The notes under the pieces were generated by a model that was not told the origin of the DNA, did no database searches, and saw nothing but the letters and a program-made list of their open reading frames with translations. DNA of 64,000 bases from Halorubrum distributum JCM 10118 (GTDB taxonomy: Archaea; Halobacteriota; Halobacteria; Halobacteriales; Haloferacaceae). The position numbers and the translations under genes are program-made. Shown piece after piece: positions 1 through 64,000 of this stretch (position 1 is the first letter of the stretch; every line of letters starts with the position of its first letter). The stretch is taken from contig NZ_AOJN01000018.1 of the NCBI RefSeq assembly GCF_000337335.1, positions 155,936 through 219,935 of the forward strand, in the 5' to 3' direction.

Positions 1-7
1 GCTCCTC

Positions 8-46
8 GCGGCCGCCGAGGGCGGCCGCTCGCAGGCACGCGCCACC
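8..46 (-). repeat. Dispersed hairpin repeat, copy 1
   Basis: A perfect 9-bp stem with a 3-nt loop lies at 8-28. Together with the adjoining bases it shares a 22-bp identical block (25-46, read on the minus strand) with 12926-12947. The second copy has the same flank but a shorter 6-bp stem. This looks like a mobile or structured haloarchaeal intergenic repeat. It lies just downstream of the deoxyhypusine synthase gene. Confidence 0.7.
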
Positions 47-95
47 GTACCGCTATTTATAAGAGATAACGCGGCCGGAGCCGGTCCGCACGCCC

Positions 96-1193
96 CTACT
101 CCACGCGCTCGCGGGCCGCGGCGACGAGCATCGGGAGCATCACCGTCGCGTCGCCGTAGACGGAGGCGTTGCGCGCGTCCTTCTCTAGTTTGCCCCACGA
201 GCGCGCCTCTTCGAGGCTCGCGCCGGAGAGCCCGCCGGTCGCCTCGGGGTCCATCGTGATCTGGACGGCGTAGTCGTAGGCGCGCGGCGTGACGAGCATC
301 GTCTGGAGCGTGAAGTTCTTCGGGACGCCGCCGCCGACGAGCAGGCAGCCGGCGTCGTCGGCCTCGAACGCGAGGTCGGTCAGCTCCGTCATGTCGTCGA
401 GGGCGTCGAGCGTGAAGTCGGCGGTCTGGGCGTACATCCACGCCTGAAGCCCCAAAACGGAGTCTTGAACCGCGGGGCAGTAGATCGGCACGTCGCACTC
501 GTAGGCGGCGGCCGCGACCCCCGGCCCCTCCGGGACGTCGTCGCGCTCGTTCACCGCGGCGTTCGCGCGACCGAGCTCGCGCGTGAGGTCGGCGATGGAG
601 ACGGCGTCTGTCCCCTCCGCGTCCGGGTCGGCTTCCAGCGCCGGGAACACCTCCTCGCGGAGGTGGCCCTCGAAGTCGGCGAAGTGCTCCTGCGGGAGGT
701 AGACGTTGTAGATGCGGTCGACCCCCTCGTCGCGGAGCCCCTCGTCGTGTTCGCGGGGGGTCTTCTCCGGGTCGTGGGTGCGCCCGTGGTGGTGTTTCCC
801 CCCGATGGCCTCGATGGCGTCGTGGGTGAGGTTCGCGCCCGTGGTCACTACGGCGTCGACGTAGCCGTCGCGGATGAGGTCGGCGACGATCCGACGCATG
901 CCGGCGGGCACCATCGCGCCCGCCAGCGAGAGGAACACGGTACAGTCGTCGTTCTCGAACATCTCCGCGAGCACGTCGCCCGCCTCGTTGACGGCGGCGG
1001 CGCCGATCCCCGCGTCGCCGTAGCCGTCGACGAGCTCGCTCACCGTCATCCCGGCAGTCGCGCGCGTGTGTCCGACGGGGTCCTCGCCGAACTCCTCGCG
1101 GTGCGGGTCGTGGCCGCCGTGATCGTCGCCGCCGCCGTGGTCGCTCTCGGCACCCGCCGCGTCGTCTCCCGTCTCCTCGTCGCTGTCGGTCAT
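96..1193 (-). CDS. dys: Deoxyhypusine synthase
   Basis: A 365-residue protein of the deoxyhypusine synthase family, which transfers a 4-aminobutyl group (or, in some archaea, uses an agmatine route) to a lysine of translation factor aIF5A. The NAD-binding region VVTTGANLTHD, the GGGVPKNF loop and the near-C-terminal SWGKLEKDA segment carrying the catalytic lysine are all visible. The first 40 or so residues are a His/Asp/Gly-rich extension (GGGDDHGGHDPH) absent from most homologues and possibly disordered or metal-binding. ATG start at 1193. It is monocistronic and co-oriented with the SAMP gene upstream. Confidence 0.93.
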   Translation of the reverse strand: MTDSDEETGDDAAGAESDHGGGDDHGGHDPHREEFGEDPVGHTRATAGMTVSELVDGYGDAGIGAAAVNEAGDVLAEMFENDDCTVFLSLAGAMVPAGMRRIVADLIRDGYVDAVVTTGANLTHDAIEAIGGKHHHGRTHDPEKTPREHDEGLRDEGVDRIYNVYLPQEHFADFEGHLREEVFPALEADPDAEGTDAVSIADLTRELGRANAAVNERDDVPEGPGVAAAAYECDVPIYCPAVQDSVLGLQAWMYAQTADFTLDALDDMTELTDLAFEADDAGCLLVGGGVPKNFTLQTMLVTPRAYDYAVQITMDPEATGGLSGASLEEARSWGKLEKDARNASVYGDATVMLPMLVAAARERVE

Positions 1194-1232
1194 GGCTCCC
1201 GATGGGGCCGGCGCGCGTTTGAAACGACCGAT

Positions 1233-1517
1233 CTATCGGCCGACGCTCCCGCCGCTGACGGGCGGGAACAGCGCGAGTTCGTCGCCCGCCTCCAGCGTCG
1301 CGTCGAGCCCCTCGTCGTGGCGGACGCTCCGCCCGTTCCGGAGGACGTTGATGTGATCCGCGACGGTCCCGTCCTCCATCACCCGGTCCCGGAGGTCGGG
1401 GTGCGCGTCCAACAGCGCGTCGAGCGCGTCGCCGACCGTGTCGCCCGGCTCCGCGTCGACGGCCACCGCGCGGTCGCCCGCGATCTCCGCGAGGTCGGCG
1501 AACAGCTTCCACTCCAT
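1233..1517 (-). CDS. Ubiquitin-like small archaeal modifier (MoaD/SAMP1 type)
   Basis: A 94-residue beta-grasp protein of the MoaD/ThiS/SAMP1 family. It begins MEWKLFADLAEIAG and ends in ELALFPPVSGG followed by SVGR. Family members act as sulfur carriers for molybdopterin and as protein modifiers after E1-like adenylation of a C-terminal diglycine. Here four residues follow the diglycine, so it would need trimming or may not be conjugated. An in-frame upstream ATG at 1580 would overlap the preceding gene by 41 bp; the ATG at 1517 matches the family N-terminus and is preferred. Confidence 0.85.
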   Translation of the reverse strand: MEWKLFADLAEIAGDRAVAVDAEPGDTVGDALDALLDAHPDLRDRVMEDGTVADHINVLRNGRSVRHDEGLDATLEAGDELALFPPVSGGSVGR

Positions 1518-1539
1518 AGCGGATCCCCGCGCGGGCGAC

Positions 1540-2853
1540 TCAAGAGCGTTGCGTCCCGTCGGAATCGGTTTCCTCGTCACGGTCGACCTCCGCGTCGAAA
1601 TCGGTCCCCTCGTCGATGCCGTCGAGCTCGGCGTCGCGCGCGGCCGCGGACGCCGTCTCGATCCCTCCGTCAGCCCCCTCCGCGTCGGGCGGCGACGCGG
1701 CGGCGGCCTCGAACCGACGGATCGCGTCCGGCCTGCCGACGAGGTACACCAGGTCGCCGGCGCCGAAGGCGTACGCGCGCGGCGGGATCGGCTGAACGGG
1801 CCCCTCCGCCGGGCGGACCGCGGCGACGACGGCCCCGACCTCGCCGACGGTGCTCCCGTCGAGGTCGCTCCCGGCGCCCACCGCGACCGAGGCCATCGTC
1901 TCGTCGGCGGTCCGCAGCAGGGAGGCGAACTCGCGGTCGGCCTGCGGCTCCGCGGGGAGCGTCACGAGGCGGTAGTCGCCCTCCTCCGTCAGCCGTTCGG
2001 CGTCCGACTCGTCGAGCGCGACGGTGACGGCGTCGCCGGCGACGCCGCGCAGCTCGCCGGTCGCGACGCGCTTCGGCTCCGGGTCGTCGCGCCACAGCTG
2101 GACCGTGTCGCCGACGGTGGCGTTGTTCGGCGGGTCCGCCGCGACCGCGACCGCCGCCGACCCCGGCGCGAGCGTCGGGCCGAGCCCCGCCGCGCGAGAG
2201 CCGACGGCGAAGTACTCGACGGTCCCGTCCGCGTCGAGGTCGAGGTCGACGTAGCCGACGCCGTACTCGTCTTTGAGCCGGGAAACGAGCCGCTCTCGGA
2301 GGTCCGCCGCCGAGAGCTTCCGCGGGAACAGCAGGGTCGTCTCCGCGAGCTCCGCCTTCTTCTCCGGCGAGACGGGGTCGTACGTGTCCATATCGCCGAT
2401 CTCGTCGGCCGGCGGGATCGTCACCGCCGTGAACCGGCCGACCGCGCGCACGACCCCGCTCAGCTCGCCCTCGAGCTGCTTGGCCCCGGAGAGCGCGAAC
2501 ACGTCGACAGCGAGCCGGTCGCCCGCGTACCGGCCGACGGGGGCCATCACCGCCGCGACGCCGAGAGAGACGAGGTTGAAGAAGACGCTCTCGGGCGCCA
2601 GGAGGGCCGGGTTGTCGCCGACCGCGACCGACCCCAGCGAGGTCGTGTTGAGGTACAAGGCGACGACCGAGACCCCGATCAGGCCGGTCACCCCCTCGGG
2701 GATCTCCGTGCGGAAGTACCAGCGGTAGGCGAGCGCCGCGCCGCCGGCCACGAGTGTGGCGACGACCGCGAACGTGACCAGCGTGATCGCCGCCTGCCGG
2801 GGGCGAGCGAAGCCGACGTCGACCGCGGCGAGGACAGCGAGCGAGGGGCTCAC
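1540..2853 (-). CDS. Membrane protein with TrkA-C-like domain, second of a pair
   Basis: A 437-residue protein with about three N-terminal membrane segments (residues 10-45, 55-75, 90-110). A large cytoplasmic part follows that contains a TrkA-C-like module near residues 300-370 (GSTVGEVG, then YAFGAGDLVYLVGRPDAI). TrkA-C/RCK-C domains bind ligands and gate potassium transport. There is no selectivity filter, so it is not a channel by itself. It overlaps its upstream paralogue by 4 bp (ATGA), indicating translational coupling. The C-terminal tail is highly acidic. Likely a regulatory or accessory component of potassium homeostasis; the exact role is unknown. Confidence 0.8.
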   Translation of the reverse strand: MSPSLAVLAAVDVGFARPRQAAITLVTFAVVATLVAGGAALAYRWYFRTEIPEGVTGLIGVSVVALYLNTTSLGSVAVGDNPALLAPESVFFNLVSLGVAAVMAPVGRYAGDRLAVDVFALSGAKQLEGELSGVVRAVGRFTAVTIPPADEIGDMDTYDPVSPEKKAELAETTLLFPRKLSAADLRERLVSRLKDEYGVGYVDLDLDADGTVEYFAVGSRAAGLGPTLAPGSAAVAVAADPPNNATVGDTVQLWRDDPEPKRVATGELRGVAGDAVTVALDESDAERLTEEGDYRLVTLPAEPQADREFASLLRTADETMASVAVGAGSDLDGSTVGEVGAVVAAVRPAEGPVQPIPPRAYAFGAGDLVYLVGRPDAIRRFEAAAASPPDAEGADGGIETASAAARDAELDGIDEGTDFDAEVDRDEETDSDGTQRS

Positions 2854-4118
2854 GCGGCCACCTCAGCGAACCGGTCGAGCGCGTCGCGGCTCCCGACGAC
2901 GAACAGGTCGTCGCCCGCCGACAGCGACTGCGAGCCGTCGGGCGCGATCGTCCACGACTCGTGGCGCGCCGCGAGGACGGCCACGTCGTACGCCTCGCGG
3001 ACCTCTGCCTCGCCGATCGTGTGCCCGTCCAGCGGCCCTCCGGCGACGACGGAGACCCTCCGGAACCGCTTCCCGGCCCGGCGCAGCAGGGCCGTGAGCT
3101 CGTACTCGCGGCGGGTGCCCCGCGACAGCACCAGCACGCGCCCGCGGTCGGCGCGGAGGAGCGTCGTCGCCTCGGAGCGGTCGAGCGCGAGCGTCACGCG
3201 GCCCTCGCCGCCGGTCGTGGTCGGTGCGGTCGCCGCCGGCGGGGCGCCGACGGTCTCCTCGCCGCCGTCGGTCCGCGCGTCCTCGTCCGGGTCCGGGTCG
3301 TCGCCTGCGGCGGGGCCCGGGTCGGACGTCGCGGCGGCGCCCGGTTCCGGCTTCCCGCTGGACCGGGCGGCGATCACGGCCCCCTCGGCGTCGAGGTCGG
3401 GGGTTATCACGCGGACGACGTCGCCGCGGGCGATCCCGGTCGGGACGAGCGCCGACACCGACACCGCGCGCTTCCCCGCGGGCACGCGCTTCGAGAGCGC
3501 GCCGGTCGGCGGCGCCGCGGCGACGGTCGCGCGCGCCTGTTCGTCGATCCGGACCGCCACGTCGGCGAGGTCGAGCTCGGTCTGGAGCCGCTCCGCGAAG
3601 CGGTCTTCCAGCTCCGCGAGCGGGAGGTCTGCGGGGAACGTCCAGTCGCCGTCGAGGATCGCGCGGCGCGTGTCGGCCGGCAGCGGCGGGTACCCCTCCA
3701 TGTCGTTCACCTCGCCGGCGACCTCGACGGAGACGCGCCCCCGGCCGCCGACGAGTTCGATCACGTCGGTCGAGAGCGTCCGGTCGCGGAGCTGCCTGAG
3801 CGAGATGCGCTTCGGGACGCTGGCGCCGAGCCGGTCACCCTGCGCGTGGGCGTACATGGAGAGCATCAACACCACGACGATCGCCGTGAGGATGGCGGGC
3901 GCGCGCTCCGACGAGCGGATCGTCTCGTCGTTGAGCGCGAGCAGCCCGCCGTTGACGCCGGCGATCGCGAGCGACAGGACGACCACCCCGAGCCCGGGGA
4001 TCGTCACGTCAGTGACGTACTTGAACACGAACCCGAGGGTCCCGGCCACCAGCGCGGGGACGATCCCGGTGATGACGCCGAGGTAGACGCCGAAGACGAT
4101 CTCGACGGGCAGCGACAT
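2850..4118 (-). CDS. Membrane protein with TrkA-C-like domain, first of a pair
   Basis: A 422-residue paralogue of the downstream gene. Three hydrophobic segments lie at residues 5-30, 38-60 and 70-90, followed by a cytoplasmic region. An Asp/Gly/Ala/Pro-rich insert spans about residues 245-300. A C-terminal TrkA-C-like module follows (DGHTIGEAEVREAYDVAVLA, then LSAGDDLFVVGSRDALDRF). Transcribed away from the potassium channel gene at 4238, with a short intergenic region holding both promoters. Family membership is clear from the TrkA-C pattern; a role in potassium or c-di-AMP-controlled ion balance is inference. Confidence 0.8.
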   Translation of the reverse strand: MSLPVEIVFGVYLGVITGIVPALVAGTLGFVFKYVTDVTIPGLGVVVLSLAIAGVNGGLLALNDETIRSSERAPAILTAIVVVLMLSMYAHAQGDRLGASVPKRISLRQLRDRTLSTDVIELVGGRGRVSVEVAGEVNDMEGYPPLPADTRRAILDGDWTFPADLPLAELEDRFAERLQTELDLADVAVRIDEQARATVAAAPPTGALSKRVPAGKRAVSVSALVPTGIARGDVVRVITPDLDAEGAVIAARSSGKPEPGAAATSDPGPAAGDDPDPDEDARTDGGEETVGAPPAATAPTTTGGEGRVTLALDRSEATTLLRADRGRVLVLSRGTRREYELTALLRRAGKRFRRVSVVAGGPLDGHTIGEAEVREAYDVAVLAARHESWTIAPDGSQSLSAGDDLFVVGSRDALDRFAEVAA

Positions 4119-4237
4119 ACCCCTTTCAACCGACGGGTGGGTTAAACGTGTGTCGACGGGGGAGCTGGTCGCCCCCGGGACCGTCGGCCTCGCGGTCGCC
4201 TCGCGGGGTTTAAGTCCGGTCTCGGCGACGCGGAGAT

Positions 4238-5401
4238 ATGGAGCTGACCCGGGACTGGGTGACCGTCCGAGCGTCGATCGCCTTGACGTTCGCGGTCGCG
4301 ATACTGTCGATCCTCGCCGGCCTCGCGCAGATCGGCGGGCTCGGCGTCTCCGGGCCGCTCGCCCCGCTGGTCCCCGACTTCGTCAGACAGACCGTCGGGT
4401 TCACGGGGACGATCACGGGGTTCTCGATGCTCGGGAGCGGCTTCGCGCTGAAGAACGGCTACCGGATCGGCTGGTACTCCACGGCGGTGTTGCTCCCGTT
4501 GACGGCGATCCAGGGGCTGATGCAGGCCTCGATCCTCTCGTTCCCGTTGGTGGCGCTCTCCGTCCTCTCGGTGCCGACGCTCGTGATCAACCGGGGGCGG
4601 TTCGACAGGTCGTACTCCCCCTCGCCGACGCAGCTCGCGGCCGGCGCCGCGCTGGTGACGGCCGTCTCCTACGGGACGGTCGGCACGTACGCGCTCCGCG
4701 ATCAGTTCAACGGGGCCGTGACCATCGTCGACGCGTTCTACTTCACCGTCGTCACCGCCTCCACGGTCGGCTACGGCGACATCAGCCCGGCGACCGACAT
4801 CGCCCGGCTGTTCGCGGTCTCCTCGCTCGTGATGAACGTCGCCGCCTTCGCGGTGGCGCTCGGGGTCCTCCTCACGCCCGCCATCGAGGCGCAGCTCTCC
4901 AAGGCGCTCGGAAAAATGACCGACAGACAGATCGACCTCCTCGACGACCACGTCCTCGTGCTCGGCTACGGGGACCTGACGGAACCGATTCTCGAAGAGC
5001 TCGACGCCCGCGACGGCGTCGAGTACGCCGTCGTGACGCCCGACGAGACCGCCGCGCGGCGGCTCGCCGAGCGCGACATTCCGGTGTTCACCGCGGACCC
5101 CAGCGACGTCGACCCGCTCGAACGGGTGAACCTCGCCGGCGCCCGCGCGGTCGTCGCCGCCACCGAGGACGACGCGCGCGACGCGCTCGCCATCCTCACC
5201 GCCCGACAGCTCAACCCCGACGTGCGGATCGTCGCGGCGGTCACGCAGCGCGAGAACGTCGACAAGCTCCGCCGCGCGGGGGCCGATCAGGTGATCTCGC
5301 CGACGACGCTCGGCGGGCACATCATCGTCGACTGCGCGTTCGGCGCCGACAGCACGGACGCGACCGAGGGAGTCCTCGACGACATCGACCTCGACGACTG
5401 A
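4238..5401 (+). CDS. RCK-domain potassium channel
   Basis: A 387-residue two-domain potassium channel. The N-terminal half has hydrophobic segments and a pore loop with the exact potassium selectivity filter TVGYGD near residue 182, followed by an inner helix. The C-terminal half is a TrkA-N/RCK domain with the Rossmann motif VLGYGDLTEPIL and the usual Asp-rich ligand loop. It should conduct potassium across the cytoplasmic membrane, gated by nucleotide or divalent ion binding. Divergent from the two TrkA-C membrane proteins, which suggests a shared potassium module. The tail is acidic (DDIDLDD). Confidence 0.92.
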   Translation: MELTRDWVTVRASIALTFAVAILSILAGLAQIGGLGVSGPLAPLVPDFVRQTVGFTGTITGFSMLGSGFALKNGYRIGWYSTAVLLPLTAIQGLMQASILSFPLVALSVLSVPTLVINRGRFDRSYSPSPTQLAAGAALVTAVSYGTVGTYALRDQFNGAVTIVDAFYFTVVTASTVGYGDISPATDIARLFAVSSLVMNVAAFAVALGVLLTPAIEAQLSKALGKMTDRQIDLLDDHVLVLGYGDLTEPILEELDARDGVEYAVVTPDETAARRLAERDIPVFTADPSDVDPLERVNLAGARAVVAATEDDARDALAILTARQLNPDVRIVAAVTQRENVDKLRRAGADQVISPTTLGGHIIVDCAFGADSTDATEGVLDDIDLDD

Positions 5402-5429
5402 GCGTCGCGGCGGGATCGCTCCCGACCGC

Positions 5430-6065
5430 TCAGCGGCTCCGCCGCCCCTTCGTCTGTCGGTAGTCGCGGCTCAACACGTTCTCGTGCATGTGGTCGCGGA
5501 AGGCGTCGGCCTCGTCGTCGCTCATCGCCGCCGGCTCCTTCATCGGCACCAGCTCGAACCCGCGCCCGCGGATCGTCGTCGCGTGTTCGGCGTCGACGTC
5601 GAAGGAGTCCGGCCGGCGCGTCGTGTACTCGACGGCCAGCTCGCGGAGGGGTCGCTCGCCGACCGGCACGATGATCTGGGGGTTTATCATCCGGATCTCC
5701 GCGTTGAGGAACGGCTCGCAGGTGCCGACTTCCCGGTCCGTCGGCTTGCGGTCGGGATGCCGACACCGCGTCAGGTTCGTGAAGAATATGTTCTGGACGT
5801 CGGGCTCCGCGGCGTCCGGCGCCGAGCGGACGAAGCCGAGGTCGCCGAAGATCGACTGGACGCGCTCGCCGCCCCCCTCGCCGGTGAAGGGGACACCGTT
5901 GCGCTCGGCGGCTTCGGTCGGCGCCGTCCCGACCACGAGGAACTCGGCGCCGACGTCGCCGTAGCCGTGGACGACGCGGTCGCGGGCGCCGCACAGCTCC
6001 TCGCAGTTCTCGCAGTCGGTGTCCATCGCGAACGGGTTCTCGAACTCCGTCTGGTTCGCGTCCAC
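5430..6065 (-). CDS. Uracil-DNA glycosylase family protein (family 4-like, Fe-S)
   Basis: A 211-residue protein of the uracil-DNA glycosylase superfamily. Four cysteines placed as in family 4 Fe-S glycosylases are visible: CENC near residues 18-21, then one in TNLTRC and one in GTCEPF about 15 apart. The GTAPTEAAERNGVPFTGEGG segment resembles the active-site loop (usually GEAPG), and VPVGERPL fits the central strand. It probably removes uracil or another damaged base, but the altered loop leaves substrate open. Starts with GTG at 6065; a TATA-like box about 25 bp upstream favours this over the ATG at 6026. Confidence 0.8.
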   Translation of the reverse strand: MDANQTEFENPFAMDTDCENCEELCGARDRVVHGYGDVGAEFLVVGTAPTEAAERNGVPFTGEGGGERVQSIFGDLGFVRSAPDAAEPDVQNIFFTNLTRCRHPDRKPTDREVGTCEPFLNAEIRMINPQIIVPVGERPLRELAVEYTTRRPDSFDVDAEHATTIRGRGFELVPMKEPAAMSDDEADAFRDHMHENVLSRDYRQTKGRRSR

Positions 6066-6176
6066 GGTCGACGTGGGCGCTCCGCCACCCTAAACGCTCC
6101 GCCGTGGCGGGCGAGGAGACGAGAGAAACGCGGCGTCGCGAGGCGACGACCCGCGAGCGCCGAGACGGCGGCCGCG

Positions 6177-6404
6177 TCAGTTGGGTACGTAGCAGTCGCC
6201 GTCGCAGTCGACGAGCCCCTCGCTGCGGAGGGTCTTCAGGATGCTGTATAACGAGAGCTTCTTCATGCCGAGCGACTCGCCCATCTCGGAAACGGTGGCG
6301 TCGCCGTTCGTGGTGAGGTACAGGTACACGAGCTTGGCGCGGGGCGACTGGAGCTCCCGGGGGAGCGACGGGGCCGTCGCGGACGCGGTCTCCGTTTCGA
6401 GCAT
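6177..6404 (-). CDS. Small winged-helix transcriptional regulator (TrmB/MarR-like)
   Basis: A 75-residue protein, MLETETASATAP then a winged-helix domain: PRAKLVYLYLTTNGDATVSEMGESLGMKKLSLYSILKTLRSEGLVD read in parts gives helix-turn-helix and wing. The 'GLVDCDGDCYVPN' end has a CxxxC pair. A longer frame reaches 6470, but a minus-strand TATA-like box at 6431-6438 lies 27-34 bp before the ATG at 6404, fixing a leaderless start there. Widespread in haloarchaea; target unknown. It sits downstream of the sdh operon with the same orientation but its own promoter. Confidence 0.8.
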   Translation of the reverse strand: MLETETASATAPSLPRELQSPRAKLVYLYLTTNGDATVSEMGESLGMKKLSLYSILKTLRSEGLVDCDGDCYVPN

Positions 6405-6430
6405 CTTGTCCGACACGTCGGGTTCGACGA

Positions 6431-6438
6431 TAATAAAT
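6431..6438 (-). promoter_or_regulatory. TATA box for the winged-helix regulator
   Basis: Minus-strand ATTTATTA in an AT-rich patch, 27-34 bp upstream of the ATG at 6404, as expected for a leaderless haloarchaeal transcript. It decides the start codon. Confidence 0.6.
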
Positions 6439-6631
6439 CCCCTATTCAACAGTCGTCGAAAACACCTCAAATAACGAGAGAGCGCCTAAGAACGCGAATA
6501 TCCTCATATCCGATCGAATAACGTCGATCGACGAACCGGGAATCGACGCGTATCGACGCTCGATTTCGACCGTCGACGGATAGGAAACCGTGAACGATCC
6601 GGATCGATCCGGCGAAAGCGAGCCGGCCGGC

Positions 6632-8461
6632 TCAGTACGAGCGGCTCTTCGGTTCGTACGTCTTGTTCTCGCCCTCGAGGACGACGGGCTTGTACCACAG
6701 CTCCGGCTCGCCGTCGTTCCACGAGATGAGCGTGTGCTTCAGCCACTCCTCGTCTTTGCGCTCCTGGTGTTCCTTGCGCCAGTGGGCGCCCCGGAACTCC
6801 TCGCGGGCGAGCGCGCCCATCGTCAGCGCCTCCGCGAGGTCGAGGATGTTCCGCGTCTCGATCGTGTGGATGAGGTCGGTGTTGAACGTCCGCGACGGGT
6901 CCGACACCGCGACGTCCTTGTACGCCTCGCGGGCCTCGCGGAGGTCTTCGAGCGTCTCCTCCAGCCGGCCCTCCTCGCGGAACACGTTGACGTTGGCCGT
7001 CATCGTCTCCTGGACCGCGGAGCGGATCTCCGCGTGGTTGCGGCCCTTGCGGGAGAGCAGTTCGTCGACGCGCTCCTGTGCGCGGTCGACGGCGCCCCCG
7101 ACGACGCTCTCGGCGTCGGTCGCCACGGCGCCGCCGTCGGCCGCGGCGGGGTCCGAGCCGTCCGTCTCGCCGACCTCAACGCCGAACTCGTAGTCGGCCG
7201 GTTCCCAGTCGCTGGACCGGCCGGTCGTGACCTCGGCCTCGCCCATCTCCTCGCCGGCGGCGTGGCGCCCGGCGCGCTTGCCGAAGACGATGAGCTCCGG
7301 GAGCGCGTTGCCGCCGAGGCGGTTCGCGCCGTGGACGGAGGCGCAGGCGCACTCGCCGGCGGCGTACAGCCCGTCGATGACGGTCTCGCCGAACTCGTTC
7401 GTCTCGATGCCGCCCATCGCGTAGTGCTGGCCGGGCTTGACCGGCATCGGCTCCGTGAGCCCGTCGGCGCCCTCGAAGTCCTCCGCGAGGTGGAGAATGT
7501 TCTCCAGCCGGTCGAGGATGCGCTCCTCGCCGAGGTGGCGCATGTCGAGGTGGACGTACTCGTCCTCGATGCCGCGGCCCTCGTTGACCTCGGTCAGCTC
7601 GGCGCGGGAGACGACATCGCGGGAGGCGAGCTCGCCGTCGTTGTTCGCGTAGCCGTGCTCGAACATGAACCGCTCGCCGTCCTCGTTGTAGAGGATTCCG
7701 CCCTCGCCGCGGACGCCCTCGGAGATGAGGACGCCCGTCGACGGCAGCGTCGTCGGGTGGAACTGGATGAACTCCATGTCCTCCATCGGGACGCCGGCGC
7801 GGTACGCCATCGCGACCCCGTCGCCGGTGTTCGCGACCGCGTTCGTGGTGTGGTCGAACACCTGCCCCATCCCGCCCGTCGCGAGGATGACGCCGTTCTC
7901 GGCGCGGAAGCCGCTGATCTCGCCGCTCTGGATGTCGTACGCGACGACGCCGTGACAGGTCCGCTCGGCGGGGTCGTCCTCGTCGGTGACCGCGAGGTCC
8001 ATCACGTGCCACTCGTCGTACACCGTGATGCCTCGTTTGACCACCTGCTCGTACATCGTGTGGAGCATCTGGTGGCCGGTCTCGGCGCCCGCGTACGTCG
8101 TGCGCGGGAAGGATAGGCCGCCGAACGGTCGCTGGGAGACGCGGCCGTCGTCCTCGCGGGAGAACGGCATCCCCCAGTGTTCGAGGCGGATGACCTCCTC
8201 GGGGCTCTCCTGACAGAGGGCCTCGACCGCCGGCGCGTCGCCGAGGTAGTCGGACCCCTTCATCGTGTCGTACGCGTGGTCCTGCCAGGAGTCGGCGTCG
8301 CGCAGCGCCGCGTTGATCCCGCCCTCTGCCGCGCCCGTGTGCGACCGGACGGGATGGAGCTTCGACACCATCGCCACGTCCGCGCCCGCCTCTTGTGCCG
8401 CGATCGCCGCCCGGAGTCCCGCCCCGCCGGCCCCGACGACGACGACGTCGTGTTCGTACAT
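6632..8461 (-). CDS. sdhA: Succinate dehydrogenase flavoprotein subunit
   Basis: A 609-residue flavoprotein of the succinate dehydrogenase/fumarate reductase complex, oxidising succinate to fumarate in the TCA cycle. The N-terminal FAD-binding motif VVGAGGAGLRAAI, the HPVRSHTGAAEGGINAAL segment with the flavin-linking His, and the downstream HPTTLPSTGVLISEG active-site region are visible. The C-terminal helical domain ends TYEPKSRSY. Last gene of the sdhC-D-B-A operon, 53 bp after sdhB. Length is normal for the family; an Ala/Asp-rich insert near residues 430-455 looks like a haloarchaeal acidic loop. Confidence 0.96.
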   Translation of the reverse strand: MYEHDVVVVGAGGAGLRAAIAAQEAGADVAMVSKLHPVRSHTGAAEGGINAALRDADSWQDHAYDTMKGSDYLGDAPAVEALCQESPEEVIRLEHWGMPFSREDDGRVSQRPFGGLSFPRTTYAGAETGHQMLHTMYEQVVKRGITVYDEWHVMDLAVTDEDDPAERTCHGVVAYDIQSGEISGFRAENGVILATGGMGQVFDHTTNAVANTGDGVAMAYRAGVPMEDMEFIQFHPTTLPSTGVLISEGVRGEGGILYNEDGERFMFEHGYANNDGELASRDVVSRAELTEVNEGRGIEDEYVHLDMRHLGEERILDRLENILHLAEDFEGADGLTEPMPVKPGQHYAMGGIETNEFGETVIDGLYAAGECACASVHGANRLGGNALPELIVFGKRAGRHAAGEEMGEAEVTTGRSSDWEPADYEFGVEVGETDGSDPAAADGGAVATDAESVVGGAVDRAQERVDELLSRKGRNHAEIRSAVQETMTANVNVFREEGRLEETLEDLREAREAYKDVAVSDPSRTFNTDLIHTIETRNILDLAEALTMGALAREEFRGAHWRKEHQERKDEEWLKHTLISWNDGEPELWYKPVVLEGENKTYEPKSRSY

Positions 8462-8514
8462 TGTTGGTATGAAAGTTGGTTAGGTCTGAATGCCCTTGAG
8501 CGTGTCTCCCGTCG

Positions 8515-9405
8515 CTACCAGAACTTCAGGTTGTTTTTGACCGCCTCGCGCTTCAGCTCCTGGATGTGCTCGGTGAGGGGGATGTCCTTCGGGCACACCT
8601 CCGTACAGGAGAACTGCGTCTGACACCGCCAGACGCCGTGTTCCTGCTCGATGATCTCCAGCCGCTTCTGTTTGATATCCTCGCCCTCGCGCTCGTCCAT
8701 CGCGAACCGGTACGCCTTGTTGATCGCGGCGGGACCGAGGTACTCGTTGTCGCCCGCGGCGATGTTGCACGAGGACATGCACGCGCCACACCAGATACAG
8801 CGCGTGGACATCTTGATCTTCTCGCGGTTCTCCCGGTCCTGGCGCTGCTCTTCGAGCTCGCCGTCCGGGTACTCGTTCGTCTGGAAGTACGGCTCGACGG
8901 CCTCCATCTGGTCGTAGAAGTGCTCCATGTCGACGACGAGGTCCTTCGTCACCTCGGCGTGCGGGAGCGGCTCGACGCGGACCGGCTCGTCGAGGTCCGA
9001 GATCTGCGTCTTACACGCCAGCTTCTGGCCGCCGTTGACGAACATGGCGTCCGAGCCGCACACCGCCTGCCGGCAGGAGTGCCGGAACGTGAGCGAGGAG
9101 TCGTACGTGTCGCGCGCGTACATCAGCGCGTCGAGGACGGTCATCCCCTTCGTGAACGGGACGTGGAACGTGTCGAACCGCGGCTCCTGTTTCCCCTCGA
9201 CCTGCGGGTCGTAGCGGAACACCTTCAGCTCCACCGTGCTCTCGTCTGCGGCCGCCTTCTCGGCCTCCTCCTCCTGCCGCTGTTCGCGGCGCTCGGCCGC
9301 GCGACGCCGCTTCTCCGCGCGGCGCTCCTCGCCCTTCGAGGCGGGCTGCGTCTCGGCTTCGGTCTCGCTCGATTCCTCGGTCTGCTTCGGAATTTGCGTG
9401 CTCAT
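8515..9405 (-). CDS. sdhB: Succinate dehydrogenase iron-sulfur subunit
   Basis: A 296-residue electron-transfer subunit. The [2Fe-2S] ligands are in CRQAVCGSDAMFVNGGQKLAC, with Asp in place of the third Cys as in several bacterial enzymes. The C-terminal ferredoxin domain carries CIWCGACMSSC and CTEVCP for the [4Fe-4S] and [3Fe-4S] clusters. The first 60 or so residues are an unusual Glu/Arg/Ala/Gln-rich charged helix (repeated RRAAERREQ-type stretches), probably coiled coil, preceding the ferredoxin fold. Eight bp separate it from sdhD upstream, so the subunits are co-transcribed. Confidence 0.96.
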   Translation of the reverse strand: MSTQIPKQTEESSETEAETQPASKGEERRAEKRRRAAERREQRQEEEAEKAAADESTVELKVFRYDPQVEGKQEPRFDTFHVPFTKGMTVLDALMYARDTYDSSLTFRHSCRQAVCGSDAMFVNGGQKLACKTQISDLDEPVRVEPLPHAEVTKDLVVDMEHFYDQMEAVEPYFQTNEYPDGELEEQRQDRENREKIKMSTRCIWCGACMSSCNIAAGDNEYLGPAAINKAYRFAMDEREGEDIKQKRLEIIEQEHGVWRCQTQFSCTEVCPKDIPLTEHIQELKREAVKNNLKFW

Positions 9406-9412
9406 GGTCGGT

Positions 9413-9784
9413 TCAGTAGAGTCCGATACCCGCCCACGCGTTCGCGGTGCGGATTCCCTGGGCGATCAACACGACGCTCGCGGCGACGAGCGTCCACTTG
9501 ATCACGGTGCGTTTCGTGCCGGTGAGCCCCTGGTTCACCAGCGCGTTGTAGACGCCGTTGACCCCGTGGAACGTCGCGGTCACGAGGAAGAGGATCATCA
9601 GCGAGTAGTAGCTCAGCTGCTCCATCCGAGCCGAACTGGCGAGGAACGACACCTCGTCCGCGTGGTGGACGAAGTGGAGCAGGAAGAAGTGGAACGCCAG
9701 CACGACCAGCAGGAAGACCGCCGTGACCCGCTGGAGGAACCACATGCGGCCGCCCGACTGGAACGAGGAGTAGCGCTCGGCCAT
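9413..9784 (-). CDS. sdhD: Succinate dehydrogenase membrane anchor subunit
   Basis: A 123-residue membrane protein with three transmembrane helices (about residues 12-38, 55-80, 90-115). It contains His residues in the first helix (FHFFLLHFVHH) and in TATFHGVNGVYN, candidates for haem or quinone ligation. It anchors SdhAB to the membrane and passes electrons to menaquinone. Starts at ATG 9784, one base after the sdhC stop. SdhD rather than SdhC is assigned from its second position in the operon. Confidence 0.88.
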   Translation of the reverse strand: MAERYSSFQSGGRMWFLQRVTAVFLLVVLAFHFFLLHFVHHADEVSFLASSARMEQLSYYSLMILFLVTATFHGVNGVYNALVNQGLTGTKRTVIKWTLVAASVVLIAQGIRTANAWAGIGLY

Positions 9785-9785
9785 C

Positions 9786-10211
9786 TCAGAACGCCCCCGC
9801 GATGAACGTCGGCACCGACGCGACGGTGATCGCTCCCGTGAGGATCAGCGACGCGTAGAAGCTCTTGTCCTGTGCCTCCAGCCCGATTCCGAGGTCCGTG
9901 AGAAGGAGGCGGGTCCCGTTGAGCATGTGGAACACCGCCACCGCCAGCAGGCCGACCTCCAGGAGGCGCACGAGAAGCAGCCCCTCCAGCGAGACGATGG
10001 TCTGGGTGTACACGTCGTTTCCCGCTGCGATCGCCGCCTCGCCGGCGCCGGCGGCCGGAATCCCCGTACTCAACACGGCGATGTGCGTGAACAGGTACCC
10101 GATGAGCACCCATCCCGTGAACTTGTGGAAGATCCACGCCCACATCCCCGCCTCGAACTCCCGCCAGCGGCCGAAGTCCTCGATGAGGCCTCGATTGTAC
10201 GACTGACTCAT
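9786..10211 (-). CDS. sdhC: Succinate dehydrogenase cytochrome b556 subunit
   Basis: A 141-residue cytochrome b subunit. It has an N-terminal cytosolic segment ([22 protein letters not shown]), then three membrane helices. Conserved family features are [19 protein letters not shown] near residue 27 and [15 protein letters not shown], whose His is the usual haem ligand. First gene of the sdhCDBA operon. A minus-strand TATA-like box at 10236-10244 sits about 25-33 bp upstream of its ATG. Confidence 0.92.
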
Positions 10212-10235
10212 ACCTAACGGTTCTGAACCGGGGTC

Positions 10236-10244
10236 GTATAGTAG
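10236..10244 (-). promoter_or_regulatory. Promoter of sdhCDBA
   Basis: Minus-strand ACTACTATACG-type TATA element about 25-33 bp before the sdhC ATG (10211), consistent with a leaderless operon transcript. Confidence 0.55.
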
Positions 10245-10388
10245 TTTCTAACACGGCGGCGCTCGCCCCCGCGTCCCCGGGCTCGGCGGCGGCTCGCGGC
10301 CGGGGCGGGTCGCCCCCTAGCCGCTCCGTGCCACGGCTCCGAGCCGCTCCGTGAGGCGGCGTTCCACGCCGCGGCACGTCACGGAAGC

Positions 10389-10396
10389 CTTATATG
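10389..10396 (+). promoter_or_regulatory. Promoter of the cold-shock gene
   Basis: CTTATATG lies 26-33 bp before the ATG at 10422. The preceding 60 bp form an inverted-repeat-rich GC stretch (10300-10380) with no gene. Confidence 0.55.
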
Positions 10397-10421
10397 TTCC
10401 AGTCCCACTTCTACGGTCGCA

Positions 10422-10616
10422 ATGGCGAAAGGCGAAGTTGACTTCTTCAACGACACTGGCGGCTACGGTTTCATTTCGACTGACGACGCGGACGAGGACG
10501 TGTTCTTCCACATGGAGGACGTCGGCGGCCCGGACCTCGAAGAGGGTCAGGAAGTCGAGTTCGACATCGAGGAGGCGGACAAGGGTCCGCGCGCGTCGAA
10601 CGTCACCCGTCTGTAA
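10422..10616 (+). CDS. cspA: Cold-shock domain protein
   Basis: A complete 64-residue cold-shock OB-fold protein. The RNP1 motif is GYGFIS (residues 14-19) and RNP2 is VFFHM. It binds single-stranded nucleic acid and acts as an RNA chaperone or mRNA-level regulator. The sequence is unusually acidic (DDADEDVFF, DIEEADKG), as in other haloarchaeal copies. Single gene with its own TATA box, divergent from the sdh operon. Confidence 0.94.
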   Translation: MAKGEVDFFNDTGGYGFISTDDADEDVFFHMEDVGGPDLEEGQEVEFDIEEADKGPRASNVTRL

Positions 10617-10766
10617 GTCGGCGACACCCGAGGCGAATCGGCTTTTCGACTGTTCTCGTCCGCTGAGCGGCGGCGCCGACGCGCGTGCTGCCGCGGACGA
10701 CGGGCGCTTTCGGCGCGGAACGCTTTCGGCGCGGAACGCCCCCGACCGATAGGAATTTACCGCTCG

Positions 10767-10786
10767 TTGACTGACCGGTCAGTCAA
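10767..10786. promoter_or_regulatory. Perfect 20-bp palindromic TetR operator
   Basis: TTGACTGACCGGTCAGTCAA is a perfect inverted repeat whose last base is the A of the TetR start codon. TetR-family repressors bind such palindromes, so the TetR-MFS pair is very probably autorepressed. Its position over the start codon would block initiation of a leaderless transcript. Confidence 0.8.
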
Positions 10787-11502
10787 TGAGCGACTCGCCG
10801 AGCGCGGCCGCGGAGATCATGGACGGGGTGTACAGCGCCCTCCGCGCTCACGGCTACGCCGACCTGACGATGCAGGACATCGCCGACGAGTGTTCGAAGA
10901 GCAAGTCGCTGCTCCACTACCACTACGACACGAAGGAGGACCTGCTCGTCGCCTTCCTCGACTACGTCGTCACCGACTCGGAGGAGCGGATCGCGGCCCG
11001 CGCCGACGACCCGCCCGTCGACCGACTGGTCCAGTTCGTCGGGTGGTTCGTCTTCGCGCCCGACGAGGCCGACCGCGAGGCGTTCCACATCGCCCTGCTG
11101 GAGCTCCGCACCCAGGGCCCGTTCAACGAGCGGATCCGCGAGCAGCTGGCGCGCAGCGACCGGCTGCTCCGGGGGACGGTCGCCGACATCCTCGCCGACG
11201 GCATCGAGGCGGGCGTCTTCCGCGACGTCGACGTCGAGGAGACGGCGGCCCTGCTCGTGGCGACCCTCGACGGCGCGCGGACCCGGCAGATCACGCTCGC
11301 CGGGGCCGAGCGCGACGCCGAGGGCGACGGCTACACCCGCGAGGTCGCGGAGGCGGCGCTCCGGCGGATCGTCGGGCCGCTGCTCGCCGACGGGGTCGAA
11401 CTGCCGCCGCTCGACGACGCCATCGAGGCGCTCCGGCGCGACCCGGACGCATCTGAGAACGAGCGTCAGGAAGCCGACGCGGCCGCGGACGAGCCCGAAT
11501 GA
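10786..11502 (+). CDS. TetR/AcrR-family transcriptional repressor
   Basis: A 238-residue repressor. The N-terminal helix-turn-helix runs about residues 10-55 (YADLTMQDIADECSKSKS, then LLHYHYDTKEDLL), and a helical ligand-binding domain follows. The tail is rich in Asp/Glu/Ala. The last four bases overlap the start of the MFS transporter (ATGA), so the two are translationally coupled and the transporter is the evident target. The 20-bp palindrome ending at the start codon is its likely operator. The inducing ligand, probably a drug or lipophilic compound, is not evident. Confidence 0.92.
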   Translation: MSDSPSAAAEIMDGVYSALRAHGYADLTMQDIADECSKSKSLLHYHYDTKEDLLVAFLDYVVTDSEERIAARADDPPVDRLVQFVGWFVFAPDEADREAFHIALLELRTQGPFNERIREQLARSDRLLRGTVADILADGIEAGVFRDVDVEETAALLVATLDGARTRQITLAGAERDAEGDGYTREVAEAALRRIVGPLLADGVELPPLDDAIEALRRDPDASENERQEADAAADEPE

Positions 11503-12875
11503 CACGCTTCGGGTTCGAGCGACCGCCGCCGGTGCTACTCGCGGTGATCGCGAGCACGTTCTTCGTCGGCTTCGGCGGCGGCGTCGTCTTCCCGATCCTC
11601 CCGAACCTCGGCGCGGTGTTGGGGATCTCGGCGTTCATGGTGGGCGCGATCCTCTCCGCGAACCGGTGGGTCCGGCTCGTCGCGAACGCGCCCGCCGGCG
11701 CCCTCGTCGACCGGTACGGGACGCGCACGCCGTTCGTCGTCGGGCTGTTCGTGGAGGGAGTCGCCACGCTCGGCTACGTCGTCGCGCTCGCGATGCCGCC
11801 CGCCGAGACGCTCCGCCCGCTCGCGGCCTCGCTGCCGACGCTCGCGGCCGGCCCCCTCGCGGTCGGCCCCGAGGAGTGGTTCGCTCCGATCGGCGTCGCG
11901 GTCGCCCCGGAGACGTGGTTCCTGCTCGCGCGGATCCTGTGGGGGCTCGGCTCCGCGGCCGTGTTCGCGACCGCCTACACCATCGCCGCCGACCTCTCCG
12001 ACAGCGGCTCGCGGGGGACGAACATGGGGATCGTCCGCGGCGGGATCACGATGGGGTTCCCGGCGGGCCTCGTGCTCGGGGGGATCGTCTCCGCGCTCGC
12101 GGGCAAAGTCGCCGCGTTCACCGTCGCCGCCGCGTTCGCGCTCACGGCCAGCGTGGTCGCGTACCGGTACGTTCCGGAGACCCACGTCACCGGCGACCGC
12201 TCGGGAGACTCGATCAAGCCATGGGAGGTCGACACCGCGATTCCGGCCGTGACGGTCGGGCTGGTCAACTTCGGGCTGATGTTCGCGTACATCGGCGCGC
12301 TGTTCTCGACGCTCGTCCTGTTCCTCGGCGCGAACGACATCTCGCTGTTCGGCCTCGCGCCGCAGGGCACCTCCGGGCTGTTCATGGCCGGCACGGTCGT
12401 CTCGGCAGCGTTCTTCATGCTCGTCGGCGGGCGGATATCCGACACTCGGAACTCCCGGACGCCCATTCTGCTGACGTTCCTCGCCGTCTCGTTCGTCGGG
12501 TTCCTGCTGCTCGCCAGGGCCGGGTCGGTCCTCTCCTTGGGCCTCGCCTGCGTCTTCATCGGCGCGGGGCAGGGCGGGACGAGCGGTCCGATGATGGCCC
12601 TGCTCGCGGACCTGACGCCCGACGAGCGGATGGGCCGCGCCTCGGGGACCAACAACGTCCTCGGCGACGTGGGCGGCGGACTCGGGCCGATGGTGTCGCT
12701 CCCGCTCATCGAGGCGGTCGGCTTTACCCCGATCTACGCCGCCTGCGCGGCCCTCCCGCTCCTCGCCGGGGGCGTCCTCCTCCTCGGGGTCCGCCGGGAG
12801 ACGGGATCGTTCCTCCCCGGACGCGTCGCGGACGAGGCGGGTTCGAGCGACCCGTCGAGCGTCGTCGACTCGTAG
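11499..12875 (+). CDS. Major facilitator superfamily transporter
   Basis: A 458-residue protein with about twelve membrane helices and the MFS motif A-like loop after helix 2 (GALVDRYGTRTPFVVG). The second half repeats the layout (GGRISDTRNSRTPILL). It resembles drug and small-molecule efflux MFS proteins. Co-transcribed with the overlapping TetR gene, so it is likely an inducible exporter. An enlarged, Ala/Pro-rich loop between helices 3 and 4 (residues 95-145) is unusual. Substrate unknown. Confidence 0.9.
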   Translation: MTRFGFERPPPVLLAVIASTFFVGFGGGVVFPILPNLGAVLGISAFMVGAILSANRWVRLVANAPAGALVDRYGTRTPFVVGLFVEGVATLGYVVALAMPPAETLRPLAASLPTLAAGPLAVGPEEWFAPIGVAVAPETWFLLARILWGLGSAAVFATAYTIAADLSDSGSRGTNMGIVRGGITMGFPAGLVLGGIVSALAGKVAAFTVAAAFALTASVVAYRYVPETHVTGDRSGDSIKPWEVDTAIPAVTVGLVNFGLMFAYIGALFSTLVLFLGANDISLFGLAPQGTSGLFMAGTVVSAAFFMLVGGRISDTRNSRTPILLTFLAVSFVGFLLLARAGSVLSLGLACVFIGAGQGGTSGPMMALLADLTPDERMGRASGTNNVLGDVGGGLGPMVSLPLIEAVGFTPIYAACAALPLLAGGVLLLGVRRETGSFLPGRVADEAGSSDPSSVVDS

Positions 12876-12925
12876 TCGATTACGCCCTCGACCCAGCGTA
12901 GGCACGGTTTAAAAATGAACGAGGC

Positions 12926-12958
12926 GGTGGCGCGTGCCTGCGAGCGGCCCTCGGCCGC
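12926..12958 (+). repeat. Dispersed hairpin repeat, copy 2
   Basis: The 22 bp at 12926-12947 are identical to the minus strand of 25-46. A 6-bp stem with 3-nt loop follows at 12944-12958, where copy 1 has a 9-bp stem. Located just after the MFS gene. A conserved flank with a variable stem length suggests that a hairpin is maintained. Confidence 0.7.
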
Positions 12959-13068
12959 GAGCAGCACGCGCGAGGGAGTCAGTCGCCGGAGCGAAGCGAC
13001 GGCGACTGACGAGGCTGGGGAGGTGTGAGGTGCGGTTGCTGTGCTGTGCGGGGTGGGAATCAAAGGGG

Positions 13069-13164
13069 CAGCCGCGAGGAGGCCGTAGGCGACGTAAGCA
13101 CCGTAGCGAAGGAACGGAGTGACTGAGCGAGGAGCGCAGCGAGCGTACGGCCTCCTCGCGGCTG
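13069..13164. repeat. Long inverted repeat in a 575-bp gene-free stretch
   Basis: Arms of 19 bp (13069-13087 and 13146-13164) are perfect inverted copies separated by 58 bp. The loop contains the repeated phrase GAGCGCAGCGAGCG, and similar GGGCTTTGGAGG / GGGACTTTGGCGG phrases follow at about 13165 and 13210. No open reading frame in 12876-13450 looks coding. The stretch probably consists of haloarchaeal intergenic repeats and may form a cruciform or structured RNA. Confidence 0.65.
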
Positions 13165-13418
13165 GGGCTTTGGAGGTGTTCTCCGCGGCAGCGACCACGT
13201 ATCGCCGAGCGGGTGGGACTTTGGCGGTGTTTGCCGTTTGTCAGCAGTCAACGATTGATAAATAAACGGCGGGAGAGCTGGCGGAGCTCCACTCGACATC
13301 GAGTATTCATTTATAAGCACACACTGAACAGACGTGCTTCGTCAAACGAGTGGTTCACCGCCATGTAAGCCACTCGTAAGGTGTGCGAACCGCTGACTCC
13401 CCCTGCCCGAAAGAACAA

Positions 13419-13427
13419 CCGTTAAAA
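13419..13427 (+). promoter_or_regulatory. Promoter of ribosomal protein L11 gene
   Basis: CGTTAAAAG-type element 24-32 bp before the ATG at 13451, consistent with a leaderless transcript. Confidence 0.5.
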
Positions 13428-13450
13428 GTCGGCGACGGGTTCGTACGGAC

Positions 13451-13927
13451 ATGGCTGGAACTATCGAAGCGCTCGTCCCCGGCGGGCAGGCCAATCCCGG
13501 TCCGCCGCTCGGTCCCGAGCTCGGACCGACGCCGGTGGACGTCCAGGACGTCGTCGCGGAGATCAACGACGAGACCGCTGCCTTCGACGGCATGGAGGTG
13601 CCCGTCACCGTCGAGTACGACGACGACGGCTCCTTCACCATCGAGGTCGGCGTGCCGCCCACCGCGGAGCTCATCAAGGACGAGGCCGGCTTCGAGACCG
13701 GCTCCGGCGAGCCCCAGGAGAACTTCGTCGCCGACATGTCGATCGAGCAGGTGAAGACGGTCGCCGAGCAGAAGTCGAGCGACCTGCTCGCGTACGACAC
13801 GAAGGCCGCCGCCAAGGAGGTCGGCGGCACCTGCGCCTCCCTCGGCGTCACCATCGAGGGCGAGGACGCCCGGACGTTCGACGACCGCGTCGACGCCGGC
13901 GAGTACGACGACGTTCTCGACGAGTAG
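13451..13927 (+). CDS. rpl11: 50S ribosomal protein L11
   Basis: A 158-residue L11 of the ribosomal stalk base, binding the GTPase-associated region of 23S rRNA. The N-terminus MAGTIEALVPGGQANPGPPLG is diagnostic, with the proline-rich segment GPELGPTPVDV. The C-terminal rRNA-binding domain covers residues 75-145 (SSDLLAYDTKAAAKEVGGTCASLG). Length matches haloarchaeal L11. Here it stands alone rather than next to L1/L10/L12. Confidence 0.97.
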   Translation: MAGTIEALVPGGQANPGPPLGPELGPTPVDVQDVVAEINDETAAFDGMEVPVTVEYDDDGSFTIEVGVPPTAELIKDEAGFETGSGEPQENFVADMSIEQVKTVAEQKSSDLLAYDTKAAAKEVGGTCASLGVTIEGEDARTFDDRVDAGEYDDVLDE

Positions 13928-13976
13928 CTCCCTTTTCGCGGCTCTCCGACCTTCGGCGCCGCTTTCGATTCCGCCC

Positions 13977-14040
13977 GGTCAGACCGCGGACCGATCAGAC
14001 CGTGGACCGATCAGACCGCGGACCGATCAGACCGCGGGCC
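13977..14040 (+). repeat. Four tandem 16-bp repeats
   Basis: Four head-to-tail units close to GATCAGACCGCGGACC occupy 13977-13992, 13993-14008, 14009-14024 and 14025-14040, differing at one or two positions. The last unit overlaps the stop codon of the DUF4013 gene. Probably a replication-slippage repeat near a 3' end. Confidence 0.8.
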
Positions 14041-14758
14041 GCTCCGCGAGCTCCGACTCGGGCGGTTCGGACGCGACCGGTCGCACGTCGGCCCACGTCC
14101 AGCCGACGATCGCGGCCGCGGCGACGAGCGCGTAGAACTGGACGAACACGCCGGCAATCGTTCCGAGCACGGGGACCACCGAGAGCACGCCGATCGCGAG
14201 CGCGCCGGCGAGGACGACGACGGCCGCGGCGATCCACCCCGTCGCGTACGCCCGCTTCGTGACGACGCCCCAGAGCGTCCCGACGGCGAACCCGTCGCCG
14301 ACGCGCCCCGAGTCTGCCACCGCGGCCAGCGCCGCGGGCGTCACGTAGAGCCCGACCAGCGACAGGACCAGGGCGACGAGCCCCGCGACGAGGACGAAGA
14401 TCCCGACTGCGAAGGTGCCGAGGAAGGTCCCCGCGCCGCCGTCGCCGGTTCCCGGCACCACGACGAACGCGCCGAGGCTCACCGCCGCGGCGACCGCGAC
14501 GACCGCGAGCGGCAGCACCGAGTAGACGAACGCGACGGCGAACGCTTTCAGCCCGTCGACGGACAGGTCGCCCCACTCCCCGAAGACCGGCGGGGCGTCG
14601 TCGCCGTCGGCGGTGCGCCGCAGGACGCGCGTCAGGTAGCCGAGGACGAGGATCGAGGGGACGATCAGCGGACTCGCGAGGAGCAGGAGCCCGCCGATGA
14701 CGGCGGTGGTGACGGCGTCGTCGCCGTCGCGGAGGTAGGTGAGCGATGCTTCTATCAT
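14027..14758 (-). CDS. DUF4013-family membrane protein
   Basis: A 243-residue membrane protein with about six hydrophobic segments, GYLTRVLRRTADGDDAPPVFGEW after the first pair, and DLSVDGLKAFAVAFVYSV. This resembles the DUF4013 family, whose function is unknown. The ATG at 14758 was chosen; a GTG four codons upstream (14770) lies closer to the expected distance from a minus-strand TATA-like box near 14795 and is possible. Nothing in the neighbourhood points to a role. Confidence 0.75.
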   Translation of the reverse strand: MIEASLTYLRDGDDAVTTAVIGGLLLLASPLIVPSILVLGYLTRVLRRTADGDDAPPVFGEWGDLSVDGLKAFAVAFVYSVLPLAVVAVAAAVSLGAFVVVPGTGDGGAGTFLGTFAVGIFVLVAGLVALVLSLVGLYVTPAALAAVADSGRVGDGFAVGTLWGVVTKRAYATGWIAAAVVVLAGALAIGVLSVVPVLGTIAGVFVQFYALVAAAAIVGWTWADVRPVASEPPESELAERPAV

Positions 14759-14865
14759 GATGATTCTCACGCTCTCGACGCGCCGTGAGGTATTAAGGTA
14801 GTACGGCGGCGTTCAGCGGGCACCGGAGCCGACGGATTTTATCCGGCCCGACCCGACTCGCCGGT

Positions 14866-15153
14866 ATGCCCGACCTCAACCCCGTCGCGAAGCGGATCCA
14901 CAACGTCCAGCCTCGGCCGGTGCGGCTCGAACTCGACTCCGGCGAGAGCGGCGTCTTCGAGTTCTCGTCGACGGAGTTCTTCCAGCGAGAGTTCCGCGGC
15001 GAGGGCGTCCGGACCGACGCCGACGGCGACGCCGACTTCCGGCTGATCAGCTCCGACGACTACGACCGGATCCTGCTCGGCCGCTCGGGGCCCGACGAGG
15101 AGGGGTGGTCGATGGTCGGCGAGGTGGTCGCGGCCGAGCGCGCCGAGGAGTAG
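14866..15153 (+). CDS. Small conserved haloarchaeal protein
   Basis: A 95-residue acidic protein beginning MPDLNPVAKRIHNVQPRPVRLEL. It has alternating hydrophobic residues suggestive of a small beta domain (VRLELDSGESGVFEFSSTEFF) and no membrane segment. A TATA-like TTTTATC at 14835-14841 lies 25-31 bp before the ATG, supporting expression. Function not recognised; it looks like the small conserved haloarchaeal hypothetical proteins. Confidence 0.72.
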   Translation: MPDLNPVAKRIHNVQPRPVRLELDSGESGVFEFSSTEFFQREFRGEGVRTDADGDADFRLISSDDYDRILLGRSGPDEEGWSMVGEVVAAERAEE

Positions 15154-15162
15154 GGGCGCGCC

Positions 15163-15233
15163 GATCGCAGGTAGCGGCGCATCGATCGCAGGTAGCGGCG
15201 CATCGATCGCAGGTAGCGGCGCGTCGATCGCAG
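15163..15233 (+). repeat. Three tandem 21-bp repeats
   Basis: Units at 15163-15183, 15184-15204 and 15205-15225 (one mismatch in the third) are followed by 8 bp of a fourth. They lie between the convergent 3' ends of the small protein and UspA genes. A shorter imperfect repeat (GATTCAG/CGGACG) follows at 15239-15262. Confidence 0.82.
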
Positions 15234-15253
15234 CGCTCGATTCAGTGGACGAT

Positions 15254-15706
15254 TCAGCGGACGACCGTCACGGGCACCTCTGCGCGGCGCACCACGCCCT
15301 CCGCGACGCTGCCGAGGAGGACCCGCGAGAGCCCGGTCCGCCCCCGACTCGCCAGCACGACGTGGTCGAACGGCTCGGCCGAGTCCGGCTCCTCCCCGAC
15401 CGGCTCCTCGCCGCCGGCCACCTCGAGGATCGTCTTCGTCGGCCGGCCGACCTCCAGGCGCGTCTCGATCTCTCGGTCGACCGCCTCGGCCGCCTCGCGT
15501 AGGGTCCGGTTGCCGCGCTGTTTGGCGCTCTCGTACCACTGGTCGGAGGCCCCCGGGAACCCGCCCTCCGCGCCTGTCGCCGAGTCCGCGGGGTTGATCA
15601 CGTGGAGCGCCGTGAGTTCGGCGTCCGGCCACTCGCCGGCCGCGAACCGCAGCGCTTCGGCGGCCTCCTCCGACCCGTCGACCGCGACGAGGATGCGTTT
15701 GGGCAT
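15254..15706 (-). CDS. Universal stress protein (UspA family)
   Basis: A 150-residue USP-domain protein, MPKRILVAVDGSEEAAEALRFA at the N-terminus and a C-terminal ATP-binding-type GxxG(9)GS motif (SRGRTGLSRVLLGSVAEGVVRRAEVPVTVVR read in parts). It probably binds ATP and modulates stress responses. A longer frame to 15817 exists, but the ATG at 15706 matches the family start and lies about 25-34 bp from a minus-strand TATA-like CTCTTTTTAT at 15731-15740. Confidence 0.9.
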   Translation of the reverse strand: MPKRILVAVDGSEEAAEALRFAAGEWPDAELTALHVINPADSATGAEGGFPGASDQWYESAKQRGNRTLREAAEAVDREIETRLEVGRPTKTILEVAGGEEPVGEEPDSAEPFDHVVLASRGRTGLSRVLLGSVAEGVVRRAEVPVTVVR

Positions 15707-15850
15707 ACGTGGCGGTTCGCCCGCTCCGGATAAAAAGAGCGGCGGCGACTCCGGCTCGGTGGCAATCCGCCGCCAGGGGGCAGCGGAACTCCTCGACTGC
15801 GTCGGCGCTCGGCCCAAAACACTTGCTGGGGCGCCGCTTCAACGATCCGC

Positions 15851-16264
15851 ATGAGCAACACCCCGTACGCGCGGTCGCAGCTGGCGTCGGTCACCGCCCG
15901 CGGCGGCGCGTGGCTCGTCGACATGGTCGCGAGCCTCGCCGCCGCCGCCGTCGTCTCGTTGGCGGTCGGCGCCGTCTCGGGCGGCCTCGCCGACCTCGCT
16001 TTCCTCCTCGTCGCGGTGGGCTGGTACGTCGTCTCGGAAGCGGTCTGGGGGCACACGCCGGGGAAGTGGGTCGTCGGGATCGAGGTCGTCGACACGGACG
16101 GCGAGGAGATCTCCGCCAGCGCAGCGGTCGTTCGAAACGTCACGAAGATACTCGGCGGCGCCTCGCTCCTGCTGATCCTCGCTGGCGTCGTGTTCATCGC
16201 CGACGACCTCGACAACCAGCGGCTCGGCGATCGGTTCGCGGACACGCTGGTCGTGCGGGTTTAG
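15851..16264 (+). CDS. RDD-family membrane protein
   Basis: A 137-residue membrane protein. The first helix carries the family's Arg/Asp positions (TARGGAWLVDMVASL), and the cytosolic loop is HTPGKWVVGIEVVDTDGEEIS. The end NQRLGDRFADTLVVRV is characteristic. Only the core RDD domain is present, with about three membrane helices. RDD proteins have been linked to ion transport in some bacteria; here function is unknown. Convergent with the HerA-like gene. Confidence 0.85.
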   Translation: MSNTPYARSQLASVTARGGAWLVDMVASLAAAAVVSLAVGAVSGGLADLAFLLVAVGWYVVSEAVWGHTPGKWVVGIEVVDTDGEEISASAAVVRNVTKILGGASLLLILAGVVFIADDLDNQRLGDRFADTLVVRV

Positions 16265-16277
16265 GAAGGCTCCGCAG

Positions 16278-18170
16278 TCAGTCGTGCCGCGTCACGCACT
16301 CCGAGAGCCCGATCAGCTCGACGGGCTCGGAGTTGTCCGGCGAGTAGACGACCATCTGTCCCTTCTCCATGTACGGGACCTTCCCGGCGAGGTTCGTCGG
16401 GATGTTGACGCTGGAGATCGCGTCCTCGTCGCCGAGGTTCAACACGATCTTCGTGTTCACCTGTTTGAACACCGACTCGGCGACGTCCTGCGGGTCCTGC
16501 GTGATCAGGAAGAGGCCAAGTCGCTCCTTCCGGCCCTGCTTGGCGGCCTCCGTGAACTTCTGGACCACCTTCTGCGCTTGGACGTTGTCGGCGTCGGCGA
16601 GGAAGTTGTGCGCCTCGTCCATCCCGACCAGCAGCGGCGTCTCCTTGATCCGGTCGCTCGCCGGGTCGTTCGAGAGCTTGTCGTCGACGAGCAGCCCCGC
16701 GACCGCGAGGACGACGATCTCCTTCTGCCGGGAGGTCGGGAGGTGATACGTGGGGACGACGGAGAGCCCGCCGGGGCGCACGAGCGTGTGGTCCAGCTCC
16801 GTGATCGGCTTCGCGTCCTGGTCGAACACGCCGCTCGGGACGCCCCGGACCCGACGCTTGACGGCGTCGAACGTCGCCTCGTGGACCCGGCCGCTCTCGT
16901 GGAGCTCCTCTTTCAGCGCCGGGTCGTCGAGGTACGAGAGGAACTGGCTGTAGGTGCCCGAGTCCCCGTAGTTGTCGAAGAAGCGGTTGAGCAGCGTCAA
17001 CAGCGCGGGGTACTGGTTGTCGTTGAGCCCGGAGCCCGCGACGAGCCACGGCATGTCGTCCGCCAGCGAGAAGGGGATCGTGAACTCGACGCGTTCGGCG
17101 CGGTGTCCCTCGCCGGGGTACGTCGCGTTCGCGACTCGCGGGACGAGGGCGACGGTGTCGTCGTGGCCGCCGTGGGCGATCCCCTCGCGCTCCAGCCGCC
17201 GCGCGAACGCGTCGTCGAGGTCGGGGTTGTCGTCGTGCATCTGCGCGTACTCGTCCTGCGGGTCGAACTGGACGACGGCCATTCGCGACTCGCGGCCGTC
17301 GCCCATGGGGTAGGTCCGGTCCGAGTCGAGGTACTGCCGGAGGACGTTCTTCGAGGCGTGGGTCTTCCCCGACCCGGTGCCGCCGGCGACGAGCGTGTGG
17401 CGGAACGCGAGCGGGTCGCCGTCGGCGTAGTCGTCCTTCACGCGGTAGTCGACCGTGGGGGGTTCCGCCGCGGTCCGGACCTTCTCGCCGCCGACCGAGA
17501 GGTGCCCGAGGAAGACGCCGTCGTCGGGGATCTTCAGCCCCGTCTTGATCTCGGCGTCGTCGGCCGCCTCCTCGACGACGGCGCCCGGCTTGGGCACGCG
17601 GTCCGTCATCCGCCGCTTCATCGAGTCGCCCTCGCCGTAGACGACGGACATCGGTTCGAGGTCGGCGACGAACTTGTAGTCGCGCTCGGCGAACTCGTCG
17701 CGTCGCATCTGCCGGCGGGCGTGGATCTCCGTCGCGTCGTCCGACTGGAACTCCTGTGCGTACTCCAGTCCGGTGATCCGACAGAAGAGGCGCTCGCCGT
17801 CGGGATACGGGATCAGGAGGTATTTCCCGAGCCGCACCGACTCGCGGTTCCCGGTCGTGACGAACGCCTTCAGCGACGTCTCGTCTTCCTCCTCCGCCAC
17901 GCGGAGCCCCTGCGACACCGACACGACGCCCAGGCCCGAGTCGCTTCCGGCCGGCGTGGCGTCGTAGGCGGCGAACGCGTCGTCCCCGCGGTCGCCGCCC
18001 GCGTCGGGCTCGGGCGCGTCCGAGGGGGCCGCGCCCGCCGCGCTCCCGCCGTCGGCCGCGGACTCGCCGCCGTCTCCGGCCTCCCCGGCGCCGTCGGCCT
18101 CACCTCGAGCGCCGTCCTCGCCGTCACCGTCACCGTCACCGCTGAACTCGGTGAAATCCTCCAGCGTCAT
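16278..18170 (-). CDS. HerA-like ATPase (DUF87)
   Basis: A 630-residue ATPase of the HerA/FtsK superfamily. An Asp/Gly/Ala-rich low-complexity segment fills residues 12-70. A beta-barrel-like N-terminal domain follows, then Walker A GGTGSGKTHASKN near residue 265 and a Walker B region LLVGMDEAHNFLAD. The C-terminal part FLITQDPQDVAESVFKQVNTKIVLNLGDEDA is typical. HerA proteins are hexameric DNA translocases; no NurA partner is adjacent, so this is a HerA paralogue rather than the repair HerA. The ATG at 18170 was preferred to 18260 because the extra 30 residues look non-coding. Confidence 0.85.
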   Translation of the reverse strand: MTLEDFTEFSGDGDGDGEDGARGEADGAGEAGDGGESAADGGSAAGAAPSDAPEPDAGGDRGDDAFAAYDATPAGSDSGLGVVSVSQGLRVAEEEDETSLKAFVTTGNRESVRLGKYLLIPYPDGERLFCRITGLEYAQEFQSDDATEIHARRQMRRDEFAERDYKFVADLEPMSVVYGEGDSMKRRMTDRVPKPGAVVEEAADDAEIKTGLKIPDDGVFLGHLSVGGEKVRTAAEPPTVDYRVKDDYADGDPLAFRHTLVAGGTGSGKTHASKNVLRQYLDSDRTYPMGDGRESRMAVVQFDPQDEYAQMHDDNPDLDDAFARRLEREGIAHGGHDDTVALVPRVANATYPGEGHRAERVEFTIPFSLADDMPWLVAGSGLNDNQYPALLTLLNRFFDNYGDSGTYSQFLSYLDDPALKEELHESGRVHEATFDAVKRRVRGVPSGVFDQDAKPITELDHTLVRPGGLSVVPTYHLPTSRQKEIVVLAVAGLLVDDKLSNDPASDRIKETPLLVGMDEAHNFLADADNVQAQKVVQKFTEAAKQGRKERLGLFLITQDPQDVAESVFKQVNTKIVLNLGDEDAISSVNIPTNLAGKVPYMEKGQMVVYSPDNSEPVELIGLSECVTRHD

Positions 18171-18295
18171 GGCGTATCCACCGGCCGCCGGGCCGAAAGC
18201 GTTTGCCCTCGCGTCGCCGGCAACCGTCTCGGCCCCGACCGGCCGCAGAGCGCCGGTCACGGCGCCCTTATCCGGCTCGGTCCCGTAGCCGTGGC

Positions 18296-18631
18296 ATGAT
18301 ACTCGTTCGCGGCAGCGGCGGCGGGACGGACCTCACCGGCACGGTGTTCGAGCGCGGCGAGGAGCCGCCGGCGTACAAGGGCGCGCCGAACGAGGACGCG
18401 CCGTACGTGTGGGTGTGCGACTCCTTCTACGAGGTCGAGAGCGGCGGCTCCCCGCTCGTCGTCGACGGCGAGGAGATCCGCGTCGCCTTCGAGGAGCCGA
18501 TGCCGCGCGGGTTCGACACCCGAGACCAGGCGGTCGAGGCGGCCCGCGACCACGTCCGGACGCAGTTCGCGCGGATCGGCGTCGACCCCGACGACGTCGC
18601 GGTCGAGGTGAGCGCGGCGGACCCCGCCTGA
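18296..18631 (+). CDS. Conserved haloarchaeal protein
   Basis: A 111-residue acidic protein starting MILVRGSGGGTDLTGTVFERGEEPP and ending in an amphipathic helix plus HVRTQFARIGVDPDDVAVEV. There are no membrane segments or recognised motifs. The start at 18296 was chosen because residues before it are Arg/Pro-rich shadow sequence. Divergent from the HerA-like gene. Function not recognised. Confidence 0.7.
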   Translation: MILVRGSGGGTDLTGTVFERGEEPPAYKGAPNEDAPYVWVCDSFYEVESGGSPLVVDGEEIRVAFEEPMPRGFDTRDQAVEAARDHVRTQFARIGVDPDDVAVEVSAADPA

Positions 18632-18704
18632 GCTTCGCTACCGAACTCCGGCCGCGTCCGCTACCGGCCCTCCTTTTACCCGTCCCGCTTCGGTACTGGT
18701 CGGT

Positions 18705-19412
18705 ATGTCCGACCCGTCCGAAAATTTCGATCCCGAGTCGCGGGAGGAGCGCGAGGTCGCCGCCGAGGCCGCGACCGACCGCTCCGACTTCCTCTCGCTC
18801 ATGGCCCACACCTACCGCGGCGAGCTCGGCCGGACGAGCTCGTGGCGGACCCGCATCGACCGGACGACCAACTGGGCGGTCGTGGTGACGGCGTCGCTGC
18901 TCACGTGGACCTTTTCGAACGAGTCGCGGCCGCACTACGTGCTGCTCATCGGGCTCGTCATGCTCAGCGTCTTCCTCGGCATCGAGACCCGCCGGTACCG
19001 AACCTTCGACGTCTGGCGGTCCCGCGTCCGACTGCTGGAGGAGAACGTGTTCGCGAACGCGCTCGACCCGGAGGGCGTCGAGCAGTCGAACTGGCGACAG
19101 CTGCTGAGCGAGGACCTCCGCGAGCCGACGATCAAGATGCCGAGCGTCGAGGCGGTGTCCCGGCGCCTCAGACGGGTGTACGCGCCGCTCTTCTCCGTCC
19201 TCATCGCGGCGTGGATCGTCAGGCTCACCGTGTTCACGCCGTCCGGGAGCGGCGTCGTCGCGACCGCCGCGGTCGGCGCGATTCCGGGCGCGCTCGTGCT
19301 GGCGATCGTCGCCTGCTTCTACCTCGTCGTGCTGGCGCTGACGCTGCGACGGGCCCCGAGGCTGGCCAAAGGCGAGATGCAGTCCGCCGAGAGCGTCGAC
19401 GACTGGAAGTGA
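18705..19412 (+). CDS. DUF2270-family membrane protein
   Basis: A 235-residue protein. An acidic N-terminus is followed by SDFLSLMAHTYRGELGRTSSWRTRIDRTTNWAVVV, and four membrane helices are arranged as two pairs (about residues 65-100 and 165-215). The intervening loop is GIETRRYRTFDVWRSRVRLLEENVFA. This matches DUF2270, a family of unknown function common in archaea. It lies 56 bp upstream of the M28 peptidase gene, possibly in one transcript. Confidence 0.82.
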   Translation: MSDPSENFDPESREEREVAAEAATDRSDFLSLMAHTYRGELGRTSSWRTRIDRTTNWAVVVTASLLTWTFSNESRPHYVLLIGLVMLSVFLGIETRRYRTFDVWRSRVRLLEENVFANALDPEGVEQSNWRQLLSEDLREPTIKMPSVEAVSRRLRRVYAPLFSVLIAAWIVRLTVFTPSGSGVVATAAVGAIPGALVLAIVACFYLVVLALTLRRAPRLAKGEMQSAESVDDWK

Positions 19413-19468
19413 GCCGGGCCCGTCTCCGCTTCCCGAACCCCTTTTCGCCCGCGGTACAAGCGGATCGT

Positions 19469-20857
19469 ATGACCGAGCTACCGGACCGCGTCGTCGGCGA
19501 CGCGCGGACGAGCGACTTCGGGTGGAGCCTCCTCACGGACCTGACGGACATCGGAGATCGCATGGCGGGGTCGACCGGCGAGCGCCGTGGGGCCGAGCGC
19601 GTCGTCGAGGCGTTCGAGGCGGCCGGCCTGCGGAACGCCGGCCTCGACGAGTTCGAGATCCCCGGCTGGTGGCGGGGCGACTCGTCGCTGTCGGTGTCGG
19701 GCGCCGTCGAGCGGCGCCACGAGAACTCCCACGAGGTGATCGCGCTGCCCGGCACGCCGAGCGGCGAGGCGACGGCGCCGCTCGTCGACGTCGGGGACGG
19801 CACGGACGAGGAGTTCGCGGCCGCGGGCGAGGCGCTGGAGGGAGCGATCGCCATGGCTTCCTCGCGCACCCCCGACTCTCACGACCGGTGGATCCACCGG
19901 ATGGAGAAGTACGTCGCGGCCGCGGAGCGCGGCGCGGTCGGGTTCGTCTTCCGCAACCACATCGAGGGGGCGCTCCCGCCGACCGGCGAGATCGGCTACC
20001 ACAACCGACCGGGGCCGATCCCCGCCGTCGGCGTCTCGAAGGAGGTCGGCGAGCAGCTCGCGCGGCTCGCCGAGGCGGCCGAGGGCGACGGCGACGAGTC
20101 GGAACGCGGCGGCGCCGACCGCCCGATCGTCTCGCTCGACGTCGACTGCCGAAACGAGCCGACGACCTCGGTGAACGCCGTCGCGGAGGTCGGGCCGGAC
20201 ACCGAGGAGGCGGTGTACCTCACCGCCCACGTCGACGCCCACGACGTGAGCGACGGGGCCAACGACAACGGCGCGGGGTCGGCGCTCGTCGCGGAGGTCG
20301 GGCGACTGCTCGCGAGCGTCGAGGACGACCTCGACACGCGGGTACGCCTCGTCACCTTCGGCTCCGAGGAGATCGGGCTGTGGGGGGCGTATCACGCCGC
20401 GGAGACGACGCCCGAGGAGGAGATCGCCTGCGTGGTCAACCTCGACGGCGCCTGTAGCTCGCGGAACCTCCGCGTCGGGACGAACGGGTTCGAGGGGATG
20501 CGCTCGACGTTCGAGGCCGTCGCGGACGCGTTCGACGCGCCCCTGACGACCGGCGAGACGATCTCGCCGCACGGCGACCAGTGGGCGTTCGTCCAAGAGG
20601 GGATCCCGGCCGTGATGGCCTCGACGACCAGCGACCAGTCCGGGCGCGGTTGGGGGCACACCCACGCCGACACCCTCGACAAGCTCGACTCCCGGGACCT
20701 CCGCGAGGTGGCCACGCTCGTGACCGCGGCCGTCTACCGGTTCGCGACGGGGGAGGTCGAGGCCGAACACCGCTCGCGGGAGTCGATCCGCGACGCGATC
20801 GACGAGGGGTACGTCGAGGAGCTGAAGACGGGCGGGCGGTGGCCCTACGAGGAGTGA
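19469..20857 (+). CDS. M28-family aminopeptidase
   Basis: A 462-residue zinc peptidase. The metal ligands of family M28 are all visible: His and Asp in LTAHVDAHDVSDGANDNGAG, the catalytic Glu pair in FGSEEIGLWGA, Asp in CVVNLDGAC, and the last His in HTHADTLDKLD. A PA-domain-like insert occupies residues 105-215 (including MEKYVAAAERGAVGFVFRN). No signal peptide is evident, so it is likely cytoplasmic and trims peptides. Start ATG at 19469; the frame extends upstream only as non-coding shadow. Confidence 0.92.
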   Translation: MTELPDRVVGDARTSDFGWSLLTDLTDIGDRMAGSTGERRGAERVVEAFEAAGLRNAGLDEFEIPGWWRGDSSLSVSGAVERRHENSHEVIALPGTPSGEATAPLVDVGDGTDEEFAAAGEALEGAIAMASSRTPDSHDRWIHRMEKYVAAAERGAVGFVFRNHIEGALPPTGEIGYHNRPGPIPAVGVSKEVGEQLARLAEAAEGDGDESERGGADRPIVSLDVDCRNEPTTSVNAVAEVGPDTEEAVYLTAHVDAHDVSDGANDNGAGSALVAEVGRLLASVEDDLDTRVRLVTFGSEEIGLWGAYHAAETTPEEEIACVVNLDGACSSRNLRVGTNGFEGMRSTFEAVADAFDAPLTTGETISPHGDQWAFVQEGIPAVMASTTSDQSGRGWGHTHADTLDKLDSRDLREVATLVTAAVYRFATGEVEAEHRSRESIRDAIDEGYVEELKTGGRWPYEE

Positions 20858-20954
20858 GGGCGGCGGCGGAGTTCGAACCGAAACGGGGGCGAGAACGGGT
20901 CCGAACGAGTCCGGCGCGGCGGCTCACGGACCGCTCGCCGGTCCCGCACCCGAC

Positions 20955-21146
20955 TCACTCCTCGTCGGAGCCGTCGCAGACGCCGAGCGGGAGCGACTCG
21001 GGGGCGTCCCCCTCGCCGTCGAGGCCGGCGTACGCGTCGTCGATGAGCCGGGCCAGCTGCGTCTCGGGGCTCACGCCGCGGGCGGCGGCGAGGGCAGCGA
21101 GGCGCTCGTACTGCTCGTCCGGCACGGAGACGGTTCCGTCGTCCAT
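20955..21146 (-). CDS. Small ribbon-helix-helix-like protein
   Basis: A 63-residue protein, MDDGTVSVPDEQYERLAALAAARG followed by SPETQLARLIDDAYAGLD. The short strand and two helices resemble the ribbon-helix-helix fold of small DNA-binding regulators and antitoxins, although no toxin lies beside it. The C-terminus has an acidic tail. The ATG at 21146 is preferred to an upstream start at 21173. Assignment by pattern only. Confidence 0.6.
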   Translation of the reverse strand: MDDGTVSVPDEQYERLAALAAARGVSPETQLARLIDDAYAGLDGEGDAPESLPLGVCDGSDEE

Positions 21147-21214
21147 ACGCGCCGCTCCGTCCCGAAGCACCAAAAGCGTTGGTCCGAGTCGATTTTTCGC
21201 CTAATTCGACCGTT

Positions 21215-21955
21215 TCACGCCGAGTCCGTCCGGTCTCGCTCCCGGACGGCCCCGACCGGCTCCCCGTCCGCGAACCGGTCGAACAGCGCGTTCATCACCG
21301 TCGACTCCGCGCGCGAGAGATGTTCCCACACCGTCGTCGAGCCGAGGCCCAGCTCCGCGGCGACCTCCTCGACGCCGACGCCCCCGCCGTGGTCGTAGTA
21401 GCCCGCGGCGATCGCGGTCGCGAGGACCTCCCGCTGCCGGTCGGTGAGCCCGTTGAGGAGGCCGGACGCGGGGAGCTGCGGGGACCGCTCGATCGACGCC
21501 AGCTCCACGTTCCGTGCGAGCTCCACCTCGTTGCCGCCGCGCTCCAGTTCGCGCATCACCGCCGAGAGGTCGTCGTCGTCCTCCAGGTACGCCGTCCATC
21601 GCTCGACGCCGCCGGAGATGGTCGTCCCCGTCCGGTAGTGGATCCCCATCTGAGAGAACCGCTCGCCGATCCCGTCCCAGTCGGCCGCCGCGACGTCGAT
21701 CGTCAGCGCGACGTAGGCGTGCGTCCCCTCGATCGGTGCGAGCGGCTCCGCGGAGACGATCAGGTCGAACTCGCGGAACTCCTCGACGAACGCCTCGATC
21801 TCCGCCGACGGCCCGGTGAGCTCGGCGATCCGCTTGTGCTCGGGGCCGCTGCCGGTCATCGAAGAGACCGACCGGTAGCGCACCTCCGGGTGGCGCGCGC
21901 TCACCTCGCACTCCGGCTCCCCCGCGTGGTGGATCCGGAACGTCACTTCCCGCAT
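21215..21955 (-). CDS. HTH-10 (Bat-type) transcriptional regulator
   Basis: A 246-residue protein with an N-terminal sensory-type domain (MREVTFRIHHAGEPECEVSARHPEV) and the C-terminal bacterio-opsin-activator HTH. Its hallmark LTDRQREVLATAIAAGYYD is followed by GVGVEEVAAELGLGSTTVWEHLSRAESTVM. Such proteins regulate transcription in haloarchaea, often in response to light, oxygen or metabolites. The start ATG at 21955 excludes an upstream extension that reads into transposon-remnant DNA. Confidence 0.88.
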   Translation of the reverse strand: MREVTFRIHHAGEPECEVSARHPEVRYRSVSSMTGSGPEHKRIAELTGPSAEIEAFVEEFREFDLIVSAEPLAPIEGTHAYVALTIDVAAADWDGIGERFSQMGIHYRTGTTISGGVERWTAYLEDDDDLSAVMRELERGGNEVELARNVELASIERSPQLPASGLLNGLTDRQREVLATAIAAGYYDHGGGVGVEEVAAELGLGSTTVWEHLSRAESTVMNALFDRFADGEPVGAVRERDRTDSA

Positions 21956-22036
21956 GGGAGTTCCGAGGGCGCCCGGGTTCAAACGGGTTCCGGAGCGTCG
22001 CGAGCCATTTATACCGGTGACCGCGCAATCGTCGGT

Positions 22037-22220
22037 GTGGTGGCCATGACGATCCGTTACCCCCTCTAAGCCCCTTGTGACGAAAGCCTTCAACCGAGCC
22101 ACCACTTCTACGTGCCGAGTTACAACACCCGACACGCTCGCCACGGTCGCTTAGTAGTTCTCGATTTTCTCCACCGAGCCCCTCGTCAGTGGCCCACGAC
22201 TGAAGCCGGGGGCTTCCTCC
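22037..22220. mobile_element. IS200/IS605-type remnant (PATE-like)
   Basis: This gene-free stretch carries an 8-bp inverted repeat GTGGTGGC/GCCACCAC (22037-22044 and 22098-22105). At its other end is the phrase CCCACGACTGAAGCC followed by GGGGGCTTC (hairpin 22202-22216). The latter resembles the right end of haloarchaeal IS200/IS605/IS1341 elements. No transposase frame is present, so this is a remnant or non-autonomous derivative. It lies between the Bat-type regulator and the aldo/keto reductase gene. Identification is from memory of the end motif, not a search. Confidence 0.55.
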
Positions 22221-22399
22221 TCGTTACTCTGTGACGACGGGGTTCGACCGAGCCGCCGTTTCCGCGCTCGCCAGCGACGCGGCCGATCCGGGGCGGGGTG
22301 AAAGTGGTTCTTTTCGGGAAGAACCGCTCTCTGTCTGGCGCTTTCGAGGCGAAAGAAGCGGGTCGGCGGGACGCCGGGAGGGGCGGAGCCGGTCGCCGC

Positions 22400-23473
22400 T
22401 CAGTACGAGGCCGCGCGCTTGTCGAGGCCGGCGGCCTCGATGTCCTCGCCGTCGACGGAGGTGCGGAGGACGTCCATCCCGTCGTCGCGGTCGATATCGA
22501 AGTTCCGGGCGTACAGCTCTTCGAGGCGGTCGTACTCGCTGTCGGAGATCGGCGGCACGTCCGCCGCGGCGCTCCACTCGGCGATGTCGTCGCCGTCGCG
22601 GAACGTCGGCGTGACGGAGGCGACCTCGTCGTGCGCGAGCAGCCAGCGGATCGCGGCCTGCGCCATCGTGCGCGTCCCCTCGCTGTGCTCCGGATCTTCG
22701 AGGAAGCGGATCGCCTCGACCTTCTCCCAGCCCGTCTCGTACCACTCCTTCGGGCGGTGCGAGCGGTGGTCGCCGTCCTCGAGGACGGTGTCGGGCGTCA
22801 CCTGCTCGTTGAGCAGGCCGGAGGAGTGCGGGACGCGGGCGATGACGGATGTGTCGGACCCGGACTCGCGAATACTGTCGACGAAGTGGCGACCGGGCTC
22901 CTGCTCGAAGAGGTTGAAGACGGTCTGGACAGCGTCGAACTCCTCGTACTCGACGGCGGCGTCGCCCTCGGCGAGCCAGCCGATCGAGGGGCCGAGCGCC
23001 CAGCCGAGCGCGCGGACGCGCCCCGACTCCTTCCACTCGCGGAGGAGGTCGCGCACCTCGGGCGTGACGTCGTCGACGTTCGCGTTGTGCAGTTGGAGCA
23101 GGTCGACGTGGTCGGTGTCGAGCCGGTCGAGCGAGCGCTCGAAGGCGGTTTCGAGGTACTCGCGGTCGAGCTCTTTCGGAAGCTCGCCGTGGCCGGCCTG
23201 CGGGTTGTTGTAGAAGTCGTAGCCGATCTTCGTCGCGAGCGTCACCTCGTCTCGGCGGCCGTCGATCGCCTTCCCGATTATCTCCTCGCTGTCGCCGTGG
23301 CCGTACACGTCGCCGGTATCGACGTAGGTGACGCCCGCGTCGAGCGCCTCCTCGACCATCCCGACCGCCTGGTCGTCCGAGCGGTCGCCCCACCAGTCGG
23401 TGCCGACGACCCACGCGCCGAAGCCGATTTCGGAGACCTCGACGCCCGAGTTCCCGAGTTCGCGGTGTTGCAT
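22400..23473 (-). CDS. Aldo/keto reductase
   Basis: A 357-residue NADPH-dependent oxidoreductase with a TIM barrel. The catalytic tetrad region is visible: Asp and Tyr in YVDTGDVYGHGDSEEIIG, Lys in LATKIGYDF, His in DLLQLHN. The cofactor region near the C-terminus is less typical and carries an added alpha-helical tail (FDIDRDDGMDVLRTSVDGEDIEA in parts). Start: ATG at 23473, about 25 bp from a minus-strand TATA-like element near 23500; a GTG two codons upstream is possible. Substrate unknown. Confidence 0.9.
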   Translation of the reverse strand: MQHRELGNSGVEVSEIGFGAWVVGTDWWGDRSDDQAVGMVEEALDAGVTYVDTGDVYGHGDSEEIIGKAIDGRRDEVTLATKIGYDFYNNPQAGHGELPKELDREYLETAFERSLDRLDTDHVDLLQLHNANVDDVTPEVRDLLREWKESGRVRALGWALGPSIGWLAEGDAAVEYEEFDAVQTVFNLFEQEPGRHFVDSIRESGSDTSVIARVPHSSGLLNEQVTPDTVLEDGDHRSHRPKEWYETGWEKVEAIRFLEDPEHSEGTRTMAQAAIRWLLAHDEVASVTPTFRDGDDIAEWSAAADVPPISDSEYDRLEELYARNFDIDRDDGMDVLRTSVDGEDIEAAGLDKRAASY

Positions 23474-23619
23474 GGCCACTGATTGGCAGTGGGGACACTT
23501 ATCGGACGCGGTCGCTCCCGCGCCGGTGGAATCGGCGGGCCGCGGTCGCGAGGAATCGGCGGGCCGCGGTCGCGGTCTGAACCGGTATTTACTACTCGCC
23601 TCTCACCGATCCGACGCCC

Positions 23620-23796
23620 ATGGACGACGCCCTCCGCCGTCGGCTCGACGCCGTCGTCGCCCTGCTCGCGGTCATCGCCGTGGTCTCGGTCACCGCCTTG
23701 TTGCTGTCGTTCAGGGTCGCCGGAATCGTCGTGGCCTTCGTCGTGCTGTTCGTCGGGCTGGTTGTCGCCCTGTTCGTCCGCGCCGAACTCCGCTGA
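23620..23796 (+). CDS. Small two-helix membrane protein
   Basis: A 58-residue protein, MDDALRRRLDAVVALLAVIA at the start and two hydrophobic helices, ending in VALFVRAELR. The frame is uninterrupted, GC-rich at third positions, and sits between two genes in an otherwise unoccupied gap. A TATA-like GGTATTTAC at about 23583-23591 lies 30-37 bp before the ATG. No family recognised. It may be easily missed because it is short. Confidence 0.65.
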   Translation: MDDALRRRLDAVVALLAVIAVVSVTALLLSFRVAGIVVAFVVLFVGLVVALFVRAELR

Positions 23797-23859
23797 CCGG
23801 ATCGGGCGTCGCGTTCGCACAACCGAATCCCTTTGAGTGACGGCGACGAAGGTGGCCCG

Positions 23860-24762
23860 ATGACAAAGCGACACGTGTCCCTGCCCGACGGCGCCGAGGC
23901 CGGGGTCCGAGGGTTCATCGACGAGGTGGACGAGCGGCTCGCCTCGGACGAGGACACCTGCGAGGTCGTCCGCGACGTGCTGATCGACCTCCACGGCGAC
24001 CGCGAGGCGTGGGAGGCGTGGCAGAGCGGCGAGTCGGTGTCGCGCGCCGAGCGCGTCCGCCTCCAGGGGTACGACCCGTGTAACGCGACGCTGGAGTCGG
24101 AGTACTACGCCGAGAAGGACGAGGACCGCTTCCAGCGCTCGAAACACCTCCAGTGGCTCTGGCGGCAGTTCGACGCCACCCCGATGGCCGACAACGTCGA
24201 GTTCGCGCTCCGCTTCCGGCAGATGCTCGGGAACCACCTGTTCGCCGAGTGCGGGGAGAACTGCCGCTTCTTTAAGGGAATCTCCGTCACCTACGGCCAC
24301 AACATCGAGGTCGGCGACAACGTCGTGATCCACGACGACGTCCACCTCGACGACCGCGGGAAACTGACGATCGGCGACCGCGCCTCCATCTCCGACGGCG
24401 TTCACCTCTACAGTCACGACCACGATATCGTCGACCAGACCGAGGTCCGGAACTTCCACACGATCGTCGAAGCGGACGCCCGCGTCACCTACGACGCGAT
24501 GGTCCGGGCGGGCTGTCGAGTGGGCGAGAACAGCGTCGTCGGCGCGCGGTCGGTCGTTCAGGGCGACGTGCCCGCCCATCACGTGGTCGTCGGATCGCCC
24601 GCCCGCAGTGTCCGCGTGAAGCCGGGGTGGGAGGAGGCCGCCGAGGAGATCGAGGACGGGCGGCTCCCCGACAACCAAGACGACCGGGAGATCGAGTACG
24701 ACCTCCCGGACGACCTCGAACAGTTCGACGAGTTTCAGCGGGACCTCCGACCGCCGAACTGA
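23860..24762 (+). CDS. Left-handed beta-helix acyltransferase
   Basis: A 300-residue hexapeptide-repeat acyltransferase. About 115 N-terminal helical residues precede a LAECGENCRFFKGISVTYGHNIEVGDNVVIHDDVHLDDRG-type beta helix (read in parts). The likely catalytic His is in YSHDHDI, followed by GSPARSVRVKPGWEEA. This is the maltose/galactoside O-acetyltransferase-like group, but the long N-terminal helical region and acidic tail are atypical. The acyl acceptor cannot be inferred from context. ATG at 23860 preferred. Confidence 0.82.
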   Translation: MTKRHVSLPDGAEAGVRGFIDEVDERLASDEDTCEVVRDVLIDLHGDREAWEAWQSGESVSRAERVRLQGYDPCNATLESEYYAEKDEDRFQRSKHLQWLWRQFDATPMADNVEFALRFRQMLGNHLFAECGENCRFFKGISVTYGHNIEVGDNVVIHDDVHLDDRGKLTIGDRASISDGVHLYSHDHDIVDQTEVRNFHTIVEADARVTYDAMVRAGCRVGENSVVGARSVVQGDVPAHHVVVGSPARSVRVKPGWEEAAEEIEDGRLPDNQDDREIEYDLPDDLEQFDEFQRDLRPPN

Positions 24763-24794
24763 GCGCGGAGCGGGCGAACAGAGCGCGACAGTTT

Positions 24795-25451
24795 CTACTC
24801 CTCCGGCTCCTCGACCAGCAGCGTGTTCCGCACCAGCGTGGAGATGCCGCGCCGGAGGCGTTCGGTGACGGCTTGGTCGGAGATGTCGAACGAGTCCGCG
24901 AGCTCTTGGGTCGATATCTGCCGCGGCAGCGAGTAGTACCCGGCCGAGACGGCGTCTGCGAGGGTCTCGCGCTGCGGCGGCGTCAGCCCGTACCACGGGC
25001 CGGCGTCGGGCTTCGTGGGGTTGTAGATGCGCTCCACGGTCACACCGATGTCCTCCTCGACGTAGTGGTCCTGGAACGCCGAGAGCGCCTCGTGGGTGGG
25101 GAAGCGAAGCTCCAGGCCCCACGAGTCGGTCGTTCCGGTCGCGCCGAGCAGGACGGCGTCTAAGTCGAGAATCCGGCGCAGCAGCGAGGCGTCCGACGGC
25201 TCCCAGTCCAACGCGTACAGCGTCTCGTCGTCGTGAGTGTCGACGAGCTGTATCTCGTTGACCGACGGGTGGTCGCTGACAGAGCGCTCGAACGTCTCCC
25301 GGGCGTCGTTCCGGATTCGGACGAACGGGGTGGGCTTGCCGCCCAGCGGGACCATCGTTTCGAGAGTGATCTGGGTCGGGCCTTCGACTCGGAGGATCCG
25401 TCCCAACTCGAAGGCCGTAGACGGAACAGTCAACTCGACGATAACGCTCAT
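24795..25451 (-). CDS. HTH-10 (Bat-type) transcriptional regulator
   Basis: A 218-residue regulator with the typical start MSVIVELTVPSTAFELGRIL and an N-terminal sensor-like domain of about 150 residues. The C-terminal HTH reads GLTPPQRETLADAVSAGYYS, then QISTQELADSFDISDQAVTERLRRG. Same family as the gene at 21215. A short AT-rich promoter region lies upstream at 25455-25490. Its regulon is not evident; the small gene at 25668 and PAS kinase at 25937 are divergent neighbours. Confidence 0.9.
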   Translation of the reverse strand: MSVIVELTVPSTAFELGRILRVEGPTQITLETMVPLGGKPTPFVRIRNDARETFERSVSDHPSVNEIQLVDTHDDETLYALDWEPSDASLLRRILDLDAVLLGATGTTDSWGLELRFPTHEALSAFQDHYVEEDIGVTVERIYNPTKPDAGPWYGLTPPQRETLADAVSAGYYSLPRQISTQELADSFDISDQAVTERLRRGISTLVRNTLLVEEPEE

Positions 25452-25667
25452 TAGATATCACCCCATTCTCCCGCAACTGCGTTAAAAACTCGGTAGGGAG
25501 GGTCTACCGGAGAAAAACCGACCTTGGTGTACCATGCGTTTCGCTGGTGTTATCCGTTCGGGAGACATATCAACGATCGTAGAAACACGCGGCTGCGGTT
25601 CTCGTTCGTGCGGCGGCGCGTTCGATGCCCCGACGGCGACGTATCGCAGTCGAGTGTGCGTTCCACC

Positions 25668-25847
25668 ATGACAACTGATTCCACGCCCGACGACGAGGTA
25701 TCGAGTACAGAGGAGTTCGAAGCCGCCCTCGGTCGGGTGATCCGTGACGCCTTCGAAAACGGCGTCAACCCCCGCGGAACGTGGGAGTACCGAAGCGATA
25801 GAGCAGGCGCGGACGTTGAAGTGATGGTCGTCGAGCTGGCGGACTGA
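25668..25847 (+). CDS. Small acidic haloarchaeal protein
   Basis: A 59-residue protein, MTTDSTPDDEVSSTEEFEAAL then GRVIRDAFENGVNPRGTWEYR and VEVMVVELAD. It resembles a widespread family of small haloarchaeal proteins with a Glu-rich helix followed by a Gly-Val/Trp strand pair, of unknown function. The frame is open upstream to 25524, but those residues look non-coding, so the ATG at 25668 is used. Confidence 0.68.
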   Translation: MTTDSTPDDEVSSTEEFEAALGRVIRDAFENGVNPRGTWEYRSDRAGADVEVMVVELAD

Positions 25848-25918
25848 CGCGCGCGGAACCGCGGCGCTCAGTCTCTATTTAAATACCTTGGCAGGCCAGC
25901 CCGAAAGGATTCGTGATC

Positions 25919-25932
25919 GGAGGTTGACCTCC
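25919..25932 (+). promoter_or_regulatory. Leader hairpin that can mask the ribosome-binding site
   Basis: GGAGGTTGACCTCC lies 4-17 bases before the ATG at 25937. The Shine-Dalgarno-like GGAGG pairs perfectly with CCTCC. A TATA-like TATTTAAA at 25877-25884 implies a leader of about 25-30 nt, unlike the leaderless genes around it, so this hairpin could control translation. Confidence 0.45.
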
Positions 25933-25936
25933 TCGC

Positions 25937-26992
25937 ATGACGGACTCCCCCGATACTCCCGGTCCGCCGACCGGTCGGTCCGAATCGGGGGACGCAGTCG
26001 CCCGTCGGCTCCTGGAGGGCGTCTCCTCGCACGCCATCTTCATGCTCGACGCCGACGGGGCCGTCGCCACGTGGCCCGCGCCGTCGGCGACGCTCTACGG
26101 ACACGACGCGGAGGCCGTCCTCGGTCGACACGTGCGGATGCTGTTCGCCGACGACGAGGGCGAGGCGGACTCCGACTCGCTCCCCGAGGACTTCTTCGCG
26201 GAGCCGAGGGAGGAATCGGTCGAGTTCGAACACTGGCACCGCTGCGCGGACGGCTCCGTCTTCTGGGGCACGCTGACCCTGTCGCCGCTGTGGAACGGTG
26301 ATTTTCACGGGTACGCGGCGATCAGTCGGGACACAACGGCGACGAAGGAGTACGAGCGGATGTTAGAGCGGCAGAACGACCGCCTCAAGGAGTTCACCGA
26401 CATCCTCGCGCACGACCTCCGGAACCCGCTGAACGTGATCGAGGGGAACCTGACGCTGTACGAGGCGACCGGCGACGAAGAGCACCTCGACGCGATCGAC
26501 GAGACGACCGACCGGATGGCGCAGCTCGTCGACGACCTGCTCCGCGTCGCGCGACAGGGGAACGTCGTCAGCGACCCGGAGCCGACCGACATCGGCGAGG
26601 TCGTCGACTCGGCGTGGGCGGGACTGAACCTGGCCCCCGACGCGACGCTCGGCTACGAGACAGTCCGGTCGGTGAGCAGCGATCCCGACCGGCTCCGCGA
26701 GCTGTTCGAGAACCTCTTCCGCAACAGCGCGGACCACGGCGGCGATGACGTGGCGGTGCGCGTCGGGCCGCTCGACACCGGCTTCTACGTCGAGGACGAC
26801 GGCCCGGGAATCGCCGCCGACCACAGGGAGGAGGTGTTCGATCACGGGTTCACCACGAGCGACGGCGGTCACGGGTACGGGCTCTCGGTCGTTCGAACCA
26901 TCGTCAACGCCCACGGGTGGGACGTGGTCGCGGTCGACGCGGAGGGCGGGGGAGCGCGCTTCGAAGTGACCGGCATCGACTTCCTCGGCTGA
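25937..26992 (+). CDS. PAS-domain sensor histidine kinase
   Basis: A 351-residue kinase. A PAS domain covers about residues 22-135 (ATWPAPSATLYGHDAEAVLGRH, then WHRCADGSVFWGTLTL and GYAAISRDTT). The dimerisation/phosphorylation H-box is ILAHDLRNPLNVIEGN near residue 157. The ATP-binding domain has an N box (ENLFRNSADHGG), G1 (DDGPGI) and G2 (GHGYGLSVV). No membrane segment, so it senses an intracellular signal. No response regulator is adjacent, which is usual in haloarchaea. Confidence 0.93.
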   Translation: MTDSPDTPGPPTGRSESGDAVARRLLEGVSSHAIFMLDADGAVATWPAPSATLYGHDAEAVLGRHVRMLFADDEGEADSDSLPEDFFAEPREESVEFEHWHRCADGSVFWGTLTLSPLWNGDFHGYAAISRDTTATKEYERMLERQNDRLKEFTDILAHDLRNPLNVIEGNLTLYEATGDEEHLDAIDETTDRMAQLVDDLLRVARQGNVVSDPEPTDIGEVVDSAWAGLNLAPDATLGYETVRSVSSDPDRLRELFENLFRNSADHGGDDVAVRVGPLDTGFYVEDDGPGIAADHREEVFDHGFTTSDGGHGYGLSVVRTIVNAHGWDVVAVDAEGGGARFEVTGIDFLG

Positions 26993-27190
26993 CGGCGGCG
27001 CCGGCGGCGCGTCCCGCGCTGCGGCCGAACGGAGAGCGGCGGGGAACGCGCGTCTAACGGCCGTCGAGCGCGTATCGCCCCGTCTCGGCGCCCCGCGGTC
27101 CGCGACCCTCGCCGGCTACTTCGCCTCGTGTTACCACAGGTCAGTATCGTTATTGGGCAGCAGCGCGTACGGGCGAGTGGTGTTACGCGC

Positions 27191-27784
27191 ATGACAGGAC
27201 AACGGATACTGCTGATCGTCGGCGACTTCGGCGAGGACTACGAGATAATGGTGCCGTACCAGGCGCTCCAGGCGGTCGGCCACGAGGTCCACGCCGTCTG
27301 TCCGGACAGGGAGGGCGGCGAGACGGTCAAGACCGCGATCCACGACTTCCGCGGCGACCAGACGTACCTCGAGACCCGAGGGCACGACTTCGAGCTCACC
27401 CACGGCTTCGACGAGATCGACCCGAGCGACTACGACGCCCTGGTCGTCCCCGGCGGACGCGCGCCGGAGTACCTCCGCGGCTACGACGAGGTGCTCGACG
27501 CGGTCCGGCACTTCTTCGAGGCCGACAAGCCCGTCGCGTCGATCTGTCACGGCCCGCAGATCCTCGCGGCGGCGGGCGTGCTCGACGGCTACGAGATGAC
27601 GGCGTACCCGGCCGTCAAGCCGGAGGTCGAGGCCGCCGGCTGCTCGTGGGTCGACGGCGTGACGACCGACGGCAACCTCGTCACCGGGCAGGCGTGGCCC
27701 GACCACCCCGAGTGGATCGCGCAGTTCCTCGACCTCCTCGGGACCGAGATCGAACACGAAGGGGCCGCCGCGACGGCGGACTGA
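27191..27784 (+). CDS. DJ-1/PfpI-family protein
   Basis: A 197-residue class I glutamine-amidotransferase-like protein. The nucleophile elbow is [10 protein letters not shown] with the conserved Cys, preceded by [15 protein letters not shown], and a conserved Glu near the N-terminus lies in [14 protein letters not shown]. Family members are deglycases, chaperones or intracellular peptidases. Stands before the Nmad3-like gene with an 18-bp gap, so probably co-transcribed. ATG at 27191; upstream residues are not family-like. Confidence 0.92.
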
Positions 27785-27802
27785 GTCCCCGCTTTTTTCG
27801 TC

Positions 27803-28666
27803 ATGCCCGGTCCCCGCGCCGTCGCCGTCAACGTCGCCGCCAACACGAACGAACCGGGGTTCCGCGGCCCCGTCTACCCCGACGGCTCCTTCGCGTACGT
27901 CCCGATCCCGGAGTCGGCGGCGACGCTCCCGCGGGACCGGTTCCCCGTCGACGAGCCGCTCCCGACGTACGGCGACCTCGACCTCCCGTTCGCCGTCCCG
28001 GCGGACCTGCGCGAGACGGCGGTCCACGCCGACCCCGAGTTCCCGGGCGTCCACGGCCGCGAGTGCGCCACCTACGGCGACCCGCACGGCGTGAAGGCCG
28101 CCCGGATCGCCGACCTCGGCCCCGGAGACTGGCTCCTATTCTACGCGACCCTCACGCTGCGACCGCACGGGTGGGCGGGGCCGGGCGGCGGGCAGGTCGG
28201 CGACGCCGCCGAGCGCACAGGCGGCGGCAGCGCGGGCGACGCGGGCGCCGACGAGCGCGACGGCGCGTGGCTCCGCCAGCGCGGGGTCGCCGTCGACGAC
28301 GACCTCGCGCCCGACTGGGGCGCGTACCTCTTCGCCGGGATGCGGGTCGAGCGAGTGCTCTCGGCGGCGGACGGCGACGGGGACGGCGGGGCCGTCGACC
28401 GCGCGGCCGCCGCCGCGGCCGCGCCGACGAACGCGCACCTGAAACGGGACCCGTTCGACGCCCGCGTCGTCGCGGTCGGCGATCCCGATGCGTCCGGGCT
28501 CTTCGACCGCGTCGCCCCGCTGAGCGCGCCCGACGCCGGGAGCGAAGCGAACCCGATCGTCACCGACCTGTCGAGCGACTCCGGGAAGGGCCCGTGGTGG
28601 CGCCGCCCCATGGCCTTCGACGCGGCGGCGACGAGCCGGTTGCTGGCGCGGATCGACGGGATCTGA
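27803..28666 (+). CDS. Nmad3-like protein (putative nucleotide-modification domain)
   Basis: A 287-residue protein. The start MPGPRAVAVNVAANTNEPGFRGP and DGSFAYVPIPES, followed by CATYGDPHGVKAARIADLGPGD and WLLFYATLTL, match my recollection of the Nmad3 family ('nucleotide modification associated domain 3'). That family was defined from neighbourhoods of DNA base-modification enzymes. Acidic Gly/Ala inserts at residues 130-155 and 190-205 are haloarchaeal loops. No modification enzyme is adjacent; DJ-1/PfpI precedes and a DoxX-like gene follows. Family call needs a profile search. Confidence 0.6.
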   Translation: MPGPRAVAVNVAANTNEPGFRGPVYPDGSFAYVPIPESAATLPRDRFPVDEPLPTYGDLDLPFAVPADLRETAVHADPEFPGVHGRECATYGDPHGVKAARIADLGPGDWLLFYATLTLRPHGWAGPGGGQVGDAAERTGGGSAGDAGADERDGAWLRQRGVAVDDDLAPDWGAYLFAGMRVERVLSAADGDGDGGAVDRAAAAAAAPTNAHLKRDPFDARVVAVGDPDASGLFDRVAPLSAPDAGSEANPIVTDLSSDSGKGPWWRRPMAFDAAATSRLLARIDGI

Positions 28667-28726
28667 CGAAGCGTACCGCTCCCGGCGCCACCGCGATTTA
28701 TGAGGCGCGGCCGCGTTGTACGGCGT

Positions 28727-29137
28727 ATGAGCGACGAATCCACGGAGACGACGGACGAGGCGGTCGGCCGCGGCGCGCCGTCGCGGCTCGGCCGCGTCCT
28801 GCTCGGGGTCGGCCTCGCCGCGCAGGCCTCGGAGGACTTCCGCGACATGGAAGACACGATCGAGTACGCCGAGTCGGCCGGCGTCCCGATGCCGGACGTC
28901 GCCGCGCCGTTCGCTTCCGGTATGATGGTGGTCGCCGGCCTCGGGATCGCGCTCTGGCGACTCCCCAAGATCGCGACCGGGGCGGCGGTCGCGTTTCTGA
29001 CCGTCGTGACCGGGACGATGCACGACTTCTGGAACGCCGACGAGGACGACAAGAGCGGCGAGCGGCTCGCCTTCTTCGGCAACCTCGCGATGCTGGGCGG
29101 GGCCTTGGTGTTCCTTCGCGAGGCGTACAAGAAGTGA
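28727..29137 (+). CDS. DoxX-like membrane protein
   Basis: A 136-residue protein with an acidic N-terminal tail and four hydrophobic helices. Motifs are RVLLGVGLAAQASEDFRD, then SAGVPMPDVAAPFASGMMVVAGLGIALWRLP and HDFWNADEDDKSGERLAFFGNLAMLGGAL. These match the DoxX/SURF4-like family, of poorly known redox-related role. A TATA-like CGATTTATG at about 28694 lies about 30 bp before ATG 28727. A hairpin at 29146-29165 follows the stop codon. Confidence 0.82.
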   Translation: MSDESTETTDEAVGRGAPSRLGRVLLGVGLAAQASEDFRDMEDTIEYAESAGVPMPDVAAPFASGMMVVAGLGIALWRLPKIATGAAVAFLTVVTGTMHDFWNADEDDKSGERLAFFGNLAMLGGALVFLREAYKK

Positions 29138-29145
29138 CCGACTAA

Positions 29146-29165
29146 GGCGAGCGCAGCGGCTCGCC
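29146..29165 (+). terminator. Hairpin after the DoxX-like gene
   Basis: GGCGAGC and GCTCGCC form a 7-bp stem with a 6-nt loop 9 bp after the stop codon. On the opposite strand, T-rich tracts at 29172-29188 would serve the convergent solute-binding protein gene, matching the T-run termination of archaea. Confidence 0.5.
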
Positions 29166-29200
29166 CGCCGCGAAAAAACGGGAAAAGGTCGGCGAGTTCC

Positions 29201-30583
29201 CTACTCGTTCAGCACGCTCGACCACTGGCTGGTGTACGTCGCCTGGTTCGGCTCGAAGGAGACGCGCTGGTCGATCGTCCCGTCGCGCTCCTCGAAGGCG
29301 TTCACGTACGCCTCCTCCAGCGACTGCCCGTAGGCGTCGTTGAGGTACAGCGTGCCGGAGCTCTCGGCGCCGACGTTGTCGCCCACGGCGAGGTCCGCCA
29401 TCGCGGGTCCCTGAAGCAGGTCGGAGGGGGCGGTCCGGAAGATGTAGCCGTTGTCCTCGAGGTCCGTGACGTTCGGGTCGGTCGAGGACGGCGAGATGCC
29501 GACGACGCCGTTGGGGATGAACACCTGTTCGGAAACCTGGAGGTTGACGTTCGACGACGCCGGGCCGACGACCGCGCCGTAGCCGGCGTTGACGATGGCG
29601 TTCGCCCCCGAGATGCCGGCCTGCGGGTCGGTCTGTGTGTCCTCGACTCTGGTCTCGACGTCGACGTTGATGCCGGCGTCGTTGACCTGCGTGGCCGCGA
29701 GCAGCGCGCCGTCGCGGATCGGCACGCCGAGCGGGCCGAGGTCGCCCGTCTCCGGCATCAGAACGCCGATCCGAGCGGTGAACGAGTCGACGCCGACCGG
29801 AGCCGCGGCGGTCGCGTTCAGGTCCTCCTCCGAGAGCTCGTTCCCGAACTCGACGGTGTCGAGGGTGACGAGCTCGCCGTCTTGGAAGTCGATGACGTCG
29901 TAGGCCGCGGTGGCCATGTCGCCGTTGACGTCGAAGTTGACGCTCGAGGACGCGCCCACGTAGTGGACCGGGTCGCCCCCGGCGACCGTCTCGACGGCCT
30001 CGGGGAGGTCCGCGGGACCGAACTCCTCGCCGCCGGGGTTGGCGACCGTCCGGACGCGGTCGCGAATCGCCTCGCCGTCGTTCTCGCCCGCCGCGGTCGC
30101 CGCGAGTATTTCGACCGCCATCGCGTCGTACGCCTGCGCGGTGAACACGCCCGGCTCCTCGCCGTACTCCTCCTGATACGACTCGGTGAAGAACTCCGCG
30201 CCGGGACCGCCCGCGGAGGGCGCGGTGCCGATGACGTTGTTCATGTCGTTGTCCACCTCTGCGGGGAGGTCGCCGTCGATCAGGCCGTCGGGGACGATGA
30301 TGTCCAGGTCCGGCGCGCTGTCGGCGAACTCCGAGTAGAAGTCGCGGAACAGCTGGATACCGGACTGCGGGAAGCCGACGACCATCACGGCGTCGGGGAC
30401 GTTGTTGGCGTCGCCGCCGTCGCTCCCGTCGCCGCCGTCGCCGCCGTCGGAGCCGTCGCCGCCGTCGGAGCCGTCGGAGCCGTCGCTCCCGTCGCCGCTC
30501 TCCGTCGAACAGCCGGCGAGCCCCGCGATGCCGACCGCGCCGGCGCCTCTGAGCACGTCTCGTCGCTGGATTCTTCGCGTCAT
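29201..30583 (-). CDS. Tat lipoprotein solute-binding protein with circularly permuted lobes
   Basis: A 460-residue type I periplasmic-binding protein (Leu/Ile/Val-binding family). Signal and lipobox: twin arginine RRDVLRGAGAVGIAGLAGC, with Cys25 as the lipidation site. Residues 26-60 are a Gly/Asp/Ser linker. Residues 61-247 resemble the C-terminal lobe of the family (DAVMVVGFPQSGIQLFRDFYSE, GVFTAQAYDAMAVE, HYVGASSSVNFD). Residues 248-270 form a junction. Residues 270-460 resemble the N-terminal lobe (TARIGVLMPETGDLGPLG, VVGPASSNVN, YIFRTAPSD, NDAYGQSLEEAY) and stop after SSVLNE. In ordinary family members the order is the reverse, so this looks like an intact in-frame circular permutation. 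No ABC permease or ATPase is adjacent. Start at ATG 30583, about 30 bp from a TATA-like TTATAA near 30613. Confidence 0.85.
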   Translation of the reverse strand: MTRRIQRRDVLRGAGAVGIAGLAGCSTESGDGSDGSDGSDGGDGSDGGDGGDGSDGGDANNVPDAVMVVGFPQSGIQLFRDFYSEFADSAPDLDIIVPDGLIDGDLPAEVDNDMNNVIGTAPSAGGPGAEFFTESYQEEYGEEPGVFTAQAYDAMAVEILAATAAGENDGEAIRDRVRTVANPGGEEFGPADLPEAVETVAGGDPVHYVGASSSVNFDVNGDMATAAYDVIDFQDGELVTLDTVEFGNELSEEDLNATAAAPVGVDSFTARIGVLMPETGDLGPLGVPIRDGALLAATQVNDAGINVDVETRVEDTQTDPQAGISGANAIVNAGYGAVVGPASSNVNLQVSEQVFIPNGVVGISPSSTDPNVTDLEDNGYIFRTAPSDLLQGPAMADLAVGDNVGAESSGTLYLNDAYGQSLEEAYVNAFEERDGTIDQRVSFEPNQATYTSQWSSVLNE

Positions 30584-30792
30584 CCTGTGAGAGTATACCA
30601 TACGAGCCGTTATAAGTGTATCCACGACCACAAATACGACGCCGGTCGAATTCGAACCCATCAGGCGCGTTCTATTCCGCACAGGCACGCTCTACCGACC
30701 GTTCGTCGATCGGCGGTCGAGCGCGAAAGCGGCGTCGTTCCCGCTCGCTGATAGGATATTTGGCCGGCGCCACGAACGCGGTCGTCCCCGGC

Positions 30793-32451
30793 TCAGTACC
30801 CCTGTGCGTTCCCGTCCTTCCGGGGCTCCGTGGCGGCCGACAGCACTCCGTCTTCGTTCCGGGCGATCTGTGCGCCGCCGAACATCACCGGCGAGAGCGT
30901 CCGCACGTCGTGGTCCTTCCGGACCAGCTTCGCCGCGGCGTCGTCGTCGAAGTGCGGTTCGAGTCCCAGTTCGCCGCTCTCGCGGTAGCGCCACCGCGGC
31001 TCGTCGAGCGCGCGCTGGAGCGGCATGTCGTAGTCGACGATGTTCGAGATCACCTGGACGTGGCCCTGCGGCTGCATGTAGCCGCCCATCACGCCGAAGG
31101 CGGCCCAGTCGTCCTCGTCGAATCGGACGACGCCCGGGATGAGCGTGTGGAACGGGCGCTTGCCGGGTTCGAGCGCGTTCGGGTGGTCCGGGTCGAGCGA
31201 GAACGACGCGCCGCGGTTCTGTAAGGCGATGCCGGTGTCGCCGGCGACCAGTCCGGAGCCGAAGCCGGCGAACCGAGAGTTGATGTACGAGACGACGTTG
31301 CCCGCCTCGTCGGCGACGGTGAGGAGGACGGTGTCGGCGTCCTCGGCGTTCGCGTTCGGCACGCCGAAGGAGACGTCGTGCGAGGCGGTCGCGCCGACGC
31401 CGGCGGCGCGCTCGCTGGCCCATTCGCTCGACGCCAGCGGCGGAATCTCCTCGTACTCGGGGTCGGTGATGTAGCGGTGGCCGTCGTGGAACGCCCGCTT
31501 CATGGCCTCCGCGAAGTAGTGGACCCGCTCCGGCGAGTCGTAGTCGTACTCGCCCGCGCCGAGCTCGCTCGCGACGTTGAGCGCCTCCAAGGCGATCAGC
31601 CCCTGGTTGTTCGGCGGCAGCTCGTACACCTCGGCGCCGTTGTAGGTCGTCGACACCGGGTCGGGCCACTCGACCTCGAAGTCGGCGAGGTCGTCGACGG
31701 TCATGAACCCGCCCTGCGACTGGACCTCGTCGGCGATCGCCTCGGCGATCTCGCCCTCGTAGACGACGTCGGCGCCCTCCTCGGCGATCGTCCGCATGGA
31801 CTCGCCGAGCCGCGGGAGCGTCACCGTCTGCCCGACGTCCGGCGGCTCGCCGTCGAACAGGAACGCCTCGCGGGCGTGGTCGTCGGTGAACAGCGCGTCG
31901 GCGCTCGCCCAGTAGGAGGCGATGACCTCCGACACCGGGTACCCCTCGGTCGCGTAGCGGATGGCCGGCGCGAGCGCGTCCGCGAGGCTGAGCCGCCCTA
32001 GCTCCTCGACGGTCGCCTCCCAGCCCCGCGCCGTCCCGGGGACCGTGACCGCGTGCGGGCCGTAAAACGGCATCCCGGCCTCGCCCGCGTCGTCGACCGC
32101 GTAGCCGCCGTCGTCCGGGTAGTAGGCGCCCGCGTCGTCGTCCTCCGCGAGCGCCGCCCTGACGTTCTCGATCGTCGCGTCCGCGGGGGCGCCGCCGCAC
32201 GAGCGCATCGCGCCGACCTCGCCGTCGGCGGTCCGGTACAGCGCGAACACGTCGCCGCCGAGCCCGGTCGAGGTGGGCTCGACGACGTTGAGCGCGGCCG
32301 CGGTCGCGACCGCCGCGTCGAACGCGTTGCCGCCCTCGCGTAACACTTCGATGCCCGCCTCGCTGGCGAGCGGCTGACTGGTCGCCACCACGCCGCGCTG
32401 GCCGTACACGGTCGACCGGCGCGACGTGAATCGGTCCAGGTCTGGCTCCAT
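30793..32451 (-). CDS. ggt: Gamma-glutamyltransferase
   Basis: A 552-residue Ntn hydrolase cleaving gamma-glutamyl bonds. Family landmarks: GVVATSQPLASEAGIEVLREGGNAFDAAVA at the N-terminus; TGLGGDVFALYR; and NAEDADTVLLTVADEAGNVVS, in which a threonine is the expected autoprocessing nucleophile. SRFAGFGSGLV, PGKRPFHTLIPG and MGGYMQPQGHVQ follow. No signal peptide, so cytoplasmic. ATG at 32451, with a minus-strand TATA-like CTTTATTC near 32470-32478. In haloarchaea, which use gamma-glutamylcysteine, it could act on that thiol, but broader peptide processing is equally possible. Confidence 0.92.
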   Translation of the reverse strand: MEPDLDRFTSRRSTVYGQRGVVATSQPLASEAGIEVLREGGNAFDAAVATAAALNVVEPTSTGLGGDVFALYRTADGEVGAMRSCGGAPADATIENVRAALAEDDDAGAYYPDDGGYAVDDAGEAGMPFYGPHAVTVPGTARGWEATVEELGRLSLADALAPAIRYATEGYPVSEVIASYWASADALFTDDHAREAFLFDGEPPDVGQTVTLPRLGESMRTIAEEGADVVYEGEIAEAIADEVQSQGGFMTVDDLADFEVEWPDPVSTTYNGAEVYELPPNNQGLIALEALNVASELGAGEYDYDSPERVHYFAEAMKRAFHDGHRYITDPEYEEIPPLASSEWASERAAGVGATASHDVSFGVPNANAEDADTVLLTVADEAGNVVSYINSRFAGFGSGLVAGDTGIALQNRGASFSLDPDHPNALEPGKRPFHTLIPGVVRFDEDDWAAFGVMGGYMQPQGHVQVISNIVDYDMPLQRALDEPRWRYRESGELGLEPHFDDDAAAKLVRKDHDVRTLSPVMFGGAQIARNEDGVLSAATEPRKDGNAQGY

Positions 32452-32542
32452 ACGCACCCCTCCGGCGCGGGGGAGAATAAAGGCCCGACCGGAACTGTCC
32501 GGTGTCGGTCGCGTGCGGTCGACGGTGCGGCGATCGACGCCG

Positions 32543-32752
32543 TCACTCCTCGAACTCGGCGTAGTGGCGGACCAGCCCGCACTCGGGACACATCACCGTC
32601 GTCAGCTCCTTTCGCTCGTTCATCCCGAGCTTCCCGAGGAGCCCTGACCGCTTCTCGCCGGTCCTGACGTGCGCGTTCCACGCGTCGCCCATGCTGAACT
32701 CGACCTCCTCCATCGTCACGGCGCAATCGGGACAGCGGTGGTCCATGGGCAT
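32543..32752 (-). CDS. Small zinc-ribbon protein
   Basis: A 69-residue protein, MPMDHRCPDCAVTMEEVEFSMG then MCPECGLVRHYAEFEE. Two CPxC pairs bind one zinc. A loop of Lys/Glu/Gly residues (RTGEKRSGLLGKLGMNERKEL) joins them. Such small zinc fingers are common in haloarchaea; function unknown. A minus-strand TATA-like GATATAGT at 32793-32800 would give a short leader. The same frame is open through the winged-helix remnant upstream (to 32866), so a fused 107-residue product is possible. Confidence 0.72.
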   Translation of the reverse strand: MPMDHRCPDCAVTMEEVEFSMGDAWNAHVRTGEKRSGLLGKLGMNERKELTTVMCPECGLVRHYAEFEE

Positions 32753-32866
32753 CGGAACGCGCGGCGGCGTGAAAACGGTTGCTCGGGCCGCGACTATATC
32801 CTTCTCGTGTAGAAACTCAAGCACTCGTTCGTCAGCCTGCGTCATCCAGTCAACCCGCGGTCGCAT
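32753..32866 (-). pseudogene. 5' fragment of a PhiH1-repressor-like winged-helix gene
   Basis: From ATG 32866 the frame reads MRPRVDWMTQADERVLEFLH then EKDIVAARATVF. This closely resembles the first 30 residues of haloarchaeal PhiH1-type phage repressor/winged-helix proteins. The rest of the domain is missing; the frame continues directly into the zinc-ribbon protein. It marks the edge of the AT-rich island and suggests a deletion or insertion scar. Resemblance is from memory of the family. Confidence 0.5.
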
Positions 32867-32997
32867 TTAGTGACCGAAATACAGGGTTTGACTGTTTTAG
32901 AGGGCGTCAAAACGTGGTTATAGACATTAGAATACAGTTCTATAAACACAATTTCTTGTGGTTAATGCTATGTTGGTAGAGATGTTCCGCTGAGGTA

Positions 32998-33552
32998 ATG
33001 GACTTGGGCCGGCGCGTACTCGAACAGCAAGAGCCACTGTACGCTGAAGAAGAGGAGATGTACGAGGACGAGGTCACCCGGCTCGAATCGTTACCAACTG
33101 CCTTCGAGGAAGACGAGTGGACACACGAGGACTTAGAGTGGATAATCGAATGGAAAGTCAGAGTGTTCACGAAGCCGACCCTGAAGCACCTCGATAAAAA
33201 CGACGATGAAGAGATTCGAGCGCGGATCAACGAGGCAGTTCACGAGTCGAACATCAGGACGAAAGTCGAGGCGCTGACCTCTCTAAGCGGTATTGGTGTC
33301 CCGGTAGCCTCAGCAATCCTCCTGTTCATCAACCCTGACCGGTTCACTGTCATCGACAAACGGGCATGGAACGTCCTACAGGAGACAGGATATCTCCGGC
33401 AAGAGATTTCAGACGATCCAACTGTTGACGAGTATTTACTGTATCTCGGGGCGTGTTGGGCGATAGCGAACGAATACGGTGTGAGTCTCCGGACGCTGGA
33501 CAGGGCGCTGTGGGTGCTCGATATCAAAGAGGACAGGAACTCTAGCGATTAA
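32998..33552 (+). CDS. HhH-GPD-like protein
   Basis: A 184-residue protein in AT-richer DNA. Residues 1-90 are acidic and helical. Residues 93-108 hold a helix-hairpin-helix LSGIGVPVASAILLF, followed by VIDKRAWNVL with Asp120 at the place of the catalytic aspartate of HhH-GPD DNA glycosylases. The HhH lacks the lysine of bifunctional glycosylases. The fold implies DNA binding and possibly base excision, but many such proteins in mobile or defence islands have unknown targets. Base use differs from the core genes around. Confidence 0.62.
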   Translation: MDLGRRVLEQQEPLYAEEEEMYEDEVTRLESLPTAFEEDEWTHEDLEWIIEWKVRVFTKPTLKHLDKNDDEEIRARINEAVHESNIRTKVEALTSLSGIGVPVASAILLFINPDRFTVIDKRAWNVLQETGYLRQEISDDPTVDEYLLYLGACWAIANEYGVSLRTLDRALWVLDIKEDRNSSD

Positions 33553-33579
33553 ATACTGTCAGGAGACATACTACAACGC

Positions 33580-34035
33580 ATGGACGACCCCGAACGGCCC
33601 GATCGCCCCGGTCCCGACGCTGATGCCGCCAAGATAGCGGAGTGGATGGAGGAAGATTTCGGACGGGCCGTTGCTGAGGGGATCGCAAACGCTGTCGACG
33701 AGGACGGTCCCGACGACGAGTACGGGGTCGTAGAGGTCGAGATACACGATCACGAGCGAGGCGAAGTCGTCGGGACAATAGACACAGATGGCAATCTAAA
33801 CACGGAGAATGAGGCGCTCAGGTGCGTCTCACAGGAGTATATTGAGGAGGGAATTCCTGTTCTCATCCCCACGACCTACGAAAATGAAGACGGTGAGATG
33901 GTTCACGCGGACGCCGAGGTGATCGTGGAGCCGGGAACTATTGGATTCGTGCGAGCCTTTGTTGACCAACTGCCAAGTCCGTTTGACTGCGACTCTGAGG
34001 CGCTTGCTGACTTGCCTGTTCACGACGAAGAGTGA
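33580..34035 (+). CDS. Acidic orphan protein
   Basis: A 151-residue acidic protein with no recognised domain: MDDPERPDRPGPDADAAKIAEW at the start, then YGVVEVEIHDHERGEVVGTIDTDG and VLIPTTYENEDG strands. It lies 27 bp after the HhH-GPD-like gene with the same orientation, so the two are probably co-transcribed. No TM segment. Function not recognised. Confidence 0.6.
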   Translation: MDDPERPDRPGPDADAAKIAEWMEEDFGRAVAEGIANAVDEDGPDDEYGVVEVEIHDHERGEVVGTIDTDGNLNTENEALRCVSQEYIEEGIPVLIPTTYENEDGEMVHADAEVIVEPGTIGFVRAFVDQLPSPFDCDSEALADLPVHDEE

Positions 34036-34195
34036 CCGAACAGCAACTTGCTGGACTACGCTATTCCGGAATAAAGATATCTAAGAATCGGGATCTCTCG
34101 TTTTCAGAGAGAGACCTGTTCTCTGACTAGTTCAACCTGAATGGGGATTTAAACTGTATGGTACCTTATTCCGCAGACAAATCCCGTTTCGTGAT

Positions 34196-35227
34196 ATGAA
34201 CGCTTCAAGCAAACCTGATGCTGAGGAACTAATCGTGAAAGCGAAGTATTTCGCTCCTATGGACGTTGAAGAGGCTAATTTGAAGCAATTCCAGCACGAA
34301 TTAGTTCGAATTCTTCAACAAGAGGGGTACCGGCAATCGGATACTGAGTTGATTCCATGGGGGCCGACACAGCGAACAATGGATTTCTATCTCTATGATG
34401 GAATCCCGATAGAAAAAGAAAATTCAGTCAGCAAGCGATTACAGAGCCTCCTTGGATCTGGGCGCAGTACGGAACAACAGAAGATCAGCACGGAAGAATT
34501 CTTGAACGGTCTTGAAAAAGTGCGTGATGACCTTCCCTTTCGGTTTATCTTCCATTTCAAAACGTACCAAGACGAAGAAATAGAGGGGTTCGATATTGAG
34601 GTAGAGTCAATTCCCGCACTTCTTCAGAAATACCGCCAGCTGTCTGTCAGAGGAGATTATGAATATAATACGAACAATGTAGTAAATGAAAATAAGCGAG
34701 AACTGAAACGTATCATGGGAAAATTCGGTCTTGAGCCACTAGTCGGGCCCGAAGTTGAATCCGAATTAAATAACGAAGATAGGGACCCGAAATCCGGCTC
34801 GGCTGAGCTATTCAACCAACACAGCGTTACTGCACAATTACAGGCGATTGTTGAAACGGATGAGCAATTACATCAGGACTACCAGAAAGCGGTCAGGGAA
34901 TTCAATGATGGTGAATATGAGGACGCCGTTCGCGATGTTGGCCGAGCAGGCGAGGCTATAATCGAATTACTGTGTGTTGATCTATACGAAGAAGAGGATG
35001 TTCCCGGAAATATGAGTGGTAGACTAAACAAATTAGATAATACTGAGGACGGCATTCCCTCGTATATTGGAAAAACGATCTCTCCCCTCTGGTGGCTCAG
35101 AAACAAAGTAAACCACCCCACAGAGTATGAAATCACGAAAGATGACGCTCATTACGCACTAATCTGTTTTCAGATGGCCGTCGAAAAATACGCAGAAAAA
35201 TATTCTGACATAGATGTTGTTTATTGA
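34196..35227 (+). CDS. Protein with C-terminal HEPN-like domain
   Basis: A 343-residue protein in the most AT-rich part of the window. The N-terminal 200 residues are unrecognised (AEELIVKAKYFAPMDVEEANL, then FIFHFKTYQDEEIEGFDIEVES). The C-terminal helical region contains LRNKVNHP, in which R302-N-x3-H307 matches the R[NDH]xxxH motif of HEPN domains. Flanking residues (DAVRDVGRAGEAIIELLC, DDAHYALICFQMAVEKYAEK) resemble HEPN/DUF4145-like helices. HEPN proteins are often metal-independent RNases in toxin-antitoxin or defence systems. A TATA-like GATTTAAA at 34146-34153 lies about 45 bp upstream of ATG 34196. Confidence 0.65.
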   Translation: MNASSKPDAEELIVKAKYFAPMDVEEANLKQFQHELVRILQQEGYRQSDTELIPWGPTQRTMDFYLYDGIPIEKENSVSKRLQSLLGSGRSTEQQKISTEEFLNGLEKVRDDLPFRFIFHFKTYQDEEIEGFDIEVESIPALLQKYRQLSVRGDYEYNTNNVVNENKRELKRIMGKFGLEPLVGPEVESELNNEDRDPKSGSAELFNQHSVTAQLQAIVETDEQLHQDYQKAVREFNDGEYEDAVRDVGRAGEAIIELLCVDLYEEEDVPGNMSGRLNKLDNTEDGIPSYIGKTISPLWWLRNKVNHPTEYEITKDDAHYALICFQMAVEKYAEKYSDIDVVY

Positions 35228-35735
35228 ACCGCTAGCGAGACCCTTCTTCGTGAATCCCCAGCTTTGATCAATAGACCTCCGACAAGAGTTACCCGTTCTA
35301 TAGCTTGAGTGTGTGGCTGATGCCATTCTCTGGAATAGACATAAAACCGGATCTAGTCGGATCTCCCAGCCTTAACCGGTCAGCGACGAGGCGAGCTATT
35401 GATTACTGAATAAGTGCTCTCACATCGAGAGTGACAGTAAGTCGTCTCTCAATTGTAACTGCCTTCCGATCTCAGGTACTTCCGAGAGAGGCAAGTTGTC
35501 TGACTCTCAGAGTTCCCTCTATTCAGCTTTAATTACGACTGTCCTCTCTCAGAAGGTAGCAGACACGATTCTATGACGTTCGTACACTTCTCCTCGCAAA
35601 TGTGTGGATAGAAAGCTGGCCTCGGCACTCATAGGGCTCGTCGTCGCCGGGTGCCGAGTCCGGCTCGGAGCGGTGGTTCGTCATCGGCCGCTCGTCGGTA
35701 GTCGCGCCGTCGAATAAAAGGATCCGGCCGCGTCG
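35228..35735. other. AT-rich stretch without a gene
   Basis: About 500 bp with stops in all frames, many CTCTCA/GAGAG-type short repeats (about 35415-35545) and no tRNA-like sequence. It resembles decayed mobile-element or promoter DNA at the end of the island. Nothing more specific is supported. Confidence 0.5.
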
Positions 35736-36011
35736 TCAGTGCGACGAGCCGGCGTACTCGTTCCAGCGGTCGGTGCCGTTCGCGATCCGCCGGGTGTCGG
35801 ACGGATCGAACGTCGCCGCCGCCTGCGCGACCGCCTCGGCGGCGGTCGGCAGGTCTTGGATTCCGTCGTCGGCATCCGTCGCACCGTCGTCGGCCGGGTT
35901 CGTCGATGGACCCGATTGCTCGGTCGTCGGTTCGGTCTCGGTCGCCTCGCGCGTGCTCGGACCGCCGGGACCGGTCGTCGTCCCCGCCGTCGAGCGTGCG
36001 TCAGTCGTGTA
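35736..36011 (-). pseudogene. 3' remnant of an acidic-protein gene
   Basis: An open minus-strand frame with no start codon. It is interrupted at a TAG (36012-36014) and ends at TGA 35736. The conceptual product is Thr/Pro/Asp-rich (TEPTTEQSGPSTNPADDGATD) followed by a helix-like end with DTRRIANGTDRWNEYAG. GC-rich, acidic composition suggests former coding. An in-phase ATG-starting frame just upstream ends after 16 codons. A frameshifted or truncated gene is likely, but it may be chance. Confidence 0.35.
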
Positions 36012-36149
36012 CTACGGGTGGCACGACTACGTCCACGGGCGTATCCTTCATAATTGTTTATGTTAGTATGAGGCTCGCCGGGCGCGTACGGGTCGACCGG
36101 GTCGACCGCGGCTGGCGCGCGGGCGCGGCGAGACGCGCGGCCGCCGCGC

Positions 36150-36806
36150 CTACCAGGCCGACCACGCCGTCAGCGTCTCGTCGCGGGCGTACACCCGCTT
36201 GAGGTCCTTCGCGTAGGCGAGGTCGCCGGGGTGGTCGAGCTTCTCGTGGCGGTACTCGGGGGCGTCCTCGCGGATCTGGAGCCCCTCGACGGTGAACTCC
36301 TCCTCGCCGAACTCCACCGTCTCGTCGACGGTGAACTCGTAGTCGCCGGGGACGTTCACGCGCAGCGAGCGCGTCTGGTCCGCCTCCCCGTCCTTCGGGT
36401 GGAGCGTGACGGGGACCGCGACGTTGTCGACCGCGCGGGTCCACAGCGTCGCCACGTCGGTGATGTCGGCCTCCTCGACGCGGTTCTCCGGGCCGAGCTC
36501 GATCCCCGTGATCCGCACCTGCATCAGCGCGTCGTCGGTGTCGACGACGAACTCCTCGCCGGTGCCGACGTCGCCGTCCGCGGGAACGTCCATCGTCGTC
36601 GTGAACGAGTCGCCGTCCTGCGAGACGACGATCGTGACGGCGACGGTCTCCTCCTCGGGGATCTCGGTCTTGTGGGTGTGGTCGCACTCGGTACAGCGCA
36701 CGGTGGCCTGCCCGCCAGGGCTGAGGACCTCGTGGACGGTCGGCTCGTCGGGCGAACACGACGGACAGGGGAGTCCGACGCGCGCGCCGGCTTCGGTGTC
36801 GCTCAT
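36150..36806 (-). CDS. HVO_0476-family zinc-finger protein
   Basis: A 218-residue protein. A zinc-finger knuckle pair is visible: CPSC near residue 15 and CTEC near residue 42, followed by DHTHKTEIPEEETVAV. A long beta-rich acidic domain follows, ending RVYARDETLTAWSAW. This matches the HVO_0476-type haloarchaeal family, of unknown function but perhaps nucleic-acid related. Start at ATG 36806 because a minus-strand TATA-like GATATTTAC at 36827-36835 lies about 25 bp upstream. Divergent from prs. Confidence 0.82.
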   Translation of the reverse strand: MSDTEAGARVGLPCPSCSPDEPTVHEVLSPGGQATVRCTECDHTHKTEIPEEETVAVTIVVSQDGDSFTTTMDVPADGDVGTGEEFVVDTDDALMQVRITGIELGPENRVEEADITDVATLWTRAVDNVAVPVTLHPKDGEADQTRSLRVNVPGDYEFTVDETVEFGEEEFTVEGLQIREDAPEYRHEKLDHPGDLAYAKDLKRVYARDETLTAWSAW

Positions 36807-36973
36807 TGGGCGCTCGTACCCGCCGCGCCCGTAAATATCCGCCCCTGTGGGGCCGGTGTGGGTCGCGCTCGCGTGGCGCGCGGCGGCGCCGAGGGCGTTT
36901 CCGGTGGCCGGGGCCGCCGGCGGGGCCGCGCGGTAAGGAAACTGGTTTACCGGTGTCCGCGGAACGGTCGCCC

Positions 36974-37834
36974 ATGATCGTACCCGGGTCCAGCTCGCAG
37001 CAGCTCGCGGCCGCGCTCGCCGCGGAGACGGGCCGGGCGCTCGCGACCCCGACATACGACCGGTTCCCCGACGGGGAGGGGCTCGCCGCGGTGCCCGACT
37101 TCGACGCCGACGAGGCCGTGATCGTCGCCGCGACCGACTCAGACGAGGCGTGGGTGGAACTGCTCCAGCTCCAGGACGCCGTCCGCGAGGCCGGCGCGAC
37201 GGACGTGACCACCGTTGTCCCCTATATGGGGTACGCCCGCCAGGACGACTCCTTCGGCGACGGAGAACCCGTCTCGGCCCGCGCGATGGCGCGGGCGATC
37301 TCGACCGGGACCGACCGCGTCCGCCTCGTCAACCCCCACGAGGCGACCGTCGCCGACTTCTTCGACGTCCCCGCCGAGGCGGTCGACGCCGCGGGCGTCC
37401 TCGCGGACCCGCTTCCCGCCGACCTCGACGACCCGCTCTTCCTCGCCCCCGACGAGGGGGCGATCGACGCGGCCGCCACCGTCCGCGACGCCTACGGCGC
37501 CGGCGAGACGGACTACTTCGAGAAGCATCGCGACCGCGAGACGGGCGCCGTCGCGGTGTCGCCCTCCGACGCGCCGGTCGCCGACCGGGACGTGGTCGTC
37601 GTCGACGACATCATCGCCACCGGCTCCACGATGAGCGAGTCGGTCGCCGTCCTCACCGACCGCGGCGCCGCGCGCGTGCTGACGGCCTGCGTCCACCCCG
37701 TCCTCGCGGCCAACGCGGTGACGAAGCTCCGCGCCGCCGGCGTCGACCGGATCGTGGGCACCGACACCGTCGAGCGGGGCTGTAGCGTCGTCAGCGTCGC
37801 GCCCGCGGTGGCCGACGCGCTGGACTCGCGGTAG
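36974..37834 (+). CDS. prs: Ribose-phosphate pyrophosphokinase
   Basis: A 286-residue enzyme making PRPP from ribose 5-phosphate and ATP, for purine, pyrimidine, His and Trp synthesis. The start MIVPGSSSQQLAAALAAETG, the flexible ATP-binding loop MGYARQDDSFGDGEPVSARAMA and the PRPP-binding motif VVVVDDIIATGSTMSESV are diagnostic. It is shorter than bacterial Prs (about 310-320), as in other archaea. Its stop codon is three bases from the convergent acetyltransferase. Confidence 0.95.
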   Translation: MIVPGSSSQQLAAALAAETGRALATPTYDRFPDGEGLAAVPDFDADEAVIVAATDSDEAWVELLQLQDAVREAGATDVTTVVPYMGYARQDDSFGDGEPVSARAMARAISTGTDRVRLVNPHEATVADFFDVPAEAVDAAGVLADPLPADLDDPLFLAPDEGAIDAAATVRDAYGAGETDYFEKHRDRETGAVAVSPSDAPVADRDVVVVDDIIATGSTMSESVAVLTDRGAARVLTACVHPVLAANAVTKLRAAGVDRIVGTDTVERGCSVVSVAPAVADALDSR

Positions 37835-37837
37835 AGG

Positions 37838-38401
37838 TCACTCGTCGTCGACTTCTCGGATCACCTCGGCCGGGTTGCCGCCGACCACCGTCCGCGCCGG
37901 CACGTCGTCGACCACGACGGCGCCGGCCGCGACGACCGCGCCGTCGCCGACCTCGACCCCGGGCGTGAGCACCGCCCGTCCCCCGATCCAGACGTCGTCG
38001 CCGACCGTGACGGGGTCGCCGAACTCGCGCCCGGCCGCGCGCTCCTCGGGGCCGAGCGGGTGCGTCGGGGTGTAGACGTGGACGCCCGGCCCGAGCATGC
38101 AGTTGTCGCCGAACGCGATCGGCCCGGCGTCGAGGAAGACGCAGCCGAAGTTTGCGAAGAAGTCGTCGCCGACGCCGACGTTGTACCCGTAGTCGCAGTG
38201 GAACGGCGGCAGGACCGTCGCGTCGTCTCCGACGGCCCCGAACAGCTCGCGAAGGAGTCGGTCCCGGCGGTCGGTCTCCGTCTGGGCGGTCTCGTTGTAC
38301 CGCCGGCAGCGGTCCCGGGCGCGCTCTCGCTCGCGCCTGAGTTCCGGATCGGTCGGGTCGTACGCCTCGCCGGCGAGCATGCGCTCCTTCTCGCGTCCCA
38401 T
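37838..38401 (-). CDS. Maltose O-acetyltransferase-like protein
   Basis: A 187-residue hexapeptide-repeat acetyltransferase with all expected parts. The N-terminal MGREKERMLAGEAYDPTDPELRRER is the maltose-acetyltransferase (Mac) domain. The left-handed beta helix then has YGYNVGVGDDFFANFGCVFLD, YTPTHPLGP (catalytic His) and VWIGGRAVLTPGVEVGDGAVV. It would acetylate maltose or a related sugar with acetyl-CoA. The natural substrate is uncertain, since this family is broad. Confidence 0.9.
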   Translation of the reverse strand: MGREKERMLAGEAYDPTDPELRRERERARDRCRRYNETAQTETDRRDRLLRELFGAVGDDATVLPPFHCDYGYNVGVGDDFFANFGCVFLDAGPIAFGDNCMLGPGVHVYTPTHPLGPEERAAGREFGDPVTVGDDVWIGGRAVLTPGVEVGDGAVVAAGAVVVDDVPARTVVGGNPAEVIREVDDE

Positions 38402-38821
38402 ACGATTCCCGGCGCTGCGAGCGACAAAGGCCTGTCCGTCGGCGGCGCCAACGGTCGGCGTTTATAAATTGAATCGCGTGTGGTCGGCCGATGATTATGA
38501 TCTACCGCCATCTCGTGACGGCGTCTCAGCGGGGAGATGCGGAGCTCGGGGCCGCCGAACTGATCGGCCTACGCCTCGTCGACCGAGACACGAACAATGG
38601 CTCCCTCAGATACTGCGGTAGCCGTGTCGTCCTCGGAATCAACAAGGCAGACTGCCCCCAAGATCGCGGGAGGACCAAACGCTTTTTATCCGGCTTCGTT
38701 GAAATCTGCGGTAGCCGATAGCAGACCTGTGCTGAACACAGATCCCCACCCCGCATCGACGGTTTCGTCAGGAAATCATCCCGCATCGCCGGGGTGAAAA
38801 TCCCGCAGTAGTCTCTTTTAA
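38402..38821. other. Intergenic stretch with degraded sequence, no gene
   Basis: Contains a TATA-like TTTATAAA at 38461-38468 on either strand and two copies of CTGCGGTAGCCG about 85 bp apart (38610, 38705). Short frames through it show no family. The repeated phrase and neighbouring sequence suggest an old insertion-sequence remnant, but none is identifiable. Confidence 0.4.
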
Positions 38822-39472
38822 ATGAACGCACTCGTTTTTGATCACGCGACCCTCGCCACGTTTATTTCGGCGGCGATAGTGGTCATTATTTCCCCCGGCC
38901 CGGATACGATATACACCTTGACGGAGAGCCTCCGTCGCGGGCGCTATGCCGGGGCGGCCGCCGCGTGCGGAACGGCCACAGGAATCCTCGTTCACACGAC
39001 GGCAGCGGTACTCGGATTAGCCGCGATCCTCCGAACCTCGGCGCTTACATACACCGTCGTGAAGTACCTCGGCGCCGCCTATCTCGTCTACTTGGGCGTT
39101 CAGACGTTCCGACACGACGAGGAGTTCGAGGTTCGGAACACCATCTCAGAAACGAACACCTCGCTCAGACGGTCATACGGGCAAGCAGTGACGATCAACG
39201 TCTCCAATCCGAAGGTTGCCGTCTTCGTCCTCGCGTTCTTCCCGCAGTTCATCTCCCGGACCGCGAGCGTATCTCTCCAGATGTCGATTCTGGGGCTGAC
39301 CTACGCCGCTCTCAGCGTCCTCTACCTCCTGGCCGTGGTCGCGTTCGCCAGTCGGGTCCGGCACATTATCGTCGACTCGGAGATGGTTTCCAGATTCATC
39401 CAGTACGCGAGCGGTAGCGTACTGATCGGGTTCGGGCTGAAGCTGCTAACCGAGAAGCAGCCCGGTACGTGA
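38822..39472 (+). CDS. LysE/RhtB-family amino acid exporter
   Basis: A 216-residue membrane protein with about six helices and the LysE-family signature ISPGPDTIYTLTESLRRG near residue 25. It also has GAAYLVYLGVQTFRHDEE and QAVTINVSNPKVAVFVLAFFPQFI. It exports amino acids or their analogues. Lower GC than neighbours. Followed after 267 bp by the NhaC-type antiporter. A poly-pyrimidine CTCTTTTAA just before the start is a probable promoter. Confidence 0.9.
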   Translation: MNALVFDHATLATFISAAIVVIISPGPDTIYTLTESLRRGRYAGAAAACGTATGILVHTTAAVLGLAAILRTSALTYTVVKYLGAAYLVYLGVQTFRHDEEFEVRNTISETNTSLRRSYGQAVTINVSNPKVAVFVLAFFPQFISRTASVSLQMSILGLTYAALSVLYLLAVVAFASRVRHIIVDSEMVSRFIQYASGSVLIGFGLKLLTEKQPGT

Positions 39473-39739
39473 CCCCGGAACTCTTAAGAATCCTACTGTA
39501 CGGCCCCAGCGCGCGATATCTACGCCCAGTCTCTCGCACGGCCAGAGCGAACTGCGGATTGTTGGTAGAAACACCACACGCGATGTGGACGTGTCCACGG
39601 AGCGATATAAATGGCACCTGTGAGACGTAACTGATCCGGCTGTTTAGCGAACACTACTTATGATGTATTTCGACCGAGGAGAGTTCAGAATATTCCGGTA
39701 TCCCACGGGAGCCGTTGTAGATATATACAAATATTTTTG

Positions 39740-41518
39740 ATGGACCAATATTCAATCCTGTCTGTGACCACCACAACCTACGGTCTGTTGGCGTTGGCAC
39801 CGCCACTTCTCGCAATCGTACTGGCGATGACGACACGGCAGGGGTTAGTGTCCCTGTTCGCCGGCGTCTGGATCGGTGCGATGATCGTGGCCGGGTGGAA
39901 TCCTATCGCCGCGACAGCACTCACTATGGACTGGCTCGTCGAGGTGTTTCGGTCGCCGTTCAACACAAAGTTCATTATCCTCATCATGTTCATGGGGGCG
40001 GGCGCGGCGTTCATTCACCGCTCCGGCGGCATTCTGGCACTGGAGCAGTGGATCGGTGACCGGGTCGACAGCGCCCGCGAGTCGCAGATCCTCACCTGGC
40101 TCATCGGGGTGTTCATCTTCTTCAGCTCGTACACCAGCACGATCGTCACGGGCAACGCCACGCGGGACCTCGCTCAGGAGAACCGCTCCTCCCGAGAGAT
40201 GCACGCCTACGCGCTCGACTCGACGACCTCGCCCGTGGCGACGTTCGGGCCGGTGTCGTCCTGGATCGGGTATCAGGTATCGATGATTATCGCCGGCTTC
40301 GAGGCTGCCACGGTCACCGCCTCGGAACTCGGGATGACTCCCTTCGGACTGTTCCTCCAGAGCATCCCGTGGAACATCTACTGTTTCATGGCGTTCTTCA
40401 TGGTCGGGTTCATCGCGATCACCCAGCGGTTCTTCGGTCCGATGCTCGACGCCGAGTGGCGGGCGCGTTCCACCGGTCAGACCATTCGCGAGGACGCGAC
40501 GCCGCTGTCGGACGTCTCGCAGGACGTCGGCGAACCCAGCGATAAGAATCCGACGCTCGTGAATTTCTTCGGCCCTATCTTGGTGCTGCTCGTCGTTAGC
40601 TTGGTCTCGATGTGGTGGCTCGGTGGTGGCCACAACCCTGGCGTCAGCGTCTCGGAGGCGTTCCAGGAGACCGACGTGGCCCTCGGCCTGCTGTACGGTT
40701 CCTTCGCGTTCATGGTGTCCGGCTTTATCGGCGCGCTCGGCTACCGGACGATGGACCTCGAAACGGCCAGCGACACCATCATCCAGGGATTCAAAACGAT
40801 GAACATCGCCATCGCGATCATCGTGCTGGCGTGGTCGATCGGCTTAGCCGCCGAGAAGGTCGGCACCGCGCAGGTCATCGTCGACGCGATGGTCGGCAGC
40901 GGCATCCCCGGGACTTTCCTCCCGGTGATTATCTTCCTCGCGGCGATGTTCGTCGCCTTCACGACCGGCACTTCCTGGGGAACCATGGCCATCCTGACTC
41001 CACTGGCAATCCCGCTGGGGTACGAGCTGGTCGGTCCCTCGATCCTCCCCGTCCTCGTCGGGGTGCTGTTCGGCGGCGCCATCTACGGCGATCACAGCTC
41101 GCCAATTAGCGACACGACGGTCATGTCGTCGATCTTCTCGGGCTCTGATCACATCGACCACGTTAATACCCAGATTCCGTTCGCGGGAACTGCCGCGGTG
41201 GTCACGGTGTTCGTGCTCATACTATACGGTCTGGGCCTCCAGACGGCCTACATCGCCTTGCCGCTGGCGCTCGTTTTGACGACGGTCGCAGTGCTCGCCC
41301 TGAATAAGTTCGACGCCAGACGCAAGGGACTCCCCGAGGTAATGCCTTCTGCCGACGCCATCGAATCCGGCGAAGTCGACGTTGACGCCGTCGAGCGTGG
41401 TGAGGTCGACGGCAATAACGGGAGCCACAACCACTTCACGCTGGTCCCGGTGTTGGCGGTCGTCATCGTCGCCGCGTACCTCGCGGTCGTGTTCACGTTC
41501 GCGGCGATAGGCGCCTAA
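39740..41518 (+). CDS. NhaC-family Na+/H+ antiporter
   Basis: A 592-residue membrane protein with about twelve helices. It resembles the NhaC/Na+:H+ antiporter group by MFMGAGAAFIHRSGGILALEQWI, the long loop NATRDLAQENRSSREMHAYALD, and FTTGTSWGTMAILTPLAIPLG with HSSPISDTTVMSSI. The last two are the ion-site region. It would extrude sodium in exchange for protons, important for a salt-loving cell. Start at ATG 39740; a TTG one codon earlier is less likely. AT-rich DNA upstream (39700-39740) supplies a promoter. Confidence 0.88.
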   Translation: MDQYSILSVTTTTYGLLALAPPLLAIVLAMTTRQGLVSLFAGVWIGAMIVAGWNPIAATALTMDWLVEVFRSPFNTKFIILIMFMGAGAAFIHRSGGILALEQWIGDRVDSARESQILTWLIGVFIFFSSYTSTIVTGNATRDLAQENRSSREMHAYALDSTTSPVATFGPVSSWIGYQVSMIIAGFEAATVTASELGMTPFGLFLQSIPWNIYCFMAFFMVGFIAITQRFFGPMLDAEWRARSTGQTIREDATPLSDVSQDVGEPSDKNPTLVNFFGPILVLLVVSLVSMWWLGGGHNPGVSVSEAFQETDVALGLLYGSFAFMVSGFIGALGYRTMDLETASDTIIQGFKTMNIAIAIIVLAWSIGLAAEKVGTAQVIVDAMVGSGIPGTFLPVIIFLAAMFVAFTTGTSWGTMAILTPLAIPLGYELVGPSILPVLVGVLFGGAIYGDHSSPISDTTVMSSIFSGSDHIDHVNTQIPFAGTAAVVTVFVLILYGLGLQTAYIALPLALVLTTVAVLALNKFDARRKGLPEVMPSADAIESGEVDVDAVERGEVDGNNGSHNHFTLVPVLAVVIVAAYLAVVFTFAAIGA

Positions 41519-41752
41519 ACCGAGCTCGACCCCCGACCGTTTTCCGCGTTCCGGCCGCCTTCCAACACCGGCTTCGCGTCCACGTCTTCGATTACGTCGG
41601 CGAGCGATCGTCCGGCGGGTGCGTCCTCGCTGCGGGCACGAGTCGGGCGAACTACCCTCTCGTCGAAGCCGTTCCGTCCGCCTGCCCGTCGCACAGCCGT
41701 CTCGGTGCGTTGTCCGCTCGAAGCGGCTCCGACGGGAGACGACACGGCCCGG

Positions 41753-42883
41753 TCAAACGATCTTCATCATCCGCGTCTCGAACTTCCCGACGCGGACGCG
41801 GACCCACCCCGCCAGCTCCGCGTCGAGGTCGGGGTCGTCGGTGTCGACGCGGAGCGCGCGCACGTCGTCGAGCTTGGCGCGCGAGGCGACGATCCGCAGG
41901 TCGCAGCGCCGGATCACCGCCGGCGAGATCTGGGGGTTGCCGCGGCCGAAGACGAACCCCTGCCCGCCGATGGGGGAGACGACGATCACGTTCTCCTCGC
42001 CGAGCGCGTCGAGGATTTCCGCCTCCGTCGCGTCCCGGACGATCACCTCGCCGTCGCGCCACATGTCGACGCCGATCGGCGACGGATCGAAGCCGAGCTC
42101 GTCTTTGATCGCGCCCACGGTCGACCCCGGGCCGAGGACGAAGGTGACGCCCTCGCCGTCGCGCTCGCGGATGTCCGCCGCGACGCCCTCAGCCAGCGAC
42201 TCGACGGTGCCGCTCGCGGTCTGCTTCGACGACTGGAGGTCGTCCGCGACGGGGACGTGCGCGACCCCTCTGAGCTCCGGGTGGACCTCCCCCTCGCGGT
42301 AGGCGTCCTCGTCGATGTCCATCACCTCGCGGCGCTCGGTCCGCGAGAACGAGGCCGCGACCTCGGCGGCGTCCTCCGGCGACACCGCGAACACCGACGA
42401 GTACACCTTCACGCCGGCCGGGACGCCGAGCATCGGCACGTCGGTGCCCTCCAGCGCTTCCGCGACGTCCGCGGCGGTGCCGTCGCCGCCGACGAACAGG
42501 ACGATCTCGACGGGGTCGGCGGTCTCACCGGCGTCGCTCCCGCCTTCTTTCCCGTCGGTTCCCGCGAACGCTCGGACGACGGCGGCGGTGTGGGCCGCGG
42601 TCGTCTCCGTCGGCTCGGGCGGCCCTCCGTCGAACGGGTCGACGACCCGGACTGGGTCGAAGCCCGCCTCGCGGACGATGGACTCGCCCATCGGGTCCGC
42701 GGCCACCGAGACGGTCGTCTCCGGGGCGACCGCGGCCAGCCGGTCGACCATCCGCCGCGCTCGATCCGGTGCCCGCGGCTCGGCGCCGCGCTCGACCGCC
42801 TCGGCCACCTTCCCGTCGGTCCCCTTCAGTCCGACGCGGCCGCCCATCCCGGCGACCGGGTTCACCGCGATCCCCACGTGCAT
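41753..42883 (-). CDS. ATP-NAD kinase-family protein
   Basis: A 376-residue kinase of the NAD/diacylglycerol kinase superfamily. The start MHVGIAVNPVAGMGGRVGLKG is typical of the AcoX-type NAD kinase group. The nucleotide-binding motif VEIVLFVGGDGTAADVAEAL holds GGDG, and GVPAGVKVYSSVFAVSP is conserved after it. It likely phosphorylates NAD to NADP or a related nucleotide. Longer than archaeal NadK (about 280); the inserted Gly/Asp/Glu stretch near residue 105 is acidic linker. Confidence 0.86.
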   Translation of the reverse strand: MHVGIAVNPVAGMGGRVGLKGTDGKVAEAVERGAEPRAPDRARRMVDRLAAVAPETTVSVAADPMGESIVREAGFDPVRVVDPFDGGPPEPTETTAAHTAAVVRAFAGTDGKEGGSDAGETADPVEIVLFVGGDGTAADVAEALEGTDVPMLGVPAGVKVYSSVFAVSPEDAAEVAASFSRTERREVMDIDEDAYREGEVHPELRGVAHVPVADDLQSSKQTASGTVESLAEGVAADIRERDGEGVTFVLGPGSTVGAIKDELGFDPSPIGVDMWRDGEVIVRDATEAEILDALGEENVIVVSPIGGQGFVFGRGNPQISPAVIRRCDLRIVASRAKLDDVRALRVDTDDPDLDAELAGWVRVRVGKFETRMMKIV

Positions 42884-43224
42884 GCCCGACGTTCACCGCG
42901 CCGGCCCCTTAAGCGAGCCGCGTCCGGCCGAGCCGCTGCGGTTCCCGAGAGCGCCGGCCCGTCCGACCGAGTTTAAAACTCCTCAACAACGAGGCACGGG
43001 AACCAACTGGTGTCTCCCCGTAGGACCGAACGCCGATGGAGTGAGCCCGCCATCGGCGAACCCATCTGCTCGTCTCACCGGGACTGGATCCCTCTCGCGG
43101 TAGCTGCCACACGCCCACGCCGCCCGGTCCCGTTTTCGCGTCGCGCGGCGGTACTCGTCCGTCGGATAGCTCCCTCCTCGCCCGAGAATCAATACTTAAG
43201 ATGCCCCCAGAACAACCCCGAGAT
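42884..43224. other. Intergenic stretch, no confident gene
   Basis: Minus-strand phases here contain the fragment YGETPVGSRASLLRSFKL (around 42970-43025). It resembles C-terminal tails of haloarchaeal transposon TnpB proteins, but no upstream TnpB core exists. The final 35 bp hold the promoter of the small gene at 43225 (AATACTTAAG at 43191-43200). Confidence 0.3.
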
Positions 43225-43338
43225 ATGATCCTCGAAGCCGCCGTGACGGAGCCGCTGCCGATCAGCGCGACCGCGGGCGCGGTCCTGCTCGCGAGCCTCG
43301 CGCTCGTCGCCGTGTGGGTCGCGTACCTGTACCGGTAG
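43225..43338 (+). CDS. Small single-helix membrane protein
   Basis: A 37-residue protein MILEAAVTEPLPISATAGA then VLLASLALVAVWVAYLYR, one transmembrane helix with a cytosolic Arg. The ATG at 43225 lies 25-34 bp after the TATA-like AATACTTAAG (43191-43200), the spacing of leaderless haloarchaeal genes. An in-frame ATG at 43201 would begin inside the promoter spacing and is rejected. No family recognised; the composition and promoter argue it is real. Confidence 0.6.
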   Translation: MILEAAVTEPLPISATAGAVLLASLALVAVWVAYLYR

Positions 43339-43381
43339 GAACCGCTTTTTCCGGCCTCCTCCCGCCTCGCCGACCGACCGC

Positions 43382-44080
43382 TCAGGCGGACTCCTCCTCG
43401 ACCGCGTCCGCGTGCTCGCGGACCCACGCCGCCGCGCGCTCGGCCTCCGCCTCGCTCTCGGCGGTGATCTTCACCGTCACGACCTCGCCCGGATAGGAGC
43501 CGACGCGCACGTCGAACCGCTCGCGCAGCGTCGCGACCCGGTCGAGCAGCTCGCTCTCTGGCTCGTCGACGTCGACCGTGACCACGTGGGTGAGCGTCCC
43601 CGCGAACTCGTCTTCGATCAGCTCGAACATCGCCTTCATCTCCGTCGGCACGCCGGGCAGGACGTAGACGGACTCGACGACCGCGCCCGGCGCGACCCCG
43701 GCCTCGTTCGGCAGCGGCCGGCAGTCGGCCGGGAGGTGCGTCGTCTCCGCCGCGAGGTCGCTCCCGCTGTACCCGCGCTCGGCGAGCCACGCGGCCGCCT
43801 CCTCGTTCTCGGCGAGGTCGCGGCCGAACGCGGCCGCGACCCCCGCCATCGTCACGTCGTCGTGCGTCGGTCCGAGGCCGCCGGTGACGATCACGGCGTC
43901 GTACTCGGCGTGGTACTCGTTGACGACGCGCGCGATCTCGCTCACCTCGTCCGGCACGACGGTCACCCGCCTGACCGTGACGCCCCGCTCGTCGAGGCGG
44001 TCGCAGAGCCAGGTGGCGTTCGTGTTCTCGGTGTCCCCGACGAGGAGCTCGTCCCCGACGGTGACGACGGCGGCGTTCAT
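43382..44080 (-). CDS. CinA-like / molybdopterin-binding-fold protein
   Basis: A 232-residue protein of the MoCF/CinA N-terminal family. The start MNAAVVTVGDELLVGDTENTNATWL and VTGGLGPTHDDVTMAGVAAAFGRDL are diagnostic. Stand-alone CinA-N proteins are annotated as ADP-ribose pyrophosphatase-like or competence-related; function in archaea is unclear. Acidic C-terminal part. Transcribed in the same direction as the DUF5803-DUF2110-TFE genes, with 75 bp separating them. Confidence 0.86.
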   Translation of the reverse strand: MNAAVVTVGDELLVGDTENTNATWLCDRLDERGVTVRRVTVVPDEVSEIARVVNEYHAEYDAVIVTGGLGPTHDDVTMAGVAAAFGRDLAENEEAAAWLAERGYSGSDLAAETTHLPADCRPLPNEAGVAPGAVVESVYVLPGVPTEMKAMFELIEDEFAGTLTHVVTVDVDEPESELLDRVATLRERFDVRVGSYPGEVVTVKITAESEAEAERAAAWVREHADAVEEESA

Positions 44081-44155
44081 ACCGAACGCAAGCGCCGCGC
44101 GGTAGAAAAGGACCGCGGCGCGGCCGTCGCGGGAAACTCGGTTCGGTCCCGCCCG

Positions 44156-44932
44156 CTACAGCCAGCCGTCGTCGTCGTCCTCGTTGACGCTCAAGCCGAG
44201 GTCGCGCCGGCGCTCGCGGAGCGCCTCCAGCTGCCGCCGGAAGTAGATCGTCCCGATGACCGCGGCGATCGCCGCGATGACGAGGATGACGCCGAACACC
44301 ACGAGGTCGCCCTCGCGGTACGACTGGACGACGATCGAGCCGCCGGTCACCTCGTCCCACACGATCCGGTCGCGGTCGCCGACGGTCTCGACCGCGTGGT
44401 CGCGCGGCGACACGTGGCCGACGATCGGCACCTCCGTGCTGAACTGGGGCGGGAGCGTCACGGCGTACGACCCCTCGACGTACGCGCGCATGGTGAACCG
44501 GCGCGGCGATCCCGCGCCCGAGAACGCCGCCTTACCGCCGGCCATGTCGTCGGCGAAGCGGATCCACGTCTCGTCGGTCGTCCGCTCGATCTCGCCGCCG
44601 CGCGCGCGGAACTCGCTGCCCGTGATCACCTCGCCGTCGGGGTACTGATACCGGAACGCCTCGAACTCCAAGGGCTGGTCGCCCGCGTACGGCGTCTGCT
44701 CGTACAGCCGGATCTCCTCCCGGTCGCCGACCGCGTACACGGCGGTGTACCTCGCGTCCGTCGAGAGGGTGAACGCGGCGTCGCGGTCCGTGTCGAACTC
44801 GTACTCGCGGGGCGGCTCGGCGTCGAGCGTCTCGTTCGTCACCTCGCCCCCGCCCGTCGCGTAGCCGAGACAGCCGGCGCTGACCGCGAGGAGGGCGACC
44901 GCCGCAACCGCGAGCGCGAAGCGTCTGTTCAC
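44156..44932 (-). CDS. DUF5803-like lipoprotein
   Basis: A 258-residue predicted lipoprotein. The N-terminus MNRRFALAVAAVALLAVSAGCLG contains a Sec-type signal and a lipobox Cys near residue 21. A beta-rich extracytoplasmic domain follows. A C-terminal helix (GDLVVFGVILVIAAIAAVIGT) then anchors it, and a cytosolic Arg-rich tail ends in Asp. It resembles DUF5803 haloarchaeal proteins of unknown role. The start is GTG at 44932, 14 bp after the DUF2110 stop, so it belongs to the tfe transcript. Confidence 0.78.
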   Translation of the reverse strand: MNRRFALAVAAVALLAVSAGCLGYATGGGEVTNETLDAEPPREYEFDTDRDAAFTLSTDARYTAVYAVGDREEIRLYEQTPYAGDQPLEFEAFRYQYPDGEVITGSEFRARGGEIERTTDETWIRFADDMAGGKAAFSGAGSPRRFTMRAYVEGSYAVTLPPQFSTEVPIVGHVSPRDHAVETVGDRDRIVWDEVTGGSIVVQSYREGDLVVFGVILVIAAIAAVIGTIYFRRQLEALRERRRDLGLSVNEDDDDGWL

Positions 44933-44946
44933 GTGCGTAGGTTCAG

Positions 44947-45642
44947 TTAGACGACACAGCGCATCTCGGCCGGGAGGTACGAGCCGATGGCGGCGAGTAA
45001 CCCCGGCGGGTCGGTGCCTTCCGCGCAGACGATGCTCTGTTCGAGGAGGCCCAGCCGCTCGACGGTGACGATGTCCTGCGCGTGGCCCGCGCGGTTCACC
45101 GTCGCGCGCGTCTCGCCGCGCGTCGCCGAGTTGACGTTCACCCGGCCGTCGCCGCGCTGCCAGTCGTACAGGCGGTCGCGCTCCGCGTCGGCGAGCCGCG
45201 ACGGCTCCGCGTCCGGGTCGCCGGCGTCGCCGCCGTAGACGAACCGCATCGGGAGGTGCTGGACGAGGCCGAACCGCTCGACGACCTGCTCCGGCGAGCC
45301 GACGCCGAGCCCGAGCTCGTCGGCGGGGACGAACACGTCGACGCCGGCGTCGAGTGTGAACCCGACGTCGTCCCACGACTCGAGGGTGCCGACGTACTCC
45401 TCGCCCGCCTCCAGCCCGCCGTCGTGGGCGACGATCTCGCCCCACGTCTCCGCGAGGACGTTGCGCGCGACCGGCGCGTCCTCGCCGCTCACGTCGACCT
45501 GGACGAACTCGTCGTCGCGGACGCCCACCTGCCAGTCGGCGTCGAGCTCACCGACGTCGTTGGCGACGAGCGAGTCCATCCCGTCGAGCGCTCGCTCGCG
45601 GGCGTCTCCCTCCACGTAGCACTTGGTTGCGAGGACGACCAT
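44947..45642 (-). CDS. DUF2110-family protein
   Basis: A 231-residue protein, MVVLATKCYVEGDARERALD then VGVRDDEFVQVDVSGEDAPVARNVLAETWGEIV (read in parts). It contains an S1/OB-like segment and a C-terminal domain with RGETRATVNRAGHAQDIVTVERLG. DUF2110 is archaeal and typically encoded directly downstream of tfe, as here (start ATG at 45642 overlaps the tfe TGA). A role in transcription or RNA is inferred from that conserved linkage. Confidence 0.88.
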   Translation of the reverse strand: MVVLATKCYVEGDARERALDGMDSLVANDVGELDADWQVGVRDDEFVQVDVSGEDAPVARNVLAETWGEIVAHDGGLEAGEEYVGTLESWDDVGFTLDAGVDVFVPADELGLGVGSPEQVVERFGLVQHLPMRFVYGGDAGDPDAEPSRLADAERDRLYDWQRGDGRVNVNSATRGETRATVNRAGHAQDIVTVERLGLLEQSIVCAEGTDPPGLLAAIGSYLPAEMRCVV

Positions 45643-46166
45643 CAGCCGGTCACGTCCACGTTGAGCTCGTCGCGGAGCGCCTCGATGCGCTGGTCCATCG
45701 CGTCGCGGAGCCGGTCGTTGTCCATCGCCTCCAGCGGGGAGCCGCACTCGGGGCACTCGAAGCCGAAGTCCATCGCCTCGCCGAACTCGAAGCGGATGGA
45801 ACACACCTCACAGAGGTAGAACTCGTGGGTGCGCTCGTACTCCTCGCGCTCCTCTAAGGCGTCGAGCAGCCGGTACATCTCCTCCTGAAGGTTCTCCGGG
45901 ATGTTGTCGTAGTGGAACGTCCACAGGTACGTGAGCCACCCGGAGTCCTCGTCGCGGACGCGGCGGTACGTCGCCAGGTCGTTCTCGTACAGGATGAACA
46001 GCGCGCGTCGGACGTCGTTGAGCTCCAGGCCCAGCTCCTCGGCCAACTCCTCGTCGGTGACCTCGCCGTCGGGCGGCGCGGCCGCGACCGGCATCCCCGT
46101 CGGCCCCACCAGCTCGTGGAGGTACTTCTGGATGACGGGGTCGTTCAGTAGATCCTCAAAAGCCAT
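45642..46166 (-). CDS. tfe: Transcription initiation factor TFE-alpha
   Basis: A 174-residue TFE-alpha, homologue of the TFIIE-alpha subunit. The N-terminal winged helix has AFEDLLNDPVIQKYLHELVG and GEVTDEELAEELGLELNDVRRALFIL. A C-terminal zinc ribbon carries CEVCSIRFEF and CPECGSPLEA. It helps open the promoter with RNA polymerase. A minus-strand TATA-like GGTTTTAACC at 46191-46200 lies 25-34 bp upstream of the ATG. Confidence 0.95.
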   Translation of the reverse strand: MAFEDLLNDPVIQKYLHELVGPTGMPVAAAPPDGEVTDEELAEELGLELNDVRRALFILYENDLATYRRVRDEDSGWLTYLWTFHYDNIPENLQEEMYRLLDALEEREEYERTHEFYLCEVCSIRFEFGEAMDFGFECPECGSPLEAMDNDRLRDAMDQRIEALRDELNVDVTG

Positions 46167-46250
46167 TACGGGAAACTGGTGGTGGAATCCGGTTAAAACC
46201 TCCGAAAGGAGCGGTCGCGACGCCCCCGATTCGCCGCCGGCCCGCCGGCC

Positions 46251-46307
46251 CGAACCCCTGCCGATGGACCGAACCCCTGCCGCCGGCCCGAACCCCTGCC
46301 GACGGCC
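46251..46307 (+). repeat. Three tandem 19-bp repeats
   Basis: Units at 46251-46269, 46270-46288 and 46289-46307 begin CGAACCCCTGCCG and vary in the last six bases. A partial copy follows at 46308-46322. They occupy the space between tfe and the M48-like gene. Confidence 0.78.
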
Positions 46308-46381
46308 CGAAAGCCCGAACCCCAGTCGATCACCCCGCGGGTCCGGCAGAGCTTTACGCGCCGTGGCTCACACTCGCCCGT

Positions 46382-47347
46382 ATGGCAGACTCGGTCGACG
46401 GACGGGGGCGACGCGCGCTCGGCGCCCTCGCGCTCCTCGCGGTCCCGGCGGTGCTGGCTGCGGTTCCGCTGGTCCCGCTCGCCGCGCTGCTCGGCCCCGG
46501 CGGGCTCGGGCTCGTCCCGCTCGGCGCGCTCGGGGGACTGCTCGCGGCCGTCCTCGTCGGCCCGGCGGCCTCCGCGCTCCTCGGTCCGGTCCTCGCCGAC
46601 AGGCGGATCGCCCGGCTCCCGGACGCCGACCTCGACGACCGCCGCGCCGACTTCGTCGCTGACCGCGTCGAGGCGCTCGCGGGCGAGGTCGGGGTCGACG
46701 TTCCCGAGGTCACGGCGGTCCGCGCCGACGCCGCGAACGTCGCCGTCGTGGACGGGTACCGCGGGTCGCGGCTGGTGGCCTCGACGCGGCTGCTCGCCCT
46801 CCCGAAGGCCGACCGCGACGCCGCGCTGCGCCACGCGCTCGTCAGGCTCCGGACGCGGCAGGCGCTGCTCACGACGGCGACCCTCCCGGCGCTGGCGGCC
46901 GTCGAGACCGCGGCGCTGCTCGCGACGCTGCTCGTGGGGCGCCGCGGGGACCGAACCGCCGCCGACCGGCGCGTCAACCGGATCCACGGGTACGAGCCGG
47001 ACCGCGAGCGCGTCCCCTCCTGGGCGTACGCGGCCGCCGGCGTCCTCTGCTGGCTCTTGCTCCTCCCGGCCTGGGTCCCCGCGACGGCCGGCGACCGGCT
47101 CTCCGTCGCCGGCGGGCGCCGCGCCGCGGACGCGCTGGTCGCGCGGGCCGGGAGCGAGGAGCGGAACGGGCTCGGCAACGCGGTCGCGTTCGCCAGCGAC
47201 GCCGCGGGCGCCGGCGACTGGCCGCCGCTCCTCGACCGGCTCTCCTTCGTCTCCATGGCAGACGCCGAGACGGGCCGCGTGCGCGGGACGAGCAGGCAGG
47301 AGGCGCGGACGCGGCTCGCGCGGCTCCGCTCGAAGCGGGCCTTGTAG
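46382..47347 (+). CDS. M48/HtpX-like membrane protein without the zinc motif
   Basis: A 321-residue protein built like an HtpX peptidase: two N-terminal helices, a cytosolic core (VDVPEVTAVRADAANVAVVDGYRGSRLVASTRLLAL) and two further helices. At the place of the HExxH zinc site it reads DRDAALRHALVRLRTRQ, with no Glu and no second His spaced H-x3-H. The second metal Glu is also not obvious. It is therefore probably catalytically inactive. Acidic, Arg/Ala-rich sequence. Monocistronic. Confidence 0.7.
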   Translation: MADSVDGRGRRALGALALLAVPAVLAAVPLVPLAALLGPGGLGLVPLGALGGLLAAVLVGPAASALLGPVLADRRIARLPDADLDDRRADFVADRVEALAGEVGVDVPEVTAVRADAANVAVVDGYRGSRLVASTRLLALPKADRDAALRHALVRLRTRQALLTTATLPALAAVETAALLATLLVGRRGDRTAADRRVNRIHGYEPDRERVPSWAYAAAGVLCWLLLLPAWVPATAGDRLSVAGGRRAADALVARAGSEERNGLGNAVAFASDAAGAGDWPPLLDRLSFVSMADAETGRVRGTSRQEARTRLARLRSKRAL

Positions 47348-47379
47348 CGGGCAGCACCATCCGGGACGCCCGGACTCGG

Positions 47380-48888
47380 TCAGGGGTGCGCCGGGACCTC
47401 CAGTCGGATCGTCGTCCCGTCCTCGCCGGTGTCGATGTCGAACTCACCGCCCGCCTTGGCCACGACCCAGTATATGAGCCAGATGCCGAGCCGGTCGGCG
47501 TGGGTCAGCGACGTCTCGCCGGACTCCAACACCTGCGTCTCGTGGTCCGGGATTCCGGGGCCGTCGTCCTCAACGCCGATCGTGACCCACCCCTCGGAGT
47601 CCTGTTCGACCCGCACCTCGACCGACGGTGAGGGGTCGTCGTTGTGTTTCACGGCGTTTTCGACCGCCTCCGAGATGGCGGCGGGGAGGCCGACGACCGT
47701 CACCTCGATCGGGTCGTCGCCCGGGATCGACAAGGCGATCTCGGCGTCCGGATAGCTGCTGCGGATCCGGTTCCGGAGCTCGATCAGCTCGTCGCGGAGG
47801 TCGATCGGAGCGGCGAGCGGGGGCGCGGAGGCCGTCTCGTCGACTTTCTGGACGGCGGTCGCGATGCCCGTGAGGTCCGAGGCCGTCTCGGAGATCACGT
47901 CGAGCGCCCGGCGTTGCGACTCCTCGTCTGGTGCGTCTCGGAGCAGGTCCGCGTACCCCGAAATGAGGTTCATCTTGTTCCGGAGGTTGTGGTTGAGTAC
48001 CCGGGCCATCACCTCCAGTCGGCGTTCGCGGATCTTCCGCTCGGTGATATCCGTCTGGAACCCGACGAAGTGCGTGGTCTCGTCCGCCTCGTTCCGCAGG
48101 GGCTCGATCTGGAGCCGGTTCCAGAACTTCTGTCCGTTCGCTCGGTAGTTGAGGATGTCCACGTCGACCGACCGCTCCGCGTCGAGTCCTGCCCGGATCT
48201 CGTCGGTCGTCTCCTCGGCCGTGTCGGGACCTTGAAGGAAGCGGCAGTCCTCGCCGAACCGCTCCTCGCCGTAGCCGGTCAGCGCCTCGAACTCCTCGTT
48301 GAGGTACGCGAGCGGGTTGTCGTCGCCGTCCGTCGCCCGCGCGAGGGTGATCCCGACCGGCGCCTCGTCCATCGCCCGCTCCTTGAGCCGTAGGTCCGCG
48401 ACGGTCCGCCTGAGGCGGAGCGAGGTGGCCCGGCGCTCGATCAGGTTCGAGACCCGCGTGAGGAGCGCCCGCCGGGCGACCGGCAGCTCGATGACGTCGT
48501 CGACGCGATCCCACGCGCGGTTGGCCGGCCGCCCCCGAGACTCCTCGCTCACCAACAGCACGAACGGAAGGAACGCGGGATCCGCGCGCTCGCGCCGGGA
48601 GTCCAGCGCGTCGCCGGCGGCGTCGAAGGCCTTCGCGTCGAGGACGCAGCAGTCGAACTTACCCTCGAGCGCGGACGGGTCGCTCCCGGTCCGGATCCGA
48701 TAGCGCTCGCCCAGCGCCTCGGCGAGCAGGTCGCGGTCGCGGTCGGCGTCCATCTGGAGCAGCACGGTCGCCTCGGCGTCCGCGTCGGGGGTGGCGGCGC
48801 CGCTCCGTTCCGGGTCGGGCACCGCCCCGCGCTCCGCGGACTCGTCGCCGTCGGCGGCATGGTATGTCCGGTCCGGCCCAGAGTCCAT
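47380..48888 (-). CDS. LOV-domain sensor histidine kinase
   Basis: A 502-residue kinase. Residues about 40-150 form a receiver-like domain. A PAS/LOV domain covers about 170-285: GEDCRFLQG with Cys215 at the photoactive position, NYRANGQKFWN (Asn247, Asn257) and FVGFQTDIT (Gln278). These are the flavin contacts of LOV photoreceptors. The H-box is LNHNLRNKMNLISGYADL (His300). The ATPase domain has ENAVKHND, DDGPGIPD and DRLGIWLI. One difference is Asp214 where LOV domains usually have Asn. Probably a blue-light-sensing kinase. Divergent from the KaiC gene 74 bp away. Confidence 0.85.
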   Translation of the reverse strand: MDSGPDRTYHAADGDESAERGAVPDPERSGAATPDADAEATVLLQMDADRDRDLLAEALGERYRIRTGSDPSALEGKFDCCVLDAKAFDAAGDALDSRRERADPAFLPFVLLVSEESRGRPANRAWDRVDDVIELPVARRALLTRVSNLIERRATSLRLRRTVADLRLKERAMDEAPVGITLARATDGDDNPLAYLNEEFEALTGYGEERFGEDCRFLQGPDTAEETTDEIRAGLDAERSVDVDILNYRANGQKFWNRLQIEPLRNEADETTHFVGFQTDITERKIRERRLEVMARVLNHNLRNKMNLISGYADLLRDAPDEESQRRALDVISETASDLTGIATAVQKVDETASAPPLAAPIDLRDELIELRNRIRSSYPDAEIALSIPGDDPIEVTVVGLPAAISEAVENAVKHNDDPSPSVEVRVEQDSEGWVTIGVEDDGPGIPDHETQVLESGETSLTHADRLGIWLIYWVVAKAGGEFDIDTGEDGTTIRLEVPAHP

Positions 48889-48929
48889 CGTCAGTGTACC
48901 GACGGGCGGTGCCCACTAAGAACTACCCC

Positions 48930-48937
48930 ATATATAT
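48930..48937 (+). promoter_or_regulatory. Promoter of the KaiC-like gene
   Basis: ATATATAT lies 26-33 bp before the ATG at 48963. The divergent kinase has a minus-strand TTCTTAGT-type element at about 48913-48920. Both promoters share a 74-bp gap, so common regulation is possible. Confidence 0.6.
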
Positions 48938-48962
48938 GACAACCCCGCCCGATTGATAAGGC

Positions 48963-50441
48963 ATGACACCACCGCTATCCGAGCGCGCGTCGACCGGCGT
49001 CGCCGGGCTCGACGAAGTGTTGTCCGGCGGGTTCGTCCCCACGCGGAGCTACATGATCCGCGGGCAGGCCGGCAGCGGCAAGACGATCTTGAGCTTCCAC
49101 TTCCTCCAGCAGGGGATAGCGGAGGGTGAGACGGCGCTCTTCATCAACCTCGAGGAGGACGTCCGCGACCTGAAAGCGAACGCGGCCGCGCTCGGCTTCG
49201 ACACCGACGCCATCGAGTTCCTCGATCTGAGCCCGAGCGCGGATGCGTTCGTCGAGGACGAGTCGTACGAGGTGTTCGCGCCCTCGGAGGTCGAACGCGA
49301 ACCGCTGACCGACCGCATCGTCGAGGGCGTCACCGCGGTCGACCCGGACCGCGTCGTCGTCGACCCGCTGACCCAGCTCCGCTTCCTGCTGTCCGACGAC
49401 TACCAGTTCCGGAAGCAGGTGGTCGGGTTCATGCGCTTCTTAAAAGACCGCGGGGCGACGGTGCTGTTCACCGTCCAGAACACCGAGTCGCTGCCGACCG
49501 ACGACCTCGAGTTCATCACGGACGGGACGATTCGGCTCGACGCCGCGTCGTACGGCAAGACGGTCCGCGTTCCGAAGTTCCGCGGGTCGGCGACGCAGAG
49601 CGGCGACCACGCCTACCGGGTCACCGACTCGGGGATCGAGGTGTATCCGGCGCTCCAGCCCGGCGCTCATCGCGGCGAGGACGTCGCGTTCGAGCAGATG
49701 TCGTCCGGCATTCCCGAGATCGACGAGCTGCTCGGCGGCGGGCTCGAGCGCGGCACCGTCACCATCGTGAGCGGGCCGACCGGGGTCGGGAAGACGACCC
49801 TCAGCACCCAGTTCATGAAGGCGGCCGCGGACCGCGGAGAGCGCTCGGTCATCTACCTGTTCGAGGAGAACAAGGGGACGTTCCTCACACGGTCGCGCGC
49901 TATCGGCATCCCGGTCGACGAGATGATCGAGCGGGGGACGCTTCAGGTGAACGAGGTCGAGGCATTGGAGCGCTCGCCACAGGAGTTCGCGCGGATGGTC
50001 CGCGAGGAGGTCGAGGAGCGGGGCGCCGACATCGTCATGATCGACGGCATCTCCGGGTACCGGCTGACGCTCCGCGGCGGGGACGAGCAGATGCTCCAGC
50101 AGATGCACGCCCTCGGGCGCTACCTCAAGAACGCGGGCGTGACGTCGATCCTCGTCGACGAGACGCGGAACGTCACGGGGGAGTTCCGGGCGACGATGGA
50201 GAACGTGAGCTACCTCGCCGACAACATCGTCTTCCTCCGGCACCTCGAGGTCGGGGGCGAGCTCCGCAAGGCGATCGGCGTCTTGAAAAAGCGGACGAGC
50301 GACTTCGAGCGGACGATCCGCGAGTTCGAGATGACCGACCAGGGGATCACCGTCGGCGAGCCGATGTCGAACCTCCGGGGCATCCTGAGCGGCACGCCGG
50401 AGGTCGTCGACGGAGGGTCGAAGGAAGACTGCGACGAGTAG
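48963..50441 (+). CDS. Two-domain KaiC-like ATPase
   Basis: A 492-residue protein with two RecA-type domains as in KaiC. The first Walker A is GQAGSGKTIL near residue 34 and the second GPTGVGKTTLS near residue 270. Paired Glu residues after each (LFINLEED, IYLFEENKG) match the ATPase Glu positions. In the second domain, ENVSYLADNIVFLRHLEV aligns with KaiC's phosphorylated ST region as S-Y, so only the serine is kept. Haloarchaeal KaiC homologues show light/dark-dependent expression in some species, but no KaiA/KaiB is present here. Divergent from the LOV kinase. Confidence 0.9.
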   Translation: MTPPLSERASTGVAGLDEVLSGGFVPTRSYMIRGQAGSGKTILSFHFLQQGIAEGETALFINLEEDVRDLKANAAALGFDTDAIEFLDLSPSADAFVEDESYEVFAPSEVEREPLTDRIVEGVTAVDPDRVVVDPLTQLRFLLSDDYQFRKQVVGFMRFLKDRGATVLFTVQNTESLPTDDLEFITDGTIRLDAASYGKTVRVPKFRGSATQSGDHAYRVTDSGIEVYPALQPGAHRGEDVAFEQMSSGIPEIDELLGGGLERGTVTIVSGPTGVGKTTLSTQFMKAAADRGERSVIYLFEENKGTFLTRSRAIGIPVDEMIERGTLQVNEVEALERSPQEFARMVREEVEERGADIVMIDGISGYRLTLRGGDEQMLQQMHALGRYLKNAGVTSILVDETRNVTGEFRATMENVSYLADNIVFLRHLEVGGELRKAIGVLKKRTSDFERTIREFEMTDQGITVGEPMSNLRGILSGTPEVVDGGSKEDCDE

Positions 50442-50447
50442 CGCGGG

Positions 50448-51065
50448 TCAGTCGCGCCCGGTGTTCTCGCCGGCGTCGCCGTCGTCGGATTCCCCCTCGG
50501 CGTCGACCACCGTCTTCCCGGTCGCTTCCGGCACCACGCGTCGGTCGGCGTTCTCCCACTCGCGGTCGAGTTCGGCCCCCTCGAACAGGCGGTCGAGGAA
50601 CACCGCGAGCCCGGCGACCTCGGAGTGCGGCTGGTTCGTCACGCCCACATTGAAGTCGGCGCGCTCGTACAGCGCCCACGGCACCTTCTCGCCGCCGACG
50701 ACGACGAGGAGGTCGCGCGGCGGCGACGCCTCCCCGATCACCTCGGGCTCGTCGAGGCCGACCGCCTCGCGGACCTCCGCCTCGACGTCTTGGACGCGCT
50801 CGCCGTACATCGTGAGGTGGACGACGACGCCCTCGAAGTTCTTGACGACCGCCTTCTGGTCGCCGCGGAGCTCGACCGCGAACGGCCCGCCGAAACGGCC
50901 GGTGATGTCGCGGACCGTCTCCGCGGACTGCCCGGCGTTGTCGGGGAGTATCAGCCGGTCGGCGCCGAGCGCCCGCGCCGTGAGCCCGACGTGCGTCGTC
51001 ATGCGGTCGTCGCGCCCCGGCCGGTGACCGTACCGGAGGACGACGACCTCGCGCGCATCGTTCAT
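50448..51065 (-). CDS. trm56: tRNA (cytidine(56)-2'-O)-methyltransferase
   Basis: A 205-residue SPOUT methyltransferase that 2'-O-methylates C56 in the T-loop of archaeal tRNAs. The start MNDAREVVVLRYGHRPGRDDRMTTH (in parts) contains the family's RxGHRxxRDxR motif. The knotted SAM-binding core holds LLVVVGGEKVPWALYERADFNVGVTNQPHSEVAGLAVFLDRL. The C-terminal tail is acidic and disordered. Convergent with the KaiC-like gene, six bases apart. Confidence 0.93.
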   Translation of the reverse strand: MNDAREVVVLRYGHRPGRDDRMTTHVGLTARALGADRLILPDNAGQSAETVRDITGRFGGPFAVELRGDQKAVVKNFEGVVVHLTMYGERVQDVEAEVREAVGLDEPEVIGEASPPRDLLVVVGGEKVPWALYERADFNVGVTNQPHSEVAGLAVFLDRLFEGAELDREWENADRRVVPEATGKTVVDAEGESDDGDAGENTGRD

Positions 51066-51233
51066 GCCACTGGGTGCGAGGGCGAGCCCGGTGTCGCTTT
51101 CGATGCGAGCGCGGGCTCGGGGAACGTTACGCCGCCCAGAATGATGCGCATACGTGGATCAAAATGACTCAAAAATAACCGAGGTGACCACGTAACTGAA
51201 AGTTTCATGTGGGAGGCGGTCGCGGTATCCGCC

Positions 51234-52280
51234 ATGACGAGCGTCAAGGAGTTCCGGGTCGACGAGCCGGCGACCGCCGAGGGGCTCGGTCGGGGGCGGT
51301 TCGTCTTCACGGACGCCTACTCGGTGTTCGACTGGGGGCAGATGCCCGACGCGATCCCGAACAAGGGCGCGAGCCTCTGCGCGATGGGCGCGTTCAACTT
51401 CGAACTGCTGGAGCGCGAGGGGGTTCCGACCCACTACCGAGGGGTCGAGGACACCGACTCCGGGGATGTCGTCCCGCTCGACGAGGCGACCGCTCCGCCG
51501 ACCGAGATGGCGATCGACCTGACGCAGGTACCCGACCTCCCGTACGAGGGCCCGCACGCCGGCTACGACTACGAGTCCTTCCACGCCGCGGGCGGCGAGA
51601 ACTACCTCGTCCCGCTCGAAGTGGTCTTCCGCAACCGGGTCCCGGTCGGCTCCAGCCTGCGGACGCGCGCGGCTCCCGCCGACTTCGGGCTCGACGACCT
51701 CGCCGGCGCCGACGGCGAGTGGCCGGACGAGCCGATCGACCTCCCCGAGCCGGTCGTAGAGTTCTCGACGAAGTACGAGCAGCAGGACCGCTACCTCGCC
51801 CGTGCCGAGGCCGACGAGGTCGCGGGCGTCGCCGACGTCGACGCCCTCGAATCGCTCGCGCGCGACGTGAACCGCGTCGTCACCGACCGCGCCGAGGCGG
51901 CCGGCTTCGTCCACGAGGACGGGAAGATCGAGTGCCTCTACCGCGACGGCGAGCTCCGCGTCGCCGACGTGGTCGGCACGTTCGACGAGAACCGGTTCTC
52001 CTACGGCGGTCGGGGTATCTCGAAGGAGGTCGTCCGCCAGTGGTACAAGGCGAACGACCCCGACTGGGTCGCGGCCGTGAAGGCGGCGAAGGAGTCGGTC
52101 GCGGGCCGCGACATCGACGACTGGCGCGAGCTCTGCGACGAGTCGCCCGATCCCCTTCCAGCGGACGTCGTCGAGGCCGTCTCGGACCTGTACGCCGCTG
52201 GGACGAACGCCTACACCGACCGCGAGTGGTTCGACGTTCCCGACGTCGAGGCGGCGCTGGACTCGGTCGACGCGCTGTAG
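51234..52280 (+). CDS. purC: Phosphoribosylaminoimidazole-succinocarboxamide synthase
   Basis: A 348-residue SAICAR synthetase of purine biosynthesis (step 7), ATP-dependent ligation of aspartate to CAIR. Motifs: [25 protein letters not shown] near residue 27 (ATP/substrate lysine), [17 protein letters not shown], and [17 protein letters not shown] for the aspartate site. This is the longer archaeal form. The ATG at 51234 was chosen; the 9-codon upstream extension from 51207 is not family-like. Confidence 0.94.
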
Positions 52281-52377
52281 GACGGCGCCGGCGAATCTCC
52301 GGCGAGCGGCCGTCAAATCTTCACGATCGACGAAACGCGAGGGAACCTCTTTACCGCCGACGCGCGTGATTCCGCCC

Positions 52378-53082
52378 ATGGCCACCGACGCCGACTTCGG
52401 GGAACGGCTCGAGACCCGGACGGTCGCGTACCTCGACCGAATCGACGACTGCGTCGCGCTCCTCCCGCGAGCGCTCGACCAGTTCGCGACCGAGGGCGGG
52501 TTCGACGAGACGGTCGACGAGATCGCCGCGGTCGAAAGCGAGTGCGACGACCTCGTCCGGGAGCTCACGGCGCTGATCACCGACGCCGGGCCGGACGACA
52601 TCGGGCTGTTGAACACGCGGATCAACTTCAACGAGTCCGCGCTGCTGGACTTCTACAACGAGCTCGACGTGGTCGCGAACCACACCGAGCGGATCGTCCA
52701 AGAGGTGGCGATGATGCGTCCCGCGGCCGACGTCGACCCGTTCGACGACATGCGCGAGATGGCCGACCGGATCGCCGAGATGACCGACGTCCTCGCGGAC
52801 GTCGTCGAGGGGTTCGTCCGAGGCCTCGCGCGCGCCGACGCCACGGAGACGCTCGCCGAGGGGATCGAGTCGATCCGCGCGCTCGAAAGCGAGTGCGACG
52901 ACCTCCGCAACGACGCCATCGAGACGGCGTTCGCCGACGGCTCGATCGACCAGCCGCTCGTCTACCGCGAGCTCGCGATCCTGTTGGACGAGCTCGCGAA
53001 CACGATCGAGGACCTCACCGACCGGATCGTCGTGATCGCGAGCAAGGAACCGGGGATCGTCACCGACGCGGACGGCGAGTAG
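52378..53082 (+). CDS. DUF47/PhoU-like protein
   Basis: A 234-residue all-helical protein of the DUF47 (PhoU-like) family. It has a repeated pattern around ESECDDLVRELTALIT and ESECDDLRNDAIETAFADG, each acidic pair likely binding metal, and ends in IEDLTDRIVVIAS. DUF47 proteins usually accompany PiT phosphate transporters; none is adjacent, so the partner is elsewhere. Possibly regulates phosphate import. Confidence 0.88.
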   Translation: MATDADFGERLETRTVAYLDRIDDCVALLPRALDQFATEGGFDETVDEIAAVESECDDLVRELTALITDAGPDDIGLLNTRINFNESALLDFYNELDVVANHTERIVQEVAMMRPAADVDPFDDMREMADRIAEMTDVLADVVEGFVRGLARADATETLAEGIESIRALESECDDLRNDAIETAFADGSIDQPLVYRELAILLDELANTIEDLTDRIVVIASKEPGIVTDADGE

Positions 53083-53172
53083 CGCGCGCCGCGCACCCCT
53101 CCCGCAGACGCGCCCCGAGGCGCGGCGGGCTCCCCGCCACGTGCCGATCGCGGCGTGTCGGCCACGCCGCCG

Positions 53173-53730
53173 CTACTCACCGGGCCGCCACCGACCGCCG
53201 ATCTCCTCGCGGGGGTAGTCCTGATACGTGCCGTCGAGATACGTGGTGACGCGGCCGTCCTCCTCGCTGAGCGTGACCGCCCACAGGACGTTCTGTCGGA
53301 GCGACGTCTCCAGGGCGCTCATGTGTTTGGTCCCCATCCAGTCGGGGTATTCGAGCTCCGCGACCCCCGGCACTTCCGCGTGGTGAGGGCTCCGGACACG
53401 GACCATCTGCTGCTGGATCGTCCCGTCTCCCGTCACGATGATCGCGCCGTCACGGCTGAACCCGACGTCCTCGGCGACCCGTCGGAACGCCTCGGGCGAG
53501 TCGAGCACGATCTTACACCGGTCGGTCGGCCAGACGTTCTCTCCCAGCGGGTCGGTGTACGCCTCGAAGTCGGTCTCGGCGACGACGAGGAAGTACAGGC
53601 TCGGACCGCTCACGTACTGGTCGTCCCACTTGTCGAACTCCATGCTCAACGTCTCGGCCACGTATCGGATCCGGTCCATGAGATCCTGGCTGGTGGCGTA
53701 CTTCTTCAACACCCGATCGAGTTCTTCCAT
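53173..53730 (-). CDS. dacZ: Diadenylate cyclase
   Basis: A 185-residue DisA_N-type enzyme making cyclic di-AMP from two ATP, as in haloarchaeal DacZ. The catalytic motifs are visible: DGA in FSRDGAIIVTGDGTI, and the RHR-type motif as MGTKHMSALETSLRQ. The first 60 residues are helical. c-di-AMP in archaea is linked to osmotic and potassium homeostasis. Monocistronic, 70 bp downstream of the Dna2-like gene in the direction of transcription. Confidence 0.85.
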   Translation of the reverse strand: MEELDRVLKKYATSQDLMDRIRYVAETLSMEFDKWDDQYVSGPSLYFLVVAETDFEAYTDPLGENVWPTDRCKIVLDSPEAFRRVAEDVGFSRDGAIIVTGDGTIQQQMVRVRSPHHAEVPGVAELEYPDWMGTKHMSALETSLRQNVLWAVTLSEEDGRVTTYLDGTYQDYPREEIGGRWRPGE

Positions 53731-53799
53731 TCGGCTCTACCGTCTGTAGCGGCGGGAGCGTGTTAAACGCTCTCCAGGCCGAATTCCTCCCGTGTCCGC

Positions 53800-56496
53800 C
53801 TACCGTCGCGCCCAGTCGAGCATCCGCGCGTAGAAGGGGTCGGAGCCGAGCGCGTCGGCGTCGCCCACGATCGTCAGCTGCTTTTTCGCCCGGGTGAGCG
53901 CGACGTTCACGCGGCGGTGGTCCTCGAAGATGGGGCCGTCGAGGTCGCCGGTCGCCACGAACGAGACGAGTATCACCTCCTTCGAGGAGCCCTGGAAGCG
54001 GTCGACGGTGTCAACTGTCACGTCGGTTCGACGGCCGATCTCCGCGACCTGCGCGCGGAAGGGCGCGATCACGCCGACGTCGTCCGGGTCGACGCCGGCG
54101 GCGACGTAGGCGTCGACGACCGCGGTGACGCGCTCGGCCTCGCGGACGTTCCGGTTCCCGTCGCGCTCGCCGTCGGGGTCGACGAACCCCACGCCGCCGG
54201 TCAGCTCCGGGGCGAGCGCGTCGGGATCGACCCCGAGGTCCGCGAGCGTCTGCCCCGCGACCTCGGGCGTGGCGGGCCGGAGCGCGCCGTCGTAGAACTC
54301 CGCGGAGGCGAACGCCTGGATGCGCTGGCTCATCCGGTACTGGCGGTCGAGCATGACGCTCGCGTCGGGGTATCGCTCGATGAGCCGCTGGAAGAGGGAG
54401 GTCTGAAGGTCGTTCTCGGCCCGGACGACCGGCGGCAGCTGCTCGTGGTCGCCGACGAGGACGAACCGGTCCGCGCGGTTGATCGCGGCGTGGGTGCCCG
54501 GCTCCGTGAGCTGGGAGGCCTCGTCGACCAGCGCAACGTCGAACTCGCACTCCCGCATGACGCGGGAGCCGCAGGCCGCGGTGGTGGCGGCGACGACCGG
54601 CGCGTCCCGCAGCTCGGCCGCCTTCGCGTTCGGCTCGCCGCGCTGGACGAGCCGCACGTCCTGCATGTCGCCGCGGACCCCTGTCTCGGTCCCGACCCGC
54701 AGCACGTCGTCGAACCCCTGGTCGCGCAGCGCTTCGAGCGCGTTGTCGACCGCGCGGTTCGTGAACGCCGACAGCAGCACCCGGTTCCCCTCCGCGACCA
54801 AGGCGCGGATCGTCCGGGCGATGGTGTACGTCTTCCCGGTTCCCGGCGGCCCGTGGATCAGCGCGAGGTCCTCGGCGTCGACCGCGAGCTCGACCGCCTC
54901 GTTCTGGGACGCGTTGTTGTCGATGTACGCGCCGGGGGCGTCTGCGGGGCGGTCAGCGGCGTCCCGGAACTCGGGCTCTCGGCGGCCGAACAGCACGTCC
55001 TTTCGGTCGGGCTCGCCTTTTAAGACGGCGTCGTGGAGCGCGGTGAGCGAGCGATCGACGGAGATCTCCGAGGGGTAGACGTCGAGCCGGCGCAGCTCGA
55101 CCGGCTCGTCCGTCTCGACGACGACCTCGTCTTTCCCGAGTTCGGTGATCCGGCCGAGTTCGGCGTGGCCGGAGACCGGATCGCCGTCGCTCGCGAGCGC
55201 CACGTCGCCCTCGCGGAGCTTCGAGACGGCGTCCCCCGGCTTCCGGGCGCGGAGCTCCCACCGGGCGTCGTCGATCTCGGTCTGGGCGACGGGTTCGAGG
55301 TCGATCAGCGCGCGGTCGTCCGCGGCGCGCTCCGCGGGCGTCTGCTCCCACAGCTTCCGGTACTCGGCGTGGGTCTCGCGGCGCTCCTCCTCCAGGGCCG
55401 TATAAAAGCGGTCGAAGTAGTCGCGCTCCGCGTCGGGCACCGGCGTCCCGACCTGCCCCGCCTTCGACTCCTGGTCGAGCCGCCCGGAGACGACCATACA
55501 CGTGTCCTGTTCGAAGCAGTAGCTACAGGTCGCGTCCGCCTCGTACCCCGTCGGGACCGTGGGGCGCTCGCCGGGGTCGTTGAGCGCGCGCCACTCCATC
55601 GCGGCGAGGGCGTTGCGCTCGCGCACGACGAACTCCAGGAAGCCGCGCCCGACGGTGAACTCCTTGGCCGGCGCGAGGTCGCCCGACTCCTCGTTGCGGT
55701 CGAGGGCGGTGTTCTTCGTGTACAGCAGCGTCCCGATGTCCGGGTCGACGCCGCGCTCGTCGAGCATCAGCGCGTAGCAGGCCGCCTGAACCTTGTCGTG
55801 GAAGCGCGGCTCCCGCTTGGTGTTCTTCCCCGTCTTCAGCTCGACCGGGGTGCCACGTCGGAGCGCGTCGGCGCGCCCTTTTAAACCGAACGTGGGCGAG
55901 ATGAGGGTGAACTCCGAGCGCCACGTGTCCTCGTCGGCGAGCGTCCCCTGCGCGAGCCACCCCTCGACCGCCGCGGCGTTGCGGCGCACCTCGTCTTCGA
56001 CTTCGTCGGTCTCGTAGCCGAGCAGCCCGAGTTCGAGGCCGGCCTCCGCGACGCGGTCCGCCACGGACGCCTCCAGCTCCATCCCGCGGAGCAGGTCGCC
56101 GAACACCTCGTGGACGATGGTCCCCTTGACGACCGGATAGTTGAGCGGGATCCCCGAGAGTTTATTTAAATAGTACATCCGCGGGCACTGGACCCACGAG
56201 CGGATCCCCGTCACGTCGACGAGGAAGTCGGGCTCGAGGACGACCCACGACTCGTCGGTCGTCGCGTACCCCGTCTCCCCGCGGTACTCGTCCTCCTCGG
56301 GGTCGGTGACGAGCAGTTCCATCCCGGGCTCCGCGTGCTCCGCCGTCTCCGTCCACTTCCCCCACAGCGTCACGTCGACCGGGTCGCCCGCGCCGCGGTC
56401 GGGCCGGACCCGCACCTCGCGGAGGTCGCGCTCGCCGTACGACGTCGACACCGTCCGCGCCTCCCCGACGGAGACGATCGGCCCGCGAACGTTCAC
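53800..56496 (-). CDS. Dna2-like OB-Cas4 nuclease-helicase
   Basis: An 898-residue fusion. Residues 1-90 form an OB-like nucleic-acid-binding domain (NVRGPIVSVGEARTVSTSYGERDL). Residues 95-420 form a Cas4/RecB-type nuclease: Cys in WVQCPRMYYL, nuclease motif DALRRGTPVELKTGKN, and C-x2-C-x5-C in CSYCFEQDTC for a 4Fe-4S cluster. The C-terminal half is an SF1 helicase: HGPPGTGKTYT (Walker A), VALVDEASQL (Walker B), GDHEQLPP, RQYRMSQ and VNVALTRAKKQLT. This is the Dna2 plan for flap and end processing. Start is GTG at 56496; the frame upstream (to 57234) is shadow of the opposite-strand gene. Confidence 0.92.
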   Translation of the reverse strand: MNVRGPIVSVGEARTVSTSYGERDLREVRVRPDRGAGDPVDVTLWGKWTETAEHAEPGMELLVTDPEEDEYRGETGYATTDESWVVLEPDFLVDVTGIRSWVQCPRMYYLNKLSGIPLNYPVVKGTIVHEVFGDLLRGMELEASVADRVAEAGLELGLLGYETDEVEDEVRRNAAAVEGWLAQGTLADEDTWRSEFTLISPTFGLKGRADALRRGTPVELKTGKNTKREPRFHDKVQAACYALMLDERGVDPDIGTLLYTKNTALDRNEESGDLAPAKEFTVGRGFLEFVVRERNALAAMEWRALNDPGERPTVPTGYEADATCSYCFEQDTCMVVSGRLDQESKAGQVGTPVPDAERDYFDRFYTALEEERRETHAEYRKLWEQTPAERAADDRALIDLEPVAQTEIDDARWELRARKPGDAVSKLREGDVALASDGDPVSGHAELGRITELGKDEVVVETDEPVELRRLDVYPSEISVDRSLTALHDAVLKGEPDRKDVLFGRREPEFRDAADRPADAPGAYIDNNASQNEAVELAVDAEDLALIHGPPGTGKTYTIARTIRALVAEGNRVLLSAFTNRAVDNALEALRDQGFDDVLRVGTETGVRGDMQDVRLVQRGEPNAKAAELRDAPVVAATTAACGSRVMRECEFDVALVDEASQLTEPGTHAAINRADRFVLVGDHEQLPPVVRAENDLQTSLFQRLIERYPDASVMLDRQYRMSQRIQAFASAEFYDGALRPATPEVAGQTLADLGVDPDALAPELTGGVGFVDPDGERDGNRNVREAERVTAVVDAYVAAGVDPDDVGVIAPFRAQVAEIGRRTDVTVDTVDRFQGSSKEVILVSFVATGDLDGPIFEDHRRVNVALTRAKKQLTIVGDADALGSDPFYARMLDWARR

Positions 56497-56631
56497 GTCC
56501 CCGCTCGGCGGCGGCACCGAAAAACGCTGTCGGTGGGGGCGGTCGGCCGTCGCCCCCGGGCGCGACTCCGTCCCCTCGTACGCCCGCCACCGACACGCTC
56601 TTGCGCTCGCGCGACCGAGGAATCGACCGAC

Positions 56632-57183
56632 ATGCGCGTACGAGACTGGGACGACATCCTCGCGGACGTCGCGAGCGACTCGACCGACCCCGACGGCTGG
56701 CGCGCGGTCGCCGGCTCCCGCCGCGGCGGCCTCGGCGAGGACCTCTACTTCGGCCACCCGAGCGTCGGCCTCTACCACCTGAAGACGTACGCGAAGAACC
56801 CCCGCGACCTCCGCGGCGTCGGGGCGCGGGTCGCCCGGAAGGTCGACAACGAGCTCGACCCGCTCCTCCCGGACGCGGAAAGCGACGGGCGGTTCGCGGT
56901 CCAGTCGGCGCCCGAAGACGAGGACCACGCCGAGGAGATGGCCACGCGGCTCACGGAGACGCTGAAGGTCCACGCCGAGGCGCCCACCGACCCCGACCAC
57001 CTCTTCGAGGACGTGATGGAGGCCGTCGAGTCGCCCGCGTTCGGCCCGATGGAGTACGAGTTCGACGGCCGACCCGACGAGCTCGACGAGCTCTCGGACA
57101 CCTTCGAGGAGGCCGAGGAGCTGCTCACGGGCGAGCTCGACGACCTGATCGAAGACGACGACGTCGACCGCGGGTTCCACTAG
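56632..57183 (+). CDS. DUF5828-like conserved haloarchaeal protein
   Basis: A 183-residue strongly acidic protein. It begins MRVRDWDDILADVASDSTDP and has YFGHPSVGLYHLKTYAKNP, then many Asp/Glu-rich helices (HAEEMATRLTETLKVHAE, DELSDTFEEAEELLTG). It resembles a haloarchaeal family (DUF5828, from memory) of unknown function. Divergent from the Dna2-like gene, 135 bp apart. Confidence 0.78.
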   Translation: MRVRDWDDILADVASDSTDPDGWRAVAGSRRGGLGEDLYFGHPSVGLYHLKTYAKNPRDLRGVGARVARKVDNELDPLLPDAESDGRFAVQSAPEDEDHAEEMATRLTETLKVHAEAPTDPDHLFEDVMEAVESPAFGPMEYEFDGRPDELDELSDTFEEAEELLTGELDDLIEDDDVDRGFH

Positions 57184-57273
57184 GACGCGCTGGTCTCGTC
57201 GCGGTCGACCGTTCGCCGGGACGAGAGCGAGCACCGCCGCATCGGTTTTGTCGCTGCGCCGTCAACACCGGGT

Positions 57274-57441
57274 ATGGGACTCAAAGAAGACACGGCGAAC
57301 GGCGTCATCTCGCTCGGCATCGGCGTCGCAGTCACCTGGCTCACCGCCGGCGACGGCGACCACGACACGACGGACCTCCTCGTCGCGGTCGCGATCAGCT
57401 CGTTCCTCTCGGGATTCTTCACGAGCTACTTCGCGAAGTAG
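57274..57441 (+). CDS. Small membrane protein
   Basis: A 55-residue protein, MGLKEDTANGVISLGIGVAV then TWLTAGDGDHDTTDLLVAV and ISSFLSGFFTSYFAK, with two hydrophobic stretches. The frame fills the gap between two other genes with high third-position GC, and a glycine-rich first helix. No recognised family. Probably easily missed because of its size. Confidence 0.62.
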   Translation: MGLKEDTANGVISLGIGVAVTWLTAGDGDHDTTDLLVAVAISSFLSGFFTSYFAK

Positions 57442-57492
57442 CGCGCGGAGCGGCGACGCGCGAGCCGCCGCCGGCGACCCGCCCGGTCGGCG

Positions 57493-57891
57493 TCAGATCG
57501 CCGTCACCCACGCCCGGTACTCCGCGTCGAGCCCGTACACCTCGCGGAAGGCGCGCTCGACGAACCCGGCGACGCGGTTCGCGTCCGAGCGGGCGGTGAC
57601 GACGGCGTTCGTCCCCTCGGCCTCCTCCGGGCTGACGAGCTCGTCGATCCGGAACTCGGGGAACTCCGAGAGCAGGCCCTTCAGGCGGTCCAGCTCCTCG
57701 TCGGTACAGTCCATGATGAGCTCGGTGCCCGCCAGCTGGATCCACGGCGGCACCTCGCCGCCCTCGGTGTCGTCGCTGTCGGGGTCGACGTCGACGGTCA
57801 TCACGTCGCCGGAGCGCGCGCGGTGCGCGGCCGCCGCGTCGGCGAACAGCTTCAGCCGCTCGTCTTCGGTCGCGGCGTCGAATCTGGTCAT
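57493..57891 (-). CDS. Conserved haloarchaeal protein
   Basis: A 132-residue protein, MTRFDAATEDERLKLFADAA then HRARSGDVMTVDVDPDSDDTEGG and WIQLAGTELIMDCTDEELDRLKGLLSEFPEF. A mixed alpha/beta domain is suggested, with no known motif. The stretch PEEAEGTNAVVTARSDANRVAGFVERAF is an amphipathic C-terminal region. Function not recognised. Co-oriented with, but separated by about 80 bp from, the coiled-coil gene upstream. Confidence 0.72.
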   Translation of the reverse strand: MTRFDAATEDERLKLFADAAAAHRARSGDVMTVDVDPDSDDTEGGEVPPWIQLAGTELIMDCTDEELDRLKGLLSEFPEFRIDELVSPEEAEGTNAVVTARSDANRVAGFVERAFREVYGLDAEYRAWVTAI

Positions 57892-57973
57892 ACCACCGCT
57901 CGGCCGCGACGCGGCTTAAAAATCCGCACTCCGCGGCGGCGGGCGTCCCGTCACCGAGCGCGCCGGGTCGGAC

Positions 57974-59131
57974 CTACTCCCGCTCCGTCTCCGTCAGGAC
58001 GTCGTCGACGAGCGAGCGCGTCCGCTCGGCCTCGGCGACGCGCTCGTCGGCCTCGCCGCGCTCGATCAGGGCGAGGTCGTCGCCGTCGAGCGCGTCGCGC
58101 ACCTCGGCCGCGCGGCGGAGCCGCTCGTATCCGTCGCCGCGCGCGAGCTCCCGGACCGAGCGCAGGGTCGCGACGACGTCGTCGTCGGCGATCCGGCCGA
58201 CGAGCGGGACCAGCTCGTCGATCTCGTAGGCGAGCTCGTCGCCCGGCTTCGGCGGCCAGTCGAGCGTCAGCGGCTCCCCGTCGAGCCGCTCGAGGTACGT
58301 CCGGTGGACCGCGACCGCGGTGCGGAGCGCCCCCGGGTCGTCGACGTAGTGCTCCAGCTTGGAGTTCGTGTAGTCGGCGTACTCCAGCAGCGTCGCGGGC
58401 GGCTCCTCGCCCGCCGCGTGCGTCTCGACGTACTCCGCGAGGTCCGTCGGCGGCACGTCCACGTCGACGAACGGCGTCGCGTCCGCGCGGTCGAGGAAGT
58501 CGAACACCTCGCGGGCGGACGCCGACTTGAAGAACTCCCGGAACGCCTCTCGGATCCCCTCGTCGTACGCCTCTATCGGCTCGCGGAGGCGGGCGAGGTC
58601 GGCGTCGAGGTCGGCGTCGGCCATGTCGGCGACCTCCCGGAGCTCCTCCAGCCGCGACTCCAGCCGCTTGCGGGCCTCCTTGGCCGCCTTCCGGGCCGCC
58701 CGGTAGTCGTCGACCGCGTCGTCGTACGCCTCCAGGAGGTCGACGAACTCCCCGGCCGGCTCCAGCGCCTCGCGCGCGGCCGCGAAGTCCGACTCCGAGA
58801 GCCGGCGCTTGTCGACCGCCTCGTCGGCCGCCTCGAAGGCGTCGCCTGCGGGCGTGTCGTCGTCCACGTCGACCGCGTCGCCGAACTCGCCGCGGAAGCG
58901 GACGTACGACTCGAAGTCGCCCGAGCCGACCGCGTCCTCCTCGAACCGGTCGAGGACCCGCTGCGCGCGGCGGTAGGCGTCCGCGGCGGCCTCGACGCGC
59001 TCGCGTCCGTGGTCGTCGATCCGCGATTCGATCCGGCGGAGTTCGTCGTAGCGCTCGCGGAGCCGCGCGGCCGCCTCGCCGGCCTCGGTGACGGGGCCAG
59101 CCCCGTCGCTCTCCGTGACGGCCTCGGTCAT
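57974..59131 (-). CDS. Acidic coiled-coil protein (DUF7118-like)
   Basis: A 385-residue, almost wholly helical and acidic protein. Long heptad-like Ala/Glu/Arg stretches are visible: AARLRERYDELRRIESRIDD and ARKAAKEARKRLESRLEELREVADMADADL (in parts). A central segment FREFFKSASAREVFDFLDR follows. It lies 3 bp after the hisI stop, so it is translated from the same transcript. Possibly a structural or chromatin-linked protein; function not recognised. Confidence 0.72.
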   Translation of the reverse strand: MTEAVTESDGAGPVTEAGEAAARLRERYDELRRIESRIDDHGRERVEAAADAYRRAQRVLDRFEEDAVGSGDFESYVRFRGEFGDAVDVDDDTPAGDAFEAADEAVDKRRLSESDFAAAREALEPAGEFVDLLEAYDDAVDDYRAARKAAKEARKRLESRLEELREVADMADADLDADLARLREPIEAYDEGIREAFREFFKSASAREVFDFLDRADATPFVDVDVPPTDLAEYVETHAAGEEPPATLLEYADYTNSKLEHYVDDPGALRTAVAVHRTYLERLDGEPLTLDWPPKPGDELAYEIDELVPLVGRIADDDVVATLRSVRELARGDGYERLRRAAEVRDALDGDDLALIERGEADERVAEAERTRSLVDDVLTETERE

Positions 59132-59134
59132 CGG

Positions 59135-59518
59135 TCAGTACACCTCGTCGGGGTCGAAGACGCGCTCACCCACGTGCTCGCCGTCGATCGTCCGGTGGAA
59201 ACACGACCGGTGGCCGGTGTGACAGGCCCCCCCTTCCTGGTCGACGAGGTACAGGAGGGTGTCGGCGTCGCAGTCGACCCGGACCTCGCGGACCGTCTGG
59301 GTGTGCCCCGAGGTGTCACCCTTGTGCCACAGCTCCTCGCGGGACCGGGAGTAGTAGTGGGCCTCGCCGGTCTCGCGGGTGCGAGAGAGCGCCTCGGGCG
59401 AGACGTACGCGAGCATCAACACCTCGCCGGAGTCGGCGTCCTGGGCGACCGCCGGCACCAGCCCGTCCTCGCCGAAGTCGACGTCGATCGGCTCGGTCTC
59501 CGCGTCGGCGTCACTCAT
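59135..59518 (-). CDS. hisI: Phosphoribosyl-AMP cyclohydrolase
   Basis: A 127-residue zinc enzyme of histidine biosynthesis (step 3), opening the adenine ring of PR-AMP. Motifs: [30 protein letters not shown], then [22 protein letters not shown] with the metal/catalytic residues and [14 protein letters not shown] with zinc ligands. Only the cyclohydrolase is present (no HisE fusion), as usual in archaea. Downstream of the GNAT gene, followed at once by the coiled-coil gene. Confidence 0.95.
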
Positions 59519-59588
59519 GGCTGTCCGGAGGCGTGGCGTTCGAATAGTCCTTGTGTCTGCGGCGGCCCGCGGAGACGAGGGGGAACCG

Positions 59589-60026
59589 CTACGCCTCCGG
59601 ATCGAGCCGCAAGGCGAGCCCGTCGCCGTCGGCGTACGCGTCCGGCCGCCGCTCGACGACCTCGAAGCCGAGCGACTCGTACAGCGCCAGCGCCGCGTCG
59701 TTGTCCGGGTGCGCCTGGAGCGTCACCGGCCCGTCGGCGTCGGCGATGACCGCGCGGAGGAGCCCGCGTGCGCGACCCTCTCGGCGGAAGCCGGGCGCGA
59801 CGACCAGTTCGGCGAGGTGAACGCCCGGTCGGTTCGGCGCGTCCACCGGAAGCAGGTAGCCGACGACGCGGGCGTCGGCGACGCTCACCCGGACGGCGCC
59901 CACCGCGAGCCCGTACTCCAGCAGGTCCGGGCTCGGCTGCCGGAGGTGCGACTGGAGCTCCCGGATCCGGTCGGCGTCGGCGGTCCGACCCGGACGGACT
60001 CGGGGGTCGGGATCTTCGCCCGCCAT
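59589..60026 (-). CDS. GNAT-family N-acetyltransferase
   Basis: A 145-residue GNAT acetyltransferase. The acetyl-CoA-binding motif A is [21 protein letters not shown], preceded by [17 protein letters not shown] and followed by [23 protein letters not shown]. The ATG at 60026 directly abuts the stop codon of the DUF92 gene upstream, so the two are co-transcribed. Substrate unknown. Confidence 0.9.
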
Positions 60027-61361
60027 TTACACCACCGCCCAGAGCGCGACGGCGACGACCGCGCCGCCGAGCGTCGCGAGGAAGTTCACGGCCTGGTTGC
60101 CGATCCGGTCTCCCTCGACCAGGGCACCGAGCAGGCTGTCGACGGTCATCCCGGCGACGCCGGCGGCGACCACGGCGCCGCCCGCCGCGACGCCGCCGGG
60201 GGCGACCGGGTCGAGCACTGGCGCCCCGCCCGCGGCGAGGAGGCCGACGAGGAGCGCGCCGGAGAGGCCCGACAGCTCGCCCTGCCAGGTGATCGCGCCG
60301 TCGGTGCCGGGCTCGACGCGGCGGAGCGTCGTCACCAGCCGCGGGCCGTCGAAGAGGCCGCCGATCTCCGAGGAGAGCGTGTCGGCCATCGCGGTCGCCG
60401 TCGCGCCCGCGAACGCGAAGCCGAAGGGCGCGGCTGGGACGGCGAGGTGCGGCGCGGCCGCGTAGCCGACCACCGCCGCGAGCGCGACCGCGGAGTTCGC
60501 CAGCACGTTGCCGGTGCCGCGGGCGCCCTCGTTCTCCTGGGCGACGCCCCGGGCCGCCTTCTCGTCGAACCGGTACTTCGAGGCGAGGCCGCCGATCGCG
60601 TAGAAGGACATGAGGGTGAGGAACCAGCCGACGCCGCCGAGGACGACCGCGAGCAGCGCCGAGACGACGCCGGTGAGCATGCCTGCGACCGAGGCGGTGC
60701 CGATGGCGAAGGAGACGTAGCCCAGCGCGCCGGTCACCGCGAGGCCGACGACGATGAGGAGGGGGCCGACGGTCGGTTCCAAAGCGAGGAAGCCCCAGAC
60801 CGTGAACGCGACGAGGATCGACGTGATGTGCGCGTCCCGGGAGAACACGAGCGAGCGGACGAGCGCCGCCGTCAGCGCGGCCGCCGCGGCGAGGAAGACG
60901 AGGAGGGGAACCGTCTCAGCGTCGACGGGGGCGCCGGTCTGGAGCCGCACGGCGACCTGCCCGGCGAGGGCGGCGGCCGTCCCGGCGGCGACGTAGCCGG
61001 CGACGAGCGGGAACTCGTCGGTCGTCCGCCGGGAGACGAGCGTGCGCCCGAGGCGGCCGGCGCCGACCGCGAGCGTCGCCGCCGCGAACGCCTCGTACGG
61101 CAGCGGGGCGCGCGGCAGCGACGCGAACAGCGCGAGGCCCGCGCCGGCGAGCGCGAAGGAGACGAGCCCGTAGAGGCGCTCCGCCTCCCGGTCGCCGGGC
61201 AGCGCGAGCGTCTCGAACCACTCCCCGTCGCGGACGCCGAAGAAGGCCGCGCCGGCGACGGCGAAGAAGGGGACGGCGGCGGCGGTCTCGAGCGACGGCG
61301 CGAGGACCGCGAGCGCGGCCACCGCGGCGAAGACGCTCGCGCGTCGGAGCCTCCGTATCAC
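60027..61361 (-). CDS. DUF92-family membrane protein (prenol kinase-like)
   Basis: A 444-residue membrane protein with about ten helices. The C-terminal half carries the DUF92 signature KYRFDEKAARGVAQENEGARG, then TGNVLANSAVALA, FAGATATAMADTLSSEIGG and GVAGMTVDSLLGALVEG. In plants, DUF92 (VTE6) phosphorylates phytyl phosphate; in archaea it may act in isoprenoid metabolism. Begins with GTG at 61361; a minus-strand TATA-like CCGTTAAG at 61385-61392 lies 24-31 bp upstream. Confidence 0.85.
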   Translation of the reverse strand: MIRRLRRASVFAAVAALAVLAPSLETAAAVPFFAVAGAAFFGVRDGEWFETLALPGDREAERLYGLVSFALAGAGLALFASLPRAPLPYEAFAAATLAVGAGRLGRTLVSRRTTDEFPLVAGYVAAGTAAALAGQVAVRLQTGAPVDAETVPLLVFLAAAAALTAALVRSLVFSRDAHITSILVAFTVWGFLALEPTVGPLLIVVGLAVTGALGYVSFAIGTASVAGMLTGVVSALLAVVLGGVGWFLTLMSFYAIGGLASKYRFDEKAARGVAQENEGARGTGNVLANSAVALAAVVGYAAAPHLAVPAAPFGFAFAGATATAMADTLSSEIGGLFDGPRLVTTLRRVEPGTDGAITWQGELSGLSGALLVGLLAAGGAPVLDPVAPGGVAAGGAVVAAGVAGMTVDSLLGALVEGDRIGNQAVNFLATLGGAVVAVALWAVV

Positions 61362-61447
61362 ACCTTCGGCTACCCCCGACGACCACTTAACGGTCCCGAC
61401 AGCCGTCGGGCGGTCGATCGCGGACCGAAGCGCTCGCGACGCCGCTC

Positions 61448-61561
61448 TCAGTACCGGTACTCGTTGAACTGGACCGCGTGTCCCTCCAGCACGCGGACGG
61501 ACTCCTCCGGATCCTCCTCGTCGTCCCCGGTCCGATCTTCGTGTGAGTCAACCACTCCCAT
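61448..61561 (-). CDS. Very small acidic protein
   Basis: A 37-residue frame: MGVVDSHEDRTGDDEEDPEE then SVRVLEGHAVQFNEYRY. Strongly acidic N-terminal half and an aromatic tail. A minus-strand TATA-like GTTATGTAC at 61585-61593 lies 24-32 bp upstream of ATG 61561, matching a leaderless gene. It occupies the gap between DUF92 and the HAD gene. Real coding is likely but not proven. Confidence 0.55.
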   Translation of the reverse strand: MGVVDSHEDRTGDDEEDPEESVRVLEGHAVQFNEYRY

Positions 61562-61636
61562 ATGCGAGCGGTGCGCTCGCCGGTACATAACTGTTTCCCA
61601 CGCGGCGAACGTAGTTGGCGGCCCGTTGCGCGGCCC

Positions 61637-62416
61637 TCAGTCGACGACGCGGTCGATCTCGCCGAGGTGGTCGATCACGTGGTCCGGGTCGATCGCGGAC
61701 GCGGCGAGGTCGTCGTCGTCGGTGACGCCCGAGCGGACGAGGACCGTCGTCATCCCGGCGCGCTCCCCGAGCGCGATGTCCGTGTCGAGCCGGTCGCCGA
61801 CGACGAGACACTCCTCGGCCGGGTAGGGGAGCCGCTCGCGCACCATCTCGATCGCGGTATCCGAGGGCTTGCCGAGGACGGCGTCCGGCTCGCGCTCCGC
61901 GACGCCCGCGATCGCGTTGATCACGGCGCCGGACCCCGGCACGTCGCGCTCGGGAGCCGGGATCACCACGTCTGGGTCGGTGCCGATGAACGGGATCTCG
62001 CGCTCCAAGGCCCACAGCGCGGTACAGAGGTCGTCGTAGTCGAACTCGTGGTCGATGGAGGCGACCAGGGCGTCGGCGGCGTCGACGTCGTCGGTGGTCG
62101 AGAGGCCGGCCTCCGCGAACTGGTCGAGCAGTCCCGGGGCGGCGATACAGAGCAGGTCGGCGTCCGCGTGGTGTTCTCGGAGGTACCGCGTCGTCACGCT
62201 GCCGGCGGTGAAGACGCGGTCGGCGTCGACGTCGTACCCCGCCGCGCCGAGGCGGTCGACGTACGCCGGCGGCGCCTTCGTCGGGTTGTTCGAGACGAAC
62301 AGGGGCTCGACTCCGGCCTCGCGGAGCCGCCGGTACCCCGCCGGGGCGCCCGGGATCGGTTCGTCGCCGCGCACGACAGTGCCGTCGACGTCGATGACGG
62401 CGCCGCTGTATGTCAT
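61637..62416 (-). CDS. HAD-family phosphatase (NagD-like)
   Basis: A 259-residue HAD-IIA phosphatase. Motif I is VIDVDGTVVRGDEPIPGAP, motif II LFVSNNPTKAPPAYVDRL, and motifs III/IV appear as VLGKPSDTAIEMV and CLVVGDRLDTDIALGERAGM. Domain layout matches NagD/4-nitrophenylphosphatase, with the large C2 cap between. It dephosphorylates small sugar- or nucleotide-phosphates. Start at ATG 62416; upstream extension to 62494 is Arg-rich shadow. Confidence 0.92.
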   Translation of the reverse strand: MTYSGAVIDVDGTVVRGDEPIPGAPAGYRRLREAGVEPLFVSNNPTKAPPAYVDRLGAAGYDVDADRVFTAGSVTTRYLREHHADADLLCIAAPGLLDQFAEAGLSTTDDVDAADALVASIDHEFDYDDLCTALWALEREIPFIGTDPDVVIPAPERDVPGSGAVINAIAGVAEREPDAVLGKPSDTAIEMVRERLPYPAEECLVVGDRLDTDIALGERAGMTTVLVRSGVTDDDDLAASAIDPDHVIDHLGEIDRVVD

Positions 62417-62563
62417 ACCCCGAATGCGGGCGCCACGGCCGTAGGGGTTGCGCCCGCGTCCGCGGCGAGGGACGATCACCCGGCCGGCGCACATCGATCA
62501 CGAACTCGGTACCGGTTCCACCTTCGGGATAACGGAAGGGTAAAGCGGCAGCGTTCCGTACCG

Positions 62564-63346
62564 ATGCTCACTGTGACGACGACTCAGGTGACCCTCGTCC
62601 AGATCGACAACTACGGGCCGTGGACGACGACGCCGGAGCCGCGCCGGGAGATGGACCTCCAGACCCTCCAGTCGCGGCTGTTCTCCGACGTCGCCCAGTT
62701 CCTCGGCCACCGCGACGCCTACGTCTTCTTCACCAGGTTCGACAACATGATCGCGGTGACGAACGGCGTCGACGGCGCGGCCCACGCGAGCCTGCAAGAG
62801 TCGATCGGCAACCGCTACCCGGTCAGCGTCAGCCTCGGTACCGCCGTCGCCGAGCGTCCCGTGGACGCGCTCGAAGCGGCGAACCGGCGGCTTCAGACCG
62901 CGGGCAGCGCGCAGGACGAGAGCCGGACCGAGGTGCTCGCCGGCGAGTACCTCTCGGAGACGGACCGGTCGGACCTCCAGATCGCCCACTTCGACGTGGT
63001 CAACGCGACCGGGAAGTACACCGACCAACTCAACGAGTTCGACACGTTCATCAACATCGAGCAGGCGTACGGCTCGCTGATGCGCCACCTCCGCGAGGCG
63101 CACGGCGCCCTCTCCTTCTTCGTCGGCGGCGACAACGTCGTGGCGGTCTGCCCCGACCTCCCCGAGTCGGCGTTCTCGTCGGCGGTCGCCCACGTCGCGG
63201 ACGACGTCGACGTCGAACTCCAGGTCGGGGTCGGCCGCGGGGCCTCCGCCCACGAGGCCGGCTTCACGGCCAAGCACGCGCTCGAAGACTGTCGACACGA
63301 CGGGACGAGCGTCGAGCTGTTCGGCGCGCCCGCCGCCGGCGATTAG
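62564..63346 (+). CDS. gch3: GTP cyclohydrolase III (archaeal type)
   Basis: A 260-residue archaeal GTP cyclohydrolase III (IIa), producing the formylamino pyrimidine precursor of riboflavin and F420 from GTP. The diagnostic start TQVTLVQIDNYGPWTTTPEPRRE and AYVFFTRFDNMIAVTNG are visible, as are GALSFFVGGDNVVAVCPDL and VGRGASAHEAGFTAKHALE. The repeated ferredoxin-like/nucleotidyl cyclase folds correspond to the two halves. ATG at 62564; a GTG three codons later (62573) would also fit the family start. Confidence 0.92.
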   Translation: MLTVTTTQVTLVQIDNYGPWTTTPEPRREMDLQTLQSRLFSDVAQFLGHRDAYVFFTRFDNMIAVTNGVDGAAHASLQESIGNRYPVSVSLGTAVAERPVDALEAANRRLQTAGSAQDESRTEVLAGEYLSETDRSDLQIAHFDVVNATGKYTDQLNEFDTFINIEQAYGSLMRHLREAHGALSFFVGGDNVVAVCPDLPESAFSSAVAHVADDVDVELQVGVGRGASAHEAGFTAKHALEDCRHDGTSVELFGAPAAGD

Positions 63347-63421
63347 CGGGTCCGGCCGCGCGGTCAGTCGGTTTCGCGGCGCGGAACGACAGATCCAAAA
63401 CTGATAATTCCGGTGCGAGGT

Positions 63422-63429
63422 TTTTATAC
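63422..63429 (+). promoter_or_regulatory. Promoter of the small HxxC protein gene
   Basis: TTTTATAC, 25-32 bp before the ATG at 63454; leaderless spacing. Confidence 0.6.
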
Positions 63430-63453
63430 ACCGGCCGGGAACCCCCGGTTAGC

Positions 63454-63693
63454 ATGTCAGAGGAGATAGTGTTCGTCTGTACGGCGGACGGCTGTGACGA
63501 GGGCCCGTGGGAGGGCTCGCACGACGCGATGGCACACTGCTCCGAGCATCCGGACCACGGCTACACCGGGATGCCGCGGTCGGAGATCGACCCGACCCGC
63601 GAGGTCATCCCCGCGACCGCGACGCGGAAGCGCGACAACCGCAACCTCCAGCACAAGGGGCACCCGAAGGGTGCGTACGCGCAGAACGACTGA
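63454..63693 (+). CDS. Small Cys/His-rich protein
   Basis: A 79-residue protein. MSEEIVFVCTADGCDEGPWE and HDAMAHCSEHPDHGYTGMPR hold three Cys and several His (C-x4-C, then H-x3-H-C and H-x2-H), suggesting a zinc-binding finger-like domain. The rest is Arg/Lys-rich (ATRKRDNRNLQHKGHPKGAY), a possible nucleic-acid-binding tail. Haloarchaeal small protein of unknown function, with its own promoter. Confidence 0.72.
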   Translation: MSEEIVFVCTADGCDEGPWEGSHDAMAHCSEHPDHGYTGMPRSEIDPTREVIPATATRKRDNRNLQHKGHPKGAYAQND

Positions 63694-63856
63694 CGAGTCC
63701 CGACGGGCGAGCCGCGACTCCGGCGTCCGTCCCAGACGCTGGGATCGGCTCCCCGTCCTCGTCGCGGGGCGCCGCGGAGACACAACGCGTTGAGCCGGCG
63801 GTTTCTCCTCATTCGATCCGACGCCGTTTATGAGCGGGCCGGACGTACGAGCCGGC

Positions 63857-64000
63857 ATGGTCTCGGAGATCTTCGATCCCGACGCGTGGGAACCCGTCAC
63901 CGACGAGTTCGACGACATCACCTACCACCGCGCCGTCGACGTCCCCGCGGTCCGGATCGCCTTCGACCGCCCCGCGGTCCGCAACGCCTTCCGGCCCGGC
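63857..64000 (+). CDS. menB: 1,4-dihydroxy-2-naphthoyl-CoA synthase, 5' part
   Basis: The start of an enoyl-CoA hydratase-family protein, cut by the window edge: MVSEIFDPDAWEPVTDEFDD, then ITYHRAVDVPAVRIAFDRP and AVRNAFRPG. This is typical of MenB, which closes the second ring of menaquinone. The crotonase active-site loops lie beyond the window, so other crotonase-family members are possible. Confidence 0.78.
   Translation, partial: MVSEIFDPDAWEPVTDEFDDITYHRAVDVPAVRIAFDRPAVRNAFRPG

Follow-up and report, generated by a model that had tools for sequence, protein, structure and literature searches.

Solute-binding proteins (SBPs) of the LivJ/LivK type serve as anchored clamps that supply amino acids to LivHMGF-type importers, and natural circular permutations of proteins are usually viewed as one-off events of great age that have no close relatives in the original order. 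Among the closest described systems is the Treponema pallidum protein Tp0684 (MglB-2), a naturally permuted type I SBP designated 'Type Ic / cluster Bc', for which the authors propose tethering as the reason for the permutation (PMC4990184). The protein considered here is encoded in a 64,000-nucleotide stretch of DNA from Halorubrum distributum JCM 10118, called the window below. Like Tp0684 it is a permuted type I (cluster B) SBP with a probable lipid anchor and a putative ABC importer partner, but it is a LivJ/LivK-type protein of Halobacteria, whereas Tp0684 is a bacterial sugar-binding relative of MglB. In Tp0684 the cut lies in the N lobe, whose first three strands now stand at the end of the chain, and this moved part has poor sequence similarity; in the window protein the cut lies in the C lobe, and similarity is clear over both halves. 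Furthermore, canonical sisters at 60-67% identity and recurrence of the permutation are found on the haloarchaeal side only. The window protein thus has the permuted topology of a type I SBP, with neither the N-lobe cut nor the MglB-type sequence of Tp0684.

Canonical LivJ/LivK proteins (3td9 TM1135, 4n0q, 4gnr; PF13458) share with the window protein the family of both halves and the predicted fold, and differ from it in that its halves are reversed, a new linker joins the old ends, and the tether is expected on the C lobe. The nearest relatives are a canonical SBP of Halorarius litoreus (L027) and its kin, which stand at the same locus beside the same operon and reach 67% identity over the N half and 60% over the C half; L027 has the ordinary order, with the junction SEVLNDNPGVVAVIGF unbroken. 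Repeated rearrangement and permutation by duplication have precedent in DNA methyltransferases and transhydrogenases (PMC3320104), families in which intermediates or several arrangements are documented, whereas in the haloarchaeal SBP a single cut is seen repeatedly among orthologues that occupy one locus. Consistent with the initial impression that no permuted type I binding protein had been described from haloarchaea, our literature search, with subscription papers outside its scope, returned none from that group and Tp0684 as the sole described natural SBP permutation. The novelty lies in an archaeal family that spans the class and is cut elsewhere in the protein, in canonical orthologues at the same locus, and in recurrence.

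We consider it probable that the window protein is a functional, lipid-anchored, permuted LivJ/LivK-type SBP, and that the gene was permuted in place at least two times at the same C-lobe turn. Permuted and canonical orthologues with identity up to 67%, a common transporter and identical cut points occupy one locus, and this coexistence of both orders makes the cost, benefit and route of the permutation directly testable. The finding also bears on the proposal, made for Tp0684, that the position of the tether influences how SBPs evolve, and standard annotation conceals the topological change in this widespread transporter component.

The features of the locus are as follows.

29201..30583, minus strand: permuted solute-binding lipoprotein gene (460 aa, stop codon included).
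30509..30583, minus strand: Tat-type signal peptide with RR motif and lipobox LAGC, residues 1-25 (from sequence; kept in relatives).
30398..30508, minus strand: Asp/Gly/Ser-rich spacer, residues 26-62, predicted to tether the new N-terminus (from sequence).
29843..30397, minus strand: original C-terminal half, now first, residues 63-247 (residues 63-180 match Peripla_BP_6 profile positions 191-311).
29777..29842, minus strand: new linker, residues 248-269 (22 aa), the NELSEEDLNATAAAPVGVDSF region, from old C-terminus to old N-terminus (linker comparison).
29204..29776, minus strand: original N-terminal half, now last, residues 270-460 (Peripla_BP_6 profile positions 2-186).
30610..30615, minus strand: TATA-box-like TTATAA, 27-32 nt upstream of the ATG (conserved in most relatives).
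30793..32457, minus strand: gamma-glutamyltransferase gene, the immediate upstream neighbour (conserved in Halorubrum).
29140..29200, no strand: 3' side of the gene, with an inversion breakpoint at about 29148 (alignment with a relative).

The gene is a single minus-strand open reading frame of 460 aa that runs without interruption from the ATG at 30583 to the stop codon at 29203-29201, and its signal, MTRRIQRRDVLRGAGAVGIAGLAGC, contains both a twin-arginine motif and a lipobox cysteine, through which the protein is probably lipid-anchored. The uninterrupted frame and the Tat lipobox with its Gly/Asp linker were read correctly in the first-pass annotation, and the promoter it named is supported by the conserved TTATAA, whose spacing to the ATG is consistent with a transcript that is likely to be leaderless. 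Two canonical proteins (L030 and L031) and one permuted protein (L161) have a signal region without the lipobox cysteine (LAGYTG, LAGFTG and LAGQVG, respectively), and these are probably secreted or otherwise anchored.

That the order of the halves is reversed was apparent from profile and structure-database searches alike. The whole protein matches PF13458 (Peripla_BP_6) with an E value of 1.1e-30, residues 270-457 aligning to profile positions 2-186. Searched separately, the N half gave an E value of 5.1e-24 and the C half 2.5e-7 over profile positions 191-311, the latter scoring just under the gathering threshold. Profile positions 191-311 therefore stand before positions 2-186 in the 460-aa protein, and the canonical N-to-C order is absent. 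Likewise, a phmmer search of the PDB aligned chain residues 17-198 of 3td9 (Thermotoga LivK) with query residues 270-455, and chain residues 265-328 with query residues 123-186. Given where both halves fall in PF13458 and in 3td9, the order is reversed relative to the solved relatives, and we regard the open reading frame as confirmed to encode a Tat-type lipoprotein with a circularly permuted Peripla_BP_6 domain. The swapped order of the separately matched halves agrees with the first-pass annotation, and neither PF13458 nor the PDB search gave the full-length alignment in canonical order that it had named as evidence to the contrary. Its label of 'C-lobe-like' for the first half needs a small correction: since the cut falls inside the C lobe, this half comprises the later portion of that lobe together with the returning N-lobe segment.

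We modelled the window protein with AlphaFold2 from an input of 54 relatives, among them canonical ones entered as separate halves. Of the two outcomes that had been set against each other beforehand, one closed type I fold and two unrelated domains, the prediction gave the former, a single closed fold with a pLDDT of 91.3 and a pTM of 0.88, whose secondary-structure elements follow the order of the canonical L027 model, rotated. On the L027 model the cut lies between the helix at 183-189 and the strand at 196-200, the third C-lobe strand. The best PDB matches of the permuted model are of the LivK/LivJ type, with the two-lobed type I fold. Foldseek aligns in sequence order, and against 3td9 it recovered 189 columns for the permuted model (TMq 0.42, rmsd 2.3) but 384 columns for the canonical one of L027 (TMq 0.82); a match of half length for the one and full length for the other is what is predicted if one fold has been permuted. 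In Rossmann-like lobes the helix-to-strand turns normally lie at the pole opposite the ligand cleft. Since the cut is such a turn, the model would place the tether, formerly on the N lobe, at the far pole of the C lobe.

Where the chain was opened could be compared across a large set of sequences. A conserved Tyr lies exactly 11 residues before the Pro of a PD motif in 43 canonical proteins; 81 permuted proteins end 9-13 residues past that Tyr, and in them the PD motif is the start of the permuted domain. The cut of all permuted clades falls at one point, give or take about 2 residues. Inside the window's clade the linker between the old ends is conserved (the NELSEEDLNATAAAPVGVDSF region); other permuted clades have different linkers, GGSGDVPQPEPAGSGSGADR for f3 and EGANPEGAGPSADSGPGGSDR for the big clade, with a vague P-G-(D)R pattern in common.

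A careful SBP tree of 90 rows was built with the permuted proteins put into canonical order. Four order changes were needed on it (bootstrap 5-95% range 4-4). The window clade takes in Halorubrum, Natronomonas, Halohasta and relatives; its sister is L027, the canonical protein of Halorarius (100/99), and it is nested in further canonical proteins (100/99). Separate N-half and C-half trees both put the window clade beside canonical L027; an origin by chimera formation or gene conversion was considered and is contradicted by this agreement. In AU tests, uniting all permuted forms as one clade was rejected (p 0.0004), as were unions of the window clade with the big clade (p 0.019) and with f3/L095 (p 0.001); the big clade and f3/L095 together were not rejected (p 0.42). 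The four neighbouring ABC proteins, in a tree built without any SBP sequence, gave the same picture, with p values under a simple model and quick search of 2e-46 for all permuted forms together, 6e-26 for window plus big, 1e-51 for window plus f3 and 0.11 for big plus f3.

By both sets of trees the permuted forms are not one clade, and at least two independent permutations are needed, perhaps three, or else permutation plus reversions. Two of the order changes are firm and a third, which the topology supports, is likely; only two are firm because the big and f3/L095 clades are not separated by either test. The canonical outgroups imply that canonical order is ancestral, and the changes thus appear to be gains rather than reversions.

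The alternative that best survives is one permutation event at the root of Halobacteria, after which permuted genes repeatedly went back to canonical order through re-permutation by the same route or gave way to canonical genes. It would account for the cut point common to all permuted forms, it is compatible with keeping the big and f3/L095 clades together, and the vague likeness of the linkers at their P-G-(D)R end could be a trace of common origin. We nevertheless consider it unlikely: as the trees were read it calls for one gain and at least six reversions, to which three gains are the simpler alternative, the outgroups are canonical, two of them at the same convergent locus, and a foreign canonical SBP taking over the place would have disturbed the agreement between SBP and ABC trees, which is close. 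On the reading of repeated gain, the boldest form, that the same SBP gene, at one locus next to the same ABC operon, was permuted independently three times in Halobacteria at one identical turn, is a serious possibility to which we give slightly less than even weight. If it is true, it would point to a recurrent mutational route and to selection for a membrane tether carried by the C lobe instead of the N lobe.

The most likely route is permutation by duplication, for which the tandem SBP copies at the locus (L088, L144) and the presence of the junction motif at both new ends argue. In such a scheme, described for other families (PMC3320104), and supposed for this gene in the first-pass annotation, the gene would have been duplicated in tandem in its place convergent with the operon and the outer halves then lost, so that in each of at least two, perhaps three, events the same C-lobe turn was opened and the old ends were joined by a different new linker. 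A search of the 1.5-kb flanks for remnants of the lost halves gave only the tandem full copies (L088, L144) and weak matches, two of them in unrelated genes on the opposite strand, which we judge to be due to chance; no N-C-N or C-N-C intermediates were found among the examined loci. The tandem pairs themselves (L088 8799-11630 and L144 7380-10192) each consist of two permuted SBP genes beside an ABC operon, the downstream copy having a signal-like start without the lipobox cysteine.

Whichever order its halves have, the SBP gene is convergent with the ABC genes (SBP><F<G<M<H) in most loci. Canonical SBP genes, for example L027, L030, L034 and L107, fill the identical slot, and the canonical outgroups L165 and L173 share the convergent arrangement. 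The best models for the ABC genes of L104 are LivF, LivG, LivM and LivH, all below strict cut-offs. In the genome of the window the ABC operon is not adjacent, and the LivH orthologue lies about 120 kb off on the same contig. Sequence collinear around the SBP gene in a relative stops at window position 29148 and restarts in the opposite orientation at the operon, which indicates that an inversion has split the two. The other end of this inversion, roughly 125 kb in size, lies at about 59636 of contig C18 of the same genome (L189). It is likely to be common to a subgroup, since L001, L056 and L067 have the same downstream neighbours. The same genome also carries a canonical SBP paralogue of 31-35% identity (C49:204025-206121) with its own LivH-type permease adjoining.

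By analogy with the family, the ligand would be amino-acid-like and the permuted SBP would pair with a LivFGMH importer; residues are conserved between permuted and canonical forms, and the neighbours are of LivFGMH type. The LivJ/LivK-type protein (Peripla_BP_6, type I / cluster B) would be exported by Tat and anchored by its lipobox cysteine, the Asp/Gly-rich tether now holding it by the C lobe; its two halves would fold into an ordinary two-lobed clamp that binds an amino-acid-like solute and hands it to the LivHMGF-type ABC importer, encoded adjacent in most relatives. The gamma-glutamyltransferase gene upstream in Halorubrum fits amino-acid scavenging. The distance of about 120 kb between the window's gene and its livFGMH-type operon, and some genomes with no ABC genes in the examined flanks, could instead suggest a lipoprotein for sensing or scavenging that has no part in transport and is kept for ligand binding alone. 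This strikes us as quite improbable, given that the SBP faces livFGMH in most loci of either order, that SBP and ABC trees concur, and that the separation in the window is an inversion in which both parts were kept.

Both halves of the protein are under purifying selection, with dN/dS values of 0.07-0.42 against clade members. A locus scan of one genome per species, in named genomes, found 26 haloarchaeal loci permuted in one frame and 14 canonical (L027-L040), and of 392 Halobacteria genomes about 169 have the halves in permuted order, a count made by hand from one-piece alignments at E <= 2.2e-99 (45 of the 47 listed in the window's genus, 51 in its family and 73 in its order). The first-pass annotation had proposed looking for the same order in other haloarchaea, where it is indeed found, but had missed both the class-wide spread and the recurrence. 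Among the matches listed from 295 genomes of the phylum no permuted form was seen outside the class, all being two-piece canonical or single-half, and the best matches listed among bacterial plasmid homologs were also two-piece, with no permuted form. Chance is excluded by the identical full-length order in dozens of independent genomes. An assembly or sequencing artefact, such as a collapsed or rearranged repeat in the low-complexity DNA of the Asp/Gly-rich tract, is ruled out for practical purposes by the recurrence of the order in relatives' genomes (the 26 named-genome loci and the approximately 169 genomes, several of them single-contig assemblies and some complete) and by the purifying selection.

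One permuted gene, L182 (G065 C2:2081075-2082157), shows 85% identity over a match that ends at residue 357, possibly owing to a frameshift, a pseudogene or an assembly error. Within the window's genus, each species has one of two permuted SBPs, that of the window type (E <1e-180) or that of the big clade (~1e-104 to 1e-128), which suggests transfer or differential loss of two permuted lineages.
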